Shown: one piece after another, positions 1-64,000 of the stretch
Numbering within the stretch: position 1 is the stretch's first letter
How the letters are laid out: every line of letters starts with the position of its first letter
From: a virus
Length of the DNA stretch: 64,000 nucleotides
Virus record (IMG/VR): IMGVR_UViG_3300044647_001578
Span: 1-64,000 of that record
Direction: 5' to 3' (one strand)
Position numbers and translations under genes: made by a program
Notes under the pieces: generated by a model
Databases searched by the model: none
The model's input: the letters and a program-made list of their open reading frames with translations, nothing else
What the model was told of the DNA's origin: nothing

Positions 1-1
1 T

Positions 2-127
2 GCTAATAGCGAAGAAGAAGCAATTGAGAAAATCAATGGACATCTTGATGACCTTGGTCAAGTAGAAAGTATTATTAAGTATGACTTAGGTTGGCCTGAG
101 ACATCTTGGGAATTGGAGGAACAGTAA
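2..127 (+). CDS. C-terminal end of an unknown protein (truncated by window edge)
   Basis: An open frame enters from the left edge and gives 41 codons ending in WPETSWELEEQ before a TAA. The fragment is acidic and has no motif I recognise. Its stop overlaps the ATG of the next gene (TAATG), which supports it as the real upstream member of the small-gene operon. Confidence 0.6.
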   Translation, partial: ANSEEEAIEKINGHLDDLGQVESIIKYDLGWPETSWELEEQ

Positions 128-309
128 TGCTAGGTTATACTGAATCCGATCTAAATAGAATGATTAATGCTATACACGATTCAAAGCTTTTTTATCTTAG
201 GACCCCGTCCGATTTAATGGACAAGGAGCCGTTGAGGAAAGACTTGGAAGACGCTGTTAGTTTCTTGCAAGGTCTATGGGCGGAGGGTTATTTTGACCAC
301 ACCGACTAA
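127..309 (+). CDS. Small hypothetical protein
   Basis: A 60-residue protein starting MLGYTESDLNRM. I chose the ATG at 127, which overlaps the previous stop as TAATG, over an upstream start at 106 that would run into the preceding frame. It is acidic and probably helical, with no known domain. It belongs to a run of overlapping plus-strand genes that are probably co-transcribed and translationally coupled. Confidence 0.6.
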   Translation: MLGYTESDLNRMINAIHDSKLFYLRTPSDLMDKEPLRKDLEDAVSFLQGLWAEGYFDHTD

Positions 310-484
310 GTCATCATACTTCTTGGAGTATATGAAGTTACATCTAATTAGTCTTAACCAGGACTTAGAGGGTGATTACAATGTTCAATCTAAGATTAAT
401 ATCCAGGGACAAATTATGGCAACCGAGCATTTATTGTCAGTGGCAACTGATATAATGAATAACTCTAACGAAAGGTATGAATAA
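293..484 (+). CDS. Small hypothetical protein, TTG start
   Basis: A 63-residue protein that begins with TTG. The start is supported by a strong Shine-Dalgarno GGAGGG about six bases upstream. It overlaps the previous gene by 17 bases and its stop overlaps the next ATG. It is predicted helical; no family is recognised. Confidence 0.6.
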   Translation: MTTPTKSSYFLEYMKLHLISLNQDLEGDYNVQSKINIQGQIMATEHLLSVATDIMNNSNERYE

Positions 485-687
485 TGGATATAACATCTAG
501 AGAAGTTACTTATCGTTCCGCCGTTGAACAAATATTTTTTGAGGACGGGACAGAATTGGTAATCACAGTCGGTGCTCCTGCCGAAGGCGGAGGAGACATC
601 GATATCGAATATAACTGGGTAGACGGAAAGCCTGATTGGGCAGACTACTTAGATGAATCAACACTAGTGAATTATGAGGTAATCTAA
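484..687 (+). CDS. Small acidic hypothetical protein
   Basis: A 67-residue acidic protein, likely mostly beta, with a Gly-rich turn (EGGGDIDIEY) and Trp residues. It starts and ends in TAATG-type overlaps with its neighbours, so it is an internal member of the operon. No family is recognised. Confidence 0.6.
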   Translation: MDITSREVTYRSAVEQIFFEDGTELVITVGAPAEGGGDIDIEYNWVDGKPDWADYLDESTLVNYEVI

Positions 688-962
688 TGAATCAAGAAGA
701 CATTGGTCTACCACCACATTTACAAAGAATGGTAAATGCTGGAGTATCGGGCCTTGACATTATGCACGGAGAACTAAAGAATCTAATGCTCATTGCTGAG
801 CAAGACTTGGCAGACGCATTAGAACAAGAAACATTATCTGAAGAGGCAATGGATTCTATGGTCCGAACAGAATGTGAAGGGCGCCTAGATACCCTAGTAG
901 AACTATATAATCTAACATACCAACTATCATTTGCTATAGGAGAAAAGCAGGGGCAAAAATGA
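687..962 (+). CDS. Hypothetical helical protein
   Basis: A 91-residue acidic, helix-rich protein with heptad-like Leu/Ile spacing, so it may form a coiled coil. It overlaps both neighbours by a few bases. An antisense frame of similar length covers the same DNA, but the overlap chain supports the plus strand. Function unknown. Confidence 0.65.
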   Translation: MNQEDIGLPPHLQRMVNAGVSGLDIMHGELKNLMLIAEQDLADALEQETLSEEAMDSMVRTECEGRLDTLVELYNLTYQLSFAIGEKQGQK

Positions 963-1195
963 CTCATTATGAGCCAAGCTTGGAAATCCTGGAAATGGAA
1001 TACTCTTGCTCACCTGGAGGAGTAGATACATTTGAGGTCTATGATAAATCTGATATACCTTTATCTGTACCAATATATGAGACTGAATCTTTGACGGATG
1101 CTGTGCTCTACTGTTATAATTTAGGGAAAGACTTTACTGTCAAGACATTAGCGGAATGGAATGAAAGGGAGTTAGCATATGAAGCCAGCCGATAA
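959..1195 (+). CDS. Small hypothetical protein
   Basis: A 78-residue acidic protein (YEPSLEILEMEYSCSPGG near the start). The ATG overlaps the preceding stop as ATGA. No motif is recognised; it is probably a host-takeover or accessory protein, judged only from its place in a small-gene operon. Confidence 0.6.
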   Translation: MTHYEPSLEILEMEYSCSPGGVDTFEVYDKSDIPLSVPIYETESLTDAVLYCYNLGKDFTVKTLAEWNERELAYEASR

Positions 1196-1496
1196 AGATA
1201 AACTCAACGAATGTTTAAAGATTCTTGATTCCACCGACCTTGGGTTATCCCTGGTTTGGTTGTGGACTTGGTCCACCATTAACAACATCTTTGAAGATGA
1301 GACCTACAAGCAGAACTGCACCATAGACGAGATGTGGGACCACCTCTGTGAGGCCGTGGAGGCGGGTATGGGCTTCTCCCTGGAATACGGGGCGGAACAG
1401 CACAATGATGATGTCCTTGAATGGATGATGAACCGTGAGTACATTGTAGACACAATGTTTGAGGAAGAGGAAGAGGACGAAGATGAGGATGACTGA
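1179..1496 (+). CDS. Acidic protein with poly-Glu/Asp tail
   Basis: A 105-residue protein with a Trp-rich helical N-terminal half and an almost purely acidic C-terminal tail (EEEEEDEDEDD). Such tails occur in DNA mimics and in proteins that bind basic partners, but no homology is visible. Composition is odd: I count about 52% GC over 1261-1440, against about 28% just upstream at 1021-1080. That suggests a different origin or strong codon selection. It overlaps both neighbouring genes. Confidence 0.65.
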   Translation: MKPADKDKLNECLKILDSTDLGLSLVWLWTWSTINNIFEDETYKQNCTIDEMWDHLCEAVEAGMGFSLEYGAEQHNDDVLEWMMNREYIVDTMFEEEEEDEDEDD

Positions 1497-1629
1497 TCAG
1501 TACATCAATGATCAATTAAATACAGCACAAAAGCTTTTGTGGGGTGGATCCGAAACAGAAAATATTGAGGCCCATAACATCATTGCTAAATTAATTAAAG
1601 ATCGTATTGAGCAAGTAAATCTTTCGTAA
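1483..1629 (+). CDS. Small hypothetical protein
   Basis: A 48-codon frame reading MRMTDQYINDQLNTAQKLLW and ending IEQVNLS. It overlaps the acidic-tail gene by 14 bases. Two ATGs are possible, 1483 and 1489; 1483 has the better-spaced GAGG. It is predicted helical, last in the operon, and of unknown function. Its stop lies directly before the composite promoter at 1630. Confidence 0.5.
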   Translation: MRMTDQYINDQLNTAQKLLWGGSETENIEAHNIIAKLIKDRIEQVNLS

Positions 1630-1693
1630 GGGCAAAAATTTTGTCTTACGAGGGGTATTTACAATACCCCTGAAAACTGATATACTAAACAAA
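1630..1693 (+). promoter_or_regulatory. Composite promoter with conserved upstream box (copy 1)
   Basis: A 22-bp box at 1630-1651 (GGGCAAAAATTTT...TTACGA) is followed by -35 TTTACA (1658-1663), a 17-bp spacer containing CCCTGAAA (1668-1675), and an extended -10 TGATATACT (hexamer 1681-1686). The same box-spacer layout recurs at 2440 and 2497. It should start transcription near 1693, just upstream of the Lsr2-like gene. Confidence 0.7.
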
Positions 1694-1716
1694 ACATCTC
1701 TTGAAAGGGGATTCAA

Positions 1717-1866
1717 ATGACAACAAAGCGTGAATATCTAAAGCAGCAAGGCATCACAGTAGGTGTCCGTGGGCGCTTCTCAGGAGCAGCCAAGGTAGCT
1801 CTAGCGGAAGCTGTAGCCAAGGGCGTTACATTTACTGCAGAGACTCCAGCCAAGAAGGCTAAGTAA
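1717..1866 (+). CDS. Lsr2-like / AT-hook-type DNA-binding mini-protein
   Basis: A 49-residue basic protein: MTTKREYLKQQGI, then VRGRFSGAAK, then a Lys/Ala tail (TPAKKAK). The REYLKQQG-x-x-V-x-x-RGRFS pattern resembles the C-terminal DNA-binding domain of actinobacterial Lsr2 (REWAxxNGxxVxxRGRIP), whose RGR loop enters the minor groove of AT-rich DNA. The dimerisation domain of Lsr2 is absent. The ATG has a GAAAGGGG Shine-Dalgarno. It has a strong promoter of its own and a terminator, so it is monocistronic. The assignment is by motif only. Confidence 0.6.
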   Translation: MTTKREYLKQQGITVGVRGRFSGAAKVALAEAVAKGVTFTAETPAKKAK

Positions 1867-1874
1867 TCCAGGGT

Positions 1875-1918
1875 GGAGGTCGGGGCTTCGTTGGTCCTTG
1901 ACCTCCTCTCTTATTTTT
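1875..1918 (+). terminator. Rho-independent terminator after the Lsr2-like gene
   Basis: GGAGGTC (1875-1881) pairs with GACCTCC (1900-1906) and is followed by the T-rich TCTCTTATTTTT. Its right arm overlaps the -35 of the next promoter. Confidence 0.75.
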
Positions 1919-1926
1919 GGTACAAT
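1898..1926 (+). promoter_or_regulatory. Sigma70-type promoter overlapping a terminator
   Basis: TTGACC (1898-1903), exactly 17 bases, then TACAAT (1921-1926). The -35 sits in the 3' arm of the preceding terminator hairpin. Transcription should begin near 1933, leaving a leader of about 19 nt before the ATG at 1952. Confidence 0.7.
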
Positions 1927-1951
1927 TGACAGTTAGGCGGAAGGCGGACGA

Positions 1952-2329
1952 ATGAGTAAAACACAAGAAATCAAAGTAGCAGAATCATTAGTTAATCTAA
2001 TGGATGACCATTGGTTTAATCCAACTATCTTTGGTCGATATCTGGCGGAACAGCCAATCTATACAATTGACCGAATTATGGAAATGGTTGCTTCGATAAT
2101 TTCTGAGCAAGCCAAGATGTATGATGTATATTCAAATCAAGGTACACATACAGAAGGTCTGATGTTAGCCAATGAACTAAATGAATGTATCAAAGCATAC
2201 CAGCAAGATAACAACTTAGTTAATCTTAAGTTGCCGTCCCGTTCTTACAAAGTAAAACGGGAGGAACCAGCAGAAAGAACATATCAATTTGGATGGCGGG
2301 AAGAGAAAGATCCATTCAGTCAACCATAA
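1952..2329 (+). CDS. Hypothetical protein
   Basis: A 125-residue protein with a helical N-terminal two-thirds and a charged C-terminal tail (KREEPAERTYQFGWREEKD). No domain is recognised. It has its own promoter, and a hairpin with T-run at 2402-2423 lies after it, so it is probably a single-gene transcript. It is the last plus-strand gene before the convergent region. Confidence 0.7.
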   Translation: MSKTQEIKVAESLVNLMDDHWFNPTIFGRYLAEQPIYTIDRIMEMVASIISEQAKMYDVYSNQGTHTEGLMLANELNECIKAYQQDNNLVNLKLPSRSYKVKREEPAERTYQFGWREEKDPFSQP

Positions 2330-2387
2330 GGCATATACAATGAATAGATGAATGCCTGTCTATATAGATAAACATATGTAGGCCAAA

Positions 2388-2420
2388 TTATCCACAGGGT
2401 TATCCACATCCTGTGGATTT
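2388..2420. promoter_or_regulatory. DnaA-box cluster
   Basis: Two perfect TTATCCACA boxes lie at 2388-2396 and 2400-2408, 12 bp apart. A third, inverted and imperfect box (TGTGGATTT) is at 2412-2420. TTATCCACA is the textbook DnaA box. The surrounding region is gene-free and AT-rich, as expected of an origin. Confidence 0.5.
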
Positions 2421-2423
2421 TTT
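2402..2423 (+). terminator. Hairpin with T-run after the 1952 gene
   Basis: ATCCACA (2402-2408), a 3-nt loop, and TGTGGAT (2412-2418), then six T (2418-2423). It has the form of an intrinsic terminator, although the same bases make up the inverted DnaA-box pair. Confidence 0.5.
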
Positions 2424-2439
2424 GTATGTGTGGGCATGT

Positions 2440-2494
2440 GGGCCAAATTTTCTATTTACGATACATGATCCAAACCCCTGAAAGTTTATAGCTT
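2440..2494 (+). repeat. Composite promoter repeat (copy 2, degenerate)
   Basis: The 22-bp box GGGCCAAATTTTCTATTTAC (first 20 bases) starts at 2440. CCCTGAAA at 2476-2483 stands 36 bp from the box start, and the -10 position carries TAGCTT (2489-2494). The -35 is poor, so it may be an inactive or activator-dependent copy of the promoter at 1630. Confidence 0.6.
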
Positions 2495-2496
2495 GT

Positions 2497-2552
2497 GGGC
2501 AAATTTTTCTATTTACGAAGGCCTTGACAAAATCCCTGAAATTTGCTACACA
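2497..2552 (+). repeat. Composite promoter repeat (copy 3)
   Basis: The box at 2497-2518 (GGGCAAATTTTTCTATTTAC for its first 20 bases) is followed by a perfect -35 TTGACA (2524-2529), a 17-bp spacer with CCCTGAAA (2534-2541), and TGC plus TACACA (2547-2552). It points into the gene-free region, so any transcript would be non-coding or would run antisense to the minus-strand genes. Confidence 0.65.
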
Positions 2553-2784
2553 ATATGTCTATATGATTAATTATACATATAGAATGTCGACAAATGTGTA
2601 GAGAATATGGCAAAATAGATCAAAATTCCTCAAGAAATCTCTTGACAAATATGGATCAATATGCTGGTATATATGTCCGAATTGTCCTATTGACATTACG
2701 TTAAGTATATGGGATGCTCAATTACATATGTATGTTTAACTATATATAACTATAGTATATGATATGCTATCTATAGTATAAATT
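2553..2784. other. AT-rich gene-free stretch
   Basis: I see no convincing coding frame here. The DNA is very AT-rich, with many short TATATA/ATATGT motifs and TTGACA-like hexamers near 2642 and 2690 that lack a well-spaced -10. It may be a DNA-unwinding element of the proposed origin, or the body of a non-coding RNA started from copy 3. Confidence 0.4.
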
Positions 2785-2813
2785 CTCCACTATGCTCCAC
2801 TTTACTCCACTAT
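2785..2813. repeat. Three iteron-like CTCCAC repeats at 10-bp period
   Basis: CTCCACT occurs at 2785, 2795 and 2805, so the repeats lie on one face of the helix. They resemble initiator-binding iterons and lie about 380 bp from the DnaA boxes in the same gene-free region. Confidence 0.5.
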
Positions 2814-2860
2814 ATAAGCCTTAGAAGGGCTATAGGAGACTGGAGAAATGGGAGGGGGAT

Positions 2861-2881
2861 ATAGGAGTTAGCTCCTATTTT
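2861..2881. terminator. Hairpin at the end of the convergent region
   Basis: ATAGGAG (2861-2867), loop TTAG, CTCCTAT (2872-2878), then TTTT on the plus strand. It could end a plus-strand transcript coming from the 2497 promoter and protect the minus-strand genes. Confidence 0.5.
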
Positions 2882-2884
2882 GCT

Positions 2885-3067
2885 CTATTTACAGCTGACG
2901 CAGTAATATGGAGCACGAAGGTTTTCTGGAGCAGTGTATCCAGATCGAGCACATTTAGCACATGTAGCCTTAATTAGATTAGATTGCTCTATATCAAAGG
3001 TAAATGATCTTGTGTAATATAGTTTAGTTAGATACCATGTAATGGCTATGGCTAGTATTGTTATCAT
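2885..3067 (-). CDS. Membrane-anchored zinc-ribbon protein
   Basis: 60 residues. The N-terminus is one hydrophobic segment (about residues 1-16, ITILAIAITWYL), and the C-terminus carries two CxxC pairs (CAKC and CVSC) typical of a zinc ribbon. The topology suggests a small membrane anchor with a cytoplasmic metal site. The -10 TATAAT (3074-3079) lies exactly six bases before the ATG, so the mRNA is probably leaderless. It is the last gene of the minus-strand block. Function unknown. Confidence 0.65.
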   Translation of the reverse strand: MITILAIAITWYLTKLYYTRSFTFDIEQSNLIKATCAKCARSGYTAPENLRAPYYCVSCK

Positions 3068-3108
3068 ACATCTATTATACCACCGCTAAATAATCTTAGT
3101 CAACTAGA

Positions 3109-3597
3109 TTATAACACCTTTGCACTTTTAATTACATTACATCTTCCGTGTGCTGGTCTAACATTATCTAAGTTATCTGGGCCACCTTTTGATAAAGGGT
3201 ATAGGTGATCTATATGCAAGCCATTATCCCATCCAGGATTACCACACTTTCTTGGGGCAGATAAATCTATTGGGGTTTGGCAGATATGGCATAAATTCCC
3301 ATACTTATCTAGAACCTGCTTCTCAGAGTAAGGTGCATGTGCATTGTTTCTTTTTAAAGCTTCACGCTTTCTATTTTTCTTTCTTCCCCATTCATTTACT
3401 TTATCTGGGTTGGATTTTTTATATTTTTGCTCATGAACTCTTTTTTTATCTCTATTTTCTTTATCATATTTTTTGCTGGTTTGTCTACTTTTTTCTGGAT
3501 TTGCTCTATGGTAGGCAGCATTATAAATAGACCTACATGGCTTGCAATAGCTACCATTTATTGATTCAGCAACCTTGCATGAACTACAAATTTTCAT
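3109..3597 (-). CDS. HNH endonuclease with N-terminal zinc ribbon
   Basis: About 162 residues. The N-terminus has a CSSC...CKPC zinc ribbon, the middle is highly Lys/Arg-rich, and the C-terminus is an HNH nuclease: CHIC, then LHIDHLYPLSKGG, then DNVRPAHGRCN, with His-Asp-His and the Asn/His metal site intact. I chose the ATG at 3597 (GGGG upstream); a GTG at 3615 abuts the upstream stop. In phages such enzymes are either free-standing homing nucleases or packaging-associated nickases. Nothing nearby fixes the role. Confidence 0.8.
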   Translation of the reverse strand: MKICSSCKVAESINGSYCKPCRSIYNAAYHRANPEKSRQTSKKYDKENRDKKRVHEQKYKKSNPDKVNEWGRKKNRKREALKRNNAHAPYSEKQVLDKYGNLCHICQTPIDLSAPRKCGNPGWDNGLHIDHLYPLSKGGPDNLDNVRPAHGRCNVIKSAKVL

Positions 3598-3615
3598 CAA
3601 GCCCCATAGGATCAC

Positions 3616-3870
3616 TCATTCATTTAGTGTATCATATCTCTCTGGGTCTGACAATATCTCTTCTTCTAAACCTTCTGGTATATTATATCCTAATTGTCTA
3701 TGTTGTCTGATATGTTCGATTAGCTGATCATCGTTAGTTATTTTCTCAGATAATCCAAATAATGAATATTCATCTAAGTTTTCATTTAGCCAACAGGCAC
3801 AACACTCTATATATCCTTCAACGTGAGCATATATGTATATGTCTGAGTCGAAGAATCTAGAGTATGCCAT
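3616..3870 (-). CDS. Hypothetical conserved actinophage protein
   Basis: 84 acidic residues starting MAYSRFFDSDIYIYAHVEGY, followed by CCAC. I recall similar MAYSR...SDVYVY...CCGC proteins from actinophages, where the function is unknown. The Cys-rich patch could bind metal. The ATG overlaps the upstream stop as TAATG, so it is coupled to the membrane protein before it. Confidence 0.65.
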   Translation of the reverse strand: MAYSRFFDSDIYIYAHVEGYIECCACWLNENLDEYSLFGLSEKITNDDQLIEHIRQHRQLGYNIPEGLEEEILSDPERYDTLNE

Positions 3871-4097
3871 TAGATGTGTAGTTTGTTTACAGGCTCTTTA
3901 GACCAGTGTATGTATGATCTAATATAGACTATTCCGTATGCCACCGCTGCAAATATGAATCCGTATTGCTTAGTTGTTATAGCATAAATGATCCATAGAC
4001 ACTCATTAAATAATAATAGGAACCAGGCCCATATGGACTTACGCCCTACAAAGTATATTCCTGTTACGCCAATAGCTGCTAGTACATAGGACCACAT
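3870..4097 (-). CDS. Small multi-span membrane protein
   Basis: 75 residues with three hydrophobic segments (about 3-17, 24-40 and 46-62) and a basic C-terminal tail. It resembles the last part of PnuC-type nicotinamide-riboside transporters and the small membrane proteins common in actinophages, but is far shorter than a PnuC. It overlaps both neighbours as TAATG. Role unknown. Confidence 0.65.
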   Translation of the reverse strand: MWSYVLAAIGVTGIYFVGRKSIWAWFLLLFNECLWIIYAITTKQYGFIFAAVAYGIVYIRSYIHWSKEPVNKLHI

Positions 4098-4189
4098 TAC
4101 AGCTCTTCCTTGTCTATGTCCTCAGCTAGATCTAAGTCTTTGATATCTCCTAATTCGAGATATGCTTCTAGGTTATCTAGGATACCCAT
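4097..4189 (-). CDS. 30-residue acidic micro-protein
   Basis: Reads MGILDNLEAYLELGDIKDLD and ends DKEEL. It fills the space exactly between two genes: its stop overlaps the next ATG (TAATG) and its ATG lies two bases after the previous stop. The tight fit supports it. The peptide is an acidic amphipathic helix of unknown function. Confidence 0.45.
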   Translation of the reverse strand: MGILDNLEAYLELGDIKDLDLAEDIDKEEL

Positions 4190-4190
4190 A

Positions 4191-4412
4191 TTACTTATTT
4201 CTTGGTATTAGTGTTTGTGGGCCTTCTGTGCCAAATAGGGACTTCTTAATAGGTACGCAGTTAGGAACTCTCTTGCCGTTCTTATCCTTCATTCCTACCT
4301 GCTTGTAGCCGCTCCAACAAGCTTTTTCCATATTGTCCCATTTGTCTTCATCTGGGTTGTCTGATTCATAGCCCTTTGAGATTTCTTCGTCATTCAATTC
4401 AATGTTATCCAT
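4191..4412 (-). CDS. Hypothetical protein with CWSGYKQVGMK...VPNCVP motif
   Basis: 73 residues. Residues about 31-54 read ACWSGYKQVGMKDKNGKRVP followed by NCVP, a motif I recall from the ends of various phage proteins, with unknown role. Its -10 TATAAT (4419-4424), preceded by TGA as an extended -10, sits six bases before the ATG, indicating a leaderless mRNA and the start of a transcription unit. Confidence 0.65.
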   Translation of the reverse strand: MDNIELNDEEISKGYESDNPDEDKWDNMEKACWSGYKQVGMKDKNGKRVPNCVPIKKSLFGTEGPQTLIPRNK

Positions 4413-4418
4413 ACTCTT

Positions 4419-4424
4419 ATTATA
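4419..4424 (-). promoter_or_regulatory. Leaderless promoter -10 (TGA-TATAAT)
   Basis: An extended -10 with exactly six bases to the ATG at 4412. No good -35 is visible. Confidence 0.65.
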
Positions 4425-4494
4425 TCATAGAATGCGTCAACGTAGTTGACTAAAAAGTCTCTACCGCCGCCGATTTCACTAATTGGGACCTATA

Positions 4495-5040
4495 TTACTT
4501 ATGACGTAAGAATAATTGTGTAGTTATTCTTCTACCACTTAATACTGATTCTACTGCATGTAATGTATTAGAATCAAATACTACTATGTCACCTGCTTCT
4601 GGTTTAATCTTTTTATTTAAATCTACAAAAGTTAAATTGCCACCCTCAAAATCACCAGTAAGATACATGACAAGAGAAATGTCTGGGGTTATTTTTTCGC
4701 CATTTACTTCCCAGCCGTCAGTGTGTGGACCCATTGGCCCCATTGGGGTCTCCCATTTAAAAATTCTATAATGATTATATATTCTTTTGTAATCATCTGT
4801 CAATCTGTTAGTTTTTTCTAAAAATATATCTACTGCTTTAAGCATTGCCGAATTAATAATATCGTACCCATAGTCCTCTTCAAAGATGCTAACCCCGTAA
4901 CCAAGCTTTTCTCCATTTGCACGAAAATCTTCATCCCACTCCATACTTTGAGTTGACAATAAGAATGGCTCAACGTCATCTAAACAGTTTCTAATAAGAA
5001 TTCCTTGTGTGCCTAAAGTTTCAATAGGATCAAACTTCAT
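4495..5040 (-). CDS. 2OG-Fe(II) oxygenase, prolyl-4-hydroxylase-like (A)
   Basis: 181 residues. The double-stranded beta-helix motif is complete: iron ligands H106-x-D108 (GPHTDGW) and H161 (LHAVES), 2-oxoglutarate-binding R170/R171, and the FEGGNLTF strand typical of P4H-like members. Such enzymes hydroxylate protein side chains, nucleobases or small molecules using O2 and 2-oxoglutarate. It ends a tandem pair with oxygenase B (stop/start overlap), below a glutathione peroxidase. Substrate unknown. Confidence 0.88.
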   Translation of the reverse strand: MKFDPIETLGTQGILIRNCLDDVEPFLLSTQSMEWDEDFRANGEKLGYGVSIFEEDYGYDIINSAMLKAVDIFLEKTNRLTDDYKRIYNHYRIFKWETPMGPMGPHTDGWEVNGEKITPDISLVMYLTGDFEGGNLTFVDLNKKIKPEAGDIVVFDSNTLHAVESVLSGRRITTQLFLRHK

Positions 5041-5594
5041 TATTGCGCCTCATCAATGTGATTATAGAATAGGATTATGTTGCTTCTTTCACCATCAAGG
5101 ACTTCATTTACTGAGTGTGGGTGGTTTTCGTCACCTTTAAAATAGATTAATGTTCCTGCTGTCGGTTTATAAGAAACACTGTCCTTTTTGGAGCCAGAGT
5201 TATCGTTATAAAATACTATTTCACCGCCTTCATAATCATCTGTCAGGTAAAGCAAAGCTGAGTAGTAGGTGTTGGTGTATCCTTCAACTCCGCCATATGC
5301 GTCAGTATGCCAACCAAGACTTTCTCCCTTTTGAAGGATCTGATAGTTCATTCTATCTAACTCTATTTGATTGTTTTTAAATCCAAATTGATTTGATATA
5401 GAATTTTCTATTCTATTAATTAGATCTTGAACGACATAGCTTTCTTCGGTGCCCTCTTCGTTAAGCCTTATTGGCTTTAGGTAAACGTTTAATAGTCCTC
5501 TTGGATTCATCTCTGATCTAGACTTTAAGTATGCGTTTAAATACTTAGCTGTTTGAGGCGAAATAAAGTTTTCTAAAACATTAGGCTGTGACAT
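5040..5594 (-). CDS. 2OG-Fe(II) oxygenase, prolyl-4-hydroxylase-like (B)
   Basis: 184 residues. Ligands are H96-x-D98 (GWHTDAYGG) and H160 (HPHSVNEV), with R170 for 2-oxoglutarate and YEGGEIVF between them, all as in P4H-type enzymes. It is only distantly similar to oxygenase A next door, so the pair is not a recent duplication. It overlaps both the glutathione peroxidase before it and oxygenase A after it; the three are probably co-expressed. Confidence 0.88.
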   Translation of the reverse strand: MSQPNVLENFISPQTAKYLNAYLKSRSEMNPRGLLNVYLKPIRLNEEGTEESYVVQDLINRIENSISNQFGFKNNQIELDRMNYQILQKGESLGWHTDAYGGVEGYTNTYYSALLYLTDDYEGGEIVFYNDNSGSKKDSVSYKPTAGTLIYFKGDENHPHSVNEVLDGERSNIILFYNHIDEAQ

Positions 5595-6184
5595 TAGACG
5601 GCAACACCAAGCAAAGACTTAATAAATGGCTCAAAAGTATCAGATGTTTCATCTGGTGATAAGCCCGTTATCCTTCCAAGCCTGCCAACTACAAATTTAT
5701 CAAAGTTCCACGGGACCTCTCTATCAGCTGCTTCTGTCAAAAGCTTATAGATTGGATGAGCATTTTCTCCTCTAACATCCACTTTCTCTGACATTAAAAA
5801 GGTTACATTGTAGTTTGTAGTACAAAAATCTTTAATCTCTTCGTTAGTTCCTGGCTCTTGGCTATTAAATTGATTACACGGGAAACCGATGATAACCAAT
5901 CCTTCATCCTTGTACTTTTCATGTAGCCTCTGCAGGTCTTCGTATTGTTTTGTAAAGCCACACTTACTTGCAGTGTTAACTATAAGTAGCACCTTACCCT
6001 TAAAGCTTTCCATTTTTACGATATTGTTATCTATATCTGTAAAACTAAGATCATACAATGACATTTTTTTATCCTTTATCTCGTGGTACTGTATATGGTA
6101 ATCTCTTAGTTGGTAAGAGACTGCACAATAACAAATTGGGCAATTTGTTATCCATTCCGATTTGTCTGACCAGCCTTTAGTCAT
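5594..6184 (-). CDS. Glutathione peroxidase with N-terminal C2H2-like finger
   Basis: The GPx domain (from residue 41, MSLYDLSF) is full length at about 156 residues. It has the peroxidatic Cys (NTASKCGFT, Cys not Sec), GFPCNQF and PWNFDKF, so the Cys/Gln/Trp/Asn tetrad is complete. It should reduce peroxides, probably with thioredoxin. Residues 1-40 hold C15-x2-C18-x11-H30-x3-H34, a zinc-finger-like pattern not normal for GPx. The ATG at 6184 overlaps the upstream stop. A second ATG at 6064 with AAAGGAT upstream would give GPx alone, so start choice decides whether the finger is fused. Confidence 0.85.
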   Translation of the reverse strand: MTKGWSDKSEWITNCPICYCAVSYQLRDYHIQYHEIKDKKMSLYDLSFTDIDNNIVKMESFKGKVLLIVNTASKCGFTKQYEDLQRLHEKYKDEGLVIIGFPCNQFNSQEPGTNEEIKDFCTTNYNVTFLMSEKVDVRGENAHPIYKLLTEAADREVPWNFDKFVVGRLGRITGLSPDETSDTFEPFIKSLLGVAV

Positions 6185-6413
6185 TAGCTTCAGGTGAAGG
6201 AATCGGACCTTCATTGTTGGTTTCGGAAACCACTCTACGACCATTATAGGAACCTGAACTGTCTTTGGGGACAATTCGCTTAATTTCATATAAACAGTCT
6301 GGGCATTCGCCCTTGTACAACCATTTACCTGAATCTAAGACAACCATCTCGGTTAGCCTTCCGTCTACGTTTTTATTACAAATAACGCAGAAAGCACTCA
6401 GCCTTACTGTCAA
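6177..6413 (-). CDS. Zinc-ribbon protein, DUF5679-like
   Basis: 78 residues with CVIC (about 9-12) and CPDC (about 37-40), separated by a short beta segment (DSGKWLYKGE), then a polar tail. The layout resembles DUF5679-type zinc ribbons. The start is TTG, overlapping the upstream TGA. Function unknown; it could be a protein- or RNA-binding adaptor. Confidence 0.65.
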   Translation of the reverse strand: MTVRLSAFCVICNKNVDGRLTEMVVLDSGKWLYKGECPDCLYEIKRIVPKDSSGSYNGRRVVSETNNEGPIPSPEAND

Positions 6414-6679
6414 TGAGCATCCGCTTCACGAAGCCATTGATCTTCCCATAATCCGATCAAAGATTTGTTTCCAATATCATCAAAGTAATAACGCTTGGCG
6501 TTACTATTATATGTCCAACCATACCACATATCGCCTTCAGACCATGTTAGATTAGTTGGACCTTCTTTTTCGTATTCCCACAAAGATCTATCTACAGATT
6601 GATATAATCTTACTTCATCAAACACTGCTTTGCGAAGTGGATCCCACCTAAATATTCTATTAACTAACCAATCAATCAT
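6410..6679 (-). CDS. Hypothetical Trp-rich protein
   Basis: 89 residues from MIDWLVNRIFRWDPLRK, with eight Trp and several Tyr. I chose the ATG at 6679 because it overlaps the upstream stop by a few bases; a longer frame up to 6727 would overlap that gene much more. No family is recognised. Confidence 0.6.
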   Translation of the reverse strand: MIDWLVNRIFRWDPLRKAVFDEVRLYQSVDRSLWEYEKEGPTNLTWSEGDMWYGWTYNSNAKRYYFDDIGNKSLIGLWEDQWLREADAH

Positions 6680-6824
6680 TCTTATTCCATTTCTCCCAAT
6701 ACGCAACTCCGTCTTTATCACGGTCATTCCATTCTTCCCCGCTCATGTCAATATCTTTTAACATATCTTCTATGACCAGTTTAAGACGCATAGACCTATC
6801 TAAACCATCATTCATCTTGGACAT
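6672..6824 (-). CDS. Small hypothetical protein
   Basis: 50 charged residues, MSKMNDGLDRSMRLKLVIED to EKWNKND. The start at 6824 gives a 17-base overlap with the preceding micro-gene. An upstream start at 6854 would overlap it by a further 30 bases. Unknown function. Confidence 0.5.
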   Translation of the reverse strand: MSKMNDGLDRSMRLKLVIEDMLKDIDMSGEEWNDRDKDGVAYWEKWNKND

Positions 6825-6918
6825 CTGGATCCTTTTCCCATGTAAGTTTTCCATCTTTGTAAACTGGCCAATACCCTAACGAACGCCAGTCCATCTTCAT
6901 TATTTTAGGCTCTTTCAT
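6808..6918 (-). CDS. 36-residue micro-protein
   Basis: MKEPKIMKMDWRSLGYWPVY to KDPDVQDE. It overlaps both neighbours by about 15 bases, like the rest of this operon. Unknown. Confidence 0.45.
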   Translation of the reverse strand: MKEPKIMKMDWRSLGYWPVYKDGKLTWEKDPDVQDE

Positions 6919-7060
6919 TAGAGATAATTCTCATCTGCTCCATAATTAATGCTTGCTTTCTTTCAAATGCACTAGATTGAGGCTTGGAGGCCAGCCTTTT
7001 TAAATTTTTCTTTTGGCGCTTTATTCCAGCCTGGGACTTTGCTACATTATTTTTTTTCAT
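6905..7060 (-). CDS. Small basic protein with a consensus leaderless promoter
   Basis: 51 very basic residues (MKKNNVAKSQAGIKRQKKNL, then KRLASKPQSS). It is probably nucleic-acid binding by charge, but no domain is recognised. The promoter is the best example in the window: TTGACT (7090-7095), 17 bases, TATACT (7067-7072), six bases, ATG. It heads the operon running down to the glutathione peroxidase and two oxygenases. Confidence 0.6.
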   Translation of the reverse strand: MKKNNVAKSQAGIKRQKKNLKRLASKPQSSAFERKQALIMEQMRIISNERA

Positions 7061-7066
7061 ATAGCT

Positions 7067-7095
7067 AGTATACTATATTAATTCAGGCCAGTCAA
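7067..7095 (-). promoter_or_regulatory. Leaderless sigma70 promoter
   Basis: -35 TTGACT, 17-bp spacer, -10 TATACT, then six bases to the ATG at 7060. It likely controls 6905-7060 and the downstream chain to 4495. Confidence 0.8.
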
Positions 7096-7097
7096 TA

Positions 7098-7217
7098 CTA
7101 GCTTGAGTAGTAATTTGTTGCGTGTTTTTTACAAACACTTATTATTGTAGCCCCTACCTGATCCCAATATAAACTTGGCTTATCACAGTAGTAGCACTTA
7201 TCATTATCTGAACTCAT
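7098..7217 (-). CDS. 39-residue zinc-finger-like protein
   Basis: MSSDNDKCYYCDKPSLYWDQ, then CKKH: a CxxC...CxxH metal-site pattern. A GGGGG Shine-Dalgarno precedes the ATG and a TATAAT lies further upstream. Its end abuts the promoter of the next operon. Function unknown. Confidence 0.5.
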   Translation of the reverse strand: MSSDNDKCYYCDKPSLYWDQVGATIISVCKKHATNYYSS

Positions 7218-7246
7218 ATCTACCCCCTGCTATCTAATCTATTATA

Positions 7247-7837
7247 CTACATCCACAGTTTATCGTATGAATCGTATGCTCTTTCATAAACATATGTTTG
7301 GGTCATATATCTTTTTCCAGAACTCATTTCAAGAACTGAATGTATCTTTTCGCTTGGGAATATTATAATAGACCCAGCCTTTGGCTTAATGCATATACCA
7401 TCGTTTGGGAAATCTATCTCCCCGCCGATATAGTCGTCATTTAAATAGAATAAAATGGTTAGAGTTGGTCGGACGGGATTGCCGTTGTCCTGCACGTAGC
7501 TATATGCGTCGTTGTGTGGTGCTAACTTAGTTCCAGGGTTATACTCTCTAAATAACCACTTGCCGCTGTCTATGTTTTCTATTGGTAGGCTGTTAGAGTA
7601 CTCGATCAGACACTTTTGATATAAATCAAGAATTACTGGGTACAATCTTTCTTCTGGCCATACGCTAGTAGATCTACCTTTAATTGTGTAATCTTCAATA
7701 CCTGGTCCTGACCCACCTTTATTGGTGTACTCAACCCAGTTATCTTTTAACAAAACCTCTTCAAGAATTTTTGCTGGATCTTCTACAACACCCTGCCATT
7801 CCCAAATTAAATTATCTCTTTTAATTAAATTAATCAT
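7247..7837 (-). CDS. 2OG-Fe(II) oxygenase, prolyl-4-hydroxylase-like (C)
   Basis: 196 residues with H108-x-D110 (APHNDAYS), H166 (EKIHSVLE), R176, and YIGGEIDF. All iron and 2-oxoglutarate ligands are present. The ATG follows GAAGGG and overlaps the stop of the upstream micro-gene. It is the third oxygenase in 3.4 kb, but not adjacent to A and B and under separate control. Substrate unknown. Confidence 0.88.
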   Translation of the reverse strand: MINLIKRDNLIWEWQGVVEDPAKILEEVLLKDNWVEYTNKGGSGPGIEDYTIKGRSTSVWPEERLYPVILDLYQKCLIEYSNSLPIENIDSGKWLFREYNPGTKLAPHNDAYSYVQDNGNPVRPTLTILFYLNDDYIGGEIDFPNDGICIKPKAGSIIIFPSEKIHSVLEMSSGKRYMTQTYVYERAYDSYDKLWM

Positions 7838-7964
7838 CTTGACCCTTCACTGCAAACATTGTCTCGCATTTAGTGCAGACATCGTAGTCTATTCTTGTAA
7901 ATGGACAAAACCCAGCATGCTGAATCTTATGTCCAAACATCTTGCATAGCAATTTCTTTATCAT
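7830..7964 (-). CDS. Small Cys/His-rich protein (DUF1660-like)
   Basis: 44 residues starting MIKKLLCKMFGHKIQ, with FCPF and CTKC further on. The LLCKxFGHK start followed by a CxxC is the pattern of DUF1660-type phage zinc proteins. It overlaps both neighbours by 4-8 bases. Confidence 0.55.
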   Translation of the reverse strand: MIKKLLCKMFGHKIQHAGFCPFTRIDYDVCTKCETMFAVKGQDD

Positions 7965-8176
7965 ATAGTTCTGTCCTTTAGTCTAAGCCATCTTCCATAC
8001 TTGTTTGGAACATCTGCCCCAATGTACTCTTGGCCAGTCTCTAAGTCTATCAGCAACCATTTTCCTGGTGCTTTTGTATGTATTGTTAGGTCTACAGCTT
8101 TTGGAAACTCTTCTACTTCCGCCCCTTGATACATTTTAGGCAGAAAACTATATGCGTTATTTAAAAGTCTTCTCAT
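7961..8176 (-). CDS. Hypothetical conserved phage protein
   Basis: 71 residues. The core APGKWLLIDLETGQEYIGAD followed by YGRWLRL resembles a small beta-barrel protein seen in actinophages with no known function. -10 TATAAT (8183-8188) is six bases from the ATG, so the mRNA is leaderless and this gene heads the short operon that includes oxygenase C. Confidence 0.65.
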   Translation of the reverse strand: MRRLLNNAYSFLPKMYQGAEVEEFPKAVDLTIHTKAPGKWLLIDLETGQEYIGADVPNKYGRWLRLKDRTI

Positions 8177-8182
8177 TATACT

Positions 8183-8188
8183 ATTATA
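8183..8188 (-). promoter_or_regulatory. Leaderless promoter -10
   Basis: TATAAT with six bases to the ATG at 8176. Confidence 0.65.
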
Positions 8189-8273
8189 CTATAGAGCTTT
8201 CTTCTATTCTATCCACTGCATCATCAATTGTTGGTGAGTGTTCTTTTGTGCAACTGCCGCACTCTCTACACAT
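8184..8273 (-). CDS. 29-residue Cys-rich micro-protein
   Basis: MCRECGSCTKEHSPTIDDAV to EESSIV; three Cys in the first eight residues. It starts inside the end of the DUF2061 gene with GGGGAAG upstream. The size is small, so support is modest. Confidence 0.4.
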   Translation of the reverse strand: MCRECGSCTKEHSPTIDDAVDRIEESSIV

Positions 8274-8481
8274 TTCTTCCCCATTTAACCTTATTCCAAC
8301 CACGTTCATGGAAATAATAAAGTATTGTTTTTGTAAATACTTCAAAGCTGGCTATTGCGCCTGCTGTTACTGGCTCTTTAGTTATTGCCCAAGATATTAC
8401 AAATGTGTCTGCTGTTCCAATAATTCGCCAAGTAATTGCTTTTAATGCAGACCTTTGTTTGGTCACCTTCATGATGGCCAC
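8266..8481 (-). CDS. DUF2061 membrane protein (copy 1)
   Basis: 71 residues. Motifs: SALKAITWRIIGTADTFVIS, then SFEVFTKTILYYFHERGWNK. Two hydrophobic helices and the YYFHERxW signature match DUF2061 membrane proteins, whose function is unknown. In bacteria I recall members near sulfate-activation genes. Here it follows the APS-kinase-like fusion by 36 bases. The start is GTG 8481 or ATG 8472. A second copy lies at 10308-10526, after a different enzyme. Confidence 0.8.
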   Translation of the reverse strand: MAIMKVTKQRSALKAITWRIIGTADTFVISWAITKEPVTAGAIASFEVFTKTILYYFHERGWNKVKWGRNV

Positions 8482-8517
8482 TCAATATTATTGTCTTTTG
8501 TTACAAGATTCCAAATT

Positions 8518-9273
8518 TTAGATGCCCATTTCTTTACGCTTTTGCGTAGCACTGATCGCTTCAATTTCTGCTCCTAACGAGACTTGCTCAATCTTATATC
8601 CAACATCTCTTCCATATACAATGTTAGTAATGTTTGGCATCTTAATTACCATTGCTTTATCCATTACTGGATCCTGTGCAATATATCCCTTTACCTGATC
8701 AAAATCCAAAGGGTCTTTTGCGCTAGTATTATATGTATTCCTTACCCCAAGCATTACTTGCTCTGTTCTATTTACCGCTTCTTCATACAAAGCATGGTGC
8801 CCTTCATGCCAAGGTTGATATCTCCCTAGCATTAGTGTTGTTGGTTGTCTCCAGTCGTGTAATTGAAAATCAACGCAGGCTATTCTAGCTGCAACATCAT
8901 ATTCTGTCATGTCGTCAAAGGTTAAGTCTGGGTTTGCTGGTGTTTCCCACATAGCAGTTGTGTCTGGGAAATCTCTAACTGGATTTCTGTTCATCCAAAC
9001 CACTTTGTCTGGGTTTCCAAATGATGCTCTTGTCTCTGCTGTTGGATTAATGAAATCAACAACTACATTATGCCCTTGTTTTGCCAATAATCTTGACAAT
9101 GCGCCCATTCTACGAGCCTGCTCAATTCTGTCTTCTGCAGTGAATCCAAGATCCTTGTTTAGCTCTGCTCTTACTTCATCGGCATTTAAATGTATTCCAT
9201 TAATTCTGTCCGCTAACTCTTTTGCAAATGTTGACTTACCAGATCCTGGCAGACCAATTACTTGAATAATCAT
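8518..9273 (-). CDS. APS-kinase-like / nucleotidyltransferase fusion
   Basis: 251 residues in two domains. Residues 1-140: P-loop kinase of the adenylylsulfate-kinase type, with GLPGSGKST at 7-15 and DFINPTAETR around 73-82. Residues 145-251: cytidylyltransferase-like HxGH domain, with GRYQPWHEGH at 150-159 and the closing ISATQKRKEMG. By family it would phosphorylate a small acceptor and transfer a nucleotide. Similar fusions occur in environmental phages as possible auxiliary metabolic genes. The real substrates are not evident; a role in sulfur activation is only inferred. It has its own operator-like promoter at 9303-9332. Confidence 0.85.
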   Translation of the reverse strand: MIIQVIGLPGSGKSTFAKELADRINGIHLNADEVRAELNKDLGFTAEDRIEQARRMGALSRLLAKQGHNVVVDFINPTAETRASFGNPDKVVWMNRNPVRDFPDTTAMWETPANPDLTFDDMTEYDVAARIACVDFQLHDWRQPTTLMLGRYQPWHEGHHALYEEAVNRTEQVMLGVRNTYNTSAKDPLDFDQVKGYIAQDPVMDKAMVIKMPNITNIVYGRDVGYKIEQVSLGAEIEAISATQKRKEMGI

Positions 9274-9302
9274 TTTACTTCTCTCTGTTTATAAATAACA
9301 CA

Positions 9303-9332
9303 CCCTACATAAGTATTATACTATATGTAGGG
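9303..9332 (-). promoter_or_regulatory. Palindromic operator around the -10 of the kinase fusion
   Basis: CCCTACATA (9303-9311) and TATGTAGGG (9324-9332) form a perfect 9-bp inverted repeat with a 12-bp spacer that contains the minus-strand -10 TATAAT (9315-9320). A dimeric repressor bound here would block transcription of 8518-9273. Confidence 0.65.
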
Positions 9333-9350
9333 CATGCTAGCAATGACTTG

Positions 9351-9557
9351 CTATACTTTTTTTCTGCCTGATTTTTTAGGCGGCTTTGGAATTAAACTTG
9401 TTTCTCTTCTTATTCCGTGCTTATTGGTATCAATTTTTACACCTTGTCTTGGATACCTTTTAGGTGTTTCTCTACTTGTAACGGCTCCTGCTGAAGCTCC
9501 TGCATTTGGTGCTGGTGTCGTACTCGTGCCGTCTTCTTTTTTAAAACTATTAGTCAT
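9351..9557 (-). CDS. Small basic, Pro/Lys-rich protein
   Basis: 68 residues, probably disordered, with a basic end (KPPKKSGRKKV). It overlaps the preceding 35-residue gene. No domain is recognised; the charge suggests nucleic-acid binding. Confidence 0.5.
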   Translation of the reverse strand: MTNSFKKEDGTSTTPAPNAGASAGAVTSRETPKRYPRQGVKIDTNKHGIRRETSLIPKPPKKSGRKKV

Positions 9558-9657
9558 TGGTTAAGCCTGACTCACCATCTCTAGATACATCTGTAATTGT
9601 GACTGGGGTGGCGCCTTGGGTGCTACCCAATGATTCGCATCCACATTCAATACACAT
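9550..9657 (-). CDS. 35-residue Cys-rich protein
   Basis: MCIECGCESLGSTQGATPVT to GESGLTND. The MCxxCGC start is shared with several small conserved phage and bacterial peptides, probably metal-binding. Both ends overlap neighbouring genes (TAATG before it, ATGACTAA after it). Confidence 0.5.
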   Translation of the reverse strand: MCIECGCESLGSTQGATPVTITDVSRDGESGLTND

Positions 9658-9806
9658 TATACGCCTCGATTTGCCCAGGCGTTAGCCCAGTAATCTGTTG
9701 CGTCTGCAACTGGTGCTGACTTTGCTTCTGCTTTTGGCTCTGCTTTTACTTCTTCTTTAACTTCAACAACTGGTGTTGTATCAATATCTTTTGTGTTATC
9801 TGACAT
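9657..9806 (-). CDS. 49-residue Ala/Lys/Glu-rich protein
   Basis: MSDNTKDIDTTPVVEVKEEV, an Ala/Lys/Glu-rich middle, and the ordered end TDYWANAWANRGV. Mostly disordered or helical. It overlaps its neighbours as TAATG. Function unknown. Confidence 0.5.
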   Translation of the reverse strand: MSDNTKDIDTTPVVEVKEEVKAEPKAEAKSAPVADATDYWANAWANRGV

Positions 9807-9808
9807 TA

Positions 9809-9967
9809 TTACTTACCGTTCTGTCCGAGGCCTGCGCCATCTTGTGTTGACTTATCTGTTGCTGCAAAAGCTGCTGCTGGTGCCTGTCCTGTTGGGTTTA
9901 GATCAAGGTTGTTTGTGTTTCCAGCCTTAACTTCGTTAAATCCTGTTAAATTCAATCCGTCTGTCAT
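9809..9967 (-). CDS. 52-residue hypothetical protein
   Basis: MTDGLNLTGFNEVKAGNTNN to DGAGLGQNGK, low complexity and Asn/Ala/Gly-rich. It has a good AGGAG Shine-Dalgarno and is preceded by an extended -10 TGCTATAAT (hexamer 10025-10030) and a leader with a GTGG/CCAC hairpin. It heads the short operon with the next three genes. Confidence 0.5.
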   Translation of the reverse strand: MTDGLNLTGFNEVKAGNTNNLDLNPTGQAPAAAFAATDKSTQDGAGLGQNGK

Positions 9968-10024
9968 TTTCTTACTCCTATAGGTTATTTATTTAAGTGG
10001 GACTAGTATTCCACTTATCCCTCT

Positions 10025-10030
10025 ATTATA
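10025..10030 (-). promoter_or_regulatory. Extended -10 promoter for 9809-9967
   Basis: TGC-TATAAT, giving a leader of about 50 nt that contains an AAGTGG/CCACTT hairpin (about 9994-10016). Confidence 0.55.
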
Positions 10031-10042
10031 GCATTTAGTTGA

Positions 10043-10165
10043 TTAGGATCTGTATTTTTTATGCCAGCAGGAATCACAGATATCTATGATTCCACCCTCT
10101 GGTTTAGCAGCTAATCTACTAGATTTATTACTACATCCTGCTATTTCACAGAATTCACCGAACAC
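10043..10165 (-). CDS. 40-residue zinc-finger protein, GTG start
   Basis: Reads MFGEFCEIAGCSNKSSRLAA, then ICDSCWHKKY: C-x4-C...C-x2-C plus His. I recall related small zinc proteins in actinophages. The GTG overlaps the previous TAG. Confidence 0.5.
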   Translation of the reverse strand: MFGEFCEIAGCSNKSSRLAAKPEGGIIDICDSCWHKKYRS

Positions 10166-10308
10166 TATTTAGATCCTTTGGCTGTTTGGCCACGGTACCC
10201 TGTCTTCTTCTTATTCATTGATCCTGGCTTCTTGTAACCAGCGCCATTTGGAGTTGCTGCAATTCTTTGCTCTAAAGCTTTTTTAATTTTATCGTGGTGC
10301 TTTCCCAT
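10165..10308 (-). CDS. 47-residue basic protein
   Basis: MGKHHDKIKKALEQRIAATP to GQTAKGSK, strongly basic. It overlaps the DUF2061 gene before it (TAATG) and the zinc protein after it. Possibly nucleic-acid binding; unknown. Confidence 0.5.
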   Translation of the reverse strand: MGKHHDKIKKALEQRIAATPNGAGYKKPGSMNKKKTGYRGQTAKGSK

Positions 10309-10526
10309 TATTTTACCTTATCTCCAAACTTTGACCATACTCTTTCGTGTAAAAAGTATCCAATCATTTCGCATGCCGTGTATATGATTGCAAATGCTCC
10401 AGAATATTCCCAATGTGCTTCTCCAGTAATAGCTTTTTCAAAAAAATAAACCATTGTTCCAACAAACCCAATATGAACTGCTGGCCAGGTTATTGATTTG
10501 TACAAACTTCTTTTATTCGATTCCAT
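10308..10526 (-). CDS. DUF2061 membrane protein (copy 2)
   Basis: 72 residues with SLYKSITWPAVHIGFVGTMV and YFLHERVWSKFG, the same helix-helix-FHERxW design as the copy at 8266. The two are clearly divergent (few identical residues outside the motifs). It starts inside the end of the luciferase-like monooxygenase gene (14-base overlap), so the two are translationally coupled. Function unknown; the coupling suggests a membrane partner for that enzyme or its product. Confidence 0.75.
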   Translation of the reverse strand: MESNKRSLYKSITWPAVHIGFVGTMVYFFEKAITGEAHWEYSGAFAIIYTACEMIGYFLHERVWSKFGDKVK

Positions 10527-11319
10527 TTTGCTCCTTTATAAGCTCTTCAATTATATCATGTACACGACCTGACTGTGGATCGTCCATATGATCATGCACT
10601 AGCAGGTCGCTAATGCCTATTGATTTTAAGTAATTAATTTTATTTATTAGATGTTCTTTTGTGCCACAAATGAATAAAAGCTTTTCTGATTCGCTGAAGA
10701 ACTCTTCTCCAAAACGGTCAGCTTCTTCTTGTGTATCTCTTATGACTAGTCCAAAACAAATCATTTGATTTTTATTATGAACTGGATTCCTGCTTTTTAA
10801 ATGATCTTCGTGCCTATTTATCATAGAAAGATGAGTAGCATTATGCTTTATTGCTAGTTTTCTTGTTTCGTCTGAGTGCCCTCCCATAACTATTGGTGGT
10901 TTAGACCTTAATATATCCATATTTAAAAACTTATCAAGCCATATGTCTGTGTAATTAATCCTAGATTCAGTTGTTTGAAGGAACTGGCTTACTAATACTA
11001 GATCTTCTACGCTTGTTTCCCCCGCATGAATATCACCAGAGACTACATTCAAAATTATTTTATTGGGCGCCATCTCATTTATTGATTGGCATATCATTGC
11101 CATATACTCGGGGCTTATTGCATAAGTTCTAATTGCAATCATATATTTTAATTTTTGCTTTGAAGACATAACTCTTACTGCCTTTGTCAAAAAATCTGGT
11201 ACTTTCGAATGATACACAAGTAGTACTGACTCGTAGCCAGCTTTTTCTAGCCTTGCCGAAAGTTCTGACAAATATTCAATCGACTGCTCGTTGCCTCTTG
11301 TCATACAATGAAATTTCAC
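10513..11319 (-). CDS. Luciferase-like (LLM) flavin-dependent monooxygenase
   Basis: 268 residues. The TIM-barrel pattern of LLM/SsuD-type enzymes is visible: LEKAGYESVLLVYHS, then KLKYMIAIRTYAISPEYMA, then APNKIILNVVSGD, and later KPPIVMGGHSDETRKLAIKH. Family members oxidise alkanesulfonates or other substrates with reduced flavin (or F420) and O2. The length is shorter than SsuD (about 380), so the insertion segments are reduced. ATG with AAAGGA. It is coupled to a DUF2061 protein. An uncommon phage gene; the substrate cannot be told. Confidence 0.75.
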   Translation of the reverse strand: MKFHCMTRGNEQSIEYLSELSARLEKAGYESVLLVYHSKVPDFLTKAVRVMSSKQKLKYMIAIRTYAISPEYMAMICQSINEMAPNKIILNVVSGDIHAGETSVEDLVLVSQFLQTTESRINYTDIWLDKFLNMDILRSKPPIVMGGHSDETRKLAIKHNATHLSMINRHEDHLKSRNPVHNKNQMICFGLVIRDTQEEADRFGEEFFSESEKLLFICGTKEHLINKINYLKSIGISDLLVHDHMDDPQSGRVHDIIEELIKEQNGIE

Positions 11320-11357
11320 TATTATCCTTTGTTCAATAACAAGTCTATCATTTAAAC

Positions 11358-11393
11358 ATTAAAGGGGCAAGACCTAAGTCCCGCCCCTTTAAT
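11358..11393 (-). terminator. Strong intrinsic terminator
   Basis: ATTAAAGGGGC (11358-11368) and GCCCCTTTAAT (11383-11393), an 11-bp stem with a 14-nt loop, directly after the secreted-protein gene. Confidence 0.85.
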
Positions 11394-11402
11394 TTAAGTT
11401 AT

Positions 11403-12470
11403 TTACTTCTTTAGTGCGACCTTTAGCTTAGGGAACTTCTTGTTCCACTTAGTTGCAAGCGCATTGTATTCCGCCTTGTATTTTGCTGCTGCTGTTGCTG
11501 CTGCTAGATCAGACGCTACCTTAGCGGTAACTGTTGCTGAATCTGATGCTGCCTTTGCGTCTGCAAGTGCCTTATCTGCTGCAACCTTATCTGCTGCACG
11601 TCCAGCACGTTCTGCTGCTAGTGCAGCATTAGATGTTGCAAGTGCTTGGTTTGCTGCTGCAAGTTCTGCATTCTTTGCTGCAAGTTCTGCTGCAATATCA
11701 CGAACTACAATTGTAGCGCTTACAGAACCGACTGGTGCTGCTAAGCCTGTTACGGCTGTTGCTACTGTTGCATATGCAACTACTGTAATTGAACCAGTTG
11801 CAGGTACTGTTACAGTCTGCTCTTTTGTTCCAAGTGTTGCTGTTGCTGTGTCAGTAGTTAGCGCTGTTGCCAGTGCTGCTCCAGAGCTTGAAACCAAAGT
11901 ATTAATTGTGGCCCCACCCTTTAGATTACCAAACACGTCGTATCCTGATACCTTGAGTACCTGTGATGTACCTGCTGCTGCTGATGCAGGAGCGGTTAGT
12001 GTAATTGAGTTCAAAGCACCTGCGGTACCTTGTACGTAATAAACTGTTGTAGTTCCAGCACGAGTAATCGATACTGATCCTACTGCTGTACTTTTAGTAT
12101 ATACATAAAAGTCTGCTGATGTTCCAGTTCCTGTTGCAATTGATAGCGTTGAGGTTCCAGATGATGCTGTTACTGCTGCACCAGATGCTGCAAGCGCAGG
12201 AACAAGTGTTGCATTTACTGCAACTGCTGTTACTACTGTTCCAGTGTCTACTGCTGTTACGGCAATCTTCAATGCATCTGCTGCATCGATGCTGTTATCT
12301 GCTGGTACTGGTAGTGCTACAGGTGTTGTTACTACTGTTCCACCTGTTGCTGCAGATCCCGCAACCGTTAGGGTTACAGTTCCAGCGTTAGCGATAGCTG
12401 CTGGCGATACAAGCATTGTGCTAGTCAGGGCTGCAGCGATGATTAGCGTTACTTTCTTAAATGAGTTCAT
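11403..12470 (-). CDS. Secreted Ala/Thr-rich protein with C-terminal coiled coil
   Basis: 355 residues. A Sec signal peptide is clear (MNSFKKVTLIIAAALTSTML, cleavage likely after AIANA near residue 29). It is followed by a low-complexity Ala/Thr/Val beta-rich region with Ig-like segments (about 30-255), then a long Ala-rich helix/coiled coil (about 258-335), and a basic end (KKFPKLKVALKK). It looks like a bacterial surface-layer or cell-wall-associated protein rather than a virion protein. AGGAG Shine-Dalgarno and a strong terminator suggest high expression. It follows the thioredoxin and subtilase genes in the same operon. Confidence 0.75.
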   Translation of the reverse strand: MNSFKKVTLIIAAALTSTMLVSPAAIANAGTVTLTVAGSAATGGTVVTTPVALPVPADNSIDAADALKIAVTAVDTGTVVTAVAVNATLVPALAASGAAVTASSGTSTLSIATGTGTSADFYVYTKSTAVGSVSITRAGTTTVYYVQGTAGALNSITLTAPASAAAGTSQVLKVSGYDVFGNLKGGATINTLVSSSGAALATALTTDTATATLGTKEQTVTVPATGSITVVAYATVATAVTGLAAPVGSVSATIVVRDIAAELAAKNAELAAANQALATSNAALAAERAGRAADKVAADKALADAKAASDSATVTAKVASDLAAATAAAKYKAEYNALATKWNKKFPKLKVALKK

Positions 12471-12517
12471 TTAATTTATTCTCCTTATTTCCTCTGCCTC
12501 TTGATGAGAACAGAAAT

Positions 12518-12718
12518 TTAGTTTAGTTCTATTACTTTTACTTGGAAAGAGCACGGATCTCCGCCTTCATCCCATTCTTGCATTTCTTCTTCTGTCATTG
12601 GTGGACCATCGTGTGTATTACAAAATACATCAGAAATCCATCCTCTGTCATAACCATTCTTGAGCCATATTTCAAACTCTACATGATTAATGTATCCTTC
12701 TTTATCTTCTAGATCCAT
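12518..12718 (-). CDS. Hypothetical conserved phage protein
   Basis: 66 acidic residues including WISDVFCNTHDGPPMTEEE and WDEGGDPCSF. I recall this FCNTHDG...EEEMxxWxxGGDPC pattern from actinophages; function unknown. It overlaps the thioredoxin gene. Confidence 0.65.
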   Translation of the reverse strand: MDLEDKEGYINHVEFEIWLKNGYDRGWISDVFCNTHDGPPMTEEEMQEWDEGGDPCSFQVKVIELN

Positions 12719-13011
12719 TCTGAAAGCTCCTCAAGCATTACGTGCTTGGGCTTTGCGCCAGAAATAGTTTTAACTGGGACCCCTGACTTAAATAGTACCA
12801 TATAAGGTATGGAGGTTACAGAGTATTCTGCTGATTTGACAGGATTTTCATCAACATTTAACTTTCCGACCCATAAACCACGCTCATTTGATATCTCGTC
12901 TAGTATTGGAGATATTCTTTTGCATGGTCCACACCATGGTGCCCAAAAATCTATAAGCACCAACTTGTGATTCTGCAATACAGAATCAAAAGATTCGTCT
13001 GTGACTATCAA
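12709..13011 (-). CDS. trxA: Thioredoxin
   Basis: 100 residues, a complete small thioredoxin. Active site DFWAPWCGPC with Cys27/Cys30, cis-Pro in TSIPYM, and FKSG before the last strand. It reduces disulfides and could regenerate the phage glutathione peroxidase or serve the host reductase. The start is TTG, with GGAGAG placed just before it and the upstream TAA between. It sits between a subtilase operon and a secreted protein. Confidence 0.92.
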   Translation of the reverse strand: MIVTDESFDSVLQNHKLVLIDFWAPWCGPCKRISPILDEISNERGLWVGKLNVDENPVKSAEYSVTSIPYMVLFKSGVPVKTISGAKPKHVMLEELSEWI

Positions 13012-13012
13012 C

Positions 13013-13222
13013 TTACTCTCCCTTTAGTTCATCCGCTGCTTTATTAAATTTATTCATAAATGTTTGGATTACCCAAACTGCGGTTTCTCCTGCATTGGCT
13101 GACATTGCTTTTGAAGCCTCTTCAGTCCTGTCTTCGATAGCAAGGGCGTTGTACCATTTCTGGTACAACTCCTCACCAATCTCTTTAATAATTTCTTCAA
13201 GTACAGTTAACTTATTATCCAT
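13013..13222 (-). CDS. Small helical hypothetical protein
   Basis: 69 acidic, helix-rich residues starting MDNKLTVLEEIIKEIGEEL. The ATG lies inside the last codons of the subtilase gene (8-base overlap). No family is recognised. Confidence 0.6.
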   Translation of the reverse strand: MDNKLTVLEEIIKEIGEELYQKWYNALAIEDRTEEASKAMSANAGETAVWVIQTFMNKFNKAADELKGE

Positions 13223-14342
13223 TTAATCTTGCCAACTGGGCTGCCTTTAGTGCAGCAAGTTTATCTGCTGCTGCTTTTACTGCTGCATCATATTCTGCCT
13301 GTGCCTTTGCAATTTGTACATTAACATCTGCCTGCAATGCTAACTTTGCTGCAGCCAACTGTTCAGGGGTTGGTCCTGTTGGTGCTGCTGGCGTTGATGC
13401 GACTAAGGTGTGACGAAGTGCTGCATTTATGTCTATCAACTTCTTAAATGTTCCTTGTCTTCCGACTGTAGAAGAAGTCGTAGAACGAAGAGCAGTAAGC
13501 AATTGATCGTATGTATATGTAGGCTTTGCTGCCTTAAGCTTAAGCCATTGTGCGCCTGCAACTTGAATTGCAGATGAAGATCCAGCAATGTTCTTTACAA
13601 TATTTCCTGGACCAGCGACTGAGAAAAATCCTGGTGCAAAGAAATCAAGTTTAACTTCATCGTTATTGCTATTAGATGAAATTTCATTTTGCTGATCCAC
13701 ATAGCCAACTGAAATAGACTCATCTATACAGGCTGGCCAATCAATACGCTTGTAGTCACGACCATTTCCTGAAGGGAAAAAGGTTGGGATACCAATAGCA
13801 ATTAGGTCCTTAACGGATTGCTGTGTCACTGGAGTTTTAGGACAGTAGTCTGTTCCTGCTGGACCAAGGTTGTGCATTCCTTGAGACATTGTTACTGCTT
13901 GAATATTATACTTAGATGCATTAGATTTGACCCAATTAAGAGCATTATAAACTGCAGCCTCTCCTGCATTTTGTCTCATGCCAGTTGAAGTGTTTCCAAT
14001 AATTTTAATGAAAACAATATTTACTTCTGGGTTCGTTCTTACAAAAACGGATGTCATTAGTGTTCCGTGATCAAATCCATTTGATGCGATAAGGTTTGCT
14101 GGCATAGATGCTGCTCCAGCGCCTTCCATAAAAGACTTACCATTAGGACATGTTGTCCATTCTAGAATACAAACCTCTTGAATAATTTTTCCTTGAAATG
14201 CTGGTAAGGATGTGTCAATGCCTGTATCCAATATGGCAACTGCTGGCTTTGAATCTGTACGATTCTTTAGTCCCGCTGCTTGAGCGGTTGTAGGTACTGC
14301 TAGTGTGATTGCGATTAACGCTGCTATTAGTTTTTTATTCAT
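13215..14342 (-). CDS. Secreted subtilisin-like serine protease (S8)
   Basis: 375 residues. A signal peptide ends near AQAAG (residue 24). The catalytic triad is visible: Asp39 (AILDTGID), His92 (FDHGTLMTS) and Ser255 (GSSSAIQVAG), with oxyanion Asn192 (SGNG). There is no long inhibitor pro-domain, only a few residues before Asp39. The C-terminus (about 322-375) is an Ala-rich coiled coil like that of the secreted protein at 11403. It may act on host or competitor surface proteins, or process its secreted neighbour. It starts with a leaderless consensus promoter. Confidence 0.85.
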   Translation of the reverse strand: MNKKLIAALIAITLAVPTTAQAAGLKNRTDSKPAVAILDTGIDTSLPAFQGKIIQEVCILEWTTCPNGKSFMEGAGAASMPANLIASNGFDHGTLMTSVFVRTNPEVNIVFIKIIGNTSTGMRQNAGEAAVYNALNWVKSNASKYNIQAVTMSQGMHNLGPAGTDYCPKTPVTQQSVKDLIAIGIPTFFPSGNGRDYKRIDWPACIDESISVGYVDQQNEISSNSNNDEVKLDFFAPGFFSVAGPGNIVKNIAGSSSAIQVAGAQWLKLKAAKPTYTYDQLLTALRSTTSSTVGRQGTFKKLIDINAALRHTLVASTPAAPTGPTPEQLAAAKLALQADVNVQIAKAQAEYDAAVKAAADKLAALKAAQLARLNG

Positions 14343-14348
14343 ACCCTA

Positions 14349-14376
14349 AGTCTACTAAATAATAGCAGGATGTCAA
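14349..14376 (-). promoter_or_regulatory. Leaderless promoter of the subtilase operon
   Basis: TTGACA (14371-14376), 16-bp spacer, TAGACT (14349-14354), six bases, ATG at 14342. The -35 overlaps the stop of the upstream gene. Confidence 0.75.
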
Positions 14377-14543
14377 GGGGTATCTGTTGGTCTTTTATAC
14401 CACTTGCCATTGTCTAGTGGTGGGGTGGTGTCCATGCCTTGTGAGTCTAATAAATTAGATAGACTTAAAGCAAGAAGCTCCATATGCATTTCCATTCTAA
14501 CAACGGCAAGCTCAAGTTGCCTCAATCTTTCAGATTTTCTCAC
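14373..14543 (-). CDS. 56-residue helical protein, GTG start
   Basis: MRKSERLRQLELAVVRMEMH, then a Leu-rich helix, and end GKWYKRPTDTP. The GTG overlaps the previous stop (GTGA). Predicted amphipathic coiled coil; unknown. Confidence 0.5.
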   Translation of the reverse strand: MRKSERLRQLELAVVRMEMHMELLALSLSNLLDSQGMDTTPPLDNGKWYKRPTDTP

Positions 14544-14896
14544 TCTTGTATCTCTCTATCTAGTAGTGTTGGTGCTGTTGCCATACTTCCGCAGTTGGCA
14601 CATTCCATATCAAGAAAATATGTGGCTATTTCAAACTCTTCAAATATAACTTTTACGTTCCATATGTTACATCCACAAGGGCATAAGTGTGTTGGTGACC
14701 CTCTTAAATCCATTGCGTGATCATAATTTTCTGGCTTTAGGTCACTTATGCTTAAAGGATATTCTCTCTTTTGTGACTGTTCTGCCGCTTCTTCTAACTT
14801 GTTTATATAATATATTCCAAGAGCATACCTATTTCTGATCCATCTAAAAGAGGATATGATAAAAAAAGCTAACAGTATGTAGGCAACAGTTTCCAT
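14540..14896 (-). CDS. Membrane-anchored zinc-ribbon protein (conserved in actinophages)
   Basis: 118 residues. TM helix at 4-18 (VAYILLAFFIISSF), a polar linker, then DLRGSPTHLCPCGCNIW and MECANCGSMATAPT, a CxC...CxxC zinc ribbon. I recall this DLRGxPTHxCPCG pattern from many actinophages, without known function. The -10 TATAAT (14903-14908) is six bases from the ATG, so the mRNA is leaderless. Confidence 0.75.
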   Translation of the reverse strand: METVAYILLAFFIISSFRWIRNRYALGIYYINKLEEAAEQSQKREYPLSISDLKPENYDHAMDLRGSPTHLCPCGCNIWNVKVIFEEFEIATYFLDMECANCGSMATAPTLLDREIQE

Positions 14897-14902
14897 GATT
14901 CA

Positions 14903-14908
14903 ATTATA
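14903..14908 (-). promoter_or_regulatory. Leaderless promoter -10
   Basis: TATAAT with six bases to the ATG at 14896. Confidence 0.65.
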
Positions 14909-14910
14909 CA

Positions 14911-15468
14911 CTAAACTTGGATGTATGTATAGGGGGCTGCTACGCTCATATTGAACTCTGTTGCCGCTTCTAATGCTGCTTTAAGCCTTAGCTTAGGGTT
15001 CTTTTGCTTCTTTGTTGCGTGTAGTGCTCCAAGAGCTATCTGTCCGCCGCTTCCTTCCGCCATATAGTTAACTATGTTTTCTCCAACATGAAAGTCTTCG
15101 TCTACAGTAAAAAGTCTTCCACATACTCCAACAATAAATATTCCACCACTGTCTTCTTCTGACGCAGATCCTACGCTTCCGTATCCGTGATCTTTAAATG
15201 CCTGCTTAACGGAGTCAACAAATTTAGTTCGCATAAACTTATCTAAACCAGAATTTGTTTTAGTCGGTGTATATTTTGGAGGGGTCCACATGTATTGAAG
15301 AATTTGCCCCATGCGGAACGAGTCTGTAAACGCAATTCCATACTGACCGTTTTTAAAAACCTTTGGTTCTTTTCTTGACAAGATCCACCCAGTTTTATCA
15401 TCTGAGGCGGCGTGGTCGGAGCCCATATACACAACACCATTTTGGGCAATAGCAACAATACAAGTCAT
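14911..15468 (-). CDS. Proteasome/HslV-like Ntn hydrolase
   Basis: 185 residues starting MTCIVAIAQNGVVYMGSDHA. After Met removal Thr1 would be the N-terminal nucleophile. Asp17 (GSDHA) and a Lys in RKEPKVFK match the Thr/Asp/Lys triad of proteasome beta and HslV. The GSGGQIALGAL segment matches the family's conserved glycine loop. No AAA partner is in the window. It may form its own ring or work with the host's Mpa/ARC or Clp unfoldases. Leaderless start: TATACT (15475-15480), six bases, ATG, which exposes Thr next to the initiator Met. Confidence 0.75.
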   Translation of the reverse strand: MTCIVAIAQNGVVYMGSDHAASDDKTGWILSRKEPKVFKNGQYGIAFTDSFRMGQILQYMWTPPKYTPTKTNSGLDKFMRTKFVDSVKQAFKDHGYGSVGSASEEDSGGIFIVGVCGRLFTVDEDFHVGENIVNYMAEGSGGQIALGALHATKKQKNPKLRLKAALEAATEFNMSVAAPYTYIQV

Positions 15469-15500
15469 GTTATTAGTATACTATTTTTATTTTTGTATGG

Positions 15501-15809
15501 CTAGTCCTCATTGGAATGCATTTCTATATGGCTTAATTTAAGCAGAGTTCCCTCTAATTCTGCCTTAACACGAATTAATTCCTGTAAGGCCTCAAAGTAT
15601 TTGTCTTTCCATTCATTTAGATCTTTTTCTAATTTATATAATTTAATCTCAAGATCTTTTAATTCTAGCAAAAGCTGGTCGTGTGCTTTTTCTGCCCTAT
15701 GCTCTATTCTTTCTTTTTTGTACCTTCTGGCGCCAATCTGAGCTGTAAGCAGACCGCTAATAGCGGCGGCAAAGAGAGTTATTAGTATCTCAGTTAGGGG
15801 AATATTCAT
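15501..15809 (-). CDS. Membrane-anchored coiled-coil protein
   Basis: 102 residues. One TM segment at about 6-25 (TEILITLFAAAISGLLTAQI) is followed by a long heptad-rich helix (about 28-90). The promoter -10 TATAAT is nine bases before the ATG, and a palindrome spans the start (15801-15821). It could be an anchor or a superinfection factor; unknown. Confidence 0.65.
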   Translation of the reverse strand: MNIPLTEILITLFAAAISGLLTAQIGARRYKKERIEHRAEKAHDQLLLELKDLEIKLYKLEKDLNEWKDKYFEALQELIRVKAELEGTLLKLSHIEMHSNED

Positions 15810-15821
15810 TATATGAATATT
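15801..15821 (-). promoter_or_regulatory. Palindrome over the start of the coiled-coil gene
   Basis: AATATTCAT (15801-15809), TAT, ATGAATATT (15813-15821): a perfect 9-bp inverted repeat covering the start codon and abutting the -10. Likely an operator, or a hairpin that hides the start. Confidence 0.55.
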
Positions 15822-15838
15822 ATACCGTACAATCTATG

Positions 15839-16075
15839 TTAAATTAATAACTCAGAGGCTGTTATATCTAGACCTACATATTTCTTTTTTGCAATATGCT
15901 CTTTTACATGATCAGAACCGTACTGTCTTCCTGCTAAAATAACTATCCATCTTGGCTCTAATTTGTTGTCTGTACAGGATTTACACAATAATAAATTTAT
16001 TGGCAACAAGACAGATTTCTTTGCTGAAAGCTCGTTCTTGCTTTTATTGCAAGAATAACACAATACTTTATCCAT
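15839..16075 (-). CDS. Zinc-ribbon protein conserved in actinophages
   Basis: 78 residues from MDKVLCYSCNKSKNEL; CYSC and CKSC form a ribbon, followed by EPRWIVILAGRQYGSDHVKE and ITASELLI. The pattern is familiar from actinophages, function unknown. The ATG at 16075 overlaps the previous stop by eight bases, so I prefer it to the start at 16102. Confidence 0.7.
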   Translation of the reverse strand: MDKVLCYSCNKSKNELSAKKSVLLPINLLLCKSCTDNKLEPRWIVILAGRQYGSDHVKEHIAKKKYVGLDITASELLI

Positions 16076-16388
16076 GATTTTTTCCTCCTGGCTTTCCTTC
16101 AAGCTCTACTCTTACTCCATATGATTCCAAGATATTTTTTACCATTTCTACATATTCTATAACTCTGACTCTCATTGAGCCGTCGTATTGTGCAAAATTA
16201 TTTTCATATAATCTGATTGCTAAAAACTCTGGATACTTTACTATGTCCATTTCAAGAGTTGGAGTTGGCTTTTTTAGTTCTCTTATTTTGAGAGCCATCT
16301 CTTTGTTGTAGAATGTTGGTTTATTGGGCTCGCCAGTCCATTCATTTATTCCGTACTTAAAGTGGTTCTTATTCTTATCAATAAACAT
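16068..16388 (-). CDS. Hypothetical protein
   Basis: 106 residues, mixed alpha/beta, basic end. No motif is recognised. It overlaps the WhiB gene before it by 11 bases and the zinc-ribbon gene after it, so it is in the WhiB operon. Confidence 0.6.
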   Translation of the reverse strand: MFIDKNKNHFKYGINEWTGEPNKPTFYNKEMALKIRELKKPTPTLEMDIVKYPEFLAIRLYENNFAQYDGSMRVRVIEYVEMVKNILESYGVRVELEGKPGGKNHG

Positions 16389-16689
16389 GCTTTTCCTTTA
16401 TTCTTTTCCACACATCTTTTGTCTTATGGGCATTTCTTACTTTATCATGAGATCCAGAGTTTAAGTAAACCCCTCCCCAAATTCCGTAATCGCTATTGGC
16501 AACACCGCTGTCATAGCATAGCTTTATAACTGGGCAGGAGAGACAGGCCTCGTCAATGCTCTTTGCTATGTTTACATCAGCTTCATACTTATCAAAAAAT
16601 AGATTTGTATCCATACCAAGGCACAAGGCCAGTTTGTACCAATCTAAATTATCTTCATCTACATTTAAACTATTTAAAATATTTGACAT
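16378..16689 (-). CDS. whiB: WhiB-family Fe-S transcription factor
   Basis: 103 residues from MSNILNSLNVDED. Four cluster-binding cysteines C23, C49, C52 and C58 (Cx25Cx2Cx5C) are followed by the WhiB turn GIWGGV at 69-74 and a basic DNA-binding tail. Wbl proteins bind a [4Fe-4S] cluster and sigma-A and occur only in Actinobacteria and their phages. In phages some repress the host whiB2 and block superinfection. The ATG at 16689 overlaps the preceding gene by 20 bases. It follows two tRNA genes in the same direction. Confidence 0.9.
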   Translation of the reverse strand: MSNILNSLNVDEDNLDWYKLALCLGMDTNLFFDKYEADVNIAKSIDEACLSCPVIKLCYDSGVANSDYGIWGGVYLNSGSHDKVRNAHKTKDVWKRIKEKHVY

Positions 16690-16903
16690 ATCGTTTTGGC
16701 AGTTCCCAGATTCCTTCACGGCTGACAGAAATCTTTTCTGCCTTACCCCAAGCATCTTTCCTATACATACCTTTTACGTCAGTATAGCCGCCACTATCTT
16801 TTTTCCAAATTACAAGATCATAATTATTCCAAAATGATTCCTGTAACTTTGTGCGAGATCTTTTAATAAAAATCTCAACACCTTTCTCCGTTAGATGTAA
16901 CAA
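16670..16903 (-). CDS. Hypothetical protein upstream of WhiB
   Basis: 77 basic residues, TTG start with AAAGG further upstream. Reads LTEKGVEIFIKRSRTKLQES and later SREGIWELPKRYVK. No family is recognised. It begins 21 bases after the tRNA-Leu end, so it may be on the same transcript as the tRNAs. Confidence 0.5.
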   Translation of the reverse strand: MLHLTEKGVEIFIKRSRTKLQESFWNNYDLVIWKKDSGGYTDVKGMYRKDAWGKAEKISVSREGIWELPKRYVKYFK

Positions 16904-16923
16904 ATTACTTTTACCTTTTCTAG

Positions 16924-17005
16924 TACCCGAAGTCGGACTTGAACCGACATGCTATGAAGCAACAAATTTTAAGTCTGTCGTGTATACCGATTCCACCATT
17001 CGGGC
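16924..17005 (-). tRNA. tRNA-Leu (UAA)
   Basis: 82 nt. The acceptor stem GCCCGAA pairs with TTCGGGT, the anticodon loop CTTAAAA gives UAA, there is a variable arm as in class II tRNAs, and the T-loop reads GGTTCAAGTCC. No CCA is encoded. It decodes TTA, common in this AT-rich genome. Confidence 0.9.
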
Positions 17006-17011
17006 ATGTGC

Positions 17012-17082
17012 TGGTCCACCAGGTCTCGATCCTGGGACATCCAAATTAACAGTTTGGCGCTCTACCAACTGAGCTATGGACC
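17012..17082 (-). tRNA. tRNA-Asn (GUU)
   Basis: 71 nt. Acceptor GGTCCAT with GTGGACC, anticodon loop CTGTTAA in a CCAAA/TTTGG stem, T-arm CCAGG-ATCGAGA-CCTGG. All four arms fold. It reads AAC/AAU. Confidence 0.92.
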
Positions 17083-17110
17083 ATCATGCACAAAACCGTT
17101 GTACTCTGTA

Positions 17111-17140
17111 AGTATACACGAGAAACAGCGGCTTTGTCAA
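17111..17140 (-). promoter_or_regulatory. Promoter of the Asn-Leu tRNA pair
   Basis: TTGACA (17135-17140), 18-bp spacer, TATACT (17111-17116), about 29 bp before the tRNA-Asn 5' end. Confidence 0.75.
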
Positions 17141-17143
17141 CGA

Positions 17144-17287
17144 CTATTTAGTTATTATTTTAACGATATTAACTTTTTTAATTTCGTCATCTATATTAAA
17201 AATATCATGAATATATTCACTTGCATCTTCTTGATTAAAGGCTTCTACTTCAACCTCTACATCTAATTTAATGCGGTATTTATTCAT
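17144..17287 (-). CDS. 47-residue hypothetical protein, leaderless
   Basis: MNKYRIKLDVEVEVEAFNQE, then YIHDIFNIDDEIKKVNI. It is a small beta-alpha-beta fold with a pattern I recall from other phages; unknown role. TATAAT (17294-17299) is six bases from the ATG. Confidence 0.6.
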   Translation of the reverse strand: MNKYRIKLDVEVEVEAFNQEDASEYIHDIFNIDDEIKKVNIVKIITK

Positions 17288-17293
17288 AGTACA

Positions 17294-17299
17294 ATTATA
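17294..17299 (-). promoter_or_regulatory. Leaderless promoter -10
   Basis: TATAAT with six bases to the ATG at 17287. Confidence 0.65.
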
Positions 17300-17302
17300 T
17301 CA

Positions 17303-17593
17303 TTACTTAGCAGATTTTTTATCTACTGCTGAAAATGCTGCATTGATTTCGGCTACTGTTAATTTACCATCATCTAAGAATCCACGAGCAAGTTTTTCAA
17401 CTACTGTAGCAACTCCTAGGGTTCCAGCCAATATAATAGCCTTATATGTTTCAATACCAACTACTGCTCCAGCTCCAATTACGGACAATCCTGATGCTGC
17501 AAATACTGCAATTATTCGCATAAAAATATTGTTAATGCTTGCAATTGCTCCTGATCCTACCTGTGTTGGCTCTTCAATATATGCTTTTGCCAT
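17303..17593 (-). CDS. Holin-like membrane protein
   Basis: 96 residues with two hydrophobic helices (about 24-43 and 50-66) and the C-terminal signature EKLARGFLDDGKLTVAEINA. That DDGKLTxxEINxAF ending is common in actinophage holins. It should form membrane lesions that release the endolysin at 21722, but it lies 4 kb downstream of it. GAGG precedes the ATG. It is preceded by a second small membrane protein. Confidence 0.7.
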   Translation of the reverse strand: MAKAYIEEPTQVGSGAIASINNIFMRIIAVFAASGLSVIGAGAVVGIETYKAIILAGTLGVATVVEKLARGFLDDGKLTVAEINAAFSAVDKKSAK

Positions 17594-17594
17594 T

Positions 17595-17777
17595 TTATTC
17601 CTCGTTTCTATTTCTGATCGGACTTGTAATTATCCAAAGAGCAGTTGTAGCCATGATTCCATAACCAACAATTGTCTTTGCACTTCCGTCCAGAACTACC
17701 CAAGCAATAAACATACCAAGAAGGGTCCATGCTTGGTCTACCATATCTTTTAGGATATTCTTTATTATTCTTACCAT
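17595..17777 (-). CDS. Second small membrane protein (putative holin partner)
   Basis: 60 residues with two TM segments (about 16-30 and 36-52) and a charged end (PIRNRNEE). It is placed directly before the holin-like gene and overlaps the end of the 893-aa secreted protein gene, as expected for a holin/antiholin pair. The assignment is from size, topology and context only. Confidence 0.55.
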   Translation of the reverse strand: MVRIIKNILKDMVDQAWTLLGMFIAWVVLDGSAKTIVGYGIMATTALWIITSPIRNRNEE

Positions 17778-20452
17778 TTTCTTCTGCCTCCTTGACCTGG
17801 TGAATTAGCTCCTGAGCCTCCACCAGAACTTCCTCCGCCTCCTGTGCCACCTCCAGTGGCTCCTCCTGTGGCAACTGCTGCTGCATTAATTGCCGCACCT
17901 GCTGCTACAACTGTTGCTACAACCATTTCTGTTGCCTCTTCTCTTTCTTCATCTGACATATCTGCGCCTATATTGCTTAGTGCCTGAATAGCCGCTCCAG
18001 GGTCTGAAAATGCTGTTGATAATAACTCTGCAGGATTTTCAAGCAATACCAAAGATGCTGCTACCTCTGCCGTAATAACAACTTCATTTCCGTTTTCATC
18101 CTGTCTTACTTCAACTGGAGTAGATGCAGGCAAATCTTTATATTCAATTCCAGCTTCTTGTATCTGCTCTTTAGTTAAAGATTCTCCAGGAGCAATAGAC
18201 TCTACAAGAGCGTCCGCAATCAATTCTTTTTCTGCATTAGTTAATTTTCCGTCTTCAGATAAAGCATCTGCAAGGCCTTGAACTTCTTCTGCAGTTACTT
18301 CACCATCACTTGCTAATTCATTTAAAATGTCTTCTGCTTCCTCTGCATCTATTTTGCCATCAGACAATGCGTCATCAACAGATTCTTCTACTGCTTCTTC
18401 TGATCCCGCCTCTGGTTCTTCTGCAGGTGGCTCTTCTGCAGGTGGCTCTTCTGCAGGTGGTTCTTCTGCAGGTGGTTCTTCAGCAGGTGGCTCTTCTGCA
18501 GGTGGTTCTTCTGCAGGTGGTTCTTCAGCAGGTGGTTCTTCAGCAGGTGGTTCTTCAGCAGGTGGCTCTTCTGCAGGTGGTTCTTCAGCAGGTGGTTCTT
18601 CAGCAGGTGGTTCTTCTGCAGGTGGTTCTTCAGCAGGTGGTTCTTCAGCAGGTGGTTCTTCAGCAGGTGGTTCTTCAGCAGGTGGTTCTTCTGCAGGTGG
18701 TTCTTCAGCAGGTGGTTCTTCTGCAGGTGGTTCTTCTGCAGGTGGTTCAGGAGCTGGTGCAGGTGGAGTAGGGTCTGGTTCAGGAGCTGGTGCAGGTTCA
18801 GGTGCAGGTGGAGTAGGAGATGGTTCAGGAGCTGGTGCAGGTGCAGGTGGAGTAGGGGCTGGTTCAGGTGCAGGTGCAGGAACTGCATCAATTACTGTTT
18901 GTGCTACTGCTAATATTGTAGGTGCGGTAGTTACTTTTTCTACGGCTGTAGAAACAATTGCAAGGTCTGCCACCTTTTCAGTCAATGTTGTACTTGCTGC
19001 TGATAACGCCGTTACAGTATTTTGTGAAACAGTTGCAATTGGTGCAATAACTGTATTTGTATTTGCTGTATTTGTTGCAACAATAGCAGTAACTGCTGAG
19101 TTTAATGTAGCAATTTGTGCATTTGCTGTATCGATTGCTGCCAAGACTGTTGCATTGTCTGGATCAGGGGTGGGAGTAAATGCAGCGCCTTGACTAATTG
19201 TTCCAGTAAATCCCGTAGTAGTACTTGTATTACTAATATTTGTTACGGGACCATTTGTAGTCTCTCTTACATTAAACCTAGCACCATTTGGTATTGGTCC
19301 AGTCACGCTTACATCTGCTTGCCATGCCCCATCTGCTGGATTAACATCGGCATTAAATCTAACTTGAGTCATTTGTGTCTCTGCTGTTTGCAAGGGATAA
19401 ACTCTAAGATCCCAAGCAACGCTAAGGGTGTTTGTAGTTGTTGAATATGTAATTCCAGATCCATTACTCCAGGTGGTCCAGTCATACCCTGCTATAGAAA
19501 TCGAAGGTGCATTTGGAGTAGAATAATAGTTTGCACCTTCATTTACACCAAAGGTAATAGTGGCATTGGACCCGACGTAAACATTATTGTATGTGACTCC
19601 GCCCATTTGTAAATTAAATGGAAGGTTCATTCGAACACCAGCGTCATCTACATTAGATAAAACATTTGTGGTAGTGCCAATAGTTGCCGCTAGAGCATTG
19701 ACTGCATCTTGAGCGTTATTAATTGCTACGTTTGCTTGAGTTAATTGTGTTTGAGCCTCTGTCCGTGCAGGTGTTACTGCTGCCACTGCCGTAGTTGCTG
19801 TAGCAACTGTTGTAGTAGCCGTATCTACTGCTGTCTGTGCTGATTGAACTAAAACTGTGGCTGTCTCTGATTGGGCAACTTCTGTTGCAATTGCTGTAGC
19901 TACTTGTGCAACTGTGGTTGGTGTTTCTGTCATTAATGGGGTTGCTGTTGATATTACTGTGGCTACCGCAGAATCTACGGTAGTAACGGCTTGCGTTACT
20001 ACTGCTTGTGCCGCTATAACCTCTGGTGTTTGAGTTGTAGCGCTTACTGGGATTGCTGCTACGGCTTCTGTAACGGATGCTACCGTTGAAGTAATTGTTT
20101 GAACAACTGCTGTTGCTGTTTCTACGGCTGAGGATACATTTGATACTTCTGCTACCGCAGCCGTCGCTGCTGCTACCGCTGTATTTGCTGCTGATACAGC
20201 AGTGTTAGACGCTGTTACTGATTCAACCGCAGTGGCTATAGTCACTGTTGCTGTATCAGATGCAGCTGCGGCTTGTGCAACTTCTGTGGTTGCGGTTGCA
20301 ATGGCTGTGTTTACTGCCTGCTGTGCAGGGCTTACCACAACTTGTTCTGCAGGAGCAGGAGGCTCATTAGCATTAGCAAAGTTAGGACTAAAAAGGAAAA
20401 GCCAGCCGATTATAAAAAGGCTGGTTAAAAAATACTTTAGCTTTCTAGTCAA
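17771..20452 (-). CDS. Large secreted Pro-rich repeat protein
   Basis: 893 residues. Signal peptide to about residue 29 (FANANE). Then Ala/Thr/Val heptad-like repeats (about 30-260), a globular beta domain (about 270-420, VYVGSNATITFGVN), more Ala-rich helix, a Pro/Ala/Glu linker, about 22 tandem PPAEE pentapeptides, an acidic helical block with EF-hand-like SDGKID and EDGKLT turns, a hydrophobic stretch (EMVVATVVAAGAAINAAAVA), and a Gly-rich end GGRRKW. TTG start with AGGAG; extended -10 TGGTATAAT upstream. It resembles a cell-wall-spanning surface protein or adhesin. It is in one operon with the holin-like genes, so a role in lysis or cell-surface change is possible. Confidence 0.7.
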   Translation of the reverse strand: MTRKLKYFLTSLFIIGWLFLFSPNFANANEPPAPAEQVVVSPAQQAVNTAIATATTEVAQAAAASDTATVTIATAVESVTASNTAVSAANTAVAAATAAVAEVSNVSSAVETATAVVQTITSTVASVTEAVAAIPVSATTQTPEVIAAQAVVTQAVTTVDSAVATVISTATPLMTETPTTVAQVATAIATEVAQSETATVLVQSAQTAVDTATTTVATATTAVAAVTPARTEAQTQLTQANVAINNAQDAVNALAATIGTTTNVLSNVDDAGVRMNLPFNLQMGGVTYNNVYVGSNATITFGVNEGANYYSTPNAPSISIAGYDWTTWSNGSGITYSTTTNTLSVAWDLRVYPLQTAETQMTQVRFNADVNPADGAWQADVSVTGPIPNGARFNVRETTNGPVTNISNTSTTTGFTGTISQGAAFTPTPDPDNATVLAAIDTANAQIATLNSAVTAIVATNTANTNTVIAPIATVSQNTVTALSAASTTLTEKVADLAIVSTAVEKVTTAPTILAVAQTVIDAVPAPAPEPAPTPPAPAPAPEPSPTPPAPEPAPAPEPDPTPPAPAPEPPAEEPPAEEPPAEEPPAEEPPAEEPPAEEPPAEEPPAEEPPAEEPPAEEPPAEEPPAEEPPAEEPPAEEPPAEEPPAEEPPAEEPPAEEPPAEEPPAEEPPAEEPPAEEPEAGSEEAVEESVDDALSDGKIDAEEAEDILNELASDGEVTAEEVQGLADALSEDGKLTNAEKELIADALVESIAPGESLTKEQIQEAGIEYKDLPASTPVEVRQDENGNEVVITAEVAASLVLLENPAELLSTAFSDPGAAIQALSNIGADMSDEEREEATEMVVATVVAAGAAINAAAVATGGATGGGTGGGGSSGGGSGANSPGQGGRRKW
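18421..18749 (-). repeat. 15-bp minisatellite, about 22 copies (PPAEE)
   Basis: An uninterrupted 15-bp direct repeat, with two variants differing at one silent position (GCA or GCT for Ala), inside the secreted protein gene. Copy number is likely to vary by slippage. Confidence 0.95.
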
Positions 20453-20510
20453 CTAGGTGTCTCCTAAGTAATGCAATATCTTTGCTTACTTAATAATTAT
20501 ACCACTTTAA

Positions 20511-20699
20511 CTATTTAGGATTATCTGTTTTATAAAAACCATTACCTTTAAACTGTATACCAAATGGAGTAAAGTGTCTAGTCATTTCTGACTCACATTC
20601 AACACATGTATAGCCTGGGTCTTCATCCATAATTGATCTATGAGTTGACATTGTTGGGTGTGCATCATCATATGAGCACTTGTATTCGTATACTGGCAT
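20511..20699 (-). CDS. FmdB-type zinc-ribbon protein
   Basis: 62 residues, MPVYEYKCSYDDAHPTMSTH, then YTCVECESEMTRHFTPFGIQ. The MPxYEYxC start and CxxC with MxRxFTPF are the FmdB/CxxC_CxxC_SSSS signature (putative regulatory zinc ribbon). Here the first CxxC is degenerate (CSYDD). It has its own -10 (20713-20718) and follows a structured leader region. Confidence 0.75.
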   Translation of the reverse strand: MPVYEYKCSYDDAHPTMSTHRSIMDEDPGYTCVECESEMTRHFTPFGIQFKGNGFYKTDNPK

Positions 20700-20704
20700 T
20701 ACCT

Positions 20705-20800
20705 ATCCTTTAATTATAGTGAGCAGTTTCGGGACATACTCAGGTCCATCCTGCGGGTAACGGCCCGCTATCTGCGACTTCCCAGTTACGGGTTGCAGAT
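20705..20800 (-). ncRNA. Candidate structured RNA / leader
   Basis: About 95 nt at roughly 58% GC (46 of 80 over 20721-20800) in a low-GC genome. Minus-strand -10 TATAAT at 20805-20810 would start it near 20798. Three hairpins: 20770-20800 (ATCTGC/GCAGAT with an inner CCC/GGG), 20753-20768 (GCGGG/CCCGC), and 20732-20747 (GGAC/GTCC). The first two loops contain GTAAC and GTTAC, which could kiss. No known riboswitch is recognised. It lies between hsp20 and the FmdB-like gene. Confidence 0.45.
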
Positions 20801-20812
20801 TTCTATTATACC

Positions 20813-21229
20813 TTACTTGATTTTAATTTCTTTAGGCTTTTTTTCTTCTGGAACAATGCGATCCACATTAATATGTAGCATGCCGTCTTTTAGCTCTGCA
20901 CCAGATACTTCCATGTATTCACCTAGGGCAAAAGATCTGACGAACTTTCTACCAGCAATACCCTTGTGAACAATTTCTGCATCTGTAACTTCTACAATTT
21001 CACCCTTAATAATAAGTGTTCCATTGTCTACCGAAACATTAATATCTTCCTTGGTAAAACCTGCAATAGCAAGCGAAAGCCTGTATGTGTCTTCATCTAA
21101 TTTAAGAAGATCATACGGAGGATATGATTGAGAGTTGATTTTGTGTGCAGTATTTAGACGGGCTAGGTCCCTGTTAAAGCCAATAAAAAAAGGATCATTA
21201 AATAAATCCATTGCGAATTGTGTTACCAT
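20813..21229 (-). CDS. Hsp20 / alpha-crystallin small heat-shock protein
   Basis: 138 residues. The alpha-crystallin domain is about 35-130, with YRLSLAIAGFTKEDINVSVD, LIIKGE and ELKDGMLHINV (the A-x-x-x-G-x-L signature); the C-terminal IKIK provides an I-x-I oligomerisation motif. It holds unfolding proteins in the cytoplasm, perhaps capsid or tail subunits. AAAGGGG Shine-Dalgarno. A perfect 11-bp inverted repeat overlies its promoter. Confidence 0.9.
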   Translation of the reverse strand: MVTQFAMDLFNDPFFIGFNRDLARLNTAHKINSQSYPPYDLLKLDEDTYRLSLAIAGFTKEDINVSVDNGTLIIKGEIVEVTDAEIVHKGIAGRKFVRSFALGEYMEVSGAELKDGMLHINVDRIVPEEKKPKEIKIK

Positions 21230-21256
21230 GTTATTCCCCTTTCAAGCGAATAAATT

Positions 21257-21291
21257 AATATACGGACCCTCTATTGAGCAGTCCGTATATT
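21257..21291 (-). promoter_or_regulatory. Operator-like inverted repeat at the hsp20 promoter
   Basis: AATATACGGAC (21257-21267) and GTCCGTATATT (21281-21291), 13-bp spacer. The extended -10 TGCTATAAT (hexamer 21292-21297) abuts it and the start site falls inside the right-hand arm. The layout is like CIRCE (9-N9-9), but the sequence is different. Confidence 0.6.
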
Positions 21292-21317
21292 ATTATAGCA
21301 AAATATTTATATCTTGT

Positions 21318-21722
21318 CTATTTCTTCTTAGCCCTTACCTTAGCAAGTGCTTCAAAGTCCTTTACCTTAGTATCCCCTAGGTATCCCCAGGCATATCCAT
21401 CGGCAATCATTTGTTCATTGACTGATACCTTAGATCCATCTAGGAATATCCATCCAAGGATGCGCCCGTATTTTTCTGATGAGTCCATCTTCTCTGTCTT
21501 AATGACAACATCTTTAGCGTCTTTAATCTTAGACTTTAAATACTCTTTAGATTCAAGCCCCAAAACCTTTTCAGCTTTATCTCTTGTTCTACTTTCTGGA
21601 GTATCAATTCCAGCCAGCCTAACTCTTGAATTAAACGATATGTCAAAACCTAGATCAATCTCTACGTCTATTGTATCTCCGTCTACTACGTTAGTTACTT
21701 TCTTAACATGGTATTCGTACAT
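21318..21722 (-). CDS. SNase-like (thermonuclease) nuclease
   Basis: 134 residues. The OB-fold nuclease has VVDGDTIDVEIDLGF, RVRLAGIDTPES and KYGRILGWI, matching the Asp/Arg/Glu/Arg site of staphylococcal nuclease, and NEQMIADGYAW. No signal peptide, so it probably acts on DNA or RNA inside the cell, for instance host nucleic acid. It overlaps the stop of the endolysin gene. Confidence 0.88.
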   Translation of the reverse strand: MYEYHVKKVTNVVDGDTIDVEIDLGFDISFNSRVRLAGIDTPESRTRDKAEKVLGLESKEYLKSKIKDAKDVVIKTEKMDSSEKYGRILGWIFLDGSKVSVNEQMIADGYAWGYLGDTKVKDFEALAKVRAKKK

Positions 21723-22324
21723 TACTTCTTCTTTACTGCCGCCTTCTTTACAGGAGCCGCCTTCTTAACTGGTGCAGCTGGCGCTGCAACCTTCTTAGCA
21801 ACAGGCTTACCAAATGTTGGTCTTCCAAATCCTACAATTCCTACGATCTGACTTCTACGAAGCTTTGATCCGTTCTTCTTCTTATAAGCACGATTCTTTA
21901 GGCAACATTCTCCGCCATTTCTTTGATCGCCTTTCTTATCTGCAGATGTATTTCCTTCTACAACATCTACTGTGCCGTCTGCATTTACTGCAGCAACAAT
22001 TCCTACGTGAGAAATTCTGTCTACGCCATCTGATGGGAAATCAAAATAGGCAATATCTCCAACTTCTGGTGTTGCTACTTCTGCCATCTGCCAGGCTCCT
22101 GCTTTAATGAATGCTTGCGCTCCTGCTGGTGTGTATACAGTGTTAGGAACTTTTACTCCTGCTTGATCTGCACACCACATAACGAATGATCCGCACCATG
22201 GTTGAAAGTTTGCTTTTGCAAACTTACCATACTTTGTTTCATTGTCTTTTGGTCCTTCAATAGTTCCAACTTCTGCTAGTGCTACTTCCACTAGTCTTGC
22301 TGCTGATCCTTGTTCTGCTGCCAT
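21722..22324 (-). CDS. CHAP-domain endolysin
   Basis: 200 residues. CHAP amidase/endopeptidase domain (about 5-165) with Cys44 (QPWCGSFVMWC), His106 (RISHVGIV) and Glu123/Asn125 (VVEGNTS). The C-terminal 30 residues are a Lys/Ala/Pro tail that may bind anionic cell-wall polymers instead of a folded wall-binding domain. It cleaves peptidoglycan at lysis. AGGAG Shine-Dalgarno and a TATACT -10 in the leader. Confidence 0.9.
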   Translation of the reverse strand: MAAEQGSAARLVEVALAEVGTIEGPKDNETKYGKFAKANFQPWCGSFVMWCADQAGVKVPNTVYTPAGAQAFIKAGAWQMAEVATPEVGDIAYFDFPSDGVDRISHVGIVAAVNADGTVDVVEGNTSADKKGDQRNGGECCLKNRAYKKKNGSKLRRSQIVGIVGFGRPTFGKPVAKKVAAPAAPVKKAAPVKKAAVKKK

Positions 22325-22382
22325 TTTATTTCTCCTAATCTATTTGTATTAAAATATACTGATCCTAGTATACCAAAAAAAA

Positions 22383-23129
22383 TTAAAACCTGTTGTAAAC
22401 ATGAGACAGCACCTTGTCATAGTGCTCTTGCCTCATATGATCATTTAAAAAGTTATTAAGATTATCTTTAGGCTGCATCCAGGACTCGATCATATCTGTC
22501 CCAAGAATTTCCCTAATATTTATAGGTTCTGGGAGTCCTCTTTCGGCACACTGTATTTTTAATTCTTCAACAAAATTTAAATACTGCTCGTGCCTTTCTT
22601 CAAATTCAAAGTCGGGATCCAGCTCTGGAAACCTCCAGCTACTTGTCACAATTGTTATAAATTGGGGGACTGGCTCCATAAAAACAACTGTACATTTATC
22701 AAAATGTTTTATGACATTATCTATATACGTTGAAACAACTTCCTTCGCTCCAACATAATTTTTTAATTTTTTATTTGGAAGATGATTTCTGCAGTCTATA
22801 TATCCAAGCCAAGGTATAAAAATATTACCCTCTGCGTTCCATTTTTCTAATATAGGTTTTTGGGTACCGCTTGCAAAGTTTAAAAAATCATAGCTATATG
22901 CGGATCTACCAGAGTGACCAGAGATTAATATCTTTGAAGTGTCATCTTCATATCCTATTAAAACATCTTTCATAAATACAGTAAAACCATTTTCATCTGG
23001 GGCTTTGGTTTCATAGTGTGAGTTAGAATGAATTTCCGTACCCGACTCTACATTGCTTGAGAACCAGGCCTTAGAAGAATACCCTAGTCTTGTTGCGTGA
23101 GAATCACCTAGTATTAATATATTTTTCAT
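22383..23129 (-). CDS. SGNH-hydrolase-like protein
   Basis: 248 residues. N-terminal MKNILILGDSHATRLGY is a GDSx block I; GHSGRSAYSYDF and IPWLGYIDCRNHLPNK may correspond to blocks II and III, where IDCRNHL contains the expected Gly/Asn neighbourhood. A C-terminal His (DHMRQEHY) could be block V. Such enzymes cut esters on sugars or lipids. TATAAT lies eight bases before the ATG (near-leaderless). Confidence in catalysis is moderate. Confidence 0.6.
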   Translation of the reverse strand: MKNILILGDSHATRLGYSSKAWFSSNVESGTEIHSNSHYETKAPDENGFTVFMKDVLIGYEDDTSKILISGHSGRSAYSYDFLNFASGTQKPILEKWNAEGNIFIPWLGYIDCRNHLPNKKLKNYVGAKEVVSTYIDNVIKHFDKCTVVFMEPVPQFITIVTSSWRFPELDPDFEFEERHEQYLNFVEELKIQCAERGLPEPINIREILGTDMIESWMQPKDNLNNFLNDHMRQEHYDKVLSHVYNRF

Positions 23130-23154
23130 TATACTCCATTATACTGTTATTTAA

Positions 23155-23709
23155 TTAGCTTGAAGGCTTAAAGTCTACAAGAAATTCTTTTGGGGCAAAC
23201 CCTGAGCTTAGAGTGTACCTTTCTTTACCGCTAAGCATAGTTACATGATGCTTGTATTTGCTGTAAAATATAAACAGCTTCCCAGCTGTCGGGCTGAAGG
23301 TTATGTCCAAGTCATCAAACACTAAGTCTCCACCTTCAAACCCTTCATTTAAATACAATAAATATACTACTGCATCTTCGGGGTCAAAGTGTGATCCCAT
23401 TTCACTGCCTGGCATCATTTTTGATGCAAGAATATTTGGGAAGTGGGAGTATGTATTTTTATCTACACCTACTTTACCCATAAAATCATATACTAATGGG
23501 TGAACTTTATCTTTTACCAACTGCTTTAGATACATCTGGTCCTCGGATATTAATTCATCTGAGTGGAAGTCTATTTTCATTGTTAGTTGAGTCCTGTGGT
23601 TTACAGACAAAAACTTTTCATCAAGATTGTTAAAACAATCAAAGACTTTTTTAAAATTAATGTCGTCTTTGATGTCGCAAATAGCTACATGCTCGTGTAT
23701 AAAATTCAT
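23155..23709 (-). CDS. 2OG-Fe(II) oxygenase (D)
   Basis: 184 residues from MNFIHEHVAICD. H107-x-D109 (GSHFDPEDA), H155 (YKHHVTML), R164, with FEGGDLVFDD. All ligands are present. The start at 23709 follows TATACT (23717-23722) by seven bases; the frame is open further upstream to 23772 without a better start. It lies just downstream of the three-tRNA cluster. Protein hydroxylase by family; substrate unknown. Confidence 0.85.
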   Translation of the reverse strand: MNFIHEHVAICDIKDDINFKKVFDCFNNLDEKFLSVNHRTQLTMKIDFHSDELISEDQMYLKQLVKDKVHPLVYDFMGKVGVDKNTYSHFPNILASKMMPGSEMGSHFDPEDAVVYLLYLNEGFEGGDLVFDDLDITFSPTAGKLFIFYSKYKHHVTMLSGKERYTLSSGFAPKEFLVDFKPSS

Positions 23710-23716
23710 AAATACC

Positions 23717-23722
23717 AGTATA
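23717..23722 (-). promoter_or_regulatory. Leaderless promoter -10 for oxygenase D
   Basis: TATACT with seven bases to the ATG at 23709. Confidence 0.6.
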
Positions 23723-23748
23723 CCATTTTCTTTAATTTTTATAAACAG

Positions 23749-23821
23749 TGTCCCCAGATGGTATCGAACCATCGACCCGCAGATTAAAAGTCTGCTGCTC
23801 TACCAGCTGAGCTATAGGAAC
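23749..23821 (-). tRNA. tRNA-Lys (UUU)
   Basis: 73 nt. Acceptor GTTCCTA with TGGGGAC, anticodon loop CTTTTAA in a GCAGA/TCTGC stem, T-arm GATGG-TTCGATA-CCATC. Third in the cluster. Confidence 0.93.
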
Positions 23822-23822
23822 G

Positions 23823-23894
23823 TACCCCTGGCTGGGATCGAACCAGCGACCTACAGATTAGAAGTCTGTTGCTCTTCCGCTGAGCTACAAAGGT
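23823..23894 (-). tRNA. tRNA-Arg (UCU)
   Basis: 72 nt. Acceptor ACCTTTG with CAGGGGT (two G-U pairs), anticodon loop CTTCTAA giving UCU, T-arm GCTGG-TTCGATC-CCAGC. It reads AGA, a codon preferred in low-GC genes. Confidence 0.92.
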
Positions 23895-23895
23895 G

Positions 23896-23969
23896 TGCGG
23901 CAGGTAGGACTTGAACCTACGATTACCGAATTATGAGTTCGGGGCTTTAACCAACTAAGCTACTGCCGC
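23896..23969 (-). tRNA. tRNA-Met (CAU)
   Basis: 74 nt. Acceptor GCGGCAG with CTGCCGC, anticodon loop CTCATAA in a CCGAA/TTCGG stem, T-arm GTAGG-TTCAAGT-CCTAC. With CAU it could be elongator Met or, if lysidinylated, Ile2; the sequence does not settle which. One base separates it from tRNA-Arg. Confidence 0.9.
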
Positions 23970-23978
23970 TTAGTTAGT

Positions 23979-24008
23979 ATTGTATCTAATTGTATTATTT
24001 TTTGTCAA
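23979..24008 (-). promoter_or_regulatory. Promoter of the Met-Arg-Lys tRNA cluster
   Basis: TTGACA (24003-24008), 18-bp spacer, TACAAT (23979-23984), ten bases before tRNA-Met. It lies inside the end of the gene at 23995-24228. Confidence 0.7.
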
Positions 24009-24228
24009 TAGTATTTTCTACTATTTGCTGCACGTACTCTGAAAAATGTTTTCTTATGCTGCCCATTGGCCTTGAGCCAAAAGAATCCCATAGCCTTTGA
24101 TATTCTATTATATTTTGTAATGTTGTTGGACATACAATCAGCCCATTATATGTCTTCATTACGGTTGGCAAAGGCACATGTTTTGTGCAGCATTTGCACT
24201 GCTTTGCTAGTTCTTGATATTCACTCAT
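23995..24228 (-). CDS. Small zinc-ribbon protein after terminase
   Basis: 77 residues: CKCC near residue 11, then a short beta segment to VCPTTLQNIIEYQRLW and a helical tail. It overlaps the terminase stop by four bases. Role unknown. Confidence 0.6.
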   Translation of the reverse strand: MSEYQELAKQCKCCTKHVPLPTVMKTYNGLIVCPTTLQNIIEYQRLWDSFGSRPMGSIRKHFSEYVQQIVENTIDKK

Positions 24229-26027
24229 AGTATTTGCATCCTGTCCATTGCTTCTCTCAAACCTTCAGGCATTCTTGGTGCCCTAATCATGTTATAAGAT
24301 GTTGTGTCTGGGTCATCTTTGGCCCCAAAATCATTGTCGTAATTCATAGATTCATATGTATGAATATTAATTTCTTGATTATTATCAAACCTTGTTCTGC
24401 TGATCGAATTAAATATTGCCCCACATGTTGCGTCCGCCAAGTCTTTAGATCCTTTTCTTGGGTGATCCACTTTGTCTCTCATAATTCTAAGTTGGCATAG
24501 CTCATCTATAAGCAGTGGTATGTGTGGGCCAATTAGTCTCTCTTCCGCCACAATCATAGCCATATCGTCATAATGCTTTTTAGCGACAGACAGAATCTCT
24601 GTATTGATGCCATATTGTTTTAGTTGTTGCATCATATCATGAGAGTTCCATCTGTCAAAGGTACATATTGCTATATTAAATCCTCTTGTTTTAAGAGAAA
24701 GAATGTAGTCTTTTACTTCAGTAAAGTCAACAGATTTGTCTGGGGTCGGTGTCCAGTATCTTACAGCATCAACCTCTACAATTGGGGCTGGCTGCGAGTA
24801 GGTATCAGTCACCTTTACGTTAACCCATTTATTTACATGAGCCATTGTTACTGCACAGTGGTCATGCTTTTGAGCCAAGTCTACGTGAATATAATATTTT
24901 TTATCTGGGTCTGGTATAAACCACTCTTCAAGTCTGCCAAAGTTGTCAACTGCGATTGATCCCACGTTAAAAGCCTTCTCTACTTTTTCTCTAGATTTAA
25001 AGAATGCATCTACTGCATCTGGGGGCATGCAAGCAAATCTTGAAAGAGCATCTGTCGGGTTTGTATAAAATGCTGTTTTAAAATCATCAATCTTTCTAAC
25101 TGGGTTTATCTCCCACGTAGGTCTTTTAATAGCATAAACCTTTGGTATTTTATAAGATATTATATGATCCTCTTCCCATTGTATTTCAAACTCATTTCCT
25201 TCTGTACCGTCTGGTAGTTCTTCGTACATCTTAAACTTATGGTCTCTAATTATAGTTTCTTTTTCGCCTATTACCGCATCATATCTTTGCTGTATATAAT
25301 CATTCTTAAATCTAGGAAATGATAGCAATATAACTTTACCAAAATCTGGGAAGCGTGAGTCTACTGATGCCCTGTACATATCATAAACCGCACTACCTGT
25401 TTTAGCTTGATCGTGACCAGTTGTATTATCAATTGCAAAGCCAGAAATTTCATCCAGAATAACAACGATAACGTTATATCCTTCCCAAGCCTCTCTTTCT
25501 GAGTGGCCAGAGTGAACCGTTATAGCCTTGTTAAACTGGATTTCAGATGCCTTGGCATAGTACTTCCCAATAAACCATGGCGACTTGTCTATGCGGCTCC
25601 TGAAGCCTTTAAAAAATACGTTGCTTGCCTGCTGTGAGTTAATTGCAATATTAATAATATCAATAGAGTCGCCTGGAGGTTTGCCGTAATATGTTGCTGG
25701 GTCCTTTAGACATAATAGTAAATATACTATATACGCTACTGCAATCGTTGAGCAGTAGTCTTTTCCAGAACCTTTTCCTAGCTGTGCGACAACTTCGTTT
25801 GCCGTTTGCTTAAATCTAATAGATCCCTCTTCGTCTCCAAATAATTTTTTTAGTGTTGTTTCTTTATATATCTGTGAGCTTTTTTCAATCAAAGTATACT
25901 GATAATCAGAGAGTGGAGGTAGACCTAAATAATTTGGGTCATTTACAAATGTGCGAAGATCGACTGGCTTTTCTTCAAACTCTTCACCGTCTAATATATC
26001 AATTAAATCTGAGAAATCAAATGACAT
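24225..26027 (-). CDS. terL: Terminase large subunit
   Basis: 600 residues. ATPase domain: Walker A QLGKGSGKDY near residue 86 and Walker B VIVVILDEISGF near 185. Nuclease domain: YYIHVDLAQKHDHCA near 380, ICTFDRWNSHD and the late KDLADATCGAIF Asp. It cuts concatemers and pumps DNA into the prohead. GGGAGG Shine-Dalgarno. It is separated from its putative small subunit by a 2OG oxygenase gene, and no portal or capsid gene follows, so the head genes must lie outside the window. Confidence 0.92.
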   Translation of the reverse strand: MSFDFSDLIDILDGEEFEEKPVDLRTFVNDPNYLGLPPLSDYQYTLIEKSSQIYKETTLKKLFGDEEGSIRFKQTANEVVAQLGKGSGKDYCSTIAVAYIVYLLLCLKDPATYYGKPPGDSIDIINIAINSQQASNVFFKGFRSRIDKSPWFIGKYYAKASEIQFNKAITVHSGHSEREAWEGYNVIVVILDEISGFAIDNTTGHDQAKTGSAVYDMYRASVDSRFPDFGKVILLSFPRFKNDYIQQRYDAVIGEKETIIRDHKFKMYEELPDGTEGNEFEIQWEEDHIISYKIPKVYAIKRPTWEINPVRKIDDFKTAFYTNPTDALSRFACMPPDAVDAFFKSREKVEKAFNVGSIAVDNFGRLEEWFIPDPDKKYYIHVDLAQKHDHCAVTMAHVNKWVNVKVTDTYSQPAPIVEVDAVRYWTPTPDKSVDFTEVKDYILSLKTRGFNIAICTFDRWNSHDMMQQLKQYGINTEILSVAKKHYDDMAMIVAEERLIGPHIPLLIDELCQLRIMRDKVDHPRKGSKDLADATCGAIFNSISRTRFDNNQEINIHTYESMNYDNDFGAKDDPDTTSYNMIRAPRMPEGLREAMDRMQIL

Positions 26028-26028
26028 G

Positions 26029-26652
26029 CTACCTCCCCATTGAATTAGTTAGAGGGTGGCCAGATGGAACATATCCTTTTGGAACCTTTATCATGTGGTA
26101 TATATGATTTGGCCAAGCATAATACTTTTCACTTAAAACTTCTTTAGTTGAATGTTTGCAATGATCTTCTGGACTATGGAATATCAGGTCGCCTTTCAAT
26201 GGCTTGTATACAATGTCTTGATCCTCATAGTAAAATTCTCCGCCTTCAAAATCATTAAAGAATATATACATTCCCATGTCAATGCCGTCTGCGTAGTCGA
26301 ACTCTTCGCCATCAACATAAAGTGCTGAGGCCTTTGATGCCTCTAGAAACTCTGAGTTGTCAGAATGTGCATATCTTTTAGTACCTTGTAATAATTTGTG
26401 AGGATGAATATTTGTGCCAACAAAATACCCGTCGTGTAGAAGAGATTGAATCCTAGATCTAATTTCTTGCAAACTCTCAACGCCCTTTTCTTCTATTACC
26501 TTAAACCTTTTCTCAGGGTGCGGCTGCCAGTAGTCTTCTGGGGGGAGGCTATCTAGGTACAGTGTTACCGAGTCAGATTCTTCGGGGCTCATGAAATTAC
26601 GATATACATATATGTCTTCGCCAATTTTTTCAAATAAATCTTTATTGAACAT
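26029..26652 (-). CDS. 2OG-Fe(II) oxygenase (E) between terminase genes
   Basis: 207 residues. H96-x-D98 (RYAHSDNS) and H167 (CKHSTKEV) are present, with FEGGEFYYED between. The usual Arg is replaced by Lys176 (EVLSEKYY), as in animal collagen prolyl hydroxylases, where Lys binds 2-oxoglutarate. It overlaps the upstream putative small terminase by 11 bases and ends two bases before terL, so it is expressed with the packaging genes. A virion or terminase protein may be its target (inference). Confidence 0.82.
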   Translation of the reverse strand: MFNKDLFEKIGEDIYVYRNFMSPEESDSVTLYLDSLPPEDYWQPHPEKRFKVIEEKGVESLQEIRSRIQSLLHDGYFVGTNIHPHKLLQGTKRYAHSDNSEFLEASKASALYVDGEEFDYADGIDMGMYIFFNDFEGGEFYYEDQDIVYKPLKGDLIFHSPEDHCKHSTKEVLSEKYYAWPNHIYHMIKVPKGYVPSGHPLTNSMGR

Positions 26653-27190
26653 TGGTTATCACTTCTGCGTCGTGAATATTTACTGACTCAACTATGCCAG
26701 TAATCTGAGATAGCCTCTTTGCAACATCCATTTTACATTTAGGGCAACCAGCAGTAACTTCTTTTAAAATTCCAACTAAAACTTCTTGTTTACGTTCTGT
26801 CTCGGCAATCTGAGATGCTATTTGTGTATTCTCTAATACTCCCACTGACTGAAGCATTGCTATTCTTTTGGTTTCAATATCTGCAATAAGCTTTAGGGCA
26901 CTCGCTTTCACGCTTAGCTGCCCCTGGGTGTCCGCATCTTCTACAGTCTTCCAGGCTTCTTTAATTAGCATCGCATAGTGCTGATCTGCTCCAGAGATAG
27001 CTTCACGAGCACGGTCACGGATATTGCTATCATTATGGACTACAGACTTCCATTCGTCAACATATTCCAGGACTTCTTTTCTAGAGAAACCAGTGAGTGT
27101 TGCTATCTGTGTTGCAGAATTTCCCTTTAGAAGTTCTTCCACAACCTTATTCATGCGGTCAAAATGTACCGCTGGCTCTATTTCGCTCAT
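26642..27190 (-). CDS. Putative terminase small subunit (HTH protein)
   Basis: 182 residues. N-terminal helix-turn-helix (about 17-48, NSATQIATLTGFSRKEVLEY), then a long helical region suited to oligomerisation, and a C-terminal CPKC. Position before terL and the HTH-plus-coiled-coil layout fit a small terminase, but there is no specific sequence signature. Leaderless: TATAAT (27197-27202), six bases, ATG, so it starts the packaging operon. Confidence 0.6.
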   Translation of the reverse strand: MSEIEPAVHFDRMNKVVEELLKGNSATQIATLTGFSRKEVLEYVDEWKSVVHNDSNIRDRAREAISGADQHYAMLIKEAWKTVEDADTQGQLSVKASALKLIADIETKRIAMLQSVGVLENTQIASQIAETERKQEVLVGILKEVTAGCPKCKMDVAKRLSQITGIVESVNIHDAEVITNVQ

Positions 27191-27196
27191 AATTAA

Positions 27197-27202
27197 ATTA
27201 TA
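27197..27202 (-). promoter_or_regulatory. Leaderless promoter of the packaging operon
   Basis: TGG-TATAAT (extended -10) with six bases to the ATG at 27190. Confidence 0.7.
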
Positions 27203-27217
27203 CCACGTTTTAGTTGA

Positions 27218-27544
27218 CTAAGACTTGTTGGCAATTTTAAGAAGTATTAGGTATCCAATTAGATCATCAATATCATTATCGCCAGGGAATGCTTTATCGT
27301 TTTGAATTCTATTTAATTTATCATCAATGCGGACACGAATCTGTTCTGTTGAGTCCGCCTTTGAAAATATACGAATTGGATCTAGTGCTGAGTTTCCATA
27401 TGAGATATTTTTCTTTATAAGCATCTCTGCAATCTCTAAACACTCTCTAATGATCTTGTGGCCAGAAGGAGCATCTGTTGCAATTAACTGAAGGTCTGTT
27501 ATCCAAGCCTGATATCCACCATCTTTATTTGGGTACTCGCTCAT
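27218..27544 (-). CDS. Nucleotide-modification-associated domain protein (DUF1599/Nmad1-like)
   Basis: 108 residues from MSEYPNKDGGYQAW. Core: KKNISYGNSALDPIRIFSKA, then RVRIDDKLNRI and DDLIGYLILLKIA, which matches the DUF1599-type family linked to nucleotide modification in phages. The start at 27544 overlaps the stop of the HTH gene before it; a longer frame up to 27607 is not supported. It could act on nucleotides or modified DNA. Confidence 0.7.
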   Translation of the reverse strand: MSEYPNKDGGYQAWITDLQLIATDAPSGHKIIRECLEIAEMLIKKNISYGNSALDPIRIFSKADSTEQIRVRIDDKLNRIQNDKAFPGDNDIDDLIGYLILLKIANKS

Positions 27545-27687
27545 TTTTTTCTCAACAATCCAAACTCTTGTAAATATCTCTGTATAGTCATAGCAGAGAC
27601 CCCGCACTCTTTACCTATTTCTGTAACTGTTTTCTTTTGAACTATGTATCTCCTATATAGCCAATCTTTACTTTGATAAAGTTTCAT
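27541..27687 (-). CDS. 48-residue helix-turn-helix protein
   Basis: MKLYQSKDWLYRRYIVQKKT, then VTEIGKECGVSAMTIQRYLQ and EFGLLRKK: a classic homeodomain-like HTH found in recombinase and sigma-4-like proteins. ATGA overlap with the RuvC-like gene before it. Probably a DNA-binding regulator or accessory factor. Confidence 0.65.
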   Translation of the reverse strand: MKLYQSKDWLYRRYIVQKKTVTEIGKECGVSAMTIQRYLQEFGLLRKK

Positions 27688-28250
27688 CGCTTAGTAAGTA
27701 CCTGGTTGCTATAGTGTGCAATCCCAAAGCTATCCGCAACATCAAAATCTATAATTTCTAAACCATATTTCTTATTAAAGTAGTCAGCAGTTCTTTGCTT
27801 TCTCATATTTCTTAACTGATTTTTATACCAAGATTCAGCATAGCCTGGATTAGCCAATCTTATTGCAGACTTCTCATCCTTCGTAGGATTTTTGTTGCCA
27901 ATGTACGCCTGCCACGAGGATGGACTAATAGTAATAACCTTAGCACCAGTAGACATAAGCTCAGCAATAACAACTCCATAGACATAGGACAATTTTATCA
28001 CAGCATCAGGTGATCTGACAAGTATGGCACCTTCAACAGCAATATAATCACTCTTAAGTTCATCTAACATCATGGCCATTTTATTTTTAGCGTCGTGAAT
28101 TTTTTCATATATATCTTCGCCTACAAGATTAATCTTTCCCCATTTAAGAGGAACATCATCCTCCATTAAACAAAAAGCTATAGAGTTAGTTGAGGCATCT
28201 ATGCCTAAAACCCTATTTGCTTTTGTCTTTATTAGGCTAGCTAATTTCAT
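27684..28250 (-). CDS. RuvC-like Holliday-junction resolvase
   Basis: 188 residues with the RNase H fold: LGIDASTNSIAF (Asp18), IAVEGA (Glu73), and IIDFDVADSFGIAHY (Asp170/Asp173). These match the four acidic residues of RuvC. It would resolve branched DNA before packaging. It overlaps genes on both sides within the recombination cluster (Cas4-like nuclease upstream). Confidence 0.82.
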   Translation of the reverse strand: MKLASLIKTKANRVLGIDASTNSIAFCLMEDDVPLKWGKINLVGEDIYEKIHDAKNKMAMMLDELKSDYIAVEGAILVRSPDAVIKLSYVYGVVIAELMSTGAKVITISPSSWQAYIGNKNPTKDEKSAIRLANPGYAESWYKNQLRNMRKQRTADYFNKKYGLEIIDFDVADSFGIAHYSNQVLTKR

Positions 28251-28515
28251 CTACAATGTCTTTCAAAAGCTTTCTTGATTTTAAATTTGTTTCTTTTACG
28301 CAAGAAGAACATATGTCCTCAGAGTTATACCTGCTAAGCTGAGCCTTGCATTTTTTGCAGAGCCTTACTGCACCCTTTTTAATTGCTTTTTTCTCATAAT
28401 ACTTTTGCATAATTCTTTTGTTTGTTGCAACCCTGCAGCACTCGTCAGAACAATACTTCTGGTTGTGTGTCTTGGAGTCAAAGTCTTTAGCGCATTCTGT
28501 ATTGGCACAAATCAT
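28237..28515 (-). CDS. Double zinc-finger protein
   Basis: 92 basic residues. First finger CANTEC...YCSDEC (a CGNR/HNH-like treble-clef pattern), second finger CKKC...CSSC. It is likely DNA- or RNA-binding. Overlaps of 3-14 bases join it to the nuclease and resolvase genes, so it may be a partner of them. Confidence 0.65.
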   Translation of the reverse strand: MICANTECAKDFDSKTHNQKYCSDECCRVATNKRIMQKYYEKKAIKKGAVRLCKKCKAQLSRYNSEDICSSCVKETNLKSRKLLKDIVDEIS

Positions 28516-29303
28516 ATTTTTGGAACCTTATAAAGATCTATTTCAACAGTACCGATTGGACCTGATTTGTCATAACAGGCCTTCTTGACTGGACAATATG
28601 TGCAAGGCATCTTAGACTTGGTTGATCCTTCTGGTCTTACTGGTAGGTCTCCATTTTGAAAGTTATCCCAGACCTGCCCCATCCAAGCAAATGCTTCTTC
28701 AATAATCGCTTTATTCTTTTCATTCATTGAAATTGGAATAATCAATATCTCTTGAGTGTTCTTGTTTTCATACAGGAAAAATCCCTCTTTGGCATTTTTT
28801 AATTTCATATAGGTTAATAGCTGAAGCATATGGTTTGCTGATGACTTCATCTCTGATTGTCTTGTATCCCAAACTTCTTGCTTTGCCGTTTTGATTTCAC
28901 CAATTACAGTCTCGCCATCATACTCCATAATTAAATCTATAAAGCCTCTAATTGGAGGATACTCATTAATAATTTCTTCTTCTTCTGCTCTCCATTCTGG
29001 CATAGTGGCAATAAGTTTTTGAAGTCTTTCGTGGGCTTGAGTTCCCTGTGCCATATTTGCAACTGCAACGGCATCATTATCATCAATAAATACTGCACCA
29101 GAAAATGCCATGTACCAATATCTGGGACACGTTCCATGTCCATAACCAAGTGAGCTTGGGCTAAATGACTTCTTTGTCATCTGTCCGTCTGCTCTCTTGG
29201 TATTGCGATATGACTCGTCAAGTAATGAGGCAAACTTTTCTGGATCAAAGAACTTTCCAGTATGCTTTTTAAACTTAAGATTCTTTACAATATCTCTGGC
29301 CAT
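28512..29303 (-). CDS. Cas4/RecB-like PD-(D/E)XK exonuclease
   Basis: 263 residues. An early Cys (GTCPRYWYM), the nuclease core RGFIDLIMEYDGETVIGEIKT (Asp...Glu-x-Lys; split here as RGFIDLIMEY and VIGEIKTA), and a C-terminal PCTYCPVKKACY. This is the four-Cys [4Fe-4S] layout of Cas4-type 5'-3' exonucleases. No CRISPR locus is present, so it works in recombination or host-DNA breakdown. Confidence 0.85.
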   Translation of the reverse strand: MARDIVKNLKFKKHTGKFFDPEKFASLLDESYRNTKRADGQMTKKSFSPSSLGYGHGTCPRYWYMAFSGAVFIDDNDAVAVANMAQGTQAHERLQKLIATMPEWRAEEEEIINEYPPIRGFIDLIMEYDGETVIGEIKTAKQEVWDTRQSEMKSSANHMLQLLTYMKLKNAKEGFFLYENKNTQEILIIPISMNEKNKAIIEEAFAWMGQVWDNFQNGDLPVRPEGSTKSKMPCTYCPVKKACYDKSGPIGTVEIDLYKVPKI

Positions 29304-29642
29304 TTATGAGTTGTACCTAACGACATACTTAAGTGCATCTACAAGTTTGTCTATGGACTCCTTTACTGAATAGTAAACGTTCTTCTTGTTGTTATTTACA
29401 GTTCCCGCTTTATCTTTAGCGATAGTTGAATACACAGAAGACATTACGGCAAACTTGGTGGACATTGCTTGAAGTTCCATAATAAGCACAGGAGCTTTTG
29501 CTGATGGGACATCTGGTGTCATCAATAGCTTTACAACAATAGCCAATGCTTTGTCTAAGTGCTCATCCTGCATATACTCATGCAGGTCGTTGAACTCTGT
29601 TATATCACTAATTAATTGAAGTGTGTTTTTATCTTCCGCCAT
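29304..29642 (-). CDS. Hypothetical helical protein
   Basis: 112 residues from MAEDKNTLQLISDITEF. All-helical, no known motif. I chose ATG 29642, which has AAGAGG upstream. It overlaps the small membrane gene before it and lies in the replication/recombination operon. I recall similar actinophage proteins without function. Confidence 0.65.
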   Translation of the reverse strand: MAEDKNTLQLISDITEFNDLHEYMQDEHLDKALAIVVKLLMTPDVPSAKAPVLIMELQAMSTKFAVMSSVYSTIAKDKAGTVNNNKKNVYYSVKESIDKLVDALKYVVRYNS

Positions 29643-29733
29643 TTTTAATCCTCTTGTCCCACTTGTCAATGAATAGTCCGACTGGATACCCAATAATAAA
29701 TCCTACCATTAATCCAAATAAAAACATAGTCAT
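29629..29733 (-). CDS. 34-residue single-span membrane peptide
   Basis: MTMFLFGLMVGFIIGYPVGL, then IDKWDKRIKNGGR: one TM helix and a positive cytoplasmic tail. ATGA overlap before it and a 14-base overlap after it. Unknown. Confidence 0.5.
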   Translation of the reverse strand: MTMFLFGLMVGFIIGYPVGLFIDKWDKRIKNGGR

Positions 29734-30434
29734 TTTAAATTGCCCTCAAACTCAGTTACGTTCATCTTTAGATTGTCAACCTCATGTTTCCCTATCTTGT
29801 TTCCCTTATGATCTATTGCTTTTTTGTACATCTTTAGCCTTGGCTTATCTGCTGACACTGCTCTTTGAATTTCATCTAAGTAGTCTTGAGTGTCTTGAAT
29901 TCTTTTATCTGAGGGGTAGACCTCATTCAAAACATTAATGTTAGAGTCTTGAAATTGTGCAATTGATACTGGTAGTATGCATGCTACATCTGTTCCAGCC
30001 TTTACAAAATATTCTTTGTTTGCTTCGTGAAGCTTCCATACAATTGGAAATGATCCTGTAAATATAGATGATGATAAAACAGTTGTTATAACTTCAGCAC
30101 CTTCAATGAATTGATTTGGTACTGGCATAGTAAGTATGCTTACATCTGGGTCTGTTCTAAATATTAAATTAGTGTTGAAACTTACGGTTCCCTCTCCTCT
30201 GCCAGACCATACATGTTCACTTCCAAGTATCGCTTTCGCTGGGTTCTTTCTATCTCCGTCCCAGACAAATGAAATATCTTGGTCAAAATAAATTCCATAC
30301 CCAAGAGAGTTTGCTGCCATTATTGGAGTACAGTTATATGTAACGGAGTGCATCCAGTCTCTCTTTGGGGGCAACTGTCTTATTTTTGCTGATAGGTCCC
30401 TGTGGTTGTCTCTGTATGCATTAATCGTGTACAT
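29730..30434 (-). CDS. DUF6065-like protein
   Basis: 234 residues. It starts MYTINAYRDNHRDLSAKIRQ and includes ANSLGYGIYFDQDISFVWDG and the beta-rich SGRGEGTVSFNTNLIFRTD. This resembles the DUF6065 family found in phages, a single beta-sandwich domain of unknown function. It overlaps genes on both sides. Confidence 0.65.
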   Translation of the reverse strand: MYTINAYRDNHRDLSAKIRQLPPKRDWMHSVTYNCTPIMAANSLGYGIYFDQDISFVWDGDRKNPAKAILGSEHVWSGRGEGTVSFNTNLIFRTDPDVSILTMPVPNQFIEGAEVITTVLSSSIFTGSFPIVWKLHEANKEYFVKAGTDVACILPVSIAQFQDSNINVLNEVYPSDKRIQDTQDYLDEIQRAVSADKPRLKMYKKAIDHKGNKIGKHEVDNLKMNVTEFEGNLK

Positions 30435-30735
30435 TGTTTGTCTCCCAACATTCTATTAGTTGCTCTAGCATTGCCCACTCTATTACTGCAAGCCTTGTCT
30501 TTGATCCGTCTGAGCCAAGCACTAGCTTTAGTACTGGGCTTTTGTCCCTACTCACCTTAAATGTGTCAGTACATATCTTTGACCACATTGATTTAGATAT
30601 AGATATAGACTTTGAGTATTCTTTATAATCTACAACAAAATTATGCCAGACGGCATCTCCTTTTTGATAATCTCCACGACCTGAATTCTTTTGGCCTTTG
30701 GCGCCATCCCTTTTTATTTCTGATCGCTCTGACAT
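30421..30735 (-). CDS. Hypothetical protein
   Basis: 104 residues. The N-terminal 25 are basic and disordered, followed by a compact region (SKSMWSKICTDTFKV, then SKTRLAVIEWAMLEQLIECW). No family is recognised. It overlaps oxygenase F before it and the DUF6065 gene after it. Confidence 0.6.
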   Translation of the reverse strand: MSERSEIKRDGAKGQKNSGRGDYQKGDAVWHNFVVDYKEYSKSISISKSMWSKICTDTFKVSRDKSPVLKLVLGSDGSKTRLAVIEWAMLEQLIECWETNNVHD

Positions 30736-31559
30736 TAATTCCCACTCTCAACTGCAATTTCATCAGTAGATATCCTTATCAGCTGCATATCTTTATCGAC
30801 ATACTCTGATTCAGTCATTATGCCATCAGACTCTACAGTATATTTGCTTTCCCACACTATATTTTTATCTGAAACATAATCTAAAAATGTTCTTGCAAAA
30901 TATCGATTGGCATTAAAGTATTGTTTTACTCCATGATAAAACGGCTCAGTTGATGGCATTATTACTGCATCACCTGGCATTGGCTTATACTTATAGCTTT
31001 TTTTAGAAATATCATCATAGACACAAATTTCTCCACCGTCATAACTATTATTTAAATAAAAGTTTATTGTTGCTACGTGCCTTCTAAATTTAATTTCGTT
31101 TGGTATCGGAAGCTCATCAATATGATAGGCCATCATAAGCTTATCTGGTGGTCCATTGAACTTCTTTTCTTTTTCATACTCATATTTAAAGTAATCCACA
31201 TGTATGGACTTCTCAATAGAGTTTAGCTTGTCCCAATTTAATATGAAGTCTGGCCAAGTTCCAGACTCTTTAAATTCTTTAAAGTAATCTTTATTTATAA
31301 ATTCAGTTATATCATAAATTTCTTTTAAATACTTTTTTTCTTTAATTGCGATATCAGTGCCTGAGTCTAAACTGAGGCCACTATCAAATAGCATCCCTCT
31401 TCTTTGGCCCTGCTCATACCAATCCCTCCAGGGATCAAGAATAGAATCTACGTTGTCTTCTTCCAACAGATCAATTAGCTCTTGGCTATATTTAAATATG
31501 TTTTTGTACACAACTATTTGAGGAGCAATTATTATCTTTTCTATATTTTCGTATGACAT
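30735..31559 (-). CDS. 2OG-Fe(II) oxygenase (F), long form
   Basis: 274 residues from MSYENIEKI, the longest of the six. H146-x-D148 (AYHIDELP), H209 (PFYHGVKQ), R219, with YDGGEICVYDD. It has an extra N-terminal helical part of about 90 residues and a C-terminal tail, so it may recognise a protein partner. The start at 31559 has GGTTGGG upstream; ATG 31586 lies inside the previous gene. Located between recA and DUF6065. Confidence 0.85.
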   Translation of the reverse strand: MSYENIEKIIIAPQIVVYKNIFKYSQELIDLLEEDNVDSILDPWRDWYEQGQRRGMLFDSGLSLDSGTDIAIKEKKYLKEIYDITEFINKDYFKEFKESGTWPDFILNWDKLNSIEKSIHVDYFKYEYEKEKKFNGPPDKLMMAYHIDELPIPNEIKFRRHVATINFYLNNSYDGGEICVYDDISKKSYKYKPMPGDAVIMPSTEPFYHGVKQYFNANRYFARTFLDYVSDKNIVWESKYTVESDGIMTESEYVDKDMQLIRISTDEIAVESGN

Positions 31560-31560
31560 T

Positions 31561-31752
31561 TTATCCCAACCTATGTACTGACTCATGTCCTTGTGAACAA
31601 GTCCATTTCATTATTAAATTTACAGGATCCCACAACCCGCCATCTACATCAATATCACATTTAGAGCATGGCTTAATTCCTTGAAGAGTTTCAAATGTAG
31701 AGTTGATTTCTTCTGGCTCATCTTTCTTTAAAAATTCATTAAGATTTGGCAT
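31561..31752 (-). CDS. Zinc-ribbon protein after RecA
   Basis: 63 residues, MPNLNEFLKKDEPEEINSTF, then CSKC and C-x3-H (TCSQGHES). The ATG at 31752 overlaps the end of recA. It may be a RecA or recombination accessory (position only). Confidence 0.6.
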   Translation of the reverse strand: MPNLNEFLKKDEPEEINSTFETLQGIKPCSKCDIDVDGGLWDPVNLIMKWTCSQGHESVHRLG

Positions 31753-32743
31753 CAATGTCCTTGATTAACTTATCAACAACATCTGGGTTGTCTCTTAAAT
31801 AGTTAACTGCCTTTGCACGTCCTTGAAGTCTTTCTCCATTAACTGTGTACCAAGCTCCGCCCTTTTCGATTGCTCCAACCATCTCAGCAACATCTAAAGT
31901 TTCTCCAACTAAATCTACTCCAAGCGATTCTCCTTGATAGTAGAAGTCGTATTGTCCAGATAGGTTAGGGGGGCCGAGTTTGTTGTAATCAATAATCCAA
32001 TTGACTGGTCTGCCAACTCTTTGTTCAATAATCTTGTCACCAACTTTAACACCAGCTTTGATAGCATTAGCTTCAGCCTCAGAAGACCAAAGCTTAATGA
32101 CGGTGGAAGAGAAGAACTTGACTGCCATTCCTCCTGTCGGTATGTGGGAGGCATGCATAGATCCAAACTGATTTCTCTGTTGTGAGATGAGTACCAATAA
32201 TGTGTTCTTGTTTGCATAGTTTAACATCTTGACTGCGTGAGTCATATCCTTTGCTTCAGCGCCGATTTGCTTTGTGTCTTGCAAATCTTTCATTTCATTT
32301 CCATCTTTTTCAAAATAAATAGCTGGTAGTAATGCTGATATAGAATCAACTACAATAATATCAACACCTGCATCCATTAGCTTGGTAGCAACATCGACCA
32401 TATCATTAACTGTTTTAGCTGGTGAGTAGATAAGGGAAGACGAATCTACTCCAAGCATCTCTGCCCAAGCCTGATCGTAGGATGCTTCAGCATCAATCCA
32501 TGCACAAGTCTTACCTTCTTTTTGTGCAATCGCAATCATCTGTAAACAGAATGAAGATTTTCCCGCTGACTTATTGCCCCAAACAAGAACCTGTCTTCCG
32601 TAGCCAAGCCCACCTTTTAAGGCCATGTTAAGGCCAATGCTTGGCGTCTTTTGCTTTTCTACTTTTACGTCTTGTGCTGCTTTAACTCTTGCTCTTGTTT
32701 TTGGATCTAGTGCTGCTAGGATATCGTCTATCGCTATAGTCAT
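31739..32743 (-). CDS. recA: RecA recombinase
   Basis: 334 residues. Walker A GNKSAGKSS at 56-64, Walker B IIVVDSISALLP, and the LVLISQQRNQFG loop L1/L2 region. The N-terminal helix is short and the C-terminal domain is reduced, typical for phage RecA. It drives strand exchange in phage recombination. Extended -10 TGATATAAT and a short leader with AGAGAA precede the ATG. Confidence 0.93.
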   Translation of the reverse strand: MTIAIDDILAALDPKTRARVKAAQDVKVEKQKTPSIGLNMALKGGLGYGRQVLVWGNKSAGKSSFCLQMIAIAQKEGKTCAWIDAEASYDQAWAEMLGVDSSSLIYSPAKTVNDMVDVATKLMDAGVDIIVVDSISALLPAIYFEKDGNEMKDLQDTKQIGAEAKDMTHAVKMLNYANKNTLLVLISQQRNQFGSMHASHIPTGGMAVKFFSSTVIKLWSSEAEANAIKAGVKVGDKIIEQRVGRPVNWIIDYNKLGPPNLSGQYDFYYQGESLGVDLVGETLDVAEMVGAIEKGGAWYTVNGERLQGRAKAVNYLRDNPDVVDKLIKDIDAKS

Positions 32744-32773
32744 TTATTCTCTTTCTTTTATACAATTATATCA

Positions 32774-33112
32774 TTAAAATAAATTGCCGTGAAGCTTTGG
32801 CCTTTCTTTATTAATTTCCATTTTTTTAAATAAAACTTCATCTAAACTATGTTCTACAAAACCACCGTTACGCATTGATGCGTATAGGTCAAGAGTTCTA
32901 ATTAAGATGTCAACCATCTCTTCTACGATTTCTTCAGACCCTTTATTCTTTCTTATAGCTTCAAGAACTTCAGTTACCTCAGAGTGTATTAAAGCCAACT
33001 TGTTTCCAAATACGTCAAAGTTTTTTGGCTTATCCCAAAACCCCTTTTCAATTGCAGTCTCGTGCAATAATGCTGCAAGTACGTCTAGCCCATAGTCTGT
33101 GACTAGTACCAT
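32774..33112 (-). CDS. MazG-like nucleotide pyrophosphohydrolase
   Basis: 112 residues from MVLVTDYGL. The helical MazG core is ALIHSEVTEVLEAIRK with EEIVEEMVDILIRTLDL, giving the E-x-x-E and E-x-x-D metal sites. Phage MazG may lower (p)ppGpp or clean nucleotide pools. The ATG at 33112 has GGTGAG just upstream; the longer frame to 33166 overlaps the previous gene. Confidence 0.82.
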   Translation of the reverse strand: MVLVTDYGLDVLAALLHETAIEKGFWDKPKNFDVFGNKLALIHSEVTEVLEAIRKNKGSEEIVEEMVDILIRTLDLYASMRNGGFVEHSLDEVLFKKMEINKERPKLHGNLF

Positions 33113-33119
33113 CTCACCT

Positions 33120-33371
33120 TTACTCGAAGTCTGTAATGAGCTGGTCGTTATTGAACCCTGATTCATTTTTTCCTTTTAGCGTAAATGTAAATGTCTGATC
33201 ATCTGAATTGTAATCAACCTTAAGCTCTTGGTCATCTGTTGCAGCATTCATAAATAAATCTGTGGACACTGTGATTGTGCCAAGCGTCTCTAGTGCCGCA
33301 ATTAAAATCTTTGGTACGCTAAGGGCACCAAATATATCCTCTGCTGTGCTCACTTTAATGTCTTCTGTCAT
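33120..33371 (-). CDS. Hypothetical protein
   Basis: 83 acidic residues with an alternating beta-strand end (QTFTFTLKGKNESG). No motif. It overlaps the polymerase stop by four bases, so it may be a polymerase accessory, but there is no evidence beyond position. Confidence 0.55.
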   Translation of the reverse strand: MTEDIKVSTAEDIFGALSVPKILIAALETLGTITVSTDLFMNAATDDQELKVDYNSDDQTFTFTLKGKNESGFNNDQLITDFE

Positions 33372-36300
33372 CTTATCTCCTTGATATTTAGCGTTCCGTC
33401 ATCTAGTTTAGCTAACGTCACCTTGCATTTCATTCCTTCTCGCATTTTTGCTAAAGTCATTTTATACATTGCTGGGAAAGCAATTGCTCTTGTTAACTTT
33501 TTGTCTCTATCTGACAACACAATGTGGCTCATTTGCTTTCCAGCCTTTGTTGTATAAGGTGTAAAGTTTACCACAATGTACTCGTCTTCTTCAAGATCGT
33601 AGCTCTTTCTATATAAATAGTCTACAAATAAATCATTGGAGTCTGGATTAATATCTGATACCTTAATGTATCTGGATATTCTATTATCTCCGACCAAAAC
33701 AAAGTACATCTGACCAGTTTCAATTTGAGTTTGCTCGGTATGGAATAATCCAACGGACCCAGTTTCATCTACAAGCTCTACTCTTGCCCACCCATTTCCA
33801 CGCTTGATTGACTTCACCATTCCAAACATTACAAATGAACCAAGGTCATCAAACTCTTCAATTGGTCTTGCCTGAGCTTTAATCCTTGGAGGGATTCCTT
33901 CAAGATTAAATGTTGGAATACCTAAGTATTCGTAGTAATTGTCTTTTTCATTTCCTTGCCTTTTGTTATCAGTAAACGCAGCACCGCCGATGGAGTTAAG
34001 AGCAGCAATAGCACGGCTATTAATGCCAGAACCCTTTTTCGATGCCTTATCAATAAAGTCAGCATAGTCACTGAACGGTCTTCTTTCTATTATTTTGTTT
34101 GCAATGCTGTCTGAAATAAACTTTACTTCAGCCAATCCAAATCTAATTGCATTATCTTGTAAAGAAAAGTAAACCTGGGACTCATTGATATGAGGTAGCA
34201 GTACCTTTAGCCCAAGTCTTTTTGACTCAATTAAATATTCTGTTCTTGCGTCTTTGTCATTTTCATTTTTAAGAATTGAAAACATGAACTCAAGTGGGTA
34301 ATAAAACTTAAGCCAAGCAGTATAATAACTAAGCATAGAGTAAGCAACAGCATGGGAGCGGTTAAAAGAATAACCAGCATGCGCTTCAAAATCATGCCAT
34401 AGCGCTTCGGCTTTTTTCTTAGTAATGTGTTCTGAAGCCCCAGCAATAAACTTATCCTTGAATTGGTCAAATTCTTTTGCATCTTTTTTCTTTCCAATAA
34501 TCTTGCGGACCTTATCAGCCTCTGCCCAAGTCATGCCGCCCAAGTGTACGCATGCCTGCATAACTTGCTCTTGATATATGATAACACCATATGTGTTCTC
34601 GGTAAAAGGCTTCATGATTGTGTGCATATAGTCCACAGCTTCATTGCCATTCTTTCGGCTAATGTACGCTGCACCTACTGTATTCATCGCACCAGGACGA
34701 ACAAGTGCATTAGAAGCAGCAAGATCTTCAAACTTGTCTATACCCATTTTAATCAAAAGGTTTGTGTATGGAGTTGCTTCTGCTTGGAATACACCCTTTG
34801 TATACCCGTCGTTTAGCATCTTGTAAACATTGGCGTCATCCATAGTCATTTCGGAAAGATTGATTGTCTTGCCATGCCTATCTTTAATTGACTTTAATGT
34901 ATCAGAGATCACAGATAAAGTCTTAAGACCTAGTGCATCTAGCTTAATAAGACCTATATCTGCAACCGTATCCATATCGTATGCGACGACTGGAATTCTT
35001 CCTGATACTTTATCTTGAGAGTCTTCACGAGATTCAACTGGTGCAAACTTTCTTAAATCATCTTTTGCAACAACTACACCAGCAGCGTGTACGCCTACTG
35101 ATCTGATTCTTCCACGAAGTCTATCGGCAAGCCAAACAACTTCTGGGTAGCGCATTCTAAATTCTTTTGTATTTGGAGAATCTATAAAGTCTTCAAATGT
35201 ATCTACAGATTTTAGTGCACGATTAACTTCTTGAAGAGGAACCATAAATACACGAGCAGCATCTCTAACAACACCCTTATCTTTAAAATAAGTGTATGTA
35301 GAAATAGAAGCAACGTGCTTGAACCTTTTCTTTAAATAATCTTTAACTTCTTTTCTTCTGCGGTCTTCAAAGTCAGTATCAATATCTGGAAAGTCATTAC
35401 GCTCTTCATTAATAAATCTAAAGAACAGTAGGTCGTACTTAATTGGATCCACATCAGTAATTCCTAATGTATAACAAACTAAAGATCCAGCGGCAGAACC
35501 ACGCCCAGGCCCAACCATAATATTATTTTCTTTAGCCCAATTAATCATATCTCCAACAACAAGGAAGTACGAAGCAAAATTTTTCTTGGCAATAATCCCA
35601 AGCTCTTCGTTAAGCCTGTCCGTATAAATAGGGTCTGAAGCCTTCTGAAGCCTCTCTAAGCCCTTTTCAGCCAACTCTCTTAGTCTTTCATCAGCATCAG
35701 TTTTTGGGACTGGCAGGAGGTCTAGGCCCTGATAGAAGTCATAATCTCCAACCTTATCAGCAATTTCCATTGTATTGTCATAGATGTCTGTTCGATTAAT
35801 TCCAGCCTTATTAAAGTCTGCCTCTATTTCAGAACGGCTCTGAATAAATAAATTCATATCTTGAAATGAGATTCTTCGATCAGGATAAAGATAGTTAAAT
35901 CTATCTAACATGTCCTTCATATTTCTAGACATATCAAAATCCATATCCTTGTCAGCTTTTGGAGATGTAGAGAGAATAAGTAATGCTTCTTCTAGTATTC
36001 TATCTTCTTCTTTAGCAAAGTGAGCGTCTCCAGTTGCCACCGCCTTAATTTTAAGCTCGTCAGCAAGATCAAGAAGAGCAGCATTTATTTCTGGCGGATT
36101 ATGAGATTGAACCTCCACATAAAAATCTTCTTGAAAAGTTTGCTTAAAGTCTTTGAGTATAAGCCTTGCTTCTCCCAATTCGCCTTTTTCGATGCACTTA
36201 CTAATAAGACCATTAAGGCATCCGCTAAGGACAATAATACCTTCCGCATATTCTTTTAAAACCTCTCTGTCAATTCTAGGCTTATGATAAAAGCCTTCGT

Positions 36301-36637
36301 TCCAAGCAAGCTCTTGCAGAATATTTATATTCTCCAACCCCTTTTTATTTTTCGCTAGCAAAATAATATGGTTATAGGCCTGAATAGACTTATCCGTTTT
36401 AGAGGATCTATCAAACCTATCTGTTGGAGAAATGTACGCCTCAACACCAAGAATTGGCTTAATGCCAGTTTCCTTTGCGGCAATTTGCATATCTCTATGT
36501 GATGAGAGAGTACCATGGTCTGTAATTGCAATCGCAGTTTGCCCAGCATCTAACGCCGCTTGGCATAATTCTTTAGGTGAATTTAGTCCATCCATTAATG
36601 AATAGTATGAATGAACATGTAGGTGTGTAAAGCTCAT
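33368..36637 (-). CDS. dnaE: DNA polymerase III alpha subunit (DnaE type)
   Basis: 1,089 residues from MSFTHLHVHSYYSLMDGL. N-terminal PHP domain (HLHVHS, ITDHGTLSSH), Pol3 core with PGRGSAAGS and the catalytic FPDIDTDFED around residue 410-420, finger and helix-hairpin regions (HAAGVVV, RPGAMNT), and a C-terminal OB-fold (GMVKSIKRGNGWARVEL). It is close to bacterial DnaE in layout. It replaces the PolA or PolB used by most phages. No clamp or loader gene is seen, so the host clamp may be used. TAATG overlap with the gene before. Confidence 0.95.
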   Translation of the reverse strand: MSFTHLHVHSYYSLMDGLNSPKELCQAALDAGQTAIAITDHGTLSSHRDMQIAAKETGIKPILGVEAYISPTDRFDRSSKTDKSIQAYNHIILLAKNKKGLENINILQELAWNEGFYHKPRIDREVLKEYAEGIIVLSGCLNGLISKCIEKGELGEARLILKDFKQTFQEDFYVEVQSHNPPEINAALLDLADELKIKAVATGDAHFAKEEDRILEEALLILSTSPKADKDMDFDMSRNMKDMLDRFNYLYPDRRISFQDMNLFIQSRSEIEADFNKAGINRTDIYDNTMEIADKVGDYDFYQGLDLLPVPKTDADERLRELAEKGLERLQKASDPIYTDRLNEELGIIAKKNFASYFLVVGDMINWAKENNIMVGPGRGSAAGSLVCYTLGITDVDPIKYDLLFFRFINEERNDFPDIDTDFEDRRRKEVKDYLKKRFKHVASISTYTYFKDKGVVRDAARVFMVPLQEVNRALKSVDTFEDFIDSPNTKEFRMRYPEVVWLADRLRGRIRSVGVHAAGVVVAKDDLRKFAPVESREDSQDKVSGRIPVVAYDMDTVADIGLIKLDALGLKTLSVISDTLKSIKDRHGKTINLSEMTMDDANVYKMLNDGYTKGVFQAEATPYTNLLIKMGIDKFEDLAASNALVRPGAMNTVGAAYISRKNGNEAVDYMHTIMKPFTENTYGVIIYQEQVMQACVHLGGMTWAEADKVRKIIGKKKDAKEFDQFKDKFIAGASEHITKKKAEALWHDFEAHAGYSFNRSHAVAYSMLSYYTAWLKFYYPLEFMFSILKNENDKDARTEYLIESKRLGLKVLLPHINESQVYFSLQDNAIRFGLAEVKFISDSIANKIIERRPFSDYADFIDKASKKGSGINSRAIAALNSIGGAAFTDNKRQGNEKDNYYEYLGIPTFNLEGIPPRIKAQARPIEEFDDLGSFVMFGMVKSIKRGNGWARVELVDETGSVGLFHTEQTQIETGQMYFVLVGDNRISRYIKVSDINPDSNDLFVDYLYRKSYDLEEDEYIVVNFTPYTTKAGKQMSHIVLSDRDKKLTRAIAFPAMYKMTLAKMREGMKCKVTLAKLDDGTLNIKEIR

Positions 36638-36843
36638 TAATATCCGCCCATGCATTCATTTCTTGTATGATAAAGTCTTATCTTAGTCATAGTCTTTTTG
36701 TTTGGTGCGTAAAGCTCTTCTCCACAACATGCAGTTTTTAAATACCATTCTCTTGCAAAGAAGTCGTAAAGCATTCCTTTGTAATCCTTATACTTGTGCG
36801 CCACAAAAGTATCAAAAGGATCTGGTATCTCGTATGTGTTCAT
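36637..36843 (-). CDS. Hypothetical protein heading the polymerase operon
   Basis: 68 residues, MNTYEIPDPFDTFVAHKYKD, then a CCGEELYAPN patch and NECMGGY. Function unknown. Leaderless: -10 TAGAAT (36850-36855) six bases from the ATG, directly after a strong terminator. It therefore starts the transcript carrying dnaE, mazG and possibly recA. Confidence 0.65.
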   Translation of the reverse strand: MNTYEIPDPFDTFVAHKYKDYKGMLYDFFAREWYLKTACCGEELYAPNKKTMTKIRLYHTRNECMGGY

Positions 36844-36849
36844 ATAAGC

Positions 36850-36855
36850 ATTCTA
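36850..36855 (-). promoter_or_regulatory. Leaderless promoter of the polymerase operon
   Basis: TAGAAT with six bases to the ATG at 36843. Confidence 0.65.
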
Positions 36856-36865
36856 CTAAATAACT

Positions 36866-36891
36866 CAGGGGCAGTCAATAGACTGCCCCTG
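36866..36891 (-). terminator. Strong intrinsic terminator after the ssDNA-binding gene
   Basis: CAGGGGCAGTC (36866-36876), 4-nt loop, GACTGCCCCTG (36881-36891): a perfect 11-bp stem between the ssDNA-binding gene and the polymerase operon. Confidence 0.85.
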
Positions 36892-36903
36892 GTATTTAAT
36901 TAT

Positions 36904-37575
36904 TTACCAGTCTAAGTTGCTACTTGTGGCTGAAGGCTCATCTGAATGAGTACTTTCACCAGCAAAGAAAGCTTCCTGTTCTGTGTAAGGCATGTCACGA
37001 ACTGCTGCTGTTTCAAGCTCAAACAGTTCTAGCGACGAAGCATCGAATGGCGCCTCATCTTTTGCTAAAGGAATGATTGTGTAACTTGTGTCTGTCTTTG
37101 TTCCAGAACGCTTAACACGCCACATCAGATTAGTGATGCTTCCCATTTCGCCAGCATATTCAATTAGTGTTGGAGTAATTGTTTTACCGCTTGACCCCTG
37201 AGAAAGAATAGCCACATATGGATCTTCCTTGCCATCGTCAACAAGAACATTAATGTAAAGTCGTGAACGACCCTTCCATCCCGCCTTGTAATCTTTACGG
37301 TGTTGTTCACATCCGTAGCACTTGCCTTGGTCTTCCATTGTGCAAAGACCCTTACGGCGATAATCTTTTGGATTTGTGTGCTCTACAGCAATAAATCCAA
37401 GACCAGCCTTTTCGTTGTATGTTGGTGAGTCTGGATCTAGTTCCTGCAAGAAACGAATCTTTACGCTTTCTGCATCCTCTAGCTTTACCCAGCGACCCTT
37501 TGTGCCTTCGCCACCACTTGATTGTGGTTTGTCCATAACTTTATTAAGATCTTTTAGACCTTTTACTATTCCCAT
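36904..37575 (-). CDS. Single-stranded DNA-binding protein (gp32-like)
   Basis: 223 residues. OB-fold-like core with an internal zinc-type site (CTMEDQGKCYGCEQH, about 78-92) as in T4 gp32, and an acidic C-terminal tail ending SNLDW that would contact replication partners. It covers ssDNA at the fork. It has its own leader with GGGAGAAA and is closed by a strong terminator, so it is probably highly expressed. Confidence 0.8.
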   Translation of the reverse strand: MGIVKGLKDLNKVMDKPQSSGGEGTKGRWVKLEDAESVKIRFLQELDPDSPTYNEKAGLGFIAVEHTNPKDYRRKGLCTMEDQGKCYGCEQHRKDYKAGWKGRSRLYINVLVDDGKEDPYVAILSQGSSGKTITPTLIEYAGEMGSITNLMWRVKRSGTKTDTSYTIIPLAKDEAPFDASSLELFELETAAVRDMPYTEQEAFFAGESTHSDEPSATSSNLDW

Positions 37576-37617
37576 ATGTTTCTCCCTTGTAGTTGATGGT
37601 ATAAATCCATCTGTTTA

Positions 37618-38622
37618 TTATTTTTGATGGGTCCAAGATTGATATTCAATATTGGAAACTGCGTTTTTAATACAGGCTTTAATTTCCTCTTCGGTCAAAT
37701 CGCCAGCATCTTTTGCATCATGTGGATATATCTTACCATATTCATACGAAGCCCACAAGAGGTCTTTATTCTTTAATCTAGAGGCAATGCTATTGGCAAG
37801 CTCACGACCAGCGTGGTCAGCATCAGTCATTAAAGTAACTTTATTAAAATATCTATTTATTAATGCAATATTTTCTGTGGATATATGCCCGCCAAGTGTT
37901 GCAATAACATTGGGGAATCCCGCCTGATGAACACGGATTGCATCAAAGCTAGACTCTACAATAATAACATTGTCACCTATTTTTTTAGCACGGTGAATGT
38001 TAAACATAGTCTTGCTTCTGGGGAGGTTGGTACTGTTTTTAAATTTCTTTTCTGAAATAGATCTGCCTACGATGCCTACTGCAAGTCCGTCTGGGCTATG
38101 TACTGGAACTGTTACCATATCCTGCTTTGGAGAATAGCCTAAAGAGAAATGGGCAATTGAAGACATATCGATTCCTCTAGACTTAAAGTAGTCTTGTGCT
38201 TCTTTGCTTGCAACTAAATCATTATATAGATTCTTTAGTATCTCTTCTGGAAACTCTACGAAGTCTGGCTTGTCTTCTAGAATATCGTTTAGAAGATCAT
38301 CAAAGTTTTCTAATGTCTCCGCTTCTTTTGAATAGACATATCTCATGGCCTCAAAGTCATTCTTATGCAAAACTCTTTTAACTAGTTCTATTAATGATCC
38401 AGTTTCACCACACGATGGATTAAAGCATAGCCATGCCCCAGTTGTTTTACTAATACTACAACTTGCGCTGTGTCGGTTGGAATGAAATGGGCAGTAAAAA
38501 GAAACCTCTATGTCTGTTTCACCAGCTACCTGTAAGCCAAGGCTCTTTACAATTGCCTTTATATGTTGCTTAGAGTATTGCGTGGTATCAGCTTTCCTTG
38601 CGTAATTGCTTCGTGCCGCCAT
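37618..38622 (-). CDS. dnaG: DNA primase (DnaG-like)
   Basis: 334 residues from MAARSNYARKADTT. CHC2 zinc finger with C44, H47, C66 and C71 (YCPFH...WLCFNPSC), then a TOPRIM domain (VIIVESSFDAIRVHQAGF; TLMTDADHAGRE). It lacks the long DnaB-binding C-terminus of bacterial DnaG. It makes RNA primers. The start overlaps the previous gene by about 64 bases, an unusually long overlap. Confidence 0.9.
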   Translation of the reverse strand: MAARSNYARKADTTQYSKQHIKAIVKSLGLQVAGETDIEVSFYCPFHSNRHSASCSISKTTGAWLCFNPSCGETGSLIELVKRVLHKNDFEAMRYVYSKEAETLENFDDLLNDILEDKPDFVEFPEEILKNLYNDLVASKEAQDYFKSRGIDMSSIAHFSLGYSPKQDMVTVPVHSPDGLAVGIVGRSISEKKFKNSTNLPRSKTMFNIHRAKKIGDNVIIVESSFDAIRVHQAGFPNVIATLGGHISTENIALINRYFNKVTLMTDADHAGRELANSIASRLKNKDLLWASYEYGKIYPHDAKDAGDLTEEEIKACIKNAVSNIEYQSWTHQK

Positions 38623-38849
38623 GCCTTCTTCTTTCCTACGTAAGTGCCATAGAGTGTCATTAAGAACATCCATGTTGTGCCATCAAATTCTACCGAAAAG
38701 TTGGTGTCTATGTCAAGTACCCTAAGATACCCTTTGTCTCTCATCTGGTGCGTAAGCATGCTTTCATATTGATGCTTAATGCGAACCATATCAGAGTCAT
38801 CTAAAAATTCAACTCTAACTTGGAATCTTTTTATCGGTTTGTGATTCAT
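38559..38849 (-). CDS. Hypothetical protein between helicase and primase
   Basis: 96 residues from MNHKPIKRFQVRVEFLDDSD, beta-rich, ending GKLIPRNTLSNI. I recall similar actinophage proteins (RFQxRxEFLD...YVGKxKAW) of unknown function. ATG 38849 or 38870 are both possible; neither has a good Shine-Dalgarno. It overlaps both the helicase and the primase genes. Confidence 0.6.
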   Translation of the reverse strand: MNHKPIKRFQVRVEFLDDSDMVRIKHQYESMLTHQMRDKGYLRVLDIDTNFSVEFDGTTWMFLMTLYGTYVGKKKAWRHEAITQGKLIPRNTLSNI

Positions 38850-40077
38850 TATTTTGGAAAGGATTCTCATAAATTTCTTTGACGATACCCCTGTTGATAT
38901 CCCAATCTAAGTATAAACCAAATTCATGTCCATGTCGATTTTTACGTGAGACAATCTCAATCATATTAGTGCCTGGATATCTATGAACAGCCATAGCCAT
39001 ATCAGCATCATACTCAATAGCCTTTGACCAAGCCACCTGAGACATCATTGGAGGGTTGTCCTGATCCGAAACATCATCCGCAGTCGCTGCTGTGATATCA
39101 ATAATAGGAATATTGTTTGAGACTGCAAGCATCTTAAACTCACGAGAAACATTTCTGTTTCTTTCAACTTCAGAGTTACTTCTTTTATTATCATTAAACA
39201 GCTGATGGTAATCAAGGATAACTATATCTGGTTTGTGCTGATCTATCTTGCCCTGAATAGTTGCTGGTGTTACTTCGGTATTGCCCTCATTTGAAATAAG
39301 GATAAAACTATTCTTGTCAGCAAATTTCTTTGAAGACCATGAACGGAAGTCATCAATATTAATGTCTCCCTTAGAAAAATCAGACGCTTTAAATAAACCA
39401 GACCCTAGCATTGTATAAATACGATCACGCATATTCTCTGGTGACATCTCAAGAGAAACAATCATTGGCTTAAATCCTTGTTCCCAGGCCTTACACGCAA
39501 GGTAAGAAGTAAACCACGTCTTACCACGCCCTGGCCAGCCGATAGCGACTATAAGGTGTCCTGGAGCCATACCTGTTGGGTATGCCAAGTCTATGGCCTC
39601 AAAACCTGTTTTGATGCCTGGAGAACCACCCATTTCAGCAGAGCGCACTCTCAATAGCTCCATATGTCTAATTGCTGCTTCGGCATCTGTAATGTCTAAG
39701 TCTCGAACATTATTTGTAAATCTACTAAGGCCAGCTAATTGAGACTGCATATTTTCAAGAACTCTTGAGGCTGCATCTTCTTTTAAGGATGAGCCAGCAC
39801 GAAGAATAATAGTCTTAAGCTTGTTTGAAATAAATTCATTTTTAAGTGTATCTAAATAGTATCCTGTCTGGCCTTTAACATCTACTGGCTCAAAGTCTTT
39901 GAATTTTTCCTGAAGGATTCCTGCCTCTGGTACTGCTTTAAACTTATAGTAATATGACTTAAGGCCATCCCAAATATCTTTATGTGATGTAAACAGATCG
40001 TCTACGTTATCCGCAAGGAGTGTACTAATGTCTTTATTCTTGCATACCGCTGAGATTAACTCTGCTTCTGTATTCAC
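38815..40077 (-). CDS. dnaB: Replicative DNA helicase (DnaB-like)
   Basis: 420 residues. A short N-terminal helical domain, then a RecA-fold ATPase: Walker A GWPGRGKT at 180-187, VSLEMSPENM (H1a/Glu region), Walker B DIVILDYHQLF, and RKNRHGHEFG with the arginine finger. Hexameric 5'-3' unwinding. TGA/ATG overlap with the putative loader before it. Confidence 0.92.
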   Translation of the reverse strand: MNTEAELISAVCKNKDISTLLADNVDDLFTSHKDIWDGLKSYYYKFKAVPEAGILQEKFKDFEPVDVKGQTGYYLDTLKNEFISNKLKTIILRAGSSLKEDAASRVLENMQSQLAGLSRFTNNVRDLDITDAEAAIRHMELLRVRSAEMGGSPGIKTGFEAIDLAYPTGMAPGHLIVAIGWPGRGKTWFTSYLACKAWEQGFKPMIVSLEMSPENMRDRIYTMLGSGLFKASDFSKGDINIDDFRSWSSKKFADKNSFILISNEGNTEVTPATIQGKIDQHKPDIVILDYHQLFNDNKRSNSEVERNRNVSREFKMLAVSNNIPIIDITAATADDVSDQDNPPMMSQVAWSKAIEYDADMAMAVHRYPGTNMIEIVSRKNRHGHEFGLYLDWDINRGIVKEIYENPFQNNESQTDKKIPS

Positions 40078-40397
40078 TCTAGTCCGCCTTGCTCTACCAT
40101 CTTCTTCGTTTCTTCTAGTAACAAACGACGCTTCTCTTTATCTTTTTCAATCTCAGTTTTGACTGTATCCATCTTATCAAAGTTATACAAAAAGAACTGT
40201 ATCGTGTGGCCGTGCTTTGTAAGGTTAAAATAATACTCAAGCAATTCTTTAGCACGATCAAATCCTACACTATCAATAACATCTTGCATGGCCCATTTTT
40301 CACGGAACTTGTTTATTGATGGGGCCTTGCCATACTTCTCTTTATAAAGGTTTTGATAAAGGGAAAGCAGGATGTATGGCTCTTTACTATTTGCCAC
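40074..40397 (-). CDS. Putative helicase-loader-like protein
   Basis: 107 residues, helical and charged: NSKEPYILLSLYQNLYKEKY, then FDRAKELLEYYF and a Lys/Glu-rich end. Placed directly before dnaB with a 4-base overlap, where helicase loaders are often coded. No sequence signature supports this beyond size and position. Confidence 0.5.
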   Translation of the reverse strand: MANSKEPYILLSLYQNLYKEKYGKAPSINKFREKWAMQDVIDSVGFDRAKELLEYYFNLTKHGHTIQFFLYNFDKMDTVKTEIEKDKEKRRLLLEETKKMVEQGGLE

Positions 40398-40590
40398 GCT
40401 TTAGCTCTTCCTCAACCTCTTCTGTTTTTTGAATTAGTTTGTTCTCAACAAAAGTGTAGACTCTTTCTGTTGCGGCTTCTACAGTTTCTCCTTGCCTGAC
40501 ATCGTCCTCAATGCCCACGCCAATTTTAATGCTTTCATAGTTACCAAGATTTCTAGTAAATGAAAGATCGACTTTTACTCTCGTTGTCAT
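40387..40590 (-). CDS. Hypothetical conserved actinophage protein
   Basis: 67 residues, MTTRVKVDLSFTRNLGNYES, then IKIGVGIEDDVRQGET and a helical end. The pattern is familiar from actinophage replication regions, function unknown. It overlaps neighbours on both sides. Confidence 0.65.
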   Translation of the reverse strand: MTTRVKVDLSFTRNLGNYESIKIGVGIEDDVRQGETVEAATERVYTFVENKLIQKTEEVEEELKRGK

Positions 40591-40700
40591 TTGTGTTCCG
40601 CCTTCTTATGTCTGCTAAGTGTATCGCTGGCAAATATGCCCCATCGAACTTCTATGTCCCGTTTACAAATATCGCAAGTAACTGCCCTAATCTTTTCCAT
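40587..40700 (-). CDS. 37-residue C2H2-type zinc finger
   Basis: MEKIRAVTCDICKRDIEVRW, then LSRHKKAEH: C-x2-C-x17-H-x4-H. A single finger, probably DNA- or protein-binding. TAATG overlap before it and ATGA overlap after it. Confidence 0.55.
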   Translation of the reverse strand: MEKIRAVTCDICKRDIEVRWGIFASDTLSRHKKAEHK

Positions 40701-41185
40701 TACTCTGCCTTCCATACTGGAACAAACTTACCGTCTTCTGTCTTAGTATACAATACTAAGTTGTTTTTGAGAAGAGCTTGGACCTCTGCTTTTGAAGGAA
40801 CTTCTTTTGAGTGTCCTGAATCTAATATATGTTGGTGTATATCTAATATGTTTTTTTGATTAAACATATACTGTGACCAATTTTCGCTGTCTGGTTGTCC
40901 TATTGGATATATTTTTTGAGGGGTAGAAACCTTATCTCCTAGTATATATTCTTGTATCGTCACCCTATGCTTATTAAGCATAAGGGCAACTTCTACAACA
41001 GTGTATGCTGTTTCCATATTCTTTTTAACTTGAGAATATGAATACATAACTCTCTTCTTGTCTGGGTAGCACCAAGCAATCATTTCATCCTTTGATCTGG
41101 ATGACTTTAAAACCTTATGTATCTTATCGTTTAAGAAGAAATACCGTAAGCTTTTTGATTTGCCGTCTCTTTTGATTCCAGCCAT
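40700..41185 (-). CDS. Helix-turn-helix (MerR/excisionase-like) protein
   Basis: 161 residues. The middle (about 60-95, TAYTVVEVALMLNKHRVTIQ, then GDKVSTPQKIYPIG) is a winged-HTH pattern as in MerR/excisionase proteins, followed by a helical end. Both flanks are unique to this family. It could regulate or act at the replication region. Confidence 0.6.
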   Translation of the reverse strand: MAGIKRDGKSKSLRYFFLNDKIHKVLKSSRSKDEMIAWCYPDKKRVMYSYSQVKKNMETAYTVVEVALMLNKHRVTIQEYILGDKVSTPQKIYPIGQPDSENWSQYMFNQKNILDIHQHILDSGHSKEVPSKAEVQALLKNNLVLYTKTEDGKFVPVWKAE

Positions 41186-41316
41186 TTTCCGAAAGCACTC
41201 GTTTCTTTATTGCACATCCAGCGTTTGCCGCACATGATACAGAATAATTCCATATGTAGTTTTTGAGAAAACACTCTGTCTACAAAAACTCTTCCATTAC
41301 ATTTCCCGCACCACAT
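41131..41316 (-). CDS. Zinc-ribbon protein
   Basis: 61 residues: MWCGKCNGRVFVDRVFSQ, then LFCIMCGKRWMC. CxxC...CxxC ribbon. It overlaps the phosphoesterase stop and runs 55 bases into the next gene. Confidence 0.6.
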   Translation of the reverse strand: MWCGKCNGRVFVDRVFSQKLHMELFCIMCGKRWMCNKETSAFGKWLESKETANQKAYGISS

Positions 41317-42116
41317 TATAAAGTAAACAGCTTCCCGTCAACGACACATGAATAATCAGGGGCGACGTGAATCATCTGAATATGTGGGTAGTCATTAACA
41401 ATGTGAGCAATTGCAAATCCTTTTTGCCAGTCGTGATGCTGCATGTACTTCATACCTGGACCCTTTTCATCACACATATGTCCAAGCTCATAACCACGAA
41501 GTGTTTCTCCTTCGCCATTATTTCTTAACTCGTATGTTACTAAGTGTGAGGCGATTCTGTGTGAGTGCCCTCTAATTAATGAGACCTGTAGGTCTTCCAT
41601 GTCTTTACGCACAGAGCCAGTTGCTGCAATTGAAAGTCCATGGTGTACGTGGATATCTCCAAAGCGTCGCTTTGGCAATTCGTTGTAATGTATGTATTCG
41701 TATCCCAATGAGTCAAGGCCCCATAAAGCTTCTGGGGTTACTTCATTTATATAGTCAGGAAGCTTTGCATCTACATAATTAAAAATTCTAACATCGTGAT
41801 TACCAAGCGCTGAAAATAGCTGAGCTTCTGGAAGCATGTCTCTTGTCTTTGCATAGAAGTCTCTTGCGCCCTTTGCTTCGTGACGCATCATTGGAACAAT
41901 AAGATCTCGGCTATCTGTCTTATGAAGGTTTAAAAACTCTGCTGATCTTCCTTCTGTATACTTACTGTAGCATGCTTGATCATCTGTGTCTCCAAGGTAG
42001 TCAACGACATCTGGCTTAAACCACTTCATTACTTTAAACCAAAGTGCAATCATCTTGTCATCCTGATATGGGAACTGCTGGTCGGATGAAATCATCCACT
42101 TTAAATCGTTGCTCAT
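41316..42116 (-). CDS. Calcineurin-like metallophosphoesterase
   Basis: 266 residues. The metal-site blocks are in order: SSDQQFPYQDD, DYLGDTDDQA, SALGNHDVR, HVHHGLS, and RGHSHRIASH. The first block has Asp-Gln instead of Asp-x-His. Family members cut phosphodiesters; phage ones may act on DNA (SbcD/Mre11-like) or nucleotides. It is first in the replication module, after a double hairpin terminator. Confidence 0.82.
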   Translation of the reverse strand: MSNDLKWMISSDQQFPYQDDKMIALWFKVMKWFKPDVVDYLGDTDDQACYSKYTEGRSAEFLNLHKTDSRDLIVPMMRHEAKGARDFYAKTRDMLPEAQLFSALGNHDVRIFNYVDAKLPDYINEVTPEALWGLDSLGYEYIHYNELPKRRFGDIHVHHGLSIAATGSVRKDMEDLQVSLIRGHSHRIASHLVTYELRNNGEGETLRGYELGHMCDEKGPGMKYMQHHDWQKGFAIAHIVNDYPHIQMIHVAPDYSCVVDGKLFTL

Positions 42117-42136
42117 TATCTGCCTTAATATGTAAA

Positions 42137-42158
42137 AAAGTCACGGGTACGTGACTTT
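42137..42158 (-). terminator. Intrinsic terminator ending the tail module
   Basis: AAAGTCACG (42137-42145), loop GGTA, CGTGACTTT (42150-42158). On the minus strand it is followed by a T-run. Confidence 0.85.
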
Positions 42159-42159
42159 G

Positions 42160-42180
42160 ATGTTACATTTATTGTAACAT
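42160..42180 (-). terminator. Second hairpin next to the tail terminator
   Basis: ATGTTACA (42160-42167), TTTAT, TGTAACAT (42173-42180). It adds a second stem in tandem with the terminator, or is an operator for the replication operon. Confidence 0.5.
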
Positions 42181-42202
42181 ATTGGTACAGCTTGTCAATA
42201 GG

Positions 42203-42640
42203 TTATGCGGTTGCTGCCACTCCAGTAGCAAATACAATAACCTTAATTGTAGATGCAGTTGCTGATCTAAACAGAACAAAAGCTGATGTTGTTGTTACTT
42301 TTGAAACCTGTGTAAATATTTGAGATTTAGCCCAAGTTGGCTGACTAATTCCTTCAATATAAAACTGAACCCATACTGCGGGTGGGGAGGCCCACTTTTG
42401 ATTTCCAAATTTAAATTCTTTTGCTTTTGGAGTTCCTGATTCTACATTGATTGATACAGGGCCAGAATTCCAGACCATAGTTGTAACTTGATCTTTCTTT
42501 CCTTCTTCTTGAGCATTTTGCAATATAATGCTTTGGGCTGTACTTTGTTTTTCTATTGTTCCTAGATCTATAATAAGGTTATTAATAATCTCTGCTGTTA
42601 CTGGGTCCCCAGGAGTTATAGCTCTTGATTTTATTGCCAT
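42203..42640 (-). CDS. Putative tail/baseplate-associated protein
   Basis: 145 residues, helical N-terminal part (about 15-50), then beta-rich with VWVQFYIEGISQPTWAKSQI. No recognised domain. It is the last gene of the tail module, after the fibre and two small genes, and is followed by a strong terminator, so it is probably a minor structural or fibre-tip protein. Confidence 0.55.
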   Translation of the reverse strand: MAIKSRAITPGDPVTAEIINNLIIDLGTIEKQSTAQSIILQNAQEEGKKDQVTTMVWNSGPVSINVESGTPKAKEFKFGNQKWASPPAVWVQFYIEGISQPTWAKSQIFTQVSKVTTTSAFVLFRSATASTIKVIVFATGVAATA

Positions 42641-42643
42641 TCT

Positions 42644-42802
42644 TTACTCCTTTGGCTGTTCCGCTGGAACTTCCTGTGATTTATTTGCTTCAGCAAGCTG
42701 TGTTATTTCTGCTCTAAGGATTGCTACGTGCGTCTCATACTGTGAGACGATCTCACCGATACGCTGTTGCAAAGCCTGTACTACTAGTTCTACTTTATCC
42801 AT
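42644..42802 (-). CDS. 52-residue coiled-coil protein
   Basis: MDKVELVVQALQQRIGEIVS, then an uninterrupted helix with EITQLAEANKSQ. A good AGGAG Shine-Dalgarno, and TGGTATACT further upstream as a possible extended -10. Position in the tail module suggests a small structural or chaperone protein. Confidence 0.6.
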   Translation of the reverse strand: MDKVELVVQALQQRIGEIVSQYETHVAILRAEITQLAEANKSQEVPAEQPKE

Positions 42803-42833
42803 TATATCTCCTTGATAGATTTACAGTATACCA

Positions 42834-43037
42834 TTATGGCGCATTACTGTCTAGCCCATTTAAGGCTTTATACGATTCTGTTGTCATTTCTTCATCTGTA
42901 ATTCCATCGTGCCTTACAAAAACTTCTGTTAGCAAGGAGCCACAATCTGGGCAGTTTGCATAAGCAAAGCTTGAATCTACAGATGATGCGTAAAGTTCTT
43001 TATCATCTATACAGACCGCACAAAAAAACTTAAACAT
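42834..43037 (-). CDS. Zinc-ribbon protein next to the tail fibre
   Basis: 67 residues: MFKFFCAVCIDDKELY, then YANCPDCGSLLTEVFVRHDG. CxxC...CxxC ribbon. TAATG overlap with the fibre gene, so it is co-expressed. Unknown. Confidence 0.6.
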   Translation of the reverse strand: MFKFFCAVCIDDKELYASSVDSSFAYANCPDCGSLLTEVFVRHDGITDEEMTTESYKALNGLDSNAP

Positions 43038-45772
43038 TATCTTGCCTCCAATTCCAATATTTTTTGTTCCATGGCTTCAACCTTTTCTTTTAGCTCTCTA
43101 ACTATTGGTATTAAAAGCATTGGTATTTTTTGTTCATTTTTAAGTGATGTTGGCTCTCCGTTTAAATTTCTTTGCACAAATAGTCCTAGTCCCGCATCTT
43201 CTAAGTCTTCTACGATTGGTCCAAATCCATGCTGCCCCCATACGCTTGAATCTGTTTCTGGGTGATTATGCTTGTAGGTATAGAATGCTGGATTTATATC
43301 AAGAACTCTGTCATAATATGTTTTTGGAGCGTATGTAATATTTTCTTTAAATCTTCTTGAAGATGTATCAGCTACAAGGCCTCCTCCTGCTATGTACCTG
43401 TAGTCTCTTGCTCTAACATCATTTCTAATTTCAGCAGCGTAACTTCTTTGCGAGGAATCTGCTGCAAATCTAAATGTCTTGGTTTTAGTGTTAACATAAA
43501 AAGATGATCCAGGAACAGTTGTATCCTGCCCAGCTATAAAGGCATACGTTCCAGTTGAATAGCTACCGCTTTCCCAGCCAAAATGCATTATTGTATCGTT
43601 AGAAGGATTTTGAAATAAAATTCTAGGCCCTACTGATGTATCTGCGTATAGGTCTGAGGCTGAGCTAATATTAAACCCAGCTATCTTTCCGCTTGTAGCA
43701 GTAATTGCTCCTCTTAATGATAATGCTCCAGATGAAGATAGACTAAATGTATTTACGTTTCCTGAGTAGGCTTTAATTCCAGTATTATCTATAAAAAGTC
43801 CGTTGCTTGTATCGCCAACTACTTTTAACGTACTTAATTCAATAGAACCAGTTACTATCTTTGCGCCCTCAATTTTTGTAACATTGTTATTTATGGCAGA
43901 TGCAACTTCGGTGGCAGCAACTTTTAAAGCTACCGCATTATTAGTGTTGGTTATTTTGAGCTCTGCAGCCGTAACGCCATCGGCTGCGGCAACTGCTTTG
44001 TCATAAGCCAAGTCAGCTCTAGCTTTTGCTGTATTAGCTTTAGTAGTTGCATCGGTTGCTGCTGCTGCAATAGCTGCTGCTTTAGCAGCATCGGCTCTTG
44101 CTTGTGCATCGGCTGCTGCTGCGCTTGTTGTTGGATATCCTCCAATTATTGCTCCTGCGGCGTACAGTATACCTTCTTTTGAAACCCTAAAATTAGCATT
44201 TGCGGCAACTTGAGATCCAACCCACAATCTATAGTCTGGGTCTGAGCCGCTTAGCTTTACAATAGATGGAAGTGTAGCAGTTGTATCTCCTAAAGTTATG
44301 TTTCCGCTGCTTTCAATTTTTGTATTAGAGCTTTGAATATATCCATCTGTTTGCGATGTTGCATTAATTGTCCAACCACCTACGAATCCTTTACGAGCAT
44401 CTATCAATCCATCTGACGCTTGAATGAAAACGCTCTGTGCTCCAGCCGCATCGTGTGCGTACAAGCCACCAGATTGCATTACAACTCTTGCTCCAGACAC
44501 CGACCCGTCTGCTGCAAATGTTCCACCAGCAATTATGCTTCCTGTAGTTACTCTAAGATTTCCAGTAAATGTTCCGCCAGTTGCATTTATTTTACCAGTT
44601 GTATATACGTCCGATCCGTCCCAATATAAAAATGAGCTTGCGCTTCCAACTCTAAACTGTCCCGTATTTAACCAGTAGTTGTGCCCGAAGTTTGTTGTTG
44701 ATCTATCTAATATAATTCCGTTGTATGTGCCAGCTGTTTGTGTTGGAGTAATTGTATTAGATGTATTTATAGATTGCGTAATGCCTGTTCCTATTTTAAA
44801 TAGGTCTGCTGTCTTCCCGCCAATAGATAATATAGATCTTAATTGGACATTGCCTGCTGGGGCATTAGGGTCTGAGACGGGGCCAAAACTTCCAGACGCA
44901 ACTTGTCCCGCAACTCCAGTGTTCCAAGAAATACTGTTGAACGGGCTCTTTGCTGTGACTTGCCAATAGTAAACTGTATTTGGAGTTAAGCCTGTTATAG
45001 AAAAATTTGTTGTTGCTTTGCCGTCTACCTGCCCATATTCCCATAATGGATTTGTAACTGTTGCAGGATTATTTGGAGACCATCTAATTACATAGCCATT
45101 TGTATCTGCGTCTGTACTTGCAGTCCAAGATACATCAATTTTTATACTAAATCCACTCTTATCTTCAGGATCAATTGAAGGAGTTACAGCTACACCAGTT
45201 GGCGCTTTAGGAACTTTTGTTGTGTCTATTTCAGAATTAAGAATCTCTACAGGCCCCGCCGTTACTTCTGATATATTTAGATCATCCCACCTATCTCTTG
45301 ATCTAACCTTTACCCATCTTGGGGCATAGCTTGATGCTTGAATAGTAACGTTAGTTGAAGTTCCAACATAAACAATATTCTGGACAGCAAAATCACTTGT
45401 AAGACTTTCAAATATAACTACATCATCTTGTGTGCTCAATGGATTTATAGTAAATTTAACTCCATAGGATTTAAATCCTGAAGTTAGAGTTAAGCCTTGG
45501 ACTGGTAGTGTTCCATTTTCTATTACATGATTTACTAAGTATGCAGGCGATCTTTCACTTTCAGTTATTAACTTTGTTTCTTCGTCTTCGTGTAAATATG
45601 TGAAAAAAAACTTATACGTTTTATCTTTTACTGGGACCATTCTTATTGTTTTGGTATACGAGTTTGCAGATGTTGATTTAGCTTTTTCTGCAGCGGCGTT
45701 TGGATCTGTTTCAAGATCAGCTGGGATTGATTCGCCGCCACCATCAGTCATCATTGGGCCCGTATATCTCAT
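43037..45772 (-). CDS. Tail fibre / receptor-binding protein with S74-type intramolecular chaperone
   Basis: 911 residues. The N-terminal third has beta-sandwich and fibronectin-III segments (about 195-290, GVAVTPSIDPEDKSGFSI; ISGLTPNTVYYWQVTAKS is nearly verbatim). The middle is a trimeric-fibre type Gly/Ser/Thr beta repeat region with an Ala-rich coiled coil (about 540-600). The C-terminus (about 800-911) carries DTSSRRFKENI...WGQHGFGPIVEDLED and a final coiled coil, the peptidase_S74 chaperone that cleaves itself at the Ser after trimerisation. It binds the host surface. Confidence 0.85.
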   Translation of the reverse strand: MRYTGPMMTDGGGESIPADLETDPNAAAEKAKSTSANSYTKTIRMVPVKDKTYKFFFTYLHEDEETKLITESERSPAYLVNHVIENGTLPVQGLTLTSGFKSYGVKFTINPLSTQDDVVIFESLTSDFAVQNIVYVGTSTNVTIQASSYAPRWVKVRSRDRWDDLNISEVTAGPVEILNSEIDTTKVPKAPTGVAVTPSIDPEDKSGFSIKIDVSWTASTDADTNGYVIRWSPNNPATVTNPLWEYGQVDGKATTNFSITGLTPNTVYYWQVTAKSPFNSISWNTGVAGQVASGSFGPVSDPNAPAGNVQLRSILSIGGKTADLFKIGTGITQSINTSNTITPTQTAGTYNGIILDRSTTNFGHNYWLNTGQFRVGSASSFLYWDGSDVYTTGKINATGGTFTGNLRVTTGSIIAGGTFAADGSVSGARVVMQSGGLYAHDAAGAQSVFIQASDGLIDARKGFVGGWTINATSQTDGYIQSSNTKIESSGNITLGDTTATLPSIVKLSGSDPDYRLWVGSQVAANANFRVSKEGILYAAGAIIGGYPTTSAAAADAQARADAAKAAAIAAAATDATTKANTAKARADLAYDKAVAAADGVTAAELKITNTNNAVALKVAATEVASAINNNVTKIEGAKIVTGSIELSTLKVVGDTSNGLFIDNTGIKAYSGNVNTFSLSSSGALSLRGAITATSGKIAGFNISSASDLYADTSVGPRILFQNPSNDTIMHFGWESGSYSTGTYAFIAGQDTTVPGSSFYVNTKTKTFRFAADSSQRSYAAEIRNDVRARDYRYIAGGGLVADTSSRRFKENITYAPKTYYDRVLDINPAFYTYKHNHPETDSSVWGQHGFGPIVEDLEDAGLGLFVQRNLNGEPTSLKNEQKIPMLLIPIVRELKEKVEAMEQKILELEAR

Positions 45773-46765
45773 TTAGAAACCCAAGCCTAGCCTATATTCA
45801 ATGTCCATCTGCTTGCCTAAAGTTTTTGTAATAACATCAGTTAGCACAGACCTGCTTATCATTCCATAGTCTGTCCTAAAAGAGTCTTCGTCGTTTATTC
45901 TAAGTCCGTCCAGAAGGGCTGTTGTTGCCCCAGAGCTTTTGGCTTTAACTCCAATTGATATTTTAACTATTGATGATTTATCTGGTGTGCCAGATGTAAA
46001 TCCGCTGGTATATAAGTTGCTTAACTTTAATGGCTTAACCTTATAGCCTATCGGAGAATCTCCAGTATACTGCGTAGATGTTTCTCCAGGATATCTAATT
46101 TCATAATAGTTATTATTTGAATCATATGCTCTTAAGAATATATAGTCTAAGTTTAAATCGCTCTGATAATAAGCCAGGGTCATGCTGTCGTTTGCGCTAT
46201 ACCCAGAGATGTCTAGATTAAAGTCATAGAAATAATCTTTTGATTGTGATGCTGCTGCGCCAATTGACATATAGTACGGACCTATTTTAGGAGATGATAT
46301 GGTAACTAGACTTGGGTAACCTCCAGAACTATCTACCCAAGACTGATTGTCCTCAAATGAAGATATAGATCTACTTGCAAAGTCAGTTGTGCCAATGGTT
46401 ATATTTGGGAATAAGCCAATCTCATTGATTATTCCAGATACATCCACTGGGATTGTTGTTTTATATACAACACCGTATGTGCTTTGACCAGTTGTTTGGC
46501 TTGTCTGTATATCTACACTTGTTATGTTTACTTCTGATCGATAGAATTCAAAATTAAGCTGTGTATCATTTACGGTTGCTGGTACTGATCCGATTCCTAA
46601 AGCAATATCTTTTGCTGTAGTGGTCGCTTGCCCAGCCAAGTATTCCGTTATATACCTTTTACCAAACTTGGTTAAAATGTTTTTAGATCTTGCAATCTCT
46701 TTTCCATCTTCATAGAATATGTATTCTCCATAAATATTATTGTCCATATACGTTTGCCCCCACAA
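45773..46765 (-). CDS. Minor tail protein
   Basis: 330 residues, beta-rich. The start region (YIFYEDGKEIARSKNILTKF, GKRYITEYLAGQATT) and a later jelly-roll-like segment (about 125-260) suggest a baseplate or fibre-attachment protein. It overlaps the small gene before it by 29 bases and stops right at the fibre start. Assignment is from position and fold type. Confidence 0.65.
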   Translation of the reverse strand: MWGQTYMDNNIYGEYIFYEDGKEIARSKNILTKFGKRYITEYLAGQATTTAKDIALGIGSVPATVNDTQLNFEFYRSEVNITSVDIQTSQTTGQSTYGVVYKTTIPVDVSGIINEIGLFPNITIGTTDFASRSISSFEDNQSWVDSSGGYPSLVTISSPKIGPYYMSIGAAASQSKDYFYDFNLDISGYSANDSMTLAYYQSDLNLDYIFLRAYDSNNNYYEIRYPGETSTQYTGDSPIGYKVKPLKLSNLYTSGFTSGTPDKSSIVKISIGVKAKSSGATTALLDGLRINDEDSFRTDYGMISRSVLTDVITKTLGKQMDIEYRLGLGF

Positions 46766-47078
46766 CTGAATCTCCTACGTGATTTTTAACATTAAAAACA
46801 AATTCAATGTACTGATTTTTATTTTTATCTGTGACGAGCTTTTTACTTACTAAAGTAATGTCTTCAAGGTTGGGTGCATCAAATTCATTTGGTAGTGGTG
46901 GCGGATTTACAACTTCTGAACCTTCTCCACCCTCTCCGTCGACAACAACTTGATCAAAAGAATAAGGGTCAACTATAACATAATAGTCTGGCTTAAGTGT
47001 TTTAATTAGCGGGTCGTCGGGGAAAAGGAAAAGCTTTTGAGGCTTTGCTGATGCCGATGAAGGTTGTCTAGTGCTCAT
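46737..47078 (-). CDS. Small tail-module protein
   Basis: 113 residues: a Ser/Pro-rich start, then LFLFPDDPLIKTLKPDYYVI and an acidic linker before a beta domain (NQYIEFVFNVKNHVGDSVVG). Leaderless: TAGAAT (47085-47090, preceded by TGG), six bases, ATG, so tail-fibre genes have their own promoter. Confidence 0.6.
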   Translation of the reverse strand: MSTRQPSSASAKPQKLFLFPDDPLIKTLKPDYYVIVDPYSFDQVVVDGEGGEGSEVVNPPPLPNEFDAPNLEDITLVSKKLVTDKNKNQYIEFVFNVKNHVGDSVVGANVYGQ

Positions 47079-47084
47079 ATCTAC

Positions 47085-47090
47085 ATTCTA
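47085..47090 (-). promoter_or_regulatory. Leaderless promoter within the tail module
   Basis: TGG-TAGAAT with six bases to the ATG at 47078. Confidence 0.65.
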
Positions 47091-47095
47091 CCATT

Positions 47096-50000
47096 TCATC
47101 CAGTATAAATCGATCTACAGACTATACTTGTAGTTGGTGGAGAAGTAGAGTCATAAGTGTTGTCTAACGATAATATTACAAATTTGCTAGCCGCATATCC
47201 TGTAGGTATACCAACATCTTCTGTGGAATATATTTTATTCTCTGGATACGATATCTCAATAACATCTCCGACCTGCAAAAGAGGGTTAATAAAAGTTTGA
47301 AGAGATAACACTTTCTGCTGTTTTGACCATTGGTCTGTCATCCATTTTGCAAGGGCTTTTGCCTCATCCTCTCTTTGGATCCAAGTAGAGTCAAACGCCA
47401 CCTGCTCCTTTTTATCCTCATCTGTTAGGTCTGGGTTAATATATTCAAACTGATCAGACGGAGTTATGAAGTCTCCAACCACAATAAATTGCTTTTCTTC
47501 TCCGTTGGCAAGAGATGTAAATGCACCAGTATTGTTTAATACAAATGTATCCATAGTAAATGGATCAAGGGATGCTCCAACAATTGTTACGTCCTCGTTA
47601 TTTACCAGCTGCGTATATCTTGGGAATCCTGGTGTTGTATATCTTGCTTTAATTCTTCTTAGCTCTCTTGCCACTGGCCCAAATTCTTTTAGCCACGAAA
47701 CGGTAGCTATTGTTTCACCCTTATTAAATATAAAATCCCCAAAAGTTTTTATTACAGAGGAAGCTCCGCCAACAAACCCTTTGTATAGGCTGTACTCGTC
47801 TTTTGAAAGGAACTCTTCTTTTGCAATTGATGTTGTATAAACATAGTCAAATGCCGAAACCCCTTGCAAAGACAACAGGCCTATTTTTTCTGTTATGTTT
47901 ATTGGGTCGGTATCAATTACTGCAATGACAGCATTATTAATTGATATCTTAAGGGCTAAAGCTTTTTTTGTTCCGTTTGCTGGAATGGACCAGTTAGCCT
48001 TTATATCAATTCTATAAAGCTCTCCGCCATTAATATTTGTTATAATTGTTCCATCTGTTTCTTTTTGAGACGTTGTCATCTTGATAGGCTTGCCAGCAGT
48101 TATTTTATAAAAATTAACATCTCTATAGTTTTTGTCAACTGTTGCATTCTGTGAAGTTCCTATTGTAAGCATATATCCACTTTTATTGTCTGGGCTTAAA
48201 GCAAATGCAATACCAGATATTGTTTTTTGATTTCCTGTGGCCTTTTGAGATACCTCGTCAACTAATAGCGGGAAATACATATTAGTTCCAATTGCAAAGC
48301 TGTTATTGCTGGTTGGTGTTACATCTCCTAAAAACTTTGCATCCTCTTTAGTTGTTACTAGCGAGTATACTGTGTTTGGTACAATTATGTTTGGTTTGGA
48401 TGGATCTTCATTTGTTTTTTCTGTATGCAGTGGGGCATTGATTGTCATCATTGATCTTGGTATAGAGTTTAAAAGGTTGTCTTTATTTTTTATAGGGTTG
48501 CCCTTTTCATCTCTTTTTACTTCTGTCTCTGTTAATTTAAAAATAGATTGATCTACATTGCTAAATGTTCCTTCGGCTGAGGTCCACTTTCTGCCTTCCC
48601 ATTCATTTGCAAGAGAGTCTGTGTTTACATTATGAGTTAATGAGGCTGTGTCTGTTGGCTTTACTACTTCAAAAACATTTCTAGCTTTTATTCTATATAC
48701 ACCAGTTGGCTTAAATGTGTTTGGCTGTGCCAAGCCTTGATATTTTTGAATATCGGCTTCAGATGTTATCCATTTAGATTCAGAGGCTTCTCCTCCAATT
48801 GGTATGTATTCATACAGGATGGCATCGTATTCAATAATTTCTTTTTCTACAACTAAGTATCCAGTAAATGAATAGAATTGTTTTTCTTGTCCCGATATAA
48901 CTACTGGCTGTAATCTTATTACACCGTCTTTTGCATAGAGCTCTGGTTTATCTTCATTCCATTTTGGAGCTACTGGAAGCAAAGTGTCCGTCAATGCTGC
49001 CGCACCTAGTGTTACTACTGGAGAAGTGTAAAGATTATCAGCGTTTACTAAATAAGAAGAGCTTAGCTGTGGACTATATAAAACTTTAATCGCCTTTACT
49101 GATGGTACGTTGTCAATAGATAAAGAAGCTATGTTTGCTAGGTTCGTAACGGATCCAGAATATTTTGGGGAATATCTAAACGATGCTCTTATGGGATTAT
49201 CTTTTGCGAATATCTTATCTCTAGGATAAAACTGCAGGATGTCATTGTGATCAAATATTGCTACAGTTTGTGTGTCTTTACATAAATCTTGTATGTGCTG
49301 CCATACAGTTTTTTCTTTATTTGTATACCAGTGGAAAGGCGTTATAGTAGAAGTATCGCTATCGGATAAATTAAATTGATAATTTGTAAATCCAATTGAA
49401 TCTAAGAGCCTTCTGATTATTGCAACGGAAGACATGTCTGATGTTACTATGTCTGGTGGCTTTATGTATTGAAGTTCTCTAGCACCGTCCAAGGACATTA
49501 TGTCTACCAAGCCAAATTCATCAACGCTATAAGAATCTATGTAGAATGTTCCAAGCTTTACAATCTCCATATCAACTCTTACGTATGGCTTAAGGATAAC
49601 ATTTTTATACAAATTGATTTTATTTTTATTAAATGAATTTATCTTATCGTAGTTTTCATATCCTTTGTCGTATGCATTTACTGAAATTCTCATTGAGTTT
49701 GCTGTTACATCTCCGACTGGGACTATGCCGTCAACTTTGTCAGATGAGTTTGCTGATATATTAAAAGACTCTACCCTCTCTCCTATATCAATAACATATC
49801 TTGCTGACAGCTCGACCATTCCGAGAAATCCTAATTTAGGCGCAGTGCTTGTATCTGGTTTGGTTGATATTGGCACACTTATCTTTTTTACTTCTAGTTT
49901 TAATTTATGAATGTCAATAGATTTTTGAGTATCTAAATCTGCCTCAACAGTTGTCCATGTTGGAAGTCCGTTATAGTATATGTTTATAACGCCATTAACA

Positions 50001-50614
50001 ATACCAGCAGATGTTCCATTATAGATTGTTGTTTCGACCCCGTCCTTATTTGTTGCTTTTAGGTTCCATTCTGTTGGAGTTGAGTGTGATGTTTCAAACT
50101 TAACAACTATTTTATTAGCCGCCGCTGTTTTTAAAATTGGGTACTCTACAGTTAATATGCAATTGGTTAGAGATGTATCTCCTGTTGGGCTAAGCACTAC
50201 AGATGGGGATACCCAATATTTATATGGCAGCTGCATGCTTGAAAAGTATAATCTTTTGTTAAAAGAACTTGACGATGCATATGACTGCTTTGACCCTATT
50301 CCACTTTCTAAGTTTGCCCTTACGCTTCTGTCTCCGTCAATGATATACTGAATGCCAGCCAGCTTTGGTCTTCTTGGATCTATTATGCTGGTTATTGGAA
50401 ATAGCTTTTCAAATGGTCTATAAGTATTTCCATAAGCATCTGTTTTTGTTACCTGAAGATCACCAGAAGGATTTGCGGCTGTTCCATTTGGGCCACGCAT
50501 AGTAACGCCATCAATTAAATCATTCATGTTATATTCTACAAAGCACCCATTAGTCATTTTAAATGACTGTGACGTGTTTAAATATCCAAGTAGGCCTGGT
50601 GATCCTGTAATCAT
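47096..50614 (-). CDS. Large minor tail protein (tail-tip / baseplate hub-like)
   Basis: 1,172 residues. The N-terminal half (about 270-420) resembles hub-type proteins of siphoviruses (FNISANSSDKVDGIVPVGDV, then YENYDKINSF, then KPYVRVDMEIVKLGTFYIDS). The centre (about 690-940) is a concanavalin-like beta sandwich, and the end returns to a hub-like domain (KALAKWMTDQWSKQQKVLSL). It is placed two genes after the tape measure, as expected of the Tal/hub. TAATG overlap before it. Confidence 0.75.
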   Translation of the reverse strand: MITGSPGLLGYLNTSQSFKMTNGCFVEYNMNDLIDGVTMRGPNGTAANPSGDLQVTKTDAYGNTYRPFEKLFPITSIIDPRRPKLAGIQYIIDGDRSVRANLESGIGSKQSYASSSSFNKRLYFSSMQLPYKYWVSPSVVLSPTGDTSLTNCILTVEYPILKTAAANKIVVKFETSHSTPTEWNLKATNKDGVETTIYNGTSAGIVNGVINIYYNGLPTWTTVEADLDTQKSIDIHKLKLEVKKISVPISTKPDTSTAPKLGFLGMVELSARYVIDIGERVESFNISANSSDKVDGIVPVGDVTANSMRISVNAYDKGYENYDKINSFNKNKINLYKNVILKPYVRVDMEIVKLGTFYIDSYSVDEFGLVDIMSLDGARELQYIKPPDIVTSDMSSVAIIRRLLDSIGFTNYQFNLSDSDTSTITPFHWYTNKEKTVWQHIQDLCKDTQTVAIFDHNDILQFYPRDKIFAKDNPIRASFRYSPKYSGSVTNLANIASLSIDNVPSVKAIKVLYSPQLSSSYLVNADNLYTSPVVTLGAAALTDTLLPVAPKWNEDKPELYAKDGVIRLQPVVISGQEKQFYSFTGYLVVEKEIIEYDAILYEYIPIGGEASESKWITSEADIQKYQGLAQPNTFKPTGVYRIKARNVFEVVKPTDTASLTHNVNTDSLANEWEGRKWTSAEGTFSNVDQSIFKLTETEVKRDEKGNPIKNKDNLLNSIPRSMMTINAPLHTEKTNEDPSKPNIIVPNTVYSLVTTKEDAKFLGDVTPTSNNSFAIGTNMYFPLLVDEVSQKATGNQKTISGIAFALSPDNKSGYMLTIGTSQNATVDKNYRDVNFYKITAGKPIKMTTSQKETDGTIITNINGGELYRIDIKANWSIPANGTKKALALKISINNAVIAVIDTDPINITEKIGLLSLQGVSAFDYVYTTSIAKEEFLSKDEYSLYKGFVGGASSVIKTFGDFIFNKGETIATVSWLKEFGPVARELRRIKARYTTPGFPRYTQLVNNEDVTIVGASLDPFTMDTFVLNNTGAFTSLANGEEKQFIVVGDFITPSDQFEYINPDLTDEDKKEQVAFDSTWIQREDEAKALAKWMTDQWSKQQKVLSLQTFINPLLQVGDVIEISYPENKIYSTEDVGIPTGYAASKFVILSLDNTYDSTSPPTTSIVCRSIYTG

Positions 50615-51300
50615 TAAACTTCTTCCAGTGCTATAGATACATCCCAGAATTCTTGCGCCTCTGGCAGAACCGTAACGGCAGATGCCGTTGATGAGGCAGG
50701 TGTTCCAGATATAGTTCCTGCAACAGTAAATGATGTTGGAGTTGCTGCGGTGATAGTAAATACTCCGTTATATGCTGCAAATGTTGCTCCAGATACGCTA
50801 ATCTTATTTCCAACTGCAAAACTATTTCTACCAGTATATGTTGTTACTCCAGCAGCATACGATATAGCGGTTATGTTTGAATTTTTAAATACTCCACCCG
50901 TTTTTAAATTTCTTCTTGTAACAGTAAAACTACAAGATGTGAATGACATCATCATTGTTTTTTCTCTTGAGGCGGTTCCGTTTGGAGAAACTTTTACATT
51001 AAATGCACCTTGACCAGCAACTGACTCATAGAACTCTTTAATGTTCATAGCCCCCCAGGCTCCATCTACAGTCATAGAAGAATATGTTGGTAAGCCTATC
51101 CAACTAACTGAAAGAATGTCTTTATCAGCAATAAATATCTTTCTTAATGTTCCATTTGACATTCTCTGGGTTTTTTCAATTCTCTGTATATCCAATGTAG
51201 CGCTTGCTCTATTGTGCTCGCTTAATGCCTGCCAGACTACAGGGGTAACCGATGTGTTTTCAAATTTTATAAGGGATCCAAGCGGAAGGGTTAGCGCCAT
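50614..51300 (-). CDS. Distal-tail-like protein with Ig-like insertion
   Basis: 228 residues. It follows the tape measure directly, where the distal tail protein (Dit) is coded. The N-terminal region (MALTLPLGSLIKFENTSVTP) and the C-terminal EFWDVSIALEEV are split by an inserted Ig-like/Big domain (about 142-212, AISYAAGVTTYTGRNSF, FTITAATPTSFTVAG) typical of phage tail decoration. AGGAG Shine-Dalgarno, TAATG-type spacing. Confidence 0.7.
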   Translation of the reverse strand: MALTLPLGSLIKFENTSVTPVVWQALSEHNRASATLDIQRIEKTQRMSNGTLRKIFIADKDILSVSWIGLPTYSSMTVDGAWGAMNIKEFYESVAGQGAFNVKVSPNGTASREKTMMMSFTSCSFTVTRRNLKTGGVFKNSNITAISYAAGVTTYTGRNSFAVGNKISVSGATFAAYNGVFTITAATPTSFTVAGTISGTPASSTASAVTVLPEAQEFWDVSIALEEV

Positions 51301-54300
51301 TATTTAACTCCTACTGTCATTGATGTGCCAGACATTTTAGAATTTCGGGAATCAAGAGTCTTGATTGCTGTGATAGTCTTCTGTGTTACTATATTTGACA
51401 ATTGATTTATATCCCCATCGAATCCATTAATGTTATTTGTAATATTATATGTTGCTCCACCCATTGTAGCATTATTAGCGTTTGGATTAAAGGGGTTCAT
51501 GTTAGCAGGAACAACTGCTTCATTCTTATGAAGCATAGCAAGCATATCTACAGGAACACTATTTATTCCAGTTTCAAATTTAGGAATATTAAATTTACCT
51601 CCCTTTAAGTATCCTCCAGTTGCGCCCCTAACCATATCATCATCCATAAGATCTGAAATCTGAGCTATTTTTTCCATAAATTCTTTGTTAGAAATAGCGC
51701 CATTGGCATACTGACCTATGATTGAGTCTCTCATTGCTTTTAAGTCATTCTCATTTGGATAAATTTTTCCACTTTGGTACTTTCCAAAACGTGTCCACAT
51801 CAAAAGTGCATCTAAGGCTTTTTGAGTAGTGCTAATTCCAGGACCAATTTCTCCTATTGATGTTCTGTACGTATTAAGAATAGAGGTAAACGGATTGCTT
51901 CCTGAGCTTCTGGCCAACATGTCTATGTCACTAGAATTATGACCACCATCAAACCTTACTCCAAGCTTAGCTGCCAGTTCCATTATTGTTTCTTGATTTA
52001 AAGATTGATGCTCTCCGCCTACGGCGTATGAGTACGGTTGATCTATTCCAATTTGTTTTTTTGCTTTATCAATTGCTAATATTTGCAAAGCTCTTTGAGC
52101 GCTTTGACCTGCATCTCCCTCATAAGGATTTCTTGCTGGGGCATAGAAATCTTGATCTCCGTACATTCTTACATGATCTGGGTCAGATTTTTTAGCAGCG
52201 TCAAATTGTTCTATCGGCCTTAAGTTTTTATTTTCATTAACTTCTTTTAATATTTCATCAAGCTCTCTTTGAGAGTATTTTTCTTTTGACAAATAAAATA
52301 TTTCTTTTGTTGAAGGGTTTTCTGTAATTACTGGAAGAGGCTCTCCGTCTTTGTGTAGCCCAAGCTCTTTTAATTTTGAAATGTAAGCAGATTCTTCTAA
52401 TGGAAAAACTGAGCTAAGCTGTCCTTCTTTTTTGCTGTAATGGAATGGCTTTCCGAATCCTTGCAAGAAATAGCTGTCTGCCGAATGCAGCTGCTCTGGC
52501 TTTCCATTGTATTTCATTAAATTAGAAAGTGTACTTACAATAAATGGCTTATCTGGTTTCCATGCACCCTGCATATGAGACTGAACTGCATCATAAATTC
52601 CAAAGTGTCTTGATGTTCTAGCTATGGAATGTGAGGCAGCGTCATCGGTTCCAGCAACGGAACCCTTTGGCCCTACAAATCTATCAAATATTTTAAATCC
52701 TGCAGCTGTTTCAAAAAGATCTCCTTGTCCGTCTGTTCTTGGAAACTCATCATTAAACACTCTTATCATTGGAATATCGTCTGGCGTCGTAGGAATATAG
52801 TGTGGTTCCATTCCTCGTGCTCTGTAGGCTGCAATCTCTGCTCTAGTTAAAGGTTCTTCTCCACGATTTCCAAAGAATCCACCTCGTAGGCCGCCATTGT
52901 ATTCAGTTCTTGCATCTGCTGCTATTTTTGCTAATCTAGCTTTTTCTGCATACTCTTCAGCCATTCTAGAAAGTATTGGTGCCATGGCTTTTGTTTTAGA
53001 TTTAATAGCAATGGAGTCTTTTGCATTTCCCTTCATTGCAGAAATTAATTGAATAAGCCCTTCTGAGCTTGAAGAGTTTGTTATAGCGTATGGGTCAACA
53101 TTTTTTAAATTCACATTACCTGCTGCTAGCATATTCATTAAAAATTCTTTTACGTCTCTATCGCCCCATTGATATCCTGAATTTATTTTGTCCAGCAGGT
53201 CTTGAGCTTTTTTGTTTGAAGGATCTTTTTTCAAAACATAGGACAGTATTCCCTCTGGGGTTGTAGGTATAACAGCAGAAACCTGATGATTTGTTAACAA
53301 TGAACTTAAGTTTTCATCTATTCCTTGGAATACAACAGCATCATTTCCAAAAGGTCCTCCTGAATGAAGTGGTACGCTCATTCCTTCATGTAATACATAT
53401 GGAGGGTAAACGTTATTTGGTTTAAACTGCTCTGCAGTAACTTTTACTTTTGGCTTTTGTATTGTTGGAGCTAGCTTGCTTTCAACAAATGGTCTTGCTC
53501 CGCCAATTACTGCAGCAGTTGCTGCGTTTGTTGCAAGCTTTGATCCTGCTGCTCCAAGGAATGGGAATGAGCCCTTTGGCAATAAAGCGCCAAGCCCTGG
53601 TATTCCTTTTGAAATTCCCAACTGCTCAATAAATGCTCTTCCGAATGCAGTTGATACAGTACCAGTTAATCCTGCAGTTAATAAATTTAGTCCGCCAGTT
53701 ATCCATTCACCTTTCTTAAAATCTTTACCTGTACTGTTCATCTTTGAAGCATTTGGACCAAAGGTCAATGTTAATATCTTACTGGTTATGTCGTCGTAAA
53801 TTGCACCAGTGCCACCTCCATTTTGAAATAGGCCTTTCCAGTTTGAGGCTGTTGTGTACTTTTCCCATTGAGAAGGACCTTTTTTAGTCCATTCTCCATT
53901 TTTATTTTTATAGTAATCAGGATTTTTCTCATACAGCTTATCCATTGCTTTATCGGTTGCTGCTTGCTTTTGTGGAGTCATTGCGCTCATTGTGACTTCA
54001 TGAGAACCATCAGCTCTATGTGGGTGTACTGCTCCACCCTTATGGAATTTTCCAGGAATCTTTAAGTCTAATAATGACTTTACATTTCTTTCAAGTACAC
54101 TACGAAGTACCTTGAGTTGGCCCTCATCAGTTATTCCGCTCTTAGTTAAGATATCATCTATAAATTTTTCTGGACCCTGCTTTGCTATTGACTTTCTTAC
54201 AGAAGCAAATCCCTTAGTAAATTGAGAAGCTTGTTTTCCAACTAAAGTGCTGCCAGCCTTTAATGCTGTTTCAGCTGGGTTGGTTAAACTATCTATCATT

Positions 54301-57300
54301 CCCCAGTCAAATGCTCCAAGAGTTTTTTTGCCCTTAAGCAGTAGGTTTCCTGGATGCATGTCTCCGTGGCCTAGTATAGATGAAACTGCTCTCATCTTTC
54401 CAAAGCTCTTCATTGAAGCATTGGCTTTAAGCCAATCCATGTCAAGCGCTCCATGTGGCAACATTGCACCAGCATCTTCTAGTGTTTTCATTCCCTTTGA
54501 TGCAAAGTCTTTACTTAATATGACAGATAAATTTTTCCAACTGCCCAAGATGTTGTCAGTACTTGGCATTTTAAATCTTTTAGCTATTGTAGACCCAGTT
54601 ACTTCAAATGCACCTTCCATTACATCCTGCATAATCTTCATGTAATGTACAGATCCATCGGCTGCCTGCATTATAGACGGCCTTGACTTTCCTTTTGTAG
54701 ACTTTCCTATATTCATCAGGTCATCAAAATTACCAGCCTTTAATTTTTGTCCAACTTTAATTGCTTGTAATGCTTTAGGAATTGATTTTAGTACAAGACC
54801 AACGCCCTTGGCTATCGGTCCGCCTGCAAACGTTGATCCTATGCTTGTGTAGTCGTTCCATTTTCCTTCGCCTGCGTATATATTAGTCGCAGACTGCTGA
54901 AGGTACTTGCCAAAAAGTTCATATAATATTGGGCCGCCAGGATTCGTGTGTTTCATAACTGGTGTCATTGTATTAGAGAATGAATGCACAAGGTTAGACC
55001 AATCAGATCTCTTGCTTGGATCTGAAACTTCTCCTGGTTCTAAGAACTTAAGCCAATTAGTGCCTCCAGAATTTCCAGCACTTGAAGTATTCCCAAGATT
55101 CATACCTTGCTCTTCACGGTATTGATCTACTGTCTTATACTTACTCTTAGTCTTTGGCAGATTTCTTCCGTGACGATGACCCACTTCGCCACCTGTGTGG
55201 AATCCAATAGCCTTTTTAACTTTCTTAAATAGCTTGCCCCAGTCAATAACAGACTCCATAGATCCGCCAGAAACTAATGTACCATTTGGACCAATGCTTC
55301 CGCCGCCTTCTATTTTGCCTTTACTTAAAAAGGTTTCATGTTTTTCTGGAACAAACTCTGGATAAATTGTTTTATATTTATCTGGTAAGAATAGCTCTGC
55401 TCTTCTGTTTCTGGCTCTGTTCTCAGCAGTTGTATTTGGAACAAGAGGTCTGTACTCCCCGTATCCCACTGGCGTAAATGCTGTACCAGGAACAAACTTT
55501 GACATATATTCTGCAATAGCATTTGCTCTATTTTGTGAAAGGATCTTGTTGTCTTTTCCTTTACCTACAGAGTCTGTGTGTCCTTGAACAACTATTGATG
55601 CCAGCTTATGTTTAATAAGATCTTTAGCGATTGCCTGAAGTTCTAGTCTTTGTTCTTTATTTAATGTGTAAGAGTTTGTAGCAAAATTAGCTGTAATAGG
55701 CGGAACTTCAATTTTAATTATTTGCTTATTAGCATCTTGCCATGCTTCTATAGGGCCCATTAGCTTTCCGCCCTGCATGTTTACATTTATATTTGATCCG
55801 CCAGTTCCAAATGAGCTATTATGCTTAGATTGAGGAGTTGGATTTATTGGACCGCCCGCTGCATACTTGCCAGCATTTAATGCATCAAATGTTTCTACTC
55901 CGTATTTAGAAACCGAGTCCGCTTTAATTACATATTCGCCATTTGAAAGATAAGCTGGAATAGAATCTGATGTTGCAGTTCCTGCTCCCCTAATATGTCC
56001 ACCATCTGCTCTGTTATACGGGTTACCAGTTCTTTCTATGCTTCCATTATCTCTAACTTTAAAGGTAGAAATCTTTCCGTCTTTGTCTGTTACAGAGAAA
56101 AATTCACCAGGATTTACCCCTCTTTCTTTTGCAAGTGCCTCAAGTCTCTGGCTTATTCCCATCGGGCCCCAGTCTTTTCTAGCATTACCATAGCTCTCTA
56201 AAGAAGCTCCTGGTATAGTTGTTGTACCTGTTCCAGCTTTCCCAAGATTGTATGGGTCTGACCTAGTGCCGCTTCCAGAGTCTGGACCAATATTTAATCT
56301 TTTGCCGTCAATATTTATAATCACATTTCCGTTAACATCAATTGTACTTAATGCACCAAGCTTGCCTTCAAGGCTAGCAACCATTGCAGCGCCTAAGTCT
56401 AGATCTTTTAATCCATTAAGTTTAACTCCAGCCTTTTCTGCTGCGTCAGCAACTGCTGCAAGCATCTTCTTTGACTGTTCGCCCGTCCTCCAAGCTTGTC
56501 TTTCTGCTTCTGGCTTCTTTAGCAATTCTATTTGCCAGTTAAGCATCGCAGTATTTACTTCTGAAATTGCACTTTCAGTATCGGTAATTTTGCCACTTAG
56601 ATCCCCAAGCTTTTCTCCTGCTAATTGAGCATTGTCTGAGATTCCTTGCTGCTTGCTCTGTATGGCTTCAATTAGTTTTTGAAGTGGAACATTCTTTAGA
56701 ATATTTGAATCTTCAATTGATTTTTTCTGTGCGTTATATTGAAGCTCACTCTGGTATCCTTGTATATCAAGGCTTGCTTGTTGAGCACCAGCAATGTTTC
56801 CAGTTGCAAGTGCGGCATCATATTCTGCCTGCTTCTTTGCAATCTCTCTTCCTATATCGCCTTCTTGCTTTGCTGCGTCTAGCGCCTTAAGTCTTGCATC
56901 TGCAAGCTTATTGTTTGCATCTATTTGTTTTTGAAGTGAAGCAATCTTATCTCTATCTGATATTTGATCTGCTACAGATTGTCCTCTTGCTGCCTTTTGA
57001 TATTTTGTCTGAAGCTGCAACATTCTGTCTAGATCAGCATATTGCTTTTTCAATACGCCTTCTCTGTTAGCAGATTCAACTTTTTTACCTAAAGATATCT
57101 GAAGGTTATAAAGATCGTTTGTCTGCTCTGCGTTAAGGGCCCTTAAGTCTCCAGTGTATCCCTTAACTTGAATTCTTGTTTTTTGCCATAAAGATAAAGC
57201 AGTTTCTTGCTCGTTAACAATTTGTCTAATTGATGGGTCAATTTTTGCCATCTCATCAACGACCTCTTTGGTTAAGTAAACTTGATTTTCAACTTGGCTA

Positions 57301-60300
57301 TTAATTTCGTCAATAGCAATTTTTTCTTGATCAAGCATTAATTGCTTTTCTTGACCACTTGAAAAGTATGTTCCATCCTTAGCTGCTTTTTTACGTGCTT
57401 CCTTTAAAGCTTTTGCTTGTCTAGACTCGACATCCGTAGACAAAGCCATCATTGCAGTATTTAGCTGATTTGCTTGTTCTGTTGCATCACGGTTAGTTGC
57501 CATTGCGGTAGTCAAACTATCAATTGCAGATGCTGCAGCAGACGCTGTATCCTTTATGTCATTAAATCCTTGTGAACGAACTGTGTAGGCTGCGGCATTT
57601 GCTGATTGGTCTGATAATGCGTACATAGTGTATATCTTTTTAGCCGCATCTTCTGCTGACATGCCCATAGCGATCAATTGTTCTTTAAGTCTTATGGCAA
57701 GCTCTCTCTGTTTTTCTGGGTCTTCGTTGCCCGTTTGATTAATTAAAGCTACTTGATCAGAATAATTAGTTTTAACTTCTTTTTTTAACTTCTTGTATTC
57801 TTCAATAGTTATATCTAGTGGGGTTCCAGATCCTTGCATGCTTTCGTATAAAAGGGTATTTCTTTCTTTTAATGCCTTTGCATTATTGATTGCTTCTTTT
57901 ATTTTGTCATTAAAGTTTGTAAACTTAAGGCCTGCTTTTTCTGCAGCTTCTGCAGTCATTCCATAACCTAATGCGTTTAGTCTAAGGGCCTCTTTGTGAG
58001 CCTGCCACCTATCGTAACCATATTTGGCTATTGCAGCACCTGCTCCAACAGCAAGATTAAATCTAGTAAATATGCTTAATGATATTCCAAGTGCTTTGCT
58101 GAAAAGATTTGAGCTTCCAGTTAGCTTGCTTAGCATTGTTCCATATTTAGTTAGCTGCGGAGCACCCGTAATTTTGTTAGCTCCAACTGCACCTATTGGA
58201 GTTCTTGCTTGTATAAATTTATTACCCATAATGCTTGTGCCTTTTCCTGCACCTGCATTCATCATGCTTCCCATAGCCAAGAATGGAAGGATTGATCCAA
58301 CTTGTTTAATTACATCTCCTTGGGTTCCGCCAACTTTATCGCCAGCATAATTTGCACCTTGCTGTATTCCAAAAAATAATAATAGCTGCTTTAGCATTGG
58401 GACTATTCCACCAAGCCTAAAGCCATTTGGAATAGATCCGCCAGCTTTATATCCATTTGGAATTATTCCACCAGCATTTCTTGGAACAAATAGTTCTGGC
58501 CCCTTCTCTCCAACAATGTATGGCTGGCCTGCATTAACTGGTCCGCCCTTTTCTCTTCCCTCTAGCTTAAATATTAATTGTTTTAATGCATCTGTAATTG
58601 AAGTATCTTTTTTAGATTCCCAATTTGCAAACTTCTTTCTAAGTATTTCTCTATCTATTTGAGAAAGAACTTTTCGTCCAAGAGGATCGGACAAAGTTGA
58701 AGATGCAGCAGACCTTATTACTGTATCCATAATATCTGGCTCTAATGCTTTTATTAGCTGGCCTTTTGCATTTTTTGTATAGCCGTACGGCATTTCTTTT
58801 GCAAGTTCGCCTGCTAGCTTGTCGTAAAGAATTCTTTGAGTTCTCTTTGTTAGCCCTGTTGATGCAAAAAGCTTTTCAGCCATTCCAATTTCTAAAGAAG
58901 TAACTCCCCAACCACCAGTTGAGTCTTTGCCAAATCCTGCTCCAATTCTGTGAAGCGCTTTGCCTTTTGTGATTGCTCCAATTAGTCCGCCTAATATAAA
59001 TCCATTTTGTGGTGTTTTAAAAGCATTGTCGGAAAGGCTTACTGCATGTCCAGACTGCCTACGCTTTAGCTCATCTGCTGCAAGCATTTTAGCAATTGCT
59101 GCGGGAGTCATTGTTTTTTCTGGAGACATTGTTACTGATGAATGAACTCCGTGCAAGTCCTGATAGGTTTTTCTTCTTGCATCAGATAGTCTTTCAATCA
59201 TTGCATTGTAAATAACTTTTTCTTCTGCGGTTAAATCAGGGAATCTTGCAACAGTTTGCTTTAGTTTAGGCAAAGCTTCATTAATTTCTTTAAGCATTCG
59301 ATCATTGTATTGATCTGCTGTCATCCCTTTTGGAATATCTGAAGTTGCTTCAGCAAAGAATTTTTTTGTGCTGCTTCCCTTTACTCCTAGCAAGTTAACC
59401 ATTGCTTGGTGTTTAAAAGAAGGCATGATTGCTGAATAATCTCTAAGGCCAGATGCTGTAGAAAAAACTCCAGCTGGGCCGACGTCTCCCAAAACATTTC
59501 CAGAAAGGTTTCCTCTTCCTAAATCTTTATCTCCACGCAAGGCAGAAGCAACTAGCTGTCTGAAGTACTGGTCGTTTGTAAATTTAGAGTCTGTTGATGC
59601 AAATCTTGGATCATACTCAGACTCTAGTGCAAGAAGTTTTCTTTTTCCAGCAGGGTCTGTTGGGTCTTTAATTACAACAATTTTTTGTTTTGGTGCATGA
59701 AGCCCATGAACTTCACGAGCAATTTGTGTTGCTCTCATTTCAGCTAAAGCTGCTTTTTCATCTAATACTGGCTTTACGAATACCTTGCTTCCATCTTTTG
59801 AATAAATACCACCAATGCCTGCAACTGGAAAGCTTCTTCCTGTTGTAGGAGAAAGTATTTCTCCATATTCAGTAACTTGCTTTTTTGAAAATCTAGAATC
59901 TTTGACTGCTTGATCTGCTTTTACCATTGCAGTTTTTGCTGCTCTTTGGGCTTCTACTTGTTTAATGGATCTTGGCATTCCAAGGAATACTGTTCCTCCT
60001 GGGAACAATCTTTGTGCCATTGGAACCTGGCCGCCATCATTTAATCCTATGTTTTCGCCAATTTCTCCACCAGCGTTTCTTCTTGCAATAATTTTAAGTG
60101 CGTGACTTACTCCACTAGATGTAGTTAGGAGTGTGGCTAAATTAGTGCCTTTAGCCCAAGAGGGTAGCCTAGAACCTATTGTTCTATTTTCACTTACCCA
60201 GGTTAGTCTGCCATCTTTTCTTTTAACTATCTGGCCTTTTTGAATTGAGTTATTAGGCTTTCCTGTTATTAGTCCACGAGCTATGGCTTCATCTTTAGTT

Positions 60301-63300
60301 AAAACCTCTTTAGCTCTTTCAGTAAATACTTGAGATATAGCAGAAAATAAATTTCTTCTTCCGCCAGCTTTTGATGGGTCAATCCTAATTCCACGCAAAG
60401 CAGGCTTAAATATTTCTTTAGCAAGTCTTTCAAAACCAAACGGGTCGAGCTTGCCGCCGATCATCCTGCTTGCATTTTCTGGAAGTTCTAATTTACGAAT
60501 CAATTCTTTAAGCGCTGCTGAGTTTCTTCTTTCTGCTTGAACCGCATCCCCACCTAGTGTGACTGCTGCTTCATTCATTAAGCTGTTCGGATTCATTCCA
60601 GAATCTAAGGTTGCTCTTATTAAGCTTGCTATGTAACTTCCAGTTAAACCTTTTCCATTAGAATTTACTCCAAGATTTAATTCTCTTGGAAGTAGCAATG
60701 CCATTCCGCTTAAGTCTTCTGTAATATGTGTTCTTTGTAACGCTAGCTTTTTAGGATTTCCTAAACCGCCTCCACCGTTTCTTCCAAGACCAGATGTATT
60801 TCCTGGTCCGCCGTTTAGCTCGTACATTAAAGGCATATTTCTTTGTGCAATGTGCGCTGGTATTACTGCTTCTCCAGGTGTTAATACAACTGGGACCTGA
60901 CCACCTTCTTGTGCATAATAAGATTTGCCTCCAAGAATATTTGTTATTAACGGTAGATGCTTTTCAGTAGCAGCTTTATTGATTACAAATGATCCAGGCT
61001 CAGCTGTTGTATGGTATGTATCTGTGTTGCCAGTTCCTGGAACAAAACCACCTTTTGCAAACTTTGGCTTTGTTGTTTCTATGTTGTATCCAGCACCAGA
61101 AGTTCTTACCCCGCCAAGAGCTCTTGCGATTCTATCAACCATTGCTTTTGTAGGTCCTTTATGGAACATCTCTTTCATATTAGACTTTCCTGTAGCTGGA
61201 TCTACTACTGGCTGAGAGGTTAGTGGTACTGTTCCTAGGTTTGCTGTTCTGCCCATTCCCGCTGCAGTTAGTCTTGTTGTTTCTGCAAGCATTGCTTCTA
61301 CTGTTGCATTTAATGAAATAATTCTTGCTCTAGCTTGTTCTACTGTTATTTTACTTTGCTGAACTTGCTGAACAATTGCTGCAGTTTCTTTTGCTGCAAG
61401 GTCTGTTATCTGGCTAAACTCTGGCAACAATGCTTGGTAAGAATCAGATAAGCTTGATGTAACAGTTCCTGTTGCCATCACTTCCGCCTTTAGTATCTTA
61501 AGCTCTGCTTCAGATTGCATAGCAATAGCGGCTGTCATTGCATGCCATTTTGCAGCTTCTGCTGCAACAATTCCTGTGGAGGTTCCTCCTATTGATGTTA
61601 GTCCAGGGATTTTTGGTAGATCGCTGTCCATATAAGCCTGTGGATTTCTGCCAACTCTTATATTTACTGGCTTTGATCCTGGTACTGTTCCAAATATTGT
61701 TCCTGCTTGTGGATTTCCAGATGGAATTAAGTGAGACATGTCTCTAGAATATGGTGCACCAACTAGTGGATTATTTTTATCTACCACTCTTCCAGCGGGT
61801 CCTGCTGCCATAATTACTCCGCCTGCTACTGTTGATACTGCTGGCTGAACAGATACTTTGGCTGCATTTGCTTTTGCTTCTAGATTTATAAATGATTCTG
61901 CAAGTGTATTTACTGCATTAGATAAAACAATAGTTGCTTCTGTATCCGAGTAGAACGATGTTGCAAGACCTTTAGCAGCAGCATCTGCGGCTATGATCTC
62001 TGGTGTTAATAATTTAAATCCGTGCCCACCCTTTGCTAATTGTCTTAGATGGAATATTCCCTTGATTACATATCCAATAAAGTTGCCCATAACACCCGTC
62101 AACATAATAAGAGGTCCAGCAATTGCTGTGAAACCTCCTAATACATTTAATAATGTTTTAACTGGCTCTGGAAGCTTCTGGAAAAACTTTATAATTGCGT
62201 CGACAACTTTTAATACCTTTGTGCTTATTCTTAAGAATTGCTCTCCTGCGCCAGCTAGGTCTGCTTGAACTGATGCCCAAGCTCTCTTGAACTGCCCAGA
62301 GGCTGATTCTGTCATCATCTTTAATTCTCGATCTGAAATTGCTGCTAGTTCTGTTACGCTAGCCTTCATTAAGTCCATTACTTGAAGTGTTTGTGATCCA
62401 GACTTTCCTAGGTTTTCAAATAACGCCGACATTCTTGCAAACTGGAACTTACCAAATAGCTGTTCAATTGCTCTTGATTTATCTAGCGGATTAAGATTGT
62501 CTAGTGCGGCCTGCAATGATAATATTGTTGCAGTTAGATCACCAGCATTATCATTTACAATACCCTTTAGATCAATTCCAAATCCCATAAACTGCTCTGT
62601 TGCAACTTTAGTTGGGTTAATAAGTGATGCCATCGCTGACTTAATTGCGTTTGCACCTTCTGATGCATTTACTCCGCCTTCTTTCATTGCAGTAAGGTAG
62701 AGCGCTAAATCTTTTACATCTCCGCCAAGAGATTTAATTACTGGACCAGCTTTAGGAATTGCTTCAGTCAAATCTGCAAGGCTTGTTGATGTCTGGTTTT
62801 CAACTGCGTTGAGGAAGTCAATTGATTGTGCTAGTTCATCGGTGCTCTGCTTAAAGGCATTTTGAATTGCAAGAGTTGCTTTCATCGCATCTTGTCTATC
62901 AACTTCACCAAGCACGGCAAGTCTTGTTGTTTGCTGCGTAGCGGCAATTAAATCATTACCCTGTTGTCCTGTTGCTGCTAAGTCTGCAGCGAGTGCGATT
63001 GTTTCTTTATAGGCAACACCATAAGAGCCAGCAATTTCTCTAGCTGTTGCAGTAACATCTTTTCTTACCTGTGCCAGATCTGCAGATGAAGTTGCTGCAA
63101 GCCCTCCATAAACTTTTGTTAATCTTACTAATTCTGCGTCTGCTTCTCTGAATGCTTTTTGTGCTGCCGCTCCGAACATAACCAAAGGAACAGTTAGTCC
63201 TACTGTAAGCTGGCGACCAGCCCATTGGGTATTTTTACCCCAGTTAATAAGACCTGTTGATCCGTCAAGCATTACCTTGTTCATTATTGCGGCTTCTTGT

Positions 63301-63764
63301 CGAGCAATAGCCATCTTGTTCTTTATTTCATCAAGACCTTTTGCAACCATGACATTGTATTGCATTTGTCCTTGTGCATTTTTGCCTACAGGTTGAACTA
63401 TAGCCTGTTGCAGCATTACCTGCTGCTTAGCTAAGTCTCTAATTAAATTGCTTGTCTTCTTTGTATGGCCGCTCCAAGCATTATAATAATCGTTGAGCTT
63501 GAGGCGACCTCTATCTAAGTTCTTTCCGAACTTGTCTACGTCTGATGATAGGGATACAAAGTGTTGCGAGAACTGTCCTGTTGATGTTAGCGTTGTTGCA
63601 AACGACTTGTTCATCACAGCAATTTGATTTGCTAGTTTTGCGTTTGTTCCCGCTGTTGTTTCTTGCAGTTTTATGAGTTGGGCAGTAACCGCAGCTAGCT
63701 GAGCTCTTAAGCTCGTAAAGTCTGCGTGGGCGGTAATATTGGTCGTTATTATATTATCTGCCAT
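51300..63764 (-). CDS. Giant tape measure protein with embedded globular domains
   Basis: 4,154 residues, 12.5 kb. TP901-type tape-measure core at about 180-530 (WAGRQLTVGLTVPLVMFGAA) with membrane-like segments near 540-580. Repeated GGxVPGxGNTD...EPGSFVINKAAT-type linkers recur (near 920, 960, 1745 and 2605, and the end). Inserted domains: a possible kinase-like fold (about 1290-1540), an OmpA-like peptidoglycan-binding domain (about 2684-2796, QGHTDSVG, LSQNRANAIAEYM, NRRAEL), and an APH/HipA-type kinase-like fold (about 3015-3170, LGHGDMHPGNLL, FDWG). Long coiled coils lie at about 1900-2450. It sets tail length and probably helps genome entry through the wall. Confidence 0.92.
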   Translation of the reverse strand: MADNIITTNITAHADFTSLRAQLAAVTAQLIKLQETTAGTNAKLANQIAVMNKSFATTLTSTGQFSQHFVSLSSDVDKFGKNLDRGRLKLNDYYNAWSGHTKKTSNLIRDLAKQQVMLQQAIVQPVGKNAQGQMQYNVMVAKGLDEIKNKMAIARQEAAIMNKVMLDGSTGLINWGKNTQWAGRQLTVGLTVPLVMFGAAAQKAFREADAELVRLTKVYGGLAATSSADLAQVRKDVTATAREIAGSYGVAYKETIALAADLAATGQQGNDLIAATQQTTRLAVLGEVDRQDAMKATLAIQNAFKQSTDELAQSIDFLNAVENQTSTSLADLTEAIPKAGPVIKSLGGDVKDLALYLTAMKEGGVNASEGANAIKSAMASLINPTKVATEQFMGFGIDLKGIVNDNAGDLTATILSLQAALDNLNPLDKSRAIEQLFGKFQFARMSALFENLGKSGSQTLQVMDLMKASVTELAAISDRELKMMTESASGQFKRAWASVQADLAGAGEQFLRISTKVLKVVDAIIKFFQKLPEPVKTLLNVLGGFTAIAGPLIMLTGVMGNFIGYVIKGIFHLRQLAKGGHGFKLLTPEIIAADAAAKGLATSFYSDTEATIVLSNAVNTLAESFINLEAKANAAKVSVQPAVSTVAGGVIMAAGPAGRVVDKNNPLVGAPYSRDMSHLIPSGNPQAGTIFGTVPGSKPVNIRVGRNPQAYMDSDLPKIPGLTSIGGTSTGIVAAEAAKWHAMTAAIAMQSEAELKILKAEVMATGTVTSSLSDSYQALLPEFSQITDLAAKETAAIVQQVQQSKITVEQARARIISLNATVEAMLAETTRLTAAGMGRTANLGTVPLTSQPVVDPATGKSNMKEMFHKGPTKAMVDRIARALGGVRTSGAGYNIETTKPKFAKGGFVPGTGNTDTYHTTAEPGSFVINKAATEKHLPLITNILGGKSYYAQEGGQVPVVLTPGEAVIPAHIAQRNMPLMYELNGGPGNTSGLGRNGGGGLGNPKKLALQRTHITEDLSGMALLLPRELNLGVNSNGKGLTGSYIASLIRATLDSGMNPNSLMNEAAVTLGGDAVQAERRNSAALKELIRKLELPENASRMIGGKLDPFGFERLAKEIFKPALRGIRIDPSKAGGRRNLFSAISQVFTERAKEVLTKDEAIARGLITGKPNNSIQKGQIVKRKDGRLTWVSENRTIGSRLPSWAKGTNLATLLTTSSGVSHALKIIARRNAGGEIGENIGLNDGGQVPMAQRLFPGGTVFLGMPRSIKQVEAQRAAKTAMVKADQAVKDSRFSKKQVTEYGEILSPTTGRSFPVAGIGGIYSKDGSKVFVKPVLDEKAALAEMRATQIAREVHGLHAPKQKIVVIKDPTDPAGKRKLLALESEYDPRFASTDSKFTNDQYFRQLVASALRGDKDLGRGNLSGNVLGDVGPAGVFSTASGLRDYSAIMPSFKHQAMVNLLGVKGSSTKKFFAEATSDIPKGMTADQYNDRMLKEINEALPKLKQTVARFPDLTAEEKVIYNAMIERLSDARRKTYQDLHGVHSSVTMSPEKTMTPAAIAKMLAADELKRRQSGHAVSLSDNAFKTPQNGFILGGLIGAITKGKALHRIGAGFGKDSTGGWGVTSLEIGMAEKLFASTGLTKRTQRILYDKLAGELAKEMPYGYTKNAKGQLIKALEPDIMDTVIRSAASSTLSDPLGRKVLSQIDREILRKKFANWESKKDTSITDALKQLIFKLEGREKGGPVNAGQPYIVGEKGPELFVPRNAGGIIPNGYKAGGSIPNGFRLGGIVPMLKQLLLFFGIQQGANYAGDKVGGTQGDVIKQVGSILPFLAMGSMMNAGAGKGTSIMGNKFIQARTPIGAVGANKITGAPQLTKYGTMLSKLTGSSNLFSKALGISLSIFTRFNLAVGAGAAIAKYGYDRWQAHKEALRLNALGYGMTAEAAEKAGLKFTNFNDKIKEAINNAKALKERNTLLYESMQGSGTPLDITIEEYKKLKKEVKTNYSDQVALINQTGNEDPEKQRELAIRLKEQLIAMGMSAEDAAKKIYTMYALSDQSANAAAYTVRSQGFNDIKDTASAAASAIDSLTTAMATNRDATEQANQLNTAMMALSTDVESRQAKALKEARKKAAKDGTYFSSGQEKQLMLDQEKIAIDEINSQVENQVYLTKEVVDEMAKIDPSIRQIVNEQETALSLWQKTRIQVKGYTGDLRALNAEQTNDLYNLQISLGKKVESANREGVLKKQYADLDRMLQLQTKYQKAARGQSVADQISDRDKIASLQKQIDANNKLADARLKALDAAKQEGDIGREIAKKQAEYDAALATGNIAGAQQASLDIQGYQSELQYNAQKKSIEDSNILKNVPLQKLIEAIQSKQQGISDNAQLAGEKLGDLSGKITDTESAISEVNTAMLNWQIELLKKPEAERQAWRTGEQSKKMLAAVADAAEKAGVKLNGLKDLDLGAAMVASLEGKLGALSTIDVNGNVIINIDGKRLNIGPDSGSGTRSDPYNLGKAGTGTTTIPGASLESYGNARKDWGPMGISQRLEALAKERGVNPGEFFSVTDKDGKISTFKVRDNGSIERTGNPYNRADGGHIRGAGTATSDSIPAYLSNGEYVIKADSVSKYGVETFDALNAGKYAAGGPINPTPQSKHNSSFGTGGSNINVNMQGGKLMGPIEAWQDANKQIIKIEVPPITANFATNSYTLNKEQRLELQAIAKDLIKHKLASIVVQGHTDSVGKGKDNKILSQNRANAIAEYMSKFVPGTAFTPVGYGEYRPLVPNTTAENRARNRRAELFLPDKYKTIYPEFVPEKHETFLSKGKIEGGGSIGPNGTLVSGGSMESVIDWGKLFKKVKKAIGFHTGGEVGHRHGRNLPKTKSKYKTVDQYREEQGMNLGNTSSAGNSGGTNWLKFLEPGEVSDPSKRSDWSNLVHSFSNTMTPVMKHTNPGGPILYELFGKYLQQSATNIYAGEGKWNDYTSIGSTFAGGPIAKGVGLVLKSIPKALQAIKVGQKLKAGNFDDLMNIGKSTKGKSRPSIMQAADGSVHYMKIMQDVMEGAFEVTGSTIAKRFKMPSTDNILGSWKNLSVILSKDFASKGMKTLEDAGAMLPHGALDMDWLKANASMKSFGKMRAVSSILGHGDMHPGNLLLKGKKTLGAFDWGMIDSLTNPAETALKAGSTLVGKQASQFTKGFASVRKSIAKQGPEKFIDDILTKSGITDEGQLKVLRSVLERNVKSLLDLKIPGKFHKGGAVHPHRADGSHEVTMSAMTPQKQAATDKAMDKLYEKNPDYYKNKNGEWTKKGPSQWEKYTTASNWKGLFQNGGGTGAIYDDITSKILTLTFGPNASKMNSTGKDFKKGEWITGGLNLLTAGLTGTVSTAFGRAFIEQLGISKGIPGLGALLPKGSFPFLGAAGSKLATNAATAAVIGGARPFVESKLAPTIQKPKVKVTAEQFKPNNVYPPYVLHEGMSVPLHSGGPFGNDAVVFQGIDENLSSLLTNHQVSAVIPTTPEGILSYVLKKDPSNKKAQDLLDKINSGYQWGDRDVKEFLMNMLAAGNVNLKNVDPYAITNSSSSEGLIQLISAMKGNAKDSIAIKSKTKAMAPILSRMAEEYAEKARLAKIAADARTEYNGGLRGGFFGNRGEEPLTRAEIAAYRARGMEPHYIPTTPDDIPMIRVFNDEFPRTDGQGDLFETAAGFKIFDRFVGPKGSVAGTDDAASHSIARTSRHFGIYDAVQSHMQGAWKPDKPFIVSTLSNLMKYNGKPEQLHSADSYFLQGFGKPFHYSKKEGQLSSVFPLEESAYISKLKELGLHKDGEPLPVITENPSTKEIFYLSKEKYSQRELDEILKEVNENKNLRPIEQFDAAKKSDPDHVRMYGDQDFYAPARNPYEGDAGQSAQRALQILAIDKAKKQIGIDQPYSYAVGGEHQSLNQETIMELAAKLGVRFDGGHNSSDIDMLARSSGSNPFTSILNTYRTSIGEIGPGISTTQKALDALLMWTRFGKYQSGKIYPNENDLKAMRDSIIGQYANGAISNKEFMEKIAQISDLMDDDMVRGATGGYLKGGKFNIPKFETGINSVPVDMLAMLHKNEAVVPANMNPFNPNANNATMGGATYNITNNINGFDGDINQLSNIVTQKTITAIKTLDSRNSKMSGTSMTVGVK
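54250..54715 (-). other. APH-type kinase-like domain inside the tape measure
   Basis: Residues about 3015-3170: a Lys in HYMKIMQ, a Glu in AFEVTGS, the catalytic-loop pattern LGHGDMHPGNLLL and the metal motif FDWG. These are the hallmarks of aminoglycoside-phosphotransferase and related kinases. Confidence 0.6.
55375..55715 (-). other. OmpA-like peptidoglycan-binding domain inside the tape measure
   Basis: Residues about 2684-2796: ANFATNSYTLNKEQR start, VVQGHTDSVG, LSQNRANAIAEYM and ENRARNRRAEL. The Asp and Arg that hold diaminopimelate in OmpA are both present. Confidence 0.8.
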
Positions 63765-63773
63765 ATATATATG

Positions 63774-63998
63774 TTACTCTATAGAGTATCCTAATCCTGC
63801 TCCGATGCCAAATCCAGCTTCTGCTGCAAAACCACCTTGTAATGAAACAACATCATCTGCTGATGCTCCTATACCAAGTGCTCTTCTTCTAACATCTTCG
63901 AAGGTTGATCCCTCCCCATTTTGATTACTGCTTTCATTTAATTCAACACCCTGAATTAAAGCTAAGAACTTTCTTTTCTCTTCTTCAGTTTTTTGCAT
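63774..63998 (-). CDS. Pre-tape-measure protein (putative tail assembly chaperone part)
   Basis: 74 residues, MQKTEEEKRKFLALIQGVEL, acidic, ending AAEAGFGIGAGLGYSIE. It lies directly before the tape measure gene, where the frameshifted second half of the tail assembly chaperone is usually found, and the sequence type matches what I recall there. The ATG is at the window edge, so the frame may continue upstream. A frameshift site could not be shown. Confidence 0.55.
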   Translation of the reverse strand: MQKTEEEKRKFLALIQGVELNESSNQNGEGSTFEDVRRRALGIGASADDVVSLQGGFAAEAGFGIGAGLGYSIE

Positions 63999-64000
63999 TG

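Follow-up and report, generated by a model that had tools for sequence, protein, structure and literature searches.

A DUF2061 membrane protein and a compact APS kinase-nucleotidyltransferase as a probable sulfate-activation cassette of phages

A small membrane protein of the DUF2061 family (D1) and the two-domain enzyme encoded directly before it (KNT) probably constitute a two-gene sulfate-activation cassette, with KNT making PAPS by means of its HxGH domain and its kinase and D1 serving this step. PAPS is the sulfate donor used by cells, and sulfotransferases consume it. In the mechanism that we propose, the C-terminal HxGH domain of KNT would adenylylate sulfate to APS, the N-terminal APS kinase would phosphorylate APS to PAPS, and D1, a small helical-hairpin membrane protein, would serve KNT, most likely by delivering sulfate and otherwise by tethering the enzyme to the membrane; the PAPS would be consumed by sulfotransferases, enzymes which are encoded in related phages. 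The proposal offers a testable function for DUF2061, which occurs in bacteria, archaea, and phages as a domain of unknown function, and a candidate minimal PAPS synthetase whose adenylylating domain is unlike either known ATP sulfurylase. The main interest lies in this cassette and not in the pair formed by the second DUF2061 protein (D2) and a luciferase-like monooxygenase (LLM).

The window, that is, the whole stretch of DNA analyzed, makes up 64 kb of a virus record of 72,015 bases, which is probably incomplete. The terminase of this virus is ~64% identical to the terminase of Streptomyces phages of ~128 kb, and the virus is therefore actinophage-like. The genes discussed here are the following:

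8266..8481, minus strand: D1, DUF2061 membrane protein of the sulfur-linked subfamily (PF09834, 80.7 bits)
8518..9273, minus strand: KNT, APS-kinase-like domain plus miniature HxGH nucleotidyltransferase (PF01583, 64.2 bits; CTP_transf_like, 22.6 bits)
10308..10526, minus strand: D2, divergent DUF2061 protein without the sulfur-linked motif (PF09834, 32.9 bits)
10513..11319, minus strand: LLM, luciferase-like monooxygenase, a distant SsuD relative (PF00296, 36.5 bits)
3870-4097: short PnuC-like protein of 75 aa, 4 kb from KNT (PF04973, 27.4 bits against a cut-off of 27.3)

The sequence-only reading had described two divergent DUF2061 genes at 8266-10526, each downstream of a different enzyme, and this description holds. 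Both proteins pass the curated PF09834 cut-off of 23.1 bits, D1 strongly and D2 weakly, and they share 38% identity over 64 residues; the whole 72,015-base record contains no DUF2061 genes besides these two. A gap of 36 bp separates KNT from D1, and the last 14 bp of the LLM gene are shared with the start of D2. D1 is 71 aa long when counted from a GTG codon, an in-frame ATG three codons in being the likelier start, and D2 is 72 aa long. Each has two predicted TM segments and is under purifying selection among its viral homologs (median pS 0.54 and pN 0.019 for D1, 0.57 and 0.066 for D2).

KNT (251 aa) consists of a kinase domain (residues about 1-140) and a nucleotidyltransferase domain (about 145-251), and matches phrog_10255 with 231.8 bits. 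The earlier label of an APS kinase/nucleotidyltransferase fusion is right at the level of Pfam, with the PF01583 match extending over profile positions 4-91. By sequence, the kinase half is related to the APS kinase 2yvu (E 3.8e-12), and the 50 best PDB matches found by Foldseek for the AlphaFold2 model of KNT (pLDDT 89.2) are without exception APS kinases or bifunctional enzymes that contain such a kinase domain. The P-loop, the N.DLGF..EDR...RR and F(I)NP/SP motifs, and the region equivalent to YExPENP are retained, with MWETPANPDL of KNT aligned to the YEPPENP region of APS kinases. The domain is shortened and lies below the TIGR00455 equivalog cut-off (63.1 vs 138.7 bits).

The nucleotidyltransferase half carries the GRxQPxHxGH, NPF segment, and ISxTxxR (ISATxxR) motifs of HxGH adenylyltransferases. 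Its nearest relative is NMN adenylyltransferase (1f9a, E 1.5e-9, first 70 residues only), after which follows a conserved PNITNI.YGRxVGY segment that is unique and does not align to NMNAT. The match to NadM (PRK01153) reaches 25 bits over about 40 residues, below the cut-off of 127. Against the Sat family PF01747, 13/22 members match weakly, the best sub-threshold E being 0.0036; the nucleotidyltransferase half of locus L171 scores 14.9 bits, under the cut-off of 24.3. A model of the isolated domain (pLDDT only 73) gave weak PPAT/NMNAT matches and is uninformative on the substrate.

PAPS synthetase (PAPSS), of about 620 aa, has its APS kinase N-terminal to a Sat-type ATP sulfurylase. KNT resembles it in the order of its domains, an N-terminal APS kinase and a C-terminal nucleotidyltransferase of the HxGH superfamily, and in having as neighbors sulfotransferases and CysH, which need APS or PAPS. 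It differs in its size, in a nucleotidyltransferase of ~107 aa that by sequence is NMNAT-like and not Sat-like, and in that KNT relatives are often split in two genes. We consider that KNT is probably a compact PAPS synthetase, whose ATP sulfurylase part may be of a new type; a search of open-access papers returned nothing relevant on a phage PAPS synthetase. More tentatively, the C-terminal ~110-residue NMNAT-like half could constitute an ATP sulfurylase of a third kind, in addition to Sat and CysDN, which would help many phages to produce PAPS for sulfotransferases of their own and act as the assimilatory enzyme of one marine alphaproteobacterial order, with D1-type DUF2061 as a dedicated sulfate-entry protein across bacteria and phages; this broader reading could well be wrong. 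That the nucleotidyltransferase half is most closely related to NMN adenylyltransferase and not to an ATP sulfurylase counts against the cassette proposal itself.

Five genomes of that marine order (L171, L291, L292, L293, and L411) contain an operon of the order SiR-CysH-DUF2061-KNT kinase-KNT nucleotidyltransferase. CysD was found in none of the five, the sole PF01507 match above cut-off in each being the CysH of the operon, and Sat in none of four of them, several of the genomes being incomplete MAGs in which a missing CysD or Sat could stem from incompleteness. The fifth (G059) does have a Sat, located in a glycan cluster. As the reductases of the operon are present and CysD and, in these four genomes, Sat are lacking, no known activating enzyme is left there except KNT, and it is this genomic context that points to the predicted ATP sulfurylase activity of KNT. 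MAG incompleteness and the Sat of G059 both count against the cassette proposal.

An unlikely alternative is that KNT is sulfur-related but works as an APS kinase only, its nucleotidyltransferase half having another role, with APS coming from a host ATP sulfurylase and D1 still serving the pathway. Clear homology to a sulfate-activation enzyme is indeed confined to the kinase half. However, four of the five operon genomes yielded no further ATP sulfurylase, the two halves adjoin or are fused in nearly all loci, and in phages the nucleotidyltransferase half is the better conserved of the two.

The proposal that KNT makes PAPS is also consistent with its neighbors in viruses. In a second viral set, comprising 80 KNT loci picked for their resemblance to the nucleotidyltransferase half from bacteria, a sulfotransferase lies upstream of KNT in 38/80 loci and overlaps or abuts the kinase gene in 29; the one in L309, with 50.9 bits, exceeds the Pfam cut-off (PF13469 or PF00685). 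Phages with a D1-type protein encode compact sulfotransferases as well: proteins of L384, L385, and L387 score above the Pfam sulfotransferase cut-offs (29.0-29.8 bits), and L384 has three such genes in a row. Together, the SiR-CysH operon, the upstream sulfotransferases, and the compact sulfotransferases of D1-type phages favor KNT as a compact PAPS synthetase. The window's own, probably incomplete record holds no sulfotransferase, a point against the cassette proposal, and neither PAPS reductase nor Sat was found in 31 viral records of up to 120 kb. Were phages to bring both sulfate activation and sulfotransferases into the cell, a glycan, a protein, or a metabolite might be sulfated during infection. 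This would be notable in freshwater acI Actinobacteria, in whose sequenced strains assimilatory sulfate reduction is missing (PMC5301498); to name the acI lineage as host here is a guess.

The gene before KNT in three loci (L009, L010, and L030), and one near KNT in L124, were considered as sulfotransferases and rejected, having no significant Pfam or PDB match; they contain R-N-P and K-x-G-S/T-S motifs.

We also considered whether KNT might act in NAD salvage, as a nicotinamide riboside kinase plus NMN adenylyltransferase that would resemble NadR in function but have its domains in the opposite order. The PnuC-like protein would feed it, and D1 would be either a bystander or a channel for the substrate. 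In favor of this, the nucleotidyltransferase half is NadM-like, sharing the three motifs given above with NadM and NadR and finding its best sequence matches there, and the short PnuC-like gene lies in the same window. Yet this half measures about 107-117 aa, compared with 168-181 aa in NadM, aligns over its first 70 residues only, continues into the unaligned PNITNI.YGRxVGY segment, and is joined to a kinase that by both sequence and fold is APS-kinase-like, in place of a ribosylnicotinamide kinase. NAD salvage also leaves unexplained the KNT halves in SiR-CysH operons and directly behind sulfotransferases, and the fusions of DUF2061 to CysN and to APS kinase argue against it, so that we regard it as improbable.

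Some relatives of KNT stand apart from sulfur genes. In G243, a complete SAR11-like genome, the two halves are separate genes in the company of Rieske, GcvT, and dehydrogenase genes, with neither CysH nor DUF2061 near them, and the fused KNT of G131, G151, and G222, as well as that of Clavibacter and Stenotrophomonas phages, has no DUF2061 and no sulfur genes next door. These loci count against the cassette proposal, and some members of the KNT family at loci without sulfur genes may act on another substrate.

The linkage of D1 to KNT is close. A scan of IMG/VR with D1 gave 392 relatives, the best 80 of which were examined. Upstream sequence of 900 bp or more was available for 79 D1 loci; 78 of these have KNT inside that 900-bp stretch, usually at a gap of 40-43 bp, with the reservation that contig redundancy makes viral locus counts too high. 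KNT identity across the D1 loci ranges from 58 to 100%. The gene preceding KNT belongs to more than 12 families while the order of KNT and D1 is steady, so the D1-KNT pair behaves as a cassette, of which D2 is not a part. In other phages, DUF2061 is found before KNT (L344), behind it (L362, L368, and L370), or between its two halves (L373).

Cellular genomes present the same association with other enzymes. We scanned bacteria and archaea for 80 loci, ranked by similarity to D1 and not by neighborhood, and added three plasmid loci; CysD, CysN, CysC, or sulfite reductase occurs in the fetched flanks of 53 of these 83. Typical gene orders are CysK-DUF2061-CysD-CysN-SiR in Campylobacterota, CysD-CysN/C-DUF2061-CysQ in Sphingomonadales, and DUF2061-CysD-CysN-SiR in Bacteroidota, and a Mesorhizobium plasmid has sulfotransferase-DUF2061-CysD/NodP-CysN/NodQ adjoining nod genes. 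Fusions are of three kinds: CysN-DUF2061 in Microvirga (L164), CysN-CysC-DUF2061 in an alphaproteobacterium (L398), and, in Roseivirga (L221), DUF2061 joined to a complete APS kinase; L397 shows a partial CysN-DUF2061 frame. In the examined flanks of some Campylobacterota loci there is no APS kinase. D1-type DUF2061 is a sulfate-activation partner in cellular genomes, and what its partners have in common is the APS/PAPS-forming step, with the product passing to CysH or to a sulfotransferase. The CysD-CysN(-CysC) and NodP-NodQ systems thus resemble the KNT loci in their neighbors (DUF2061, sulfotransferase, CysH, and SiR) and in the fusion of DUF2061 to CysN or CysN-CysC, whereas the phages and the alphaproteobacterial operon genomes lack CysD and would use an adenylylating enzyme of another family.

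With regard to the role of D1, a purely mechanical one is possible at a lower likelihood, in which it would anchor KNT (elsewhere CysN or CysC) to the membrane, neither carrying nor sensing sulfate. DUF2061 is fused to either end of soluble enzymes, and both termini of the hairpin are therefore cytoplasmic, as an anchor would have them; the small size of about 70 aa and the prediction of just two TM segments are also in keeping with this. An anchor, however, has no need of the nearly invariant polar residues in or near the TM hairpin (K14, R19, D25, T26, E47, K51, Y55, H58, E59, and R60 are invariant in four D1-like proteins), nor of the tandem DUF2061-DUF2061 proteins with four TM segments which also exist. 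Because of these conserved polar residues and the tandem duplication, D1 would fit better as a small sulfate carrier or channel, with anchoring close behind.

The sulfur link is specific to one subfamily. D1 has the motif set K..TWR / DTF / TK..LYY.HER.W, and we defined a sulfur-linked motif as K[AST].[ST][WY]R in the first helix region plus [TS]K..[LIFM][YF] in the second. D1 contains both parts; D2 has KSITWP and CEMIGY at these positions and contains neither. This work thereby splits DUF2061 into a sulfur-linked motif subfamily, with D1, and the rest, with D2. Of 115 evenly drawn alphaproteobacterial genomes, 21 have DUF2061; the gene is sulfur-linked in 4/6 genomes whose protein bears the D1 motif and in 0/15 whose protein does not (Fisher p ~0.0025). 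The other two motif-bearing genomes are SAR11-like and have no sulfur genes nearby, which again speaks against the cassette proposal. At the level of the whole family, iron- or Fur-related expression of DUF2061 genes has been described in Caulobacter (PMC3751524) and Shewanella (PMC12442407); open-access papers yielded nothing relevant on DUF2061 function.

The sequence-only reading had suggested that DUF2061 serves the pathway of its partner enzyme, possibly sulfur-related, in both pairs. For D1 the neighborhood survey bears this out, in phages and in cells, through the pairing with KNT, the sulfate loci, and the three kinds of fusion; for D2 it does not, as LLM precedes D2 in just 27/84 loci and is no steady partner. 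The genes found before D2 elsewhere encode a secreted Ig-like protein, a CHAP-type endolysin-like protein, and a cupin-like protein. Since D2 lacks the motif and LLM stands before it in so few loci, the LLM-D2 pairing is mostly incidental, a sulfur role for this pair is not supported, and we reject a single enzyme-plus-DUF2061 rule covering the two copies. The comparison of LLM with SsuD is apt insofar as LLM is a distant relative; its 45.6 bits against TIGR03565 lie far under the cut-off of 518.2 for an alkanesulfonate monooxygenase.

D2 might instead be non-metabolic, for example a lysis-related (holin-like) or structural membrane protein that came to stand behind LLM by chance in one phage clade, which we think rather unlikely. 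D2 persists where LLM is absent, in about a dozen loci stands immediately behind a CHAP-type endolysin-like gene (gap 0-3 bp), and is without the sulfur-linked motif; it nevertheless keeps the HER.W end and the DUF2061 match, neither of which a holin requires. One weak point remains for LLM, in that a distant LLM-like gene lies directly before KNT in about 6 loci.

Directly upstream of KNT, the fusion of an APS-kinase-like domain with an HxGH nucleotidyltransferase, at L048:4340-5209 lies a distant paralogue of the luciferase-like monooxygenase, with overlapping stop and start, and about five further loci similar to L048 also have such a paralogue directly before KNT. This arrangement is the sole sign hinting at a link between the monooxygenase and sulfur. 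Homologues of D2, the divergent DUF2061 gene, come immediately after a CHAP-type endolysin-like gene at a gap of 0-3 bp in L097, L129, L149 and other loci, a position that would fit a lysis-related membrane protein.

The closest cellular DUF2061 to D1, the sulfur-linked copy, is 74% identical and lies on a contig (L169) whose title, Bifidobacterium breve MAG, seems doubtful; the fetched stretch of this contig contains no sulfur genes. In the complete SAR11-like genome G243 (1.2 Mb), KNT occurs as a split pair (L294:7487-8268) neighbored by Rieske, GcvT, methylenetetrahydrofolate-reductase-like and dehydrogenase genes, with neither CysH nor DUF2061 beside it.

The window's phage holds many 2OG-Fe(II) oxygenase-like genes, and such genes are found again around KNT of other phages. 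Relatives of this phage (L384, L385 and L387) encode compact sulfotransferase-like proteins in as many as three genes, consecutive or within one region, with 2OG oxygenases and an SGNH-like gene close by.

Genes in the window and in its relatives
Window 4495-5594, 2OG-Fe(II) oxygenase-like; the 4495-5040 part confirmed by Pfam
Window 7247-7837, 2OG-Fe(II) oxygenase-like; confirmed by Pfam
Window 23155-23772, 26029-26652 and 30735-31586, 2OG-Fe(II) oxygenase-like by sequence appearance only
L384:2248-4082, also L385 and L387, compact sulfotransferase-like genes (180-223 aa)
Window 3870-4097, PnuC-like protein (75 aa), slightly above the Pfam cut-off; it corresponds to no more than the initial portion of the transporter family
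Window 17771-20452, secreted-looking protein (893 aa) containing an extended stretch of PPAEE repeats

The glutathione peroxidase gene as called (window 5594-6289) spans a tRNA-Arg gene (6187-6258), and its true start is therefore probably further in.
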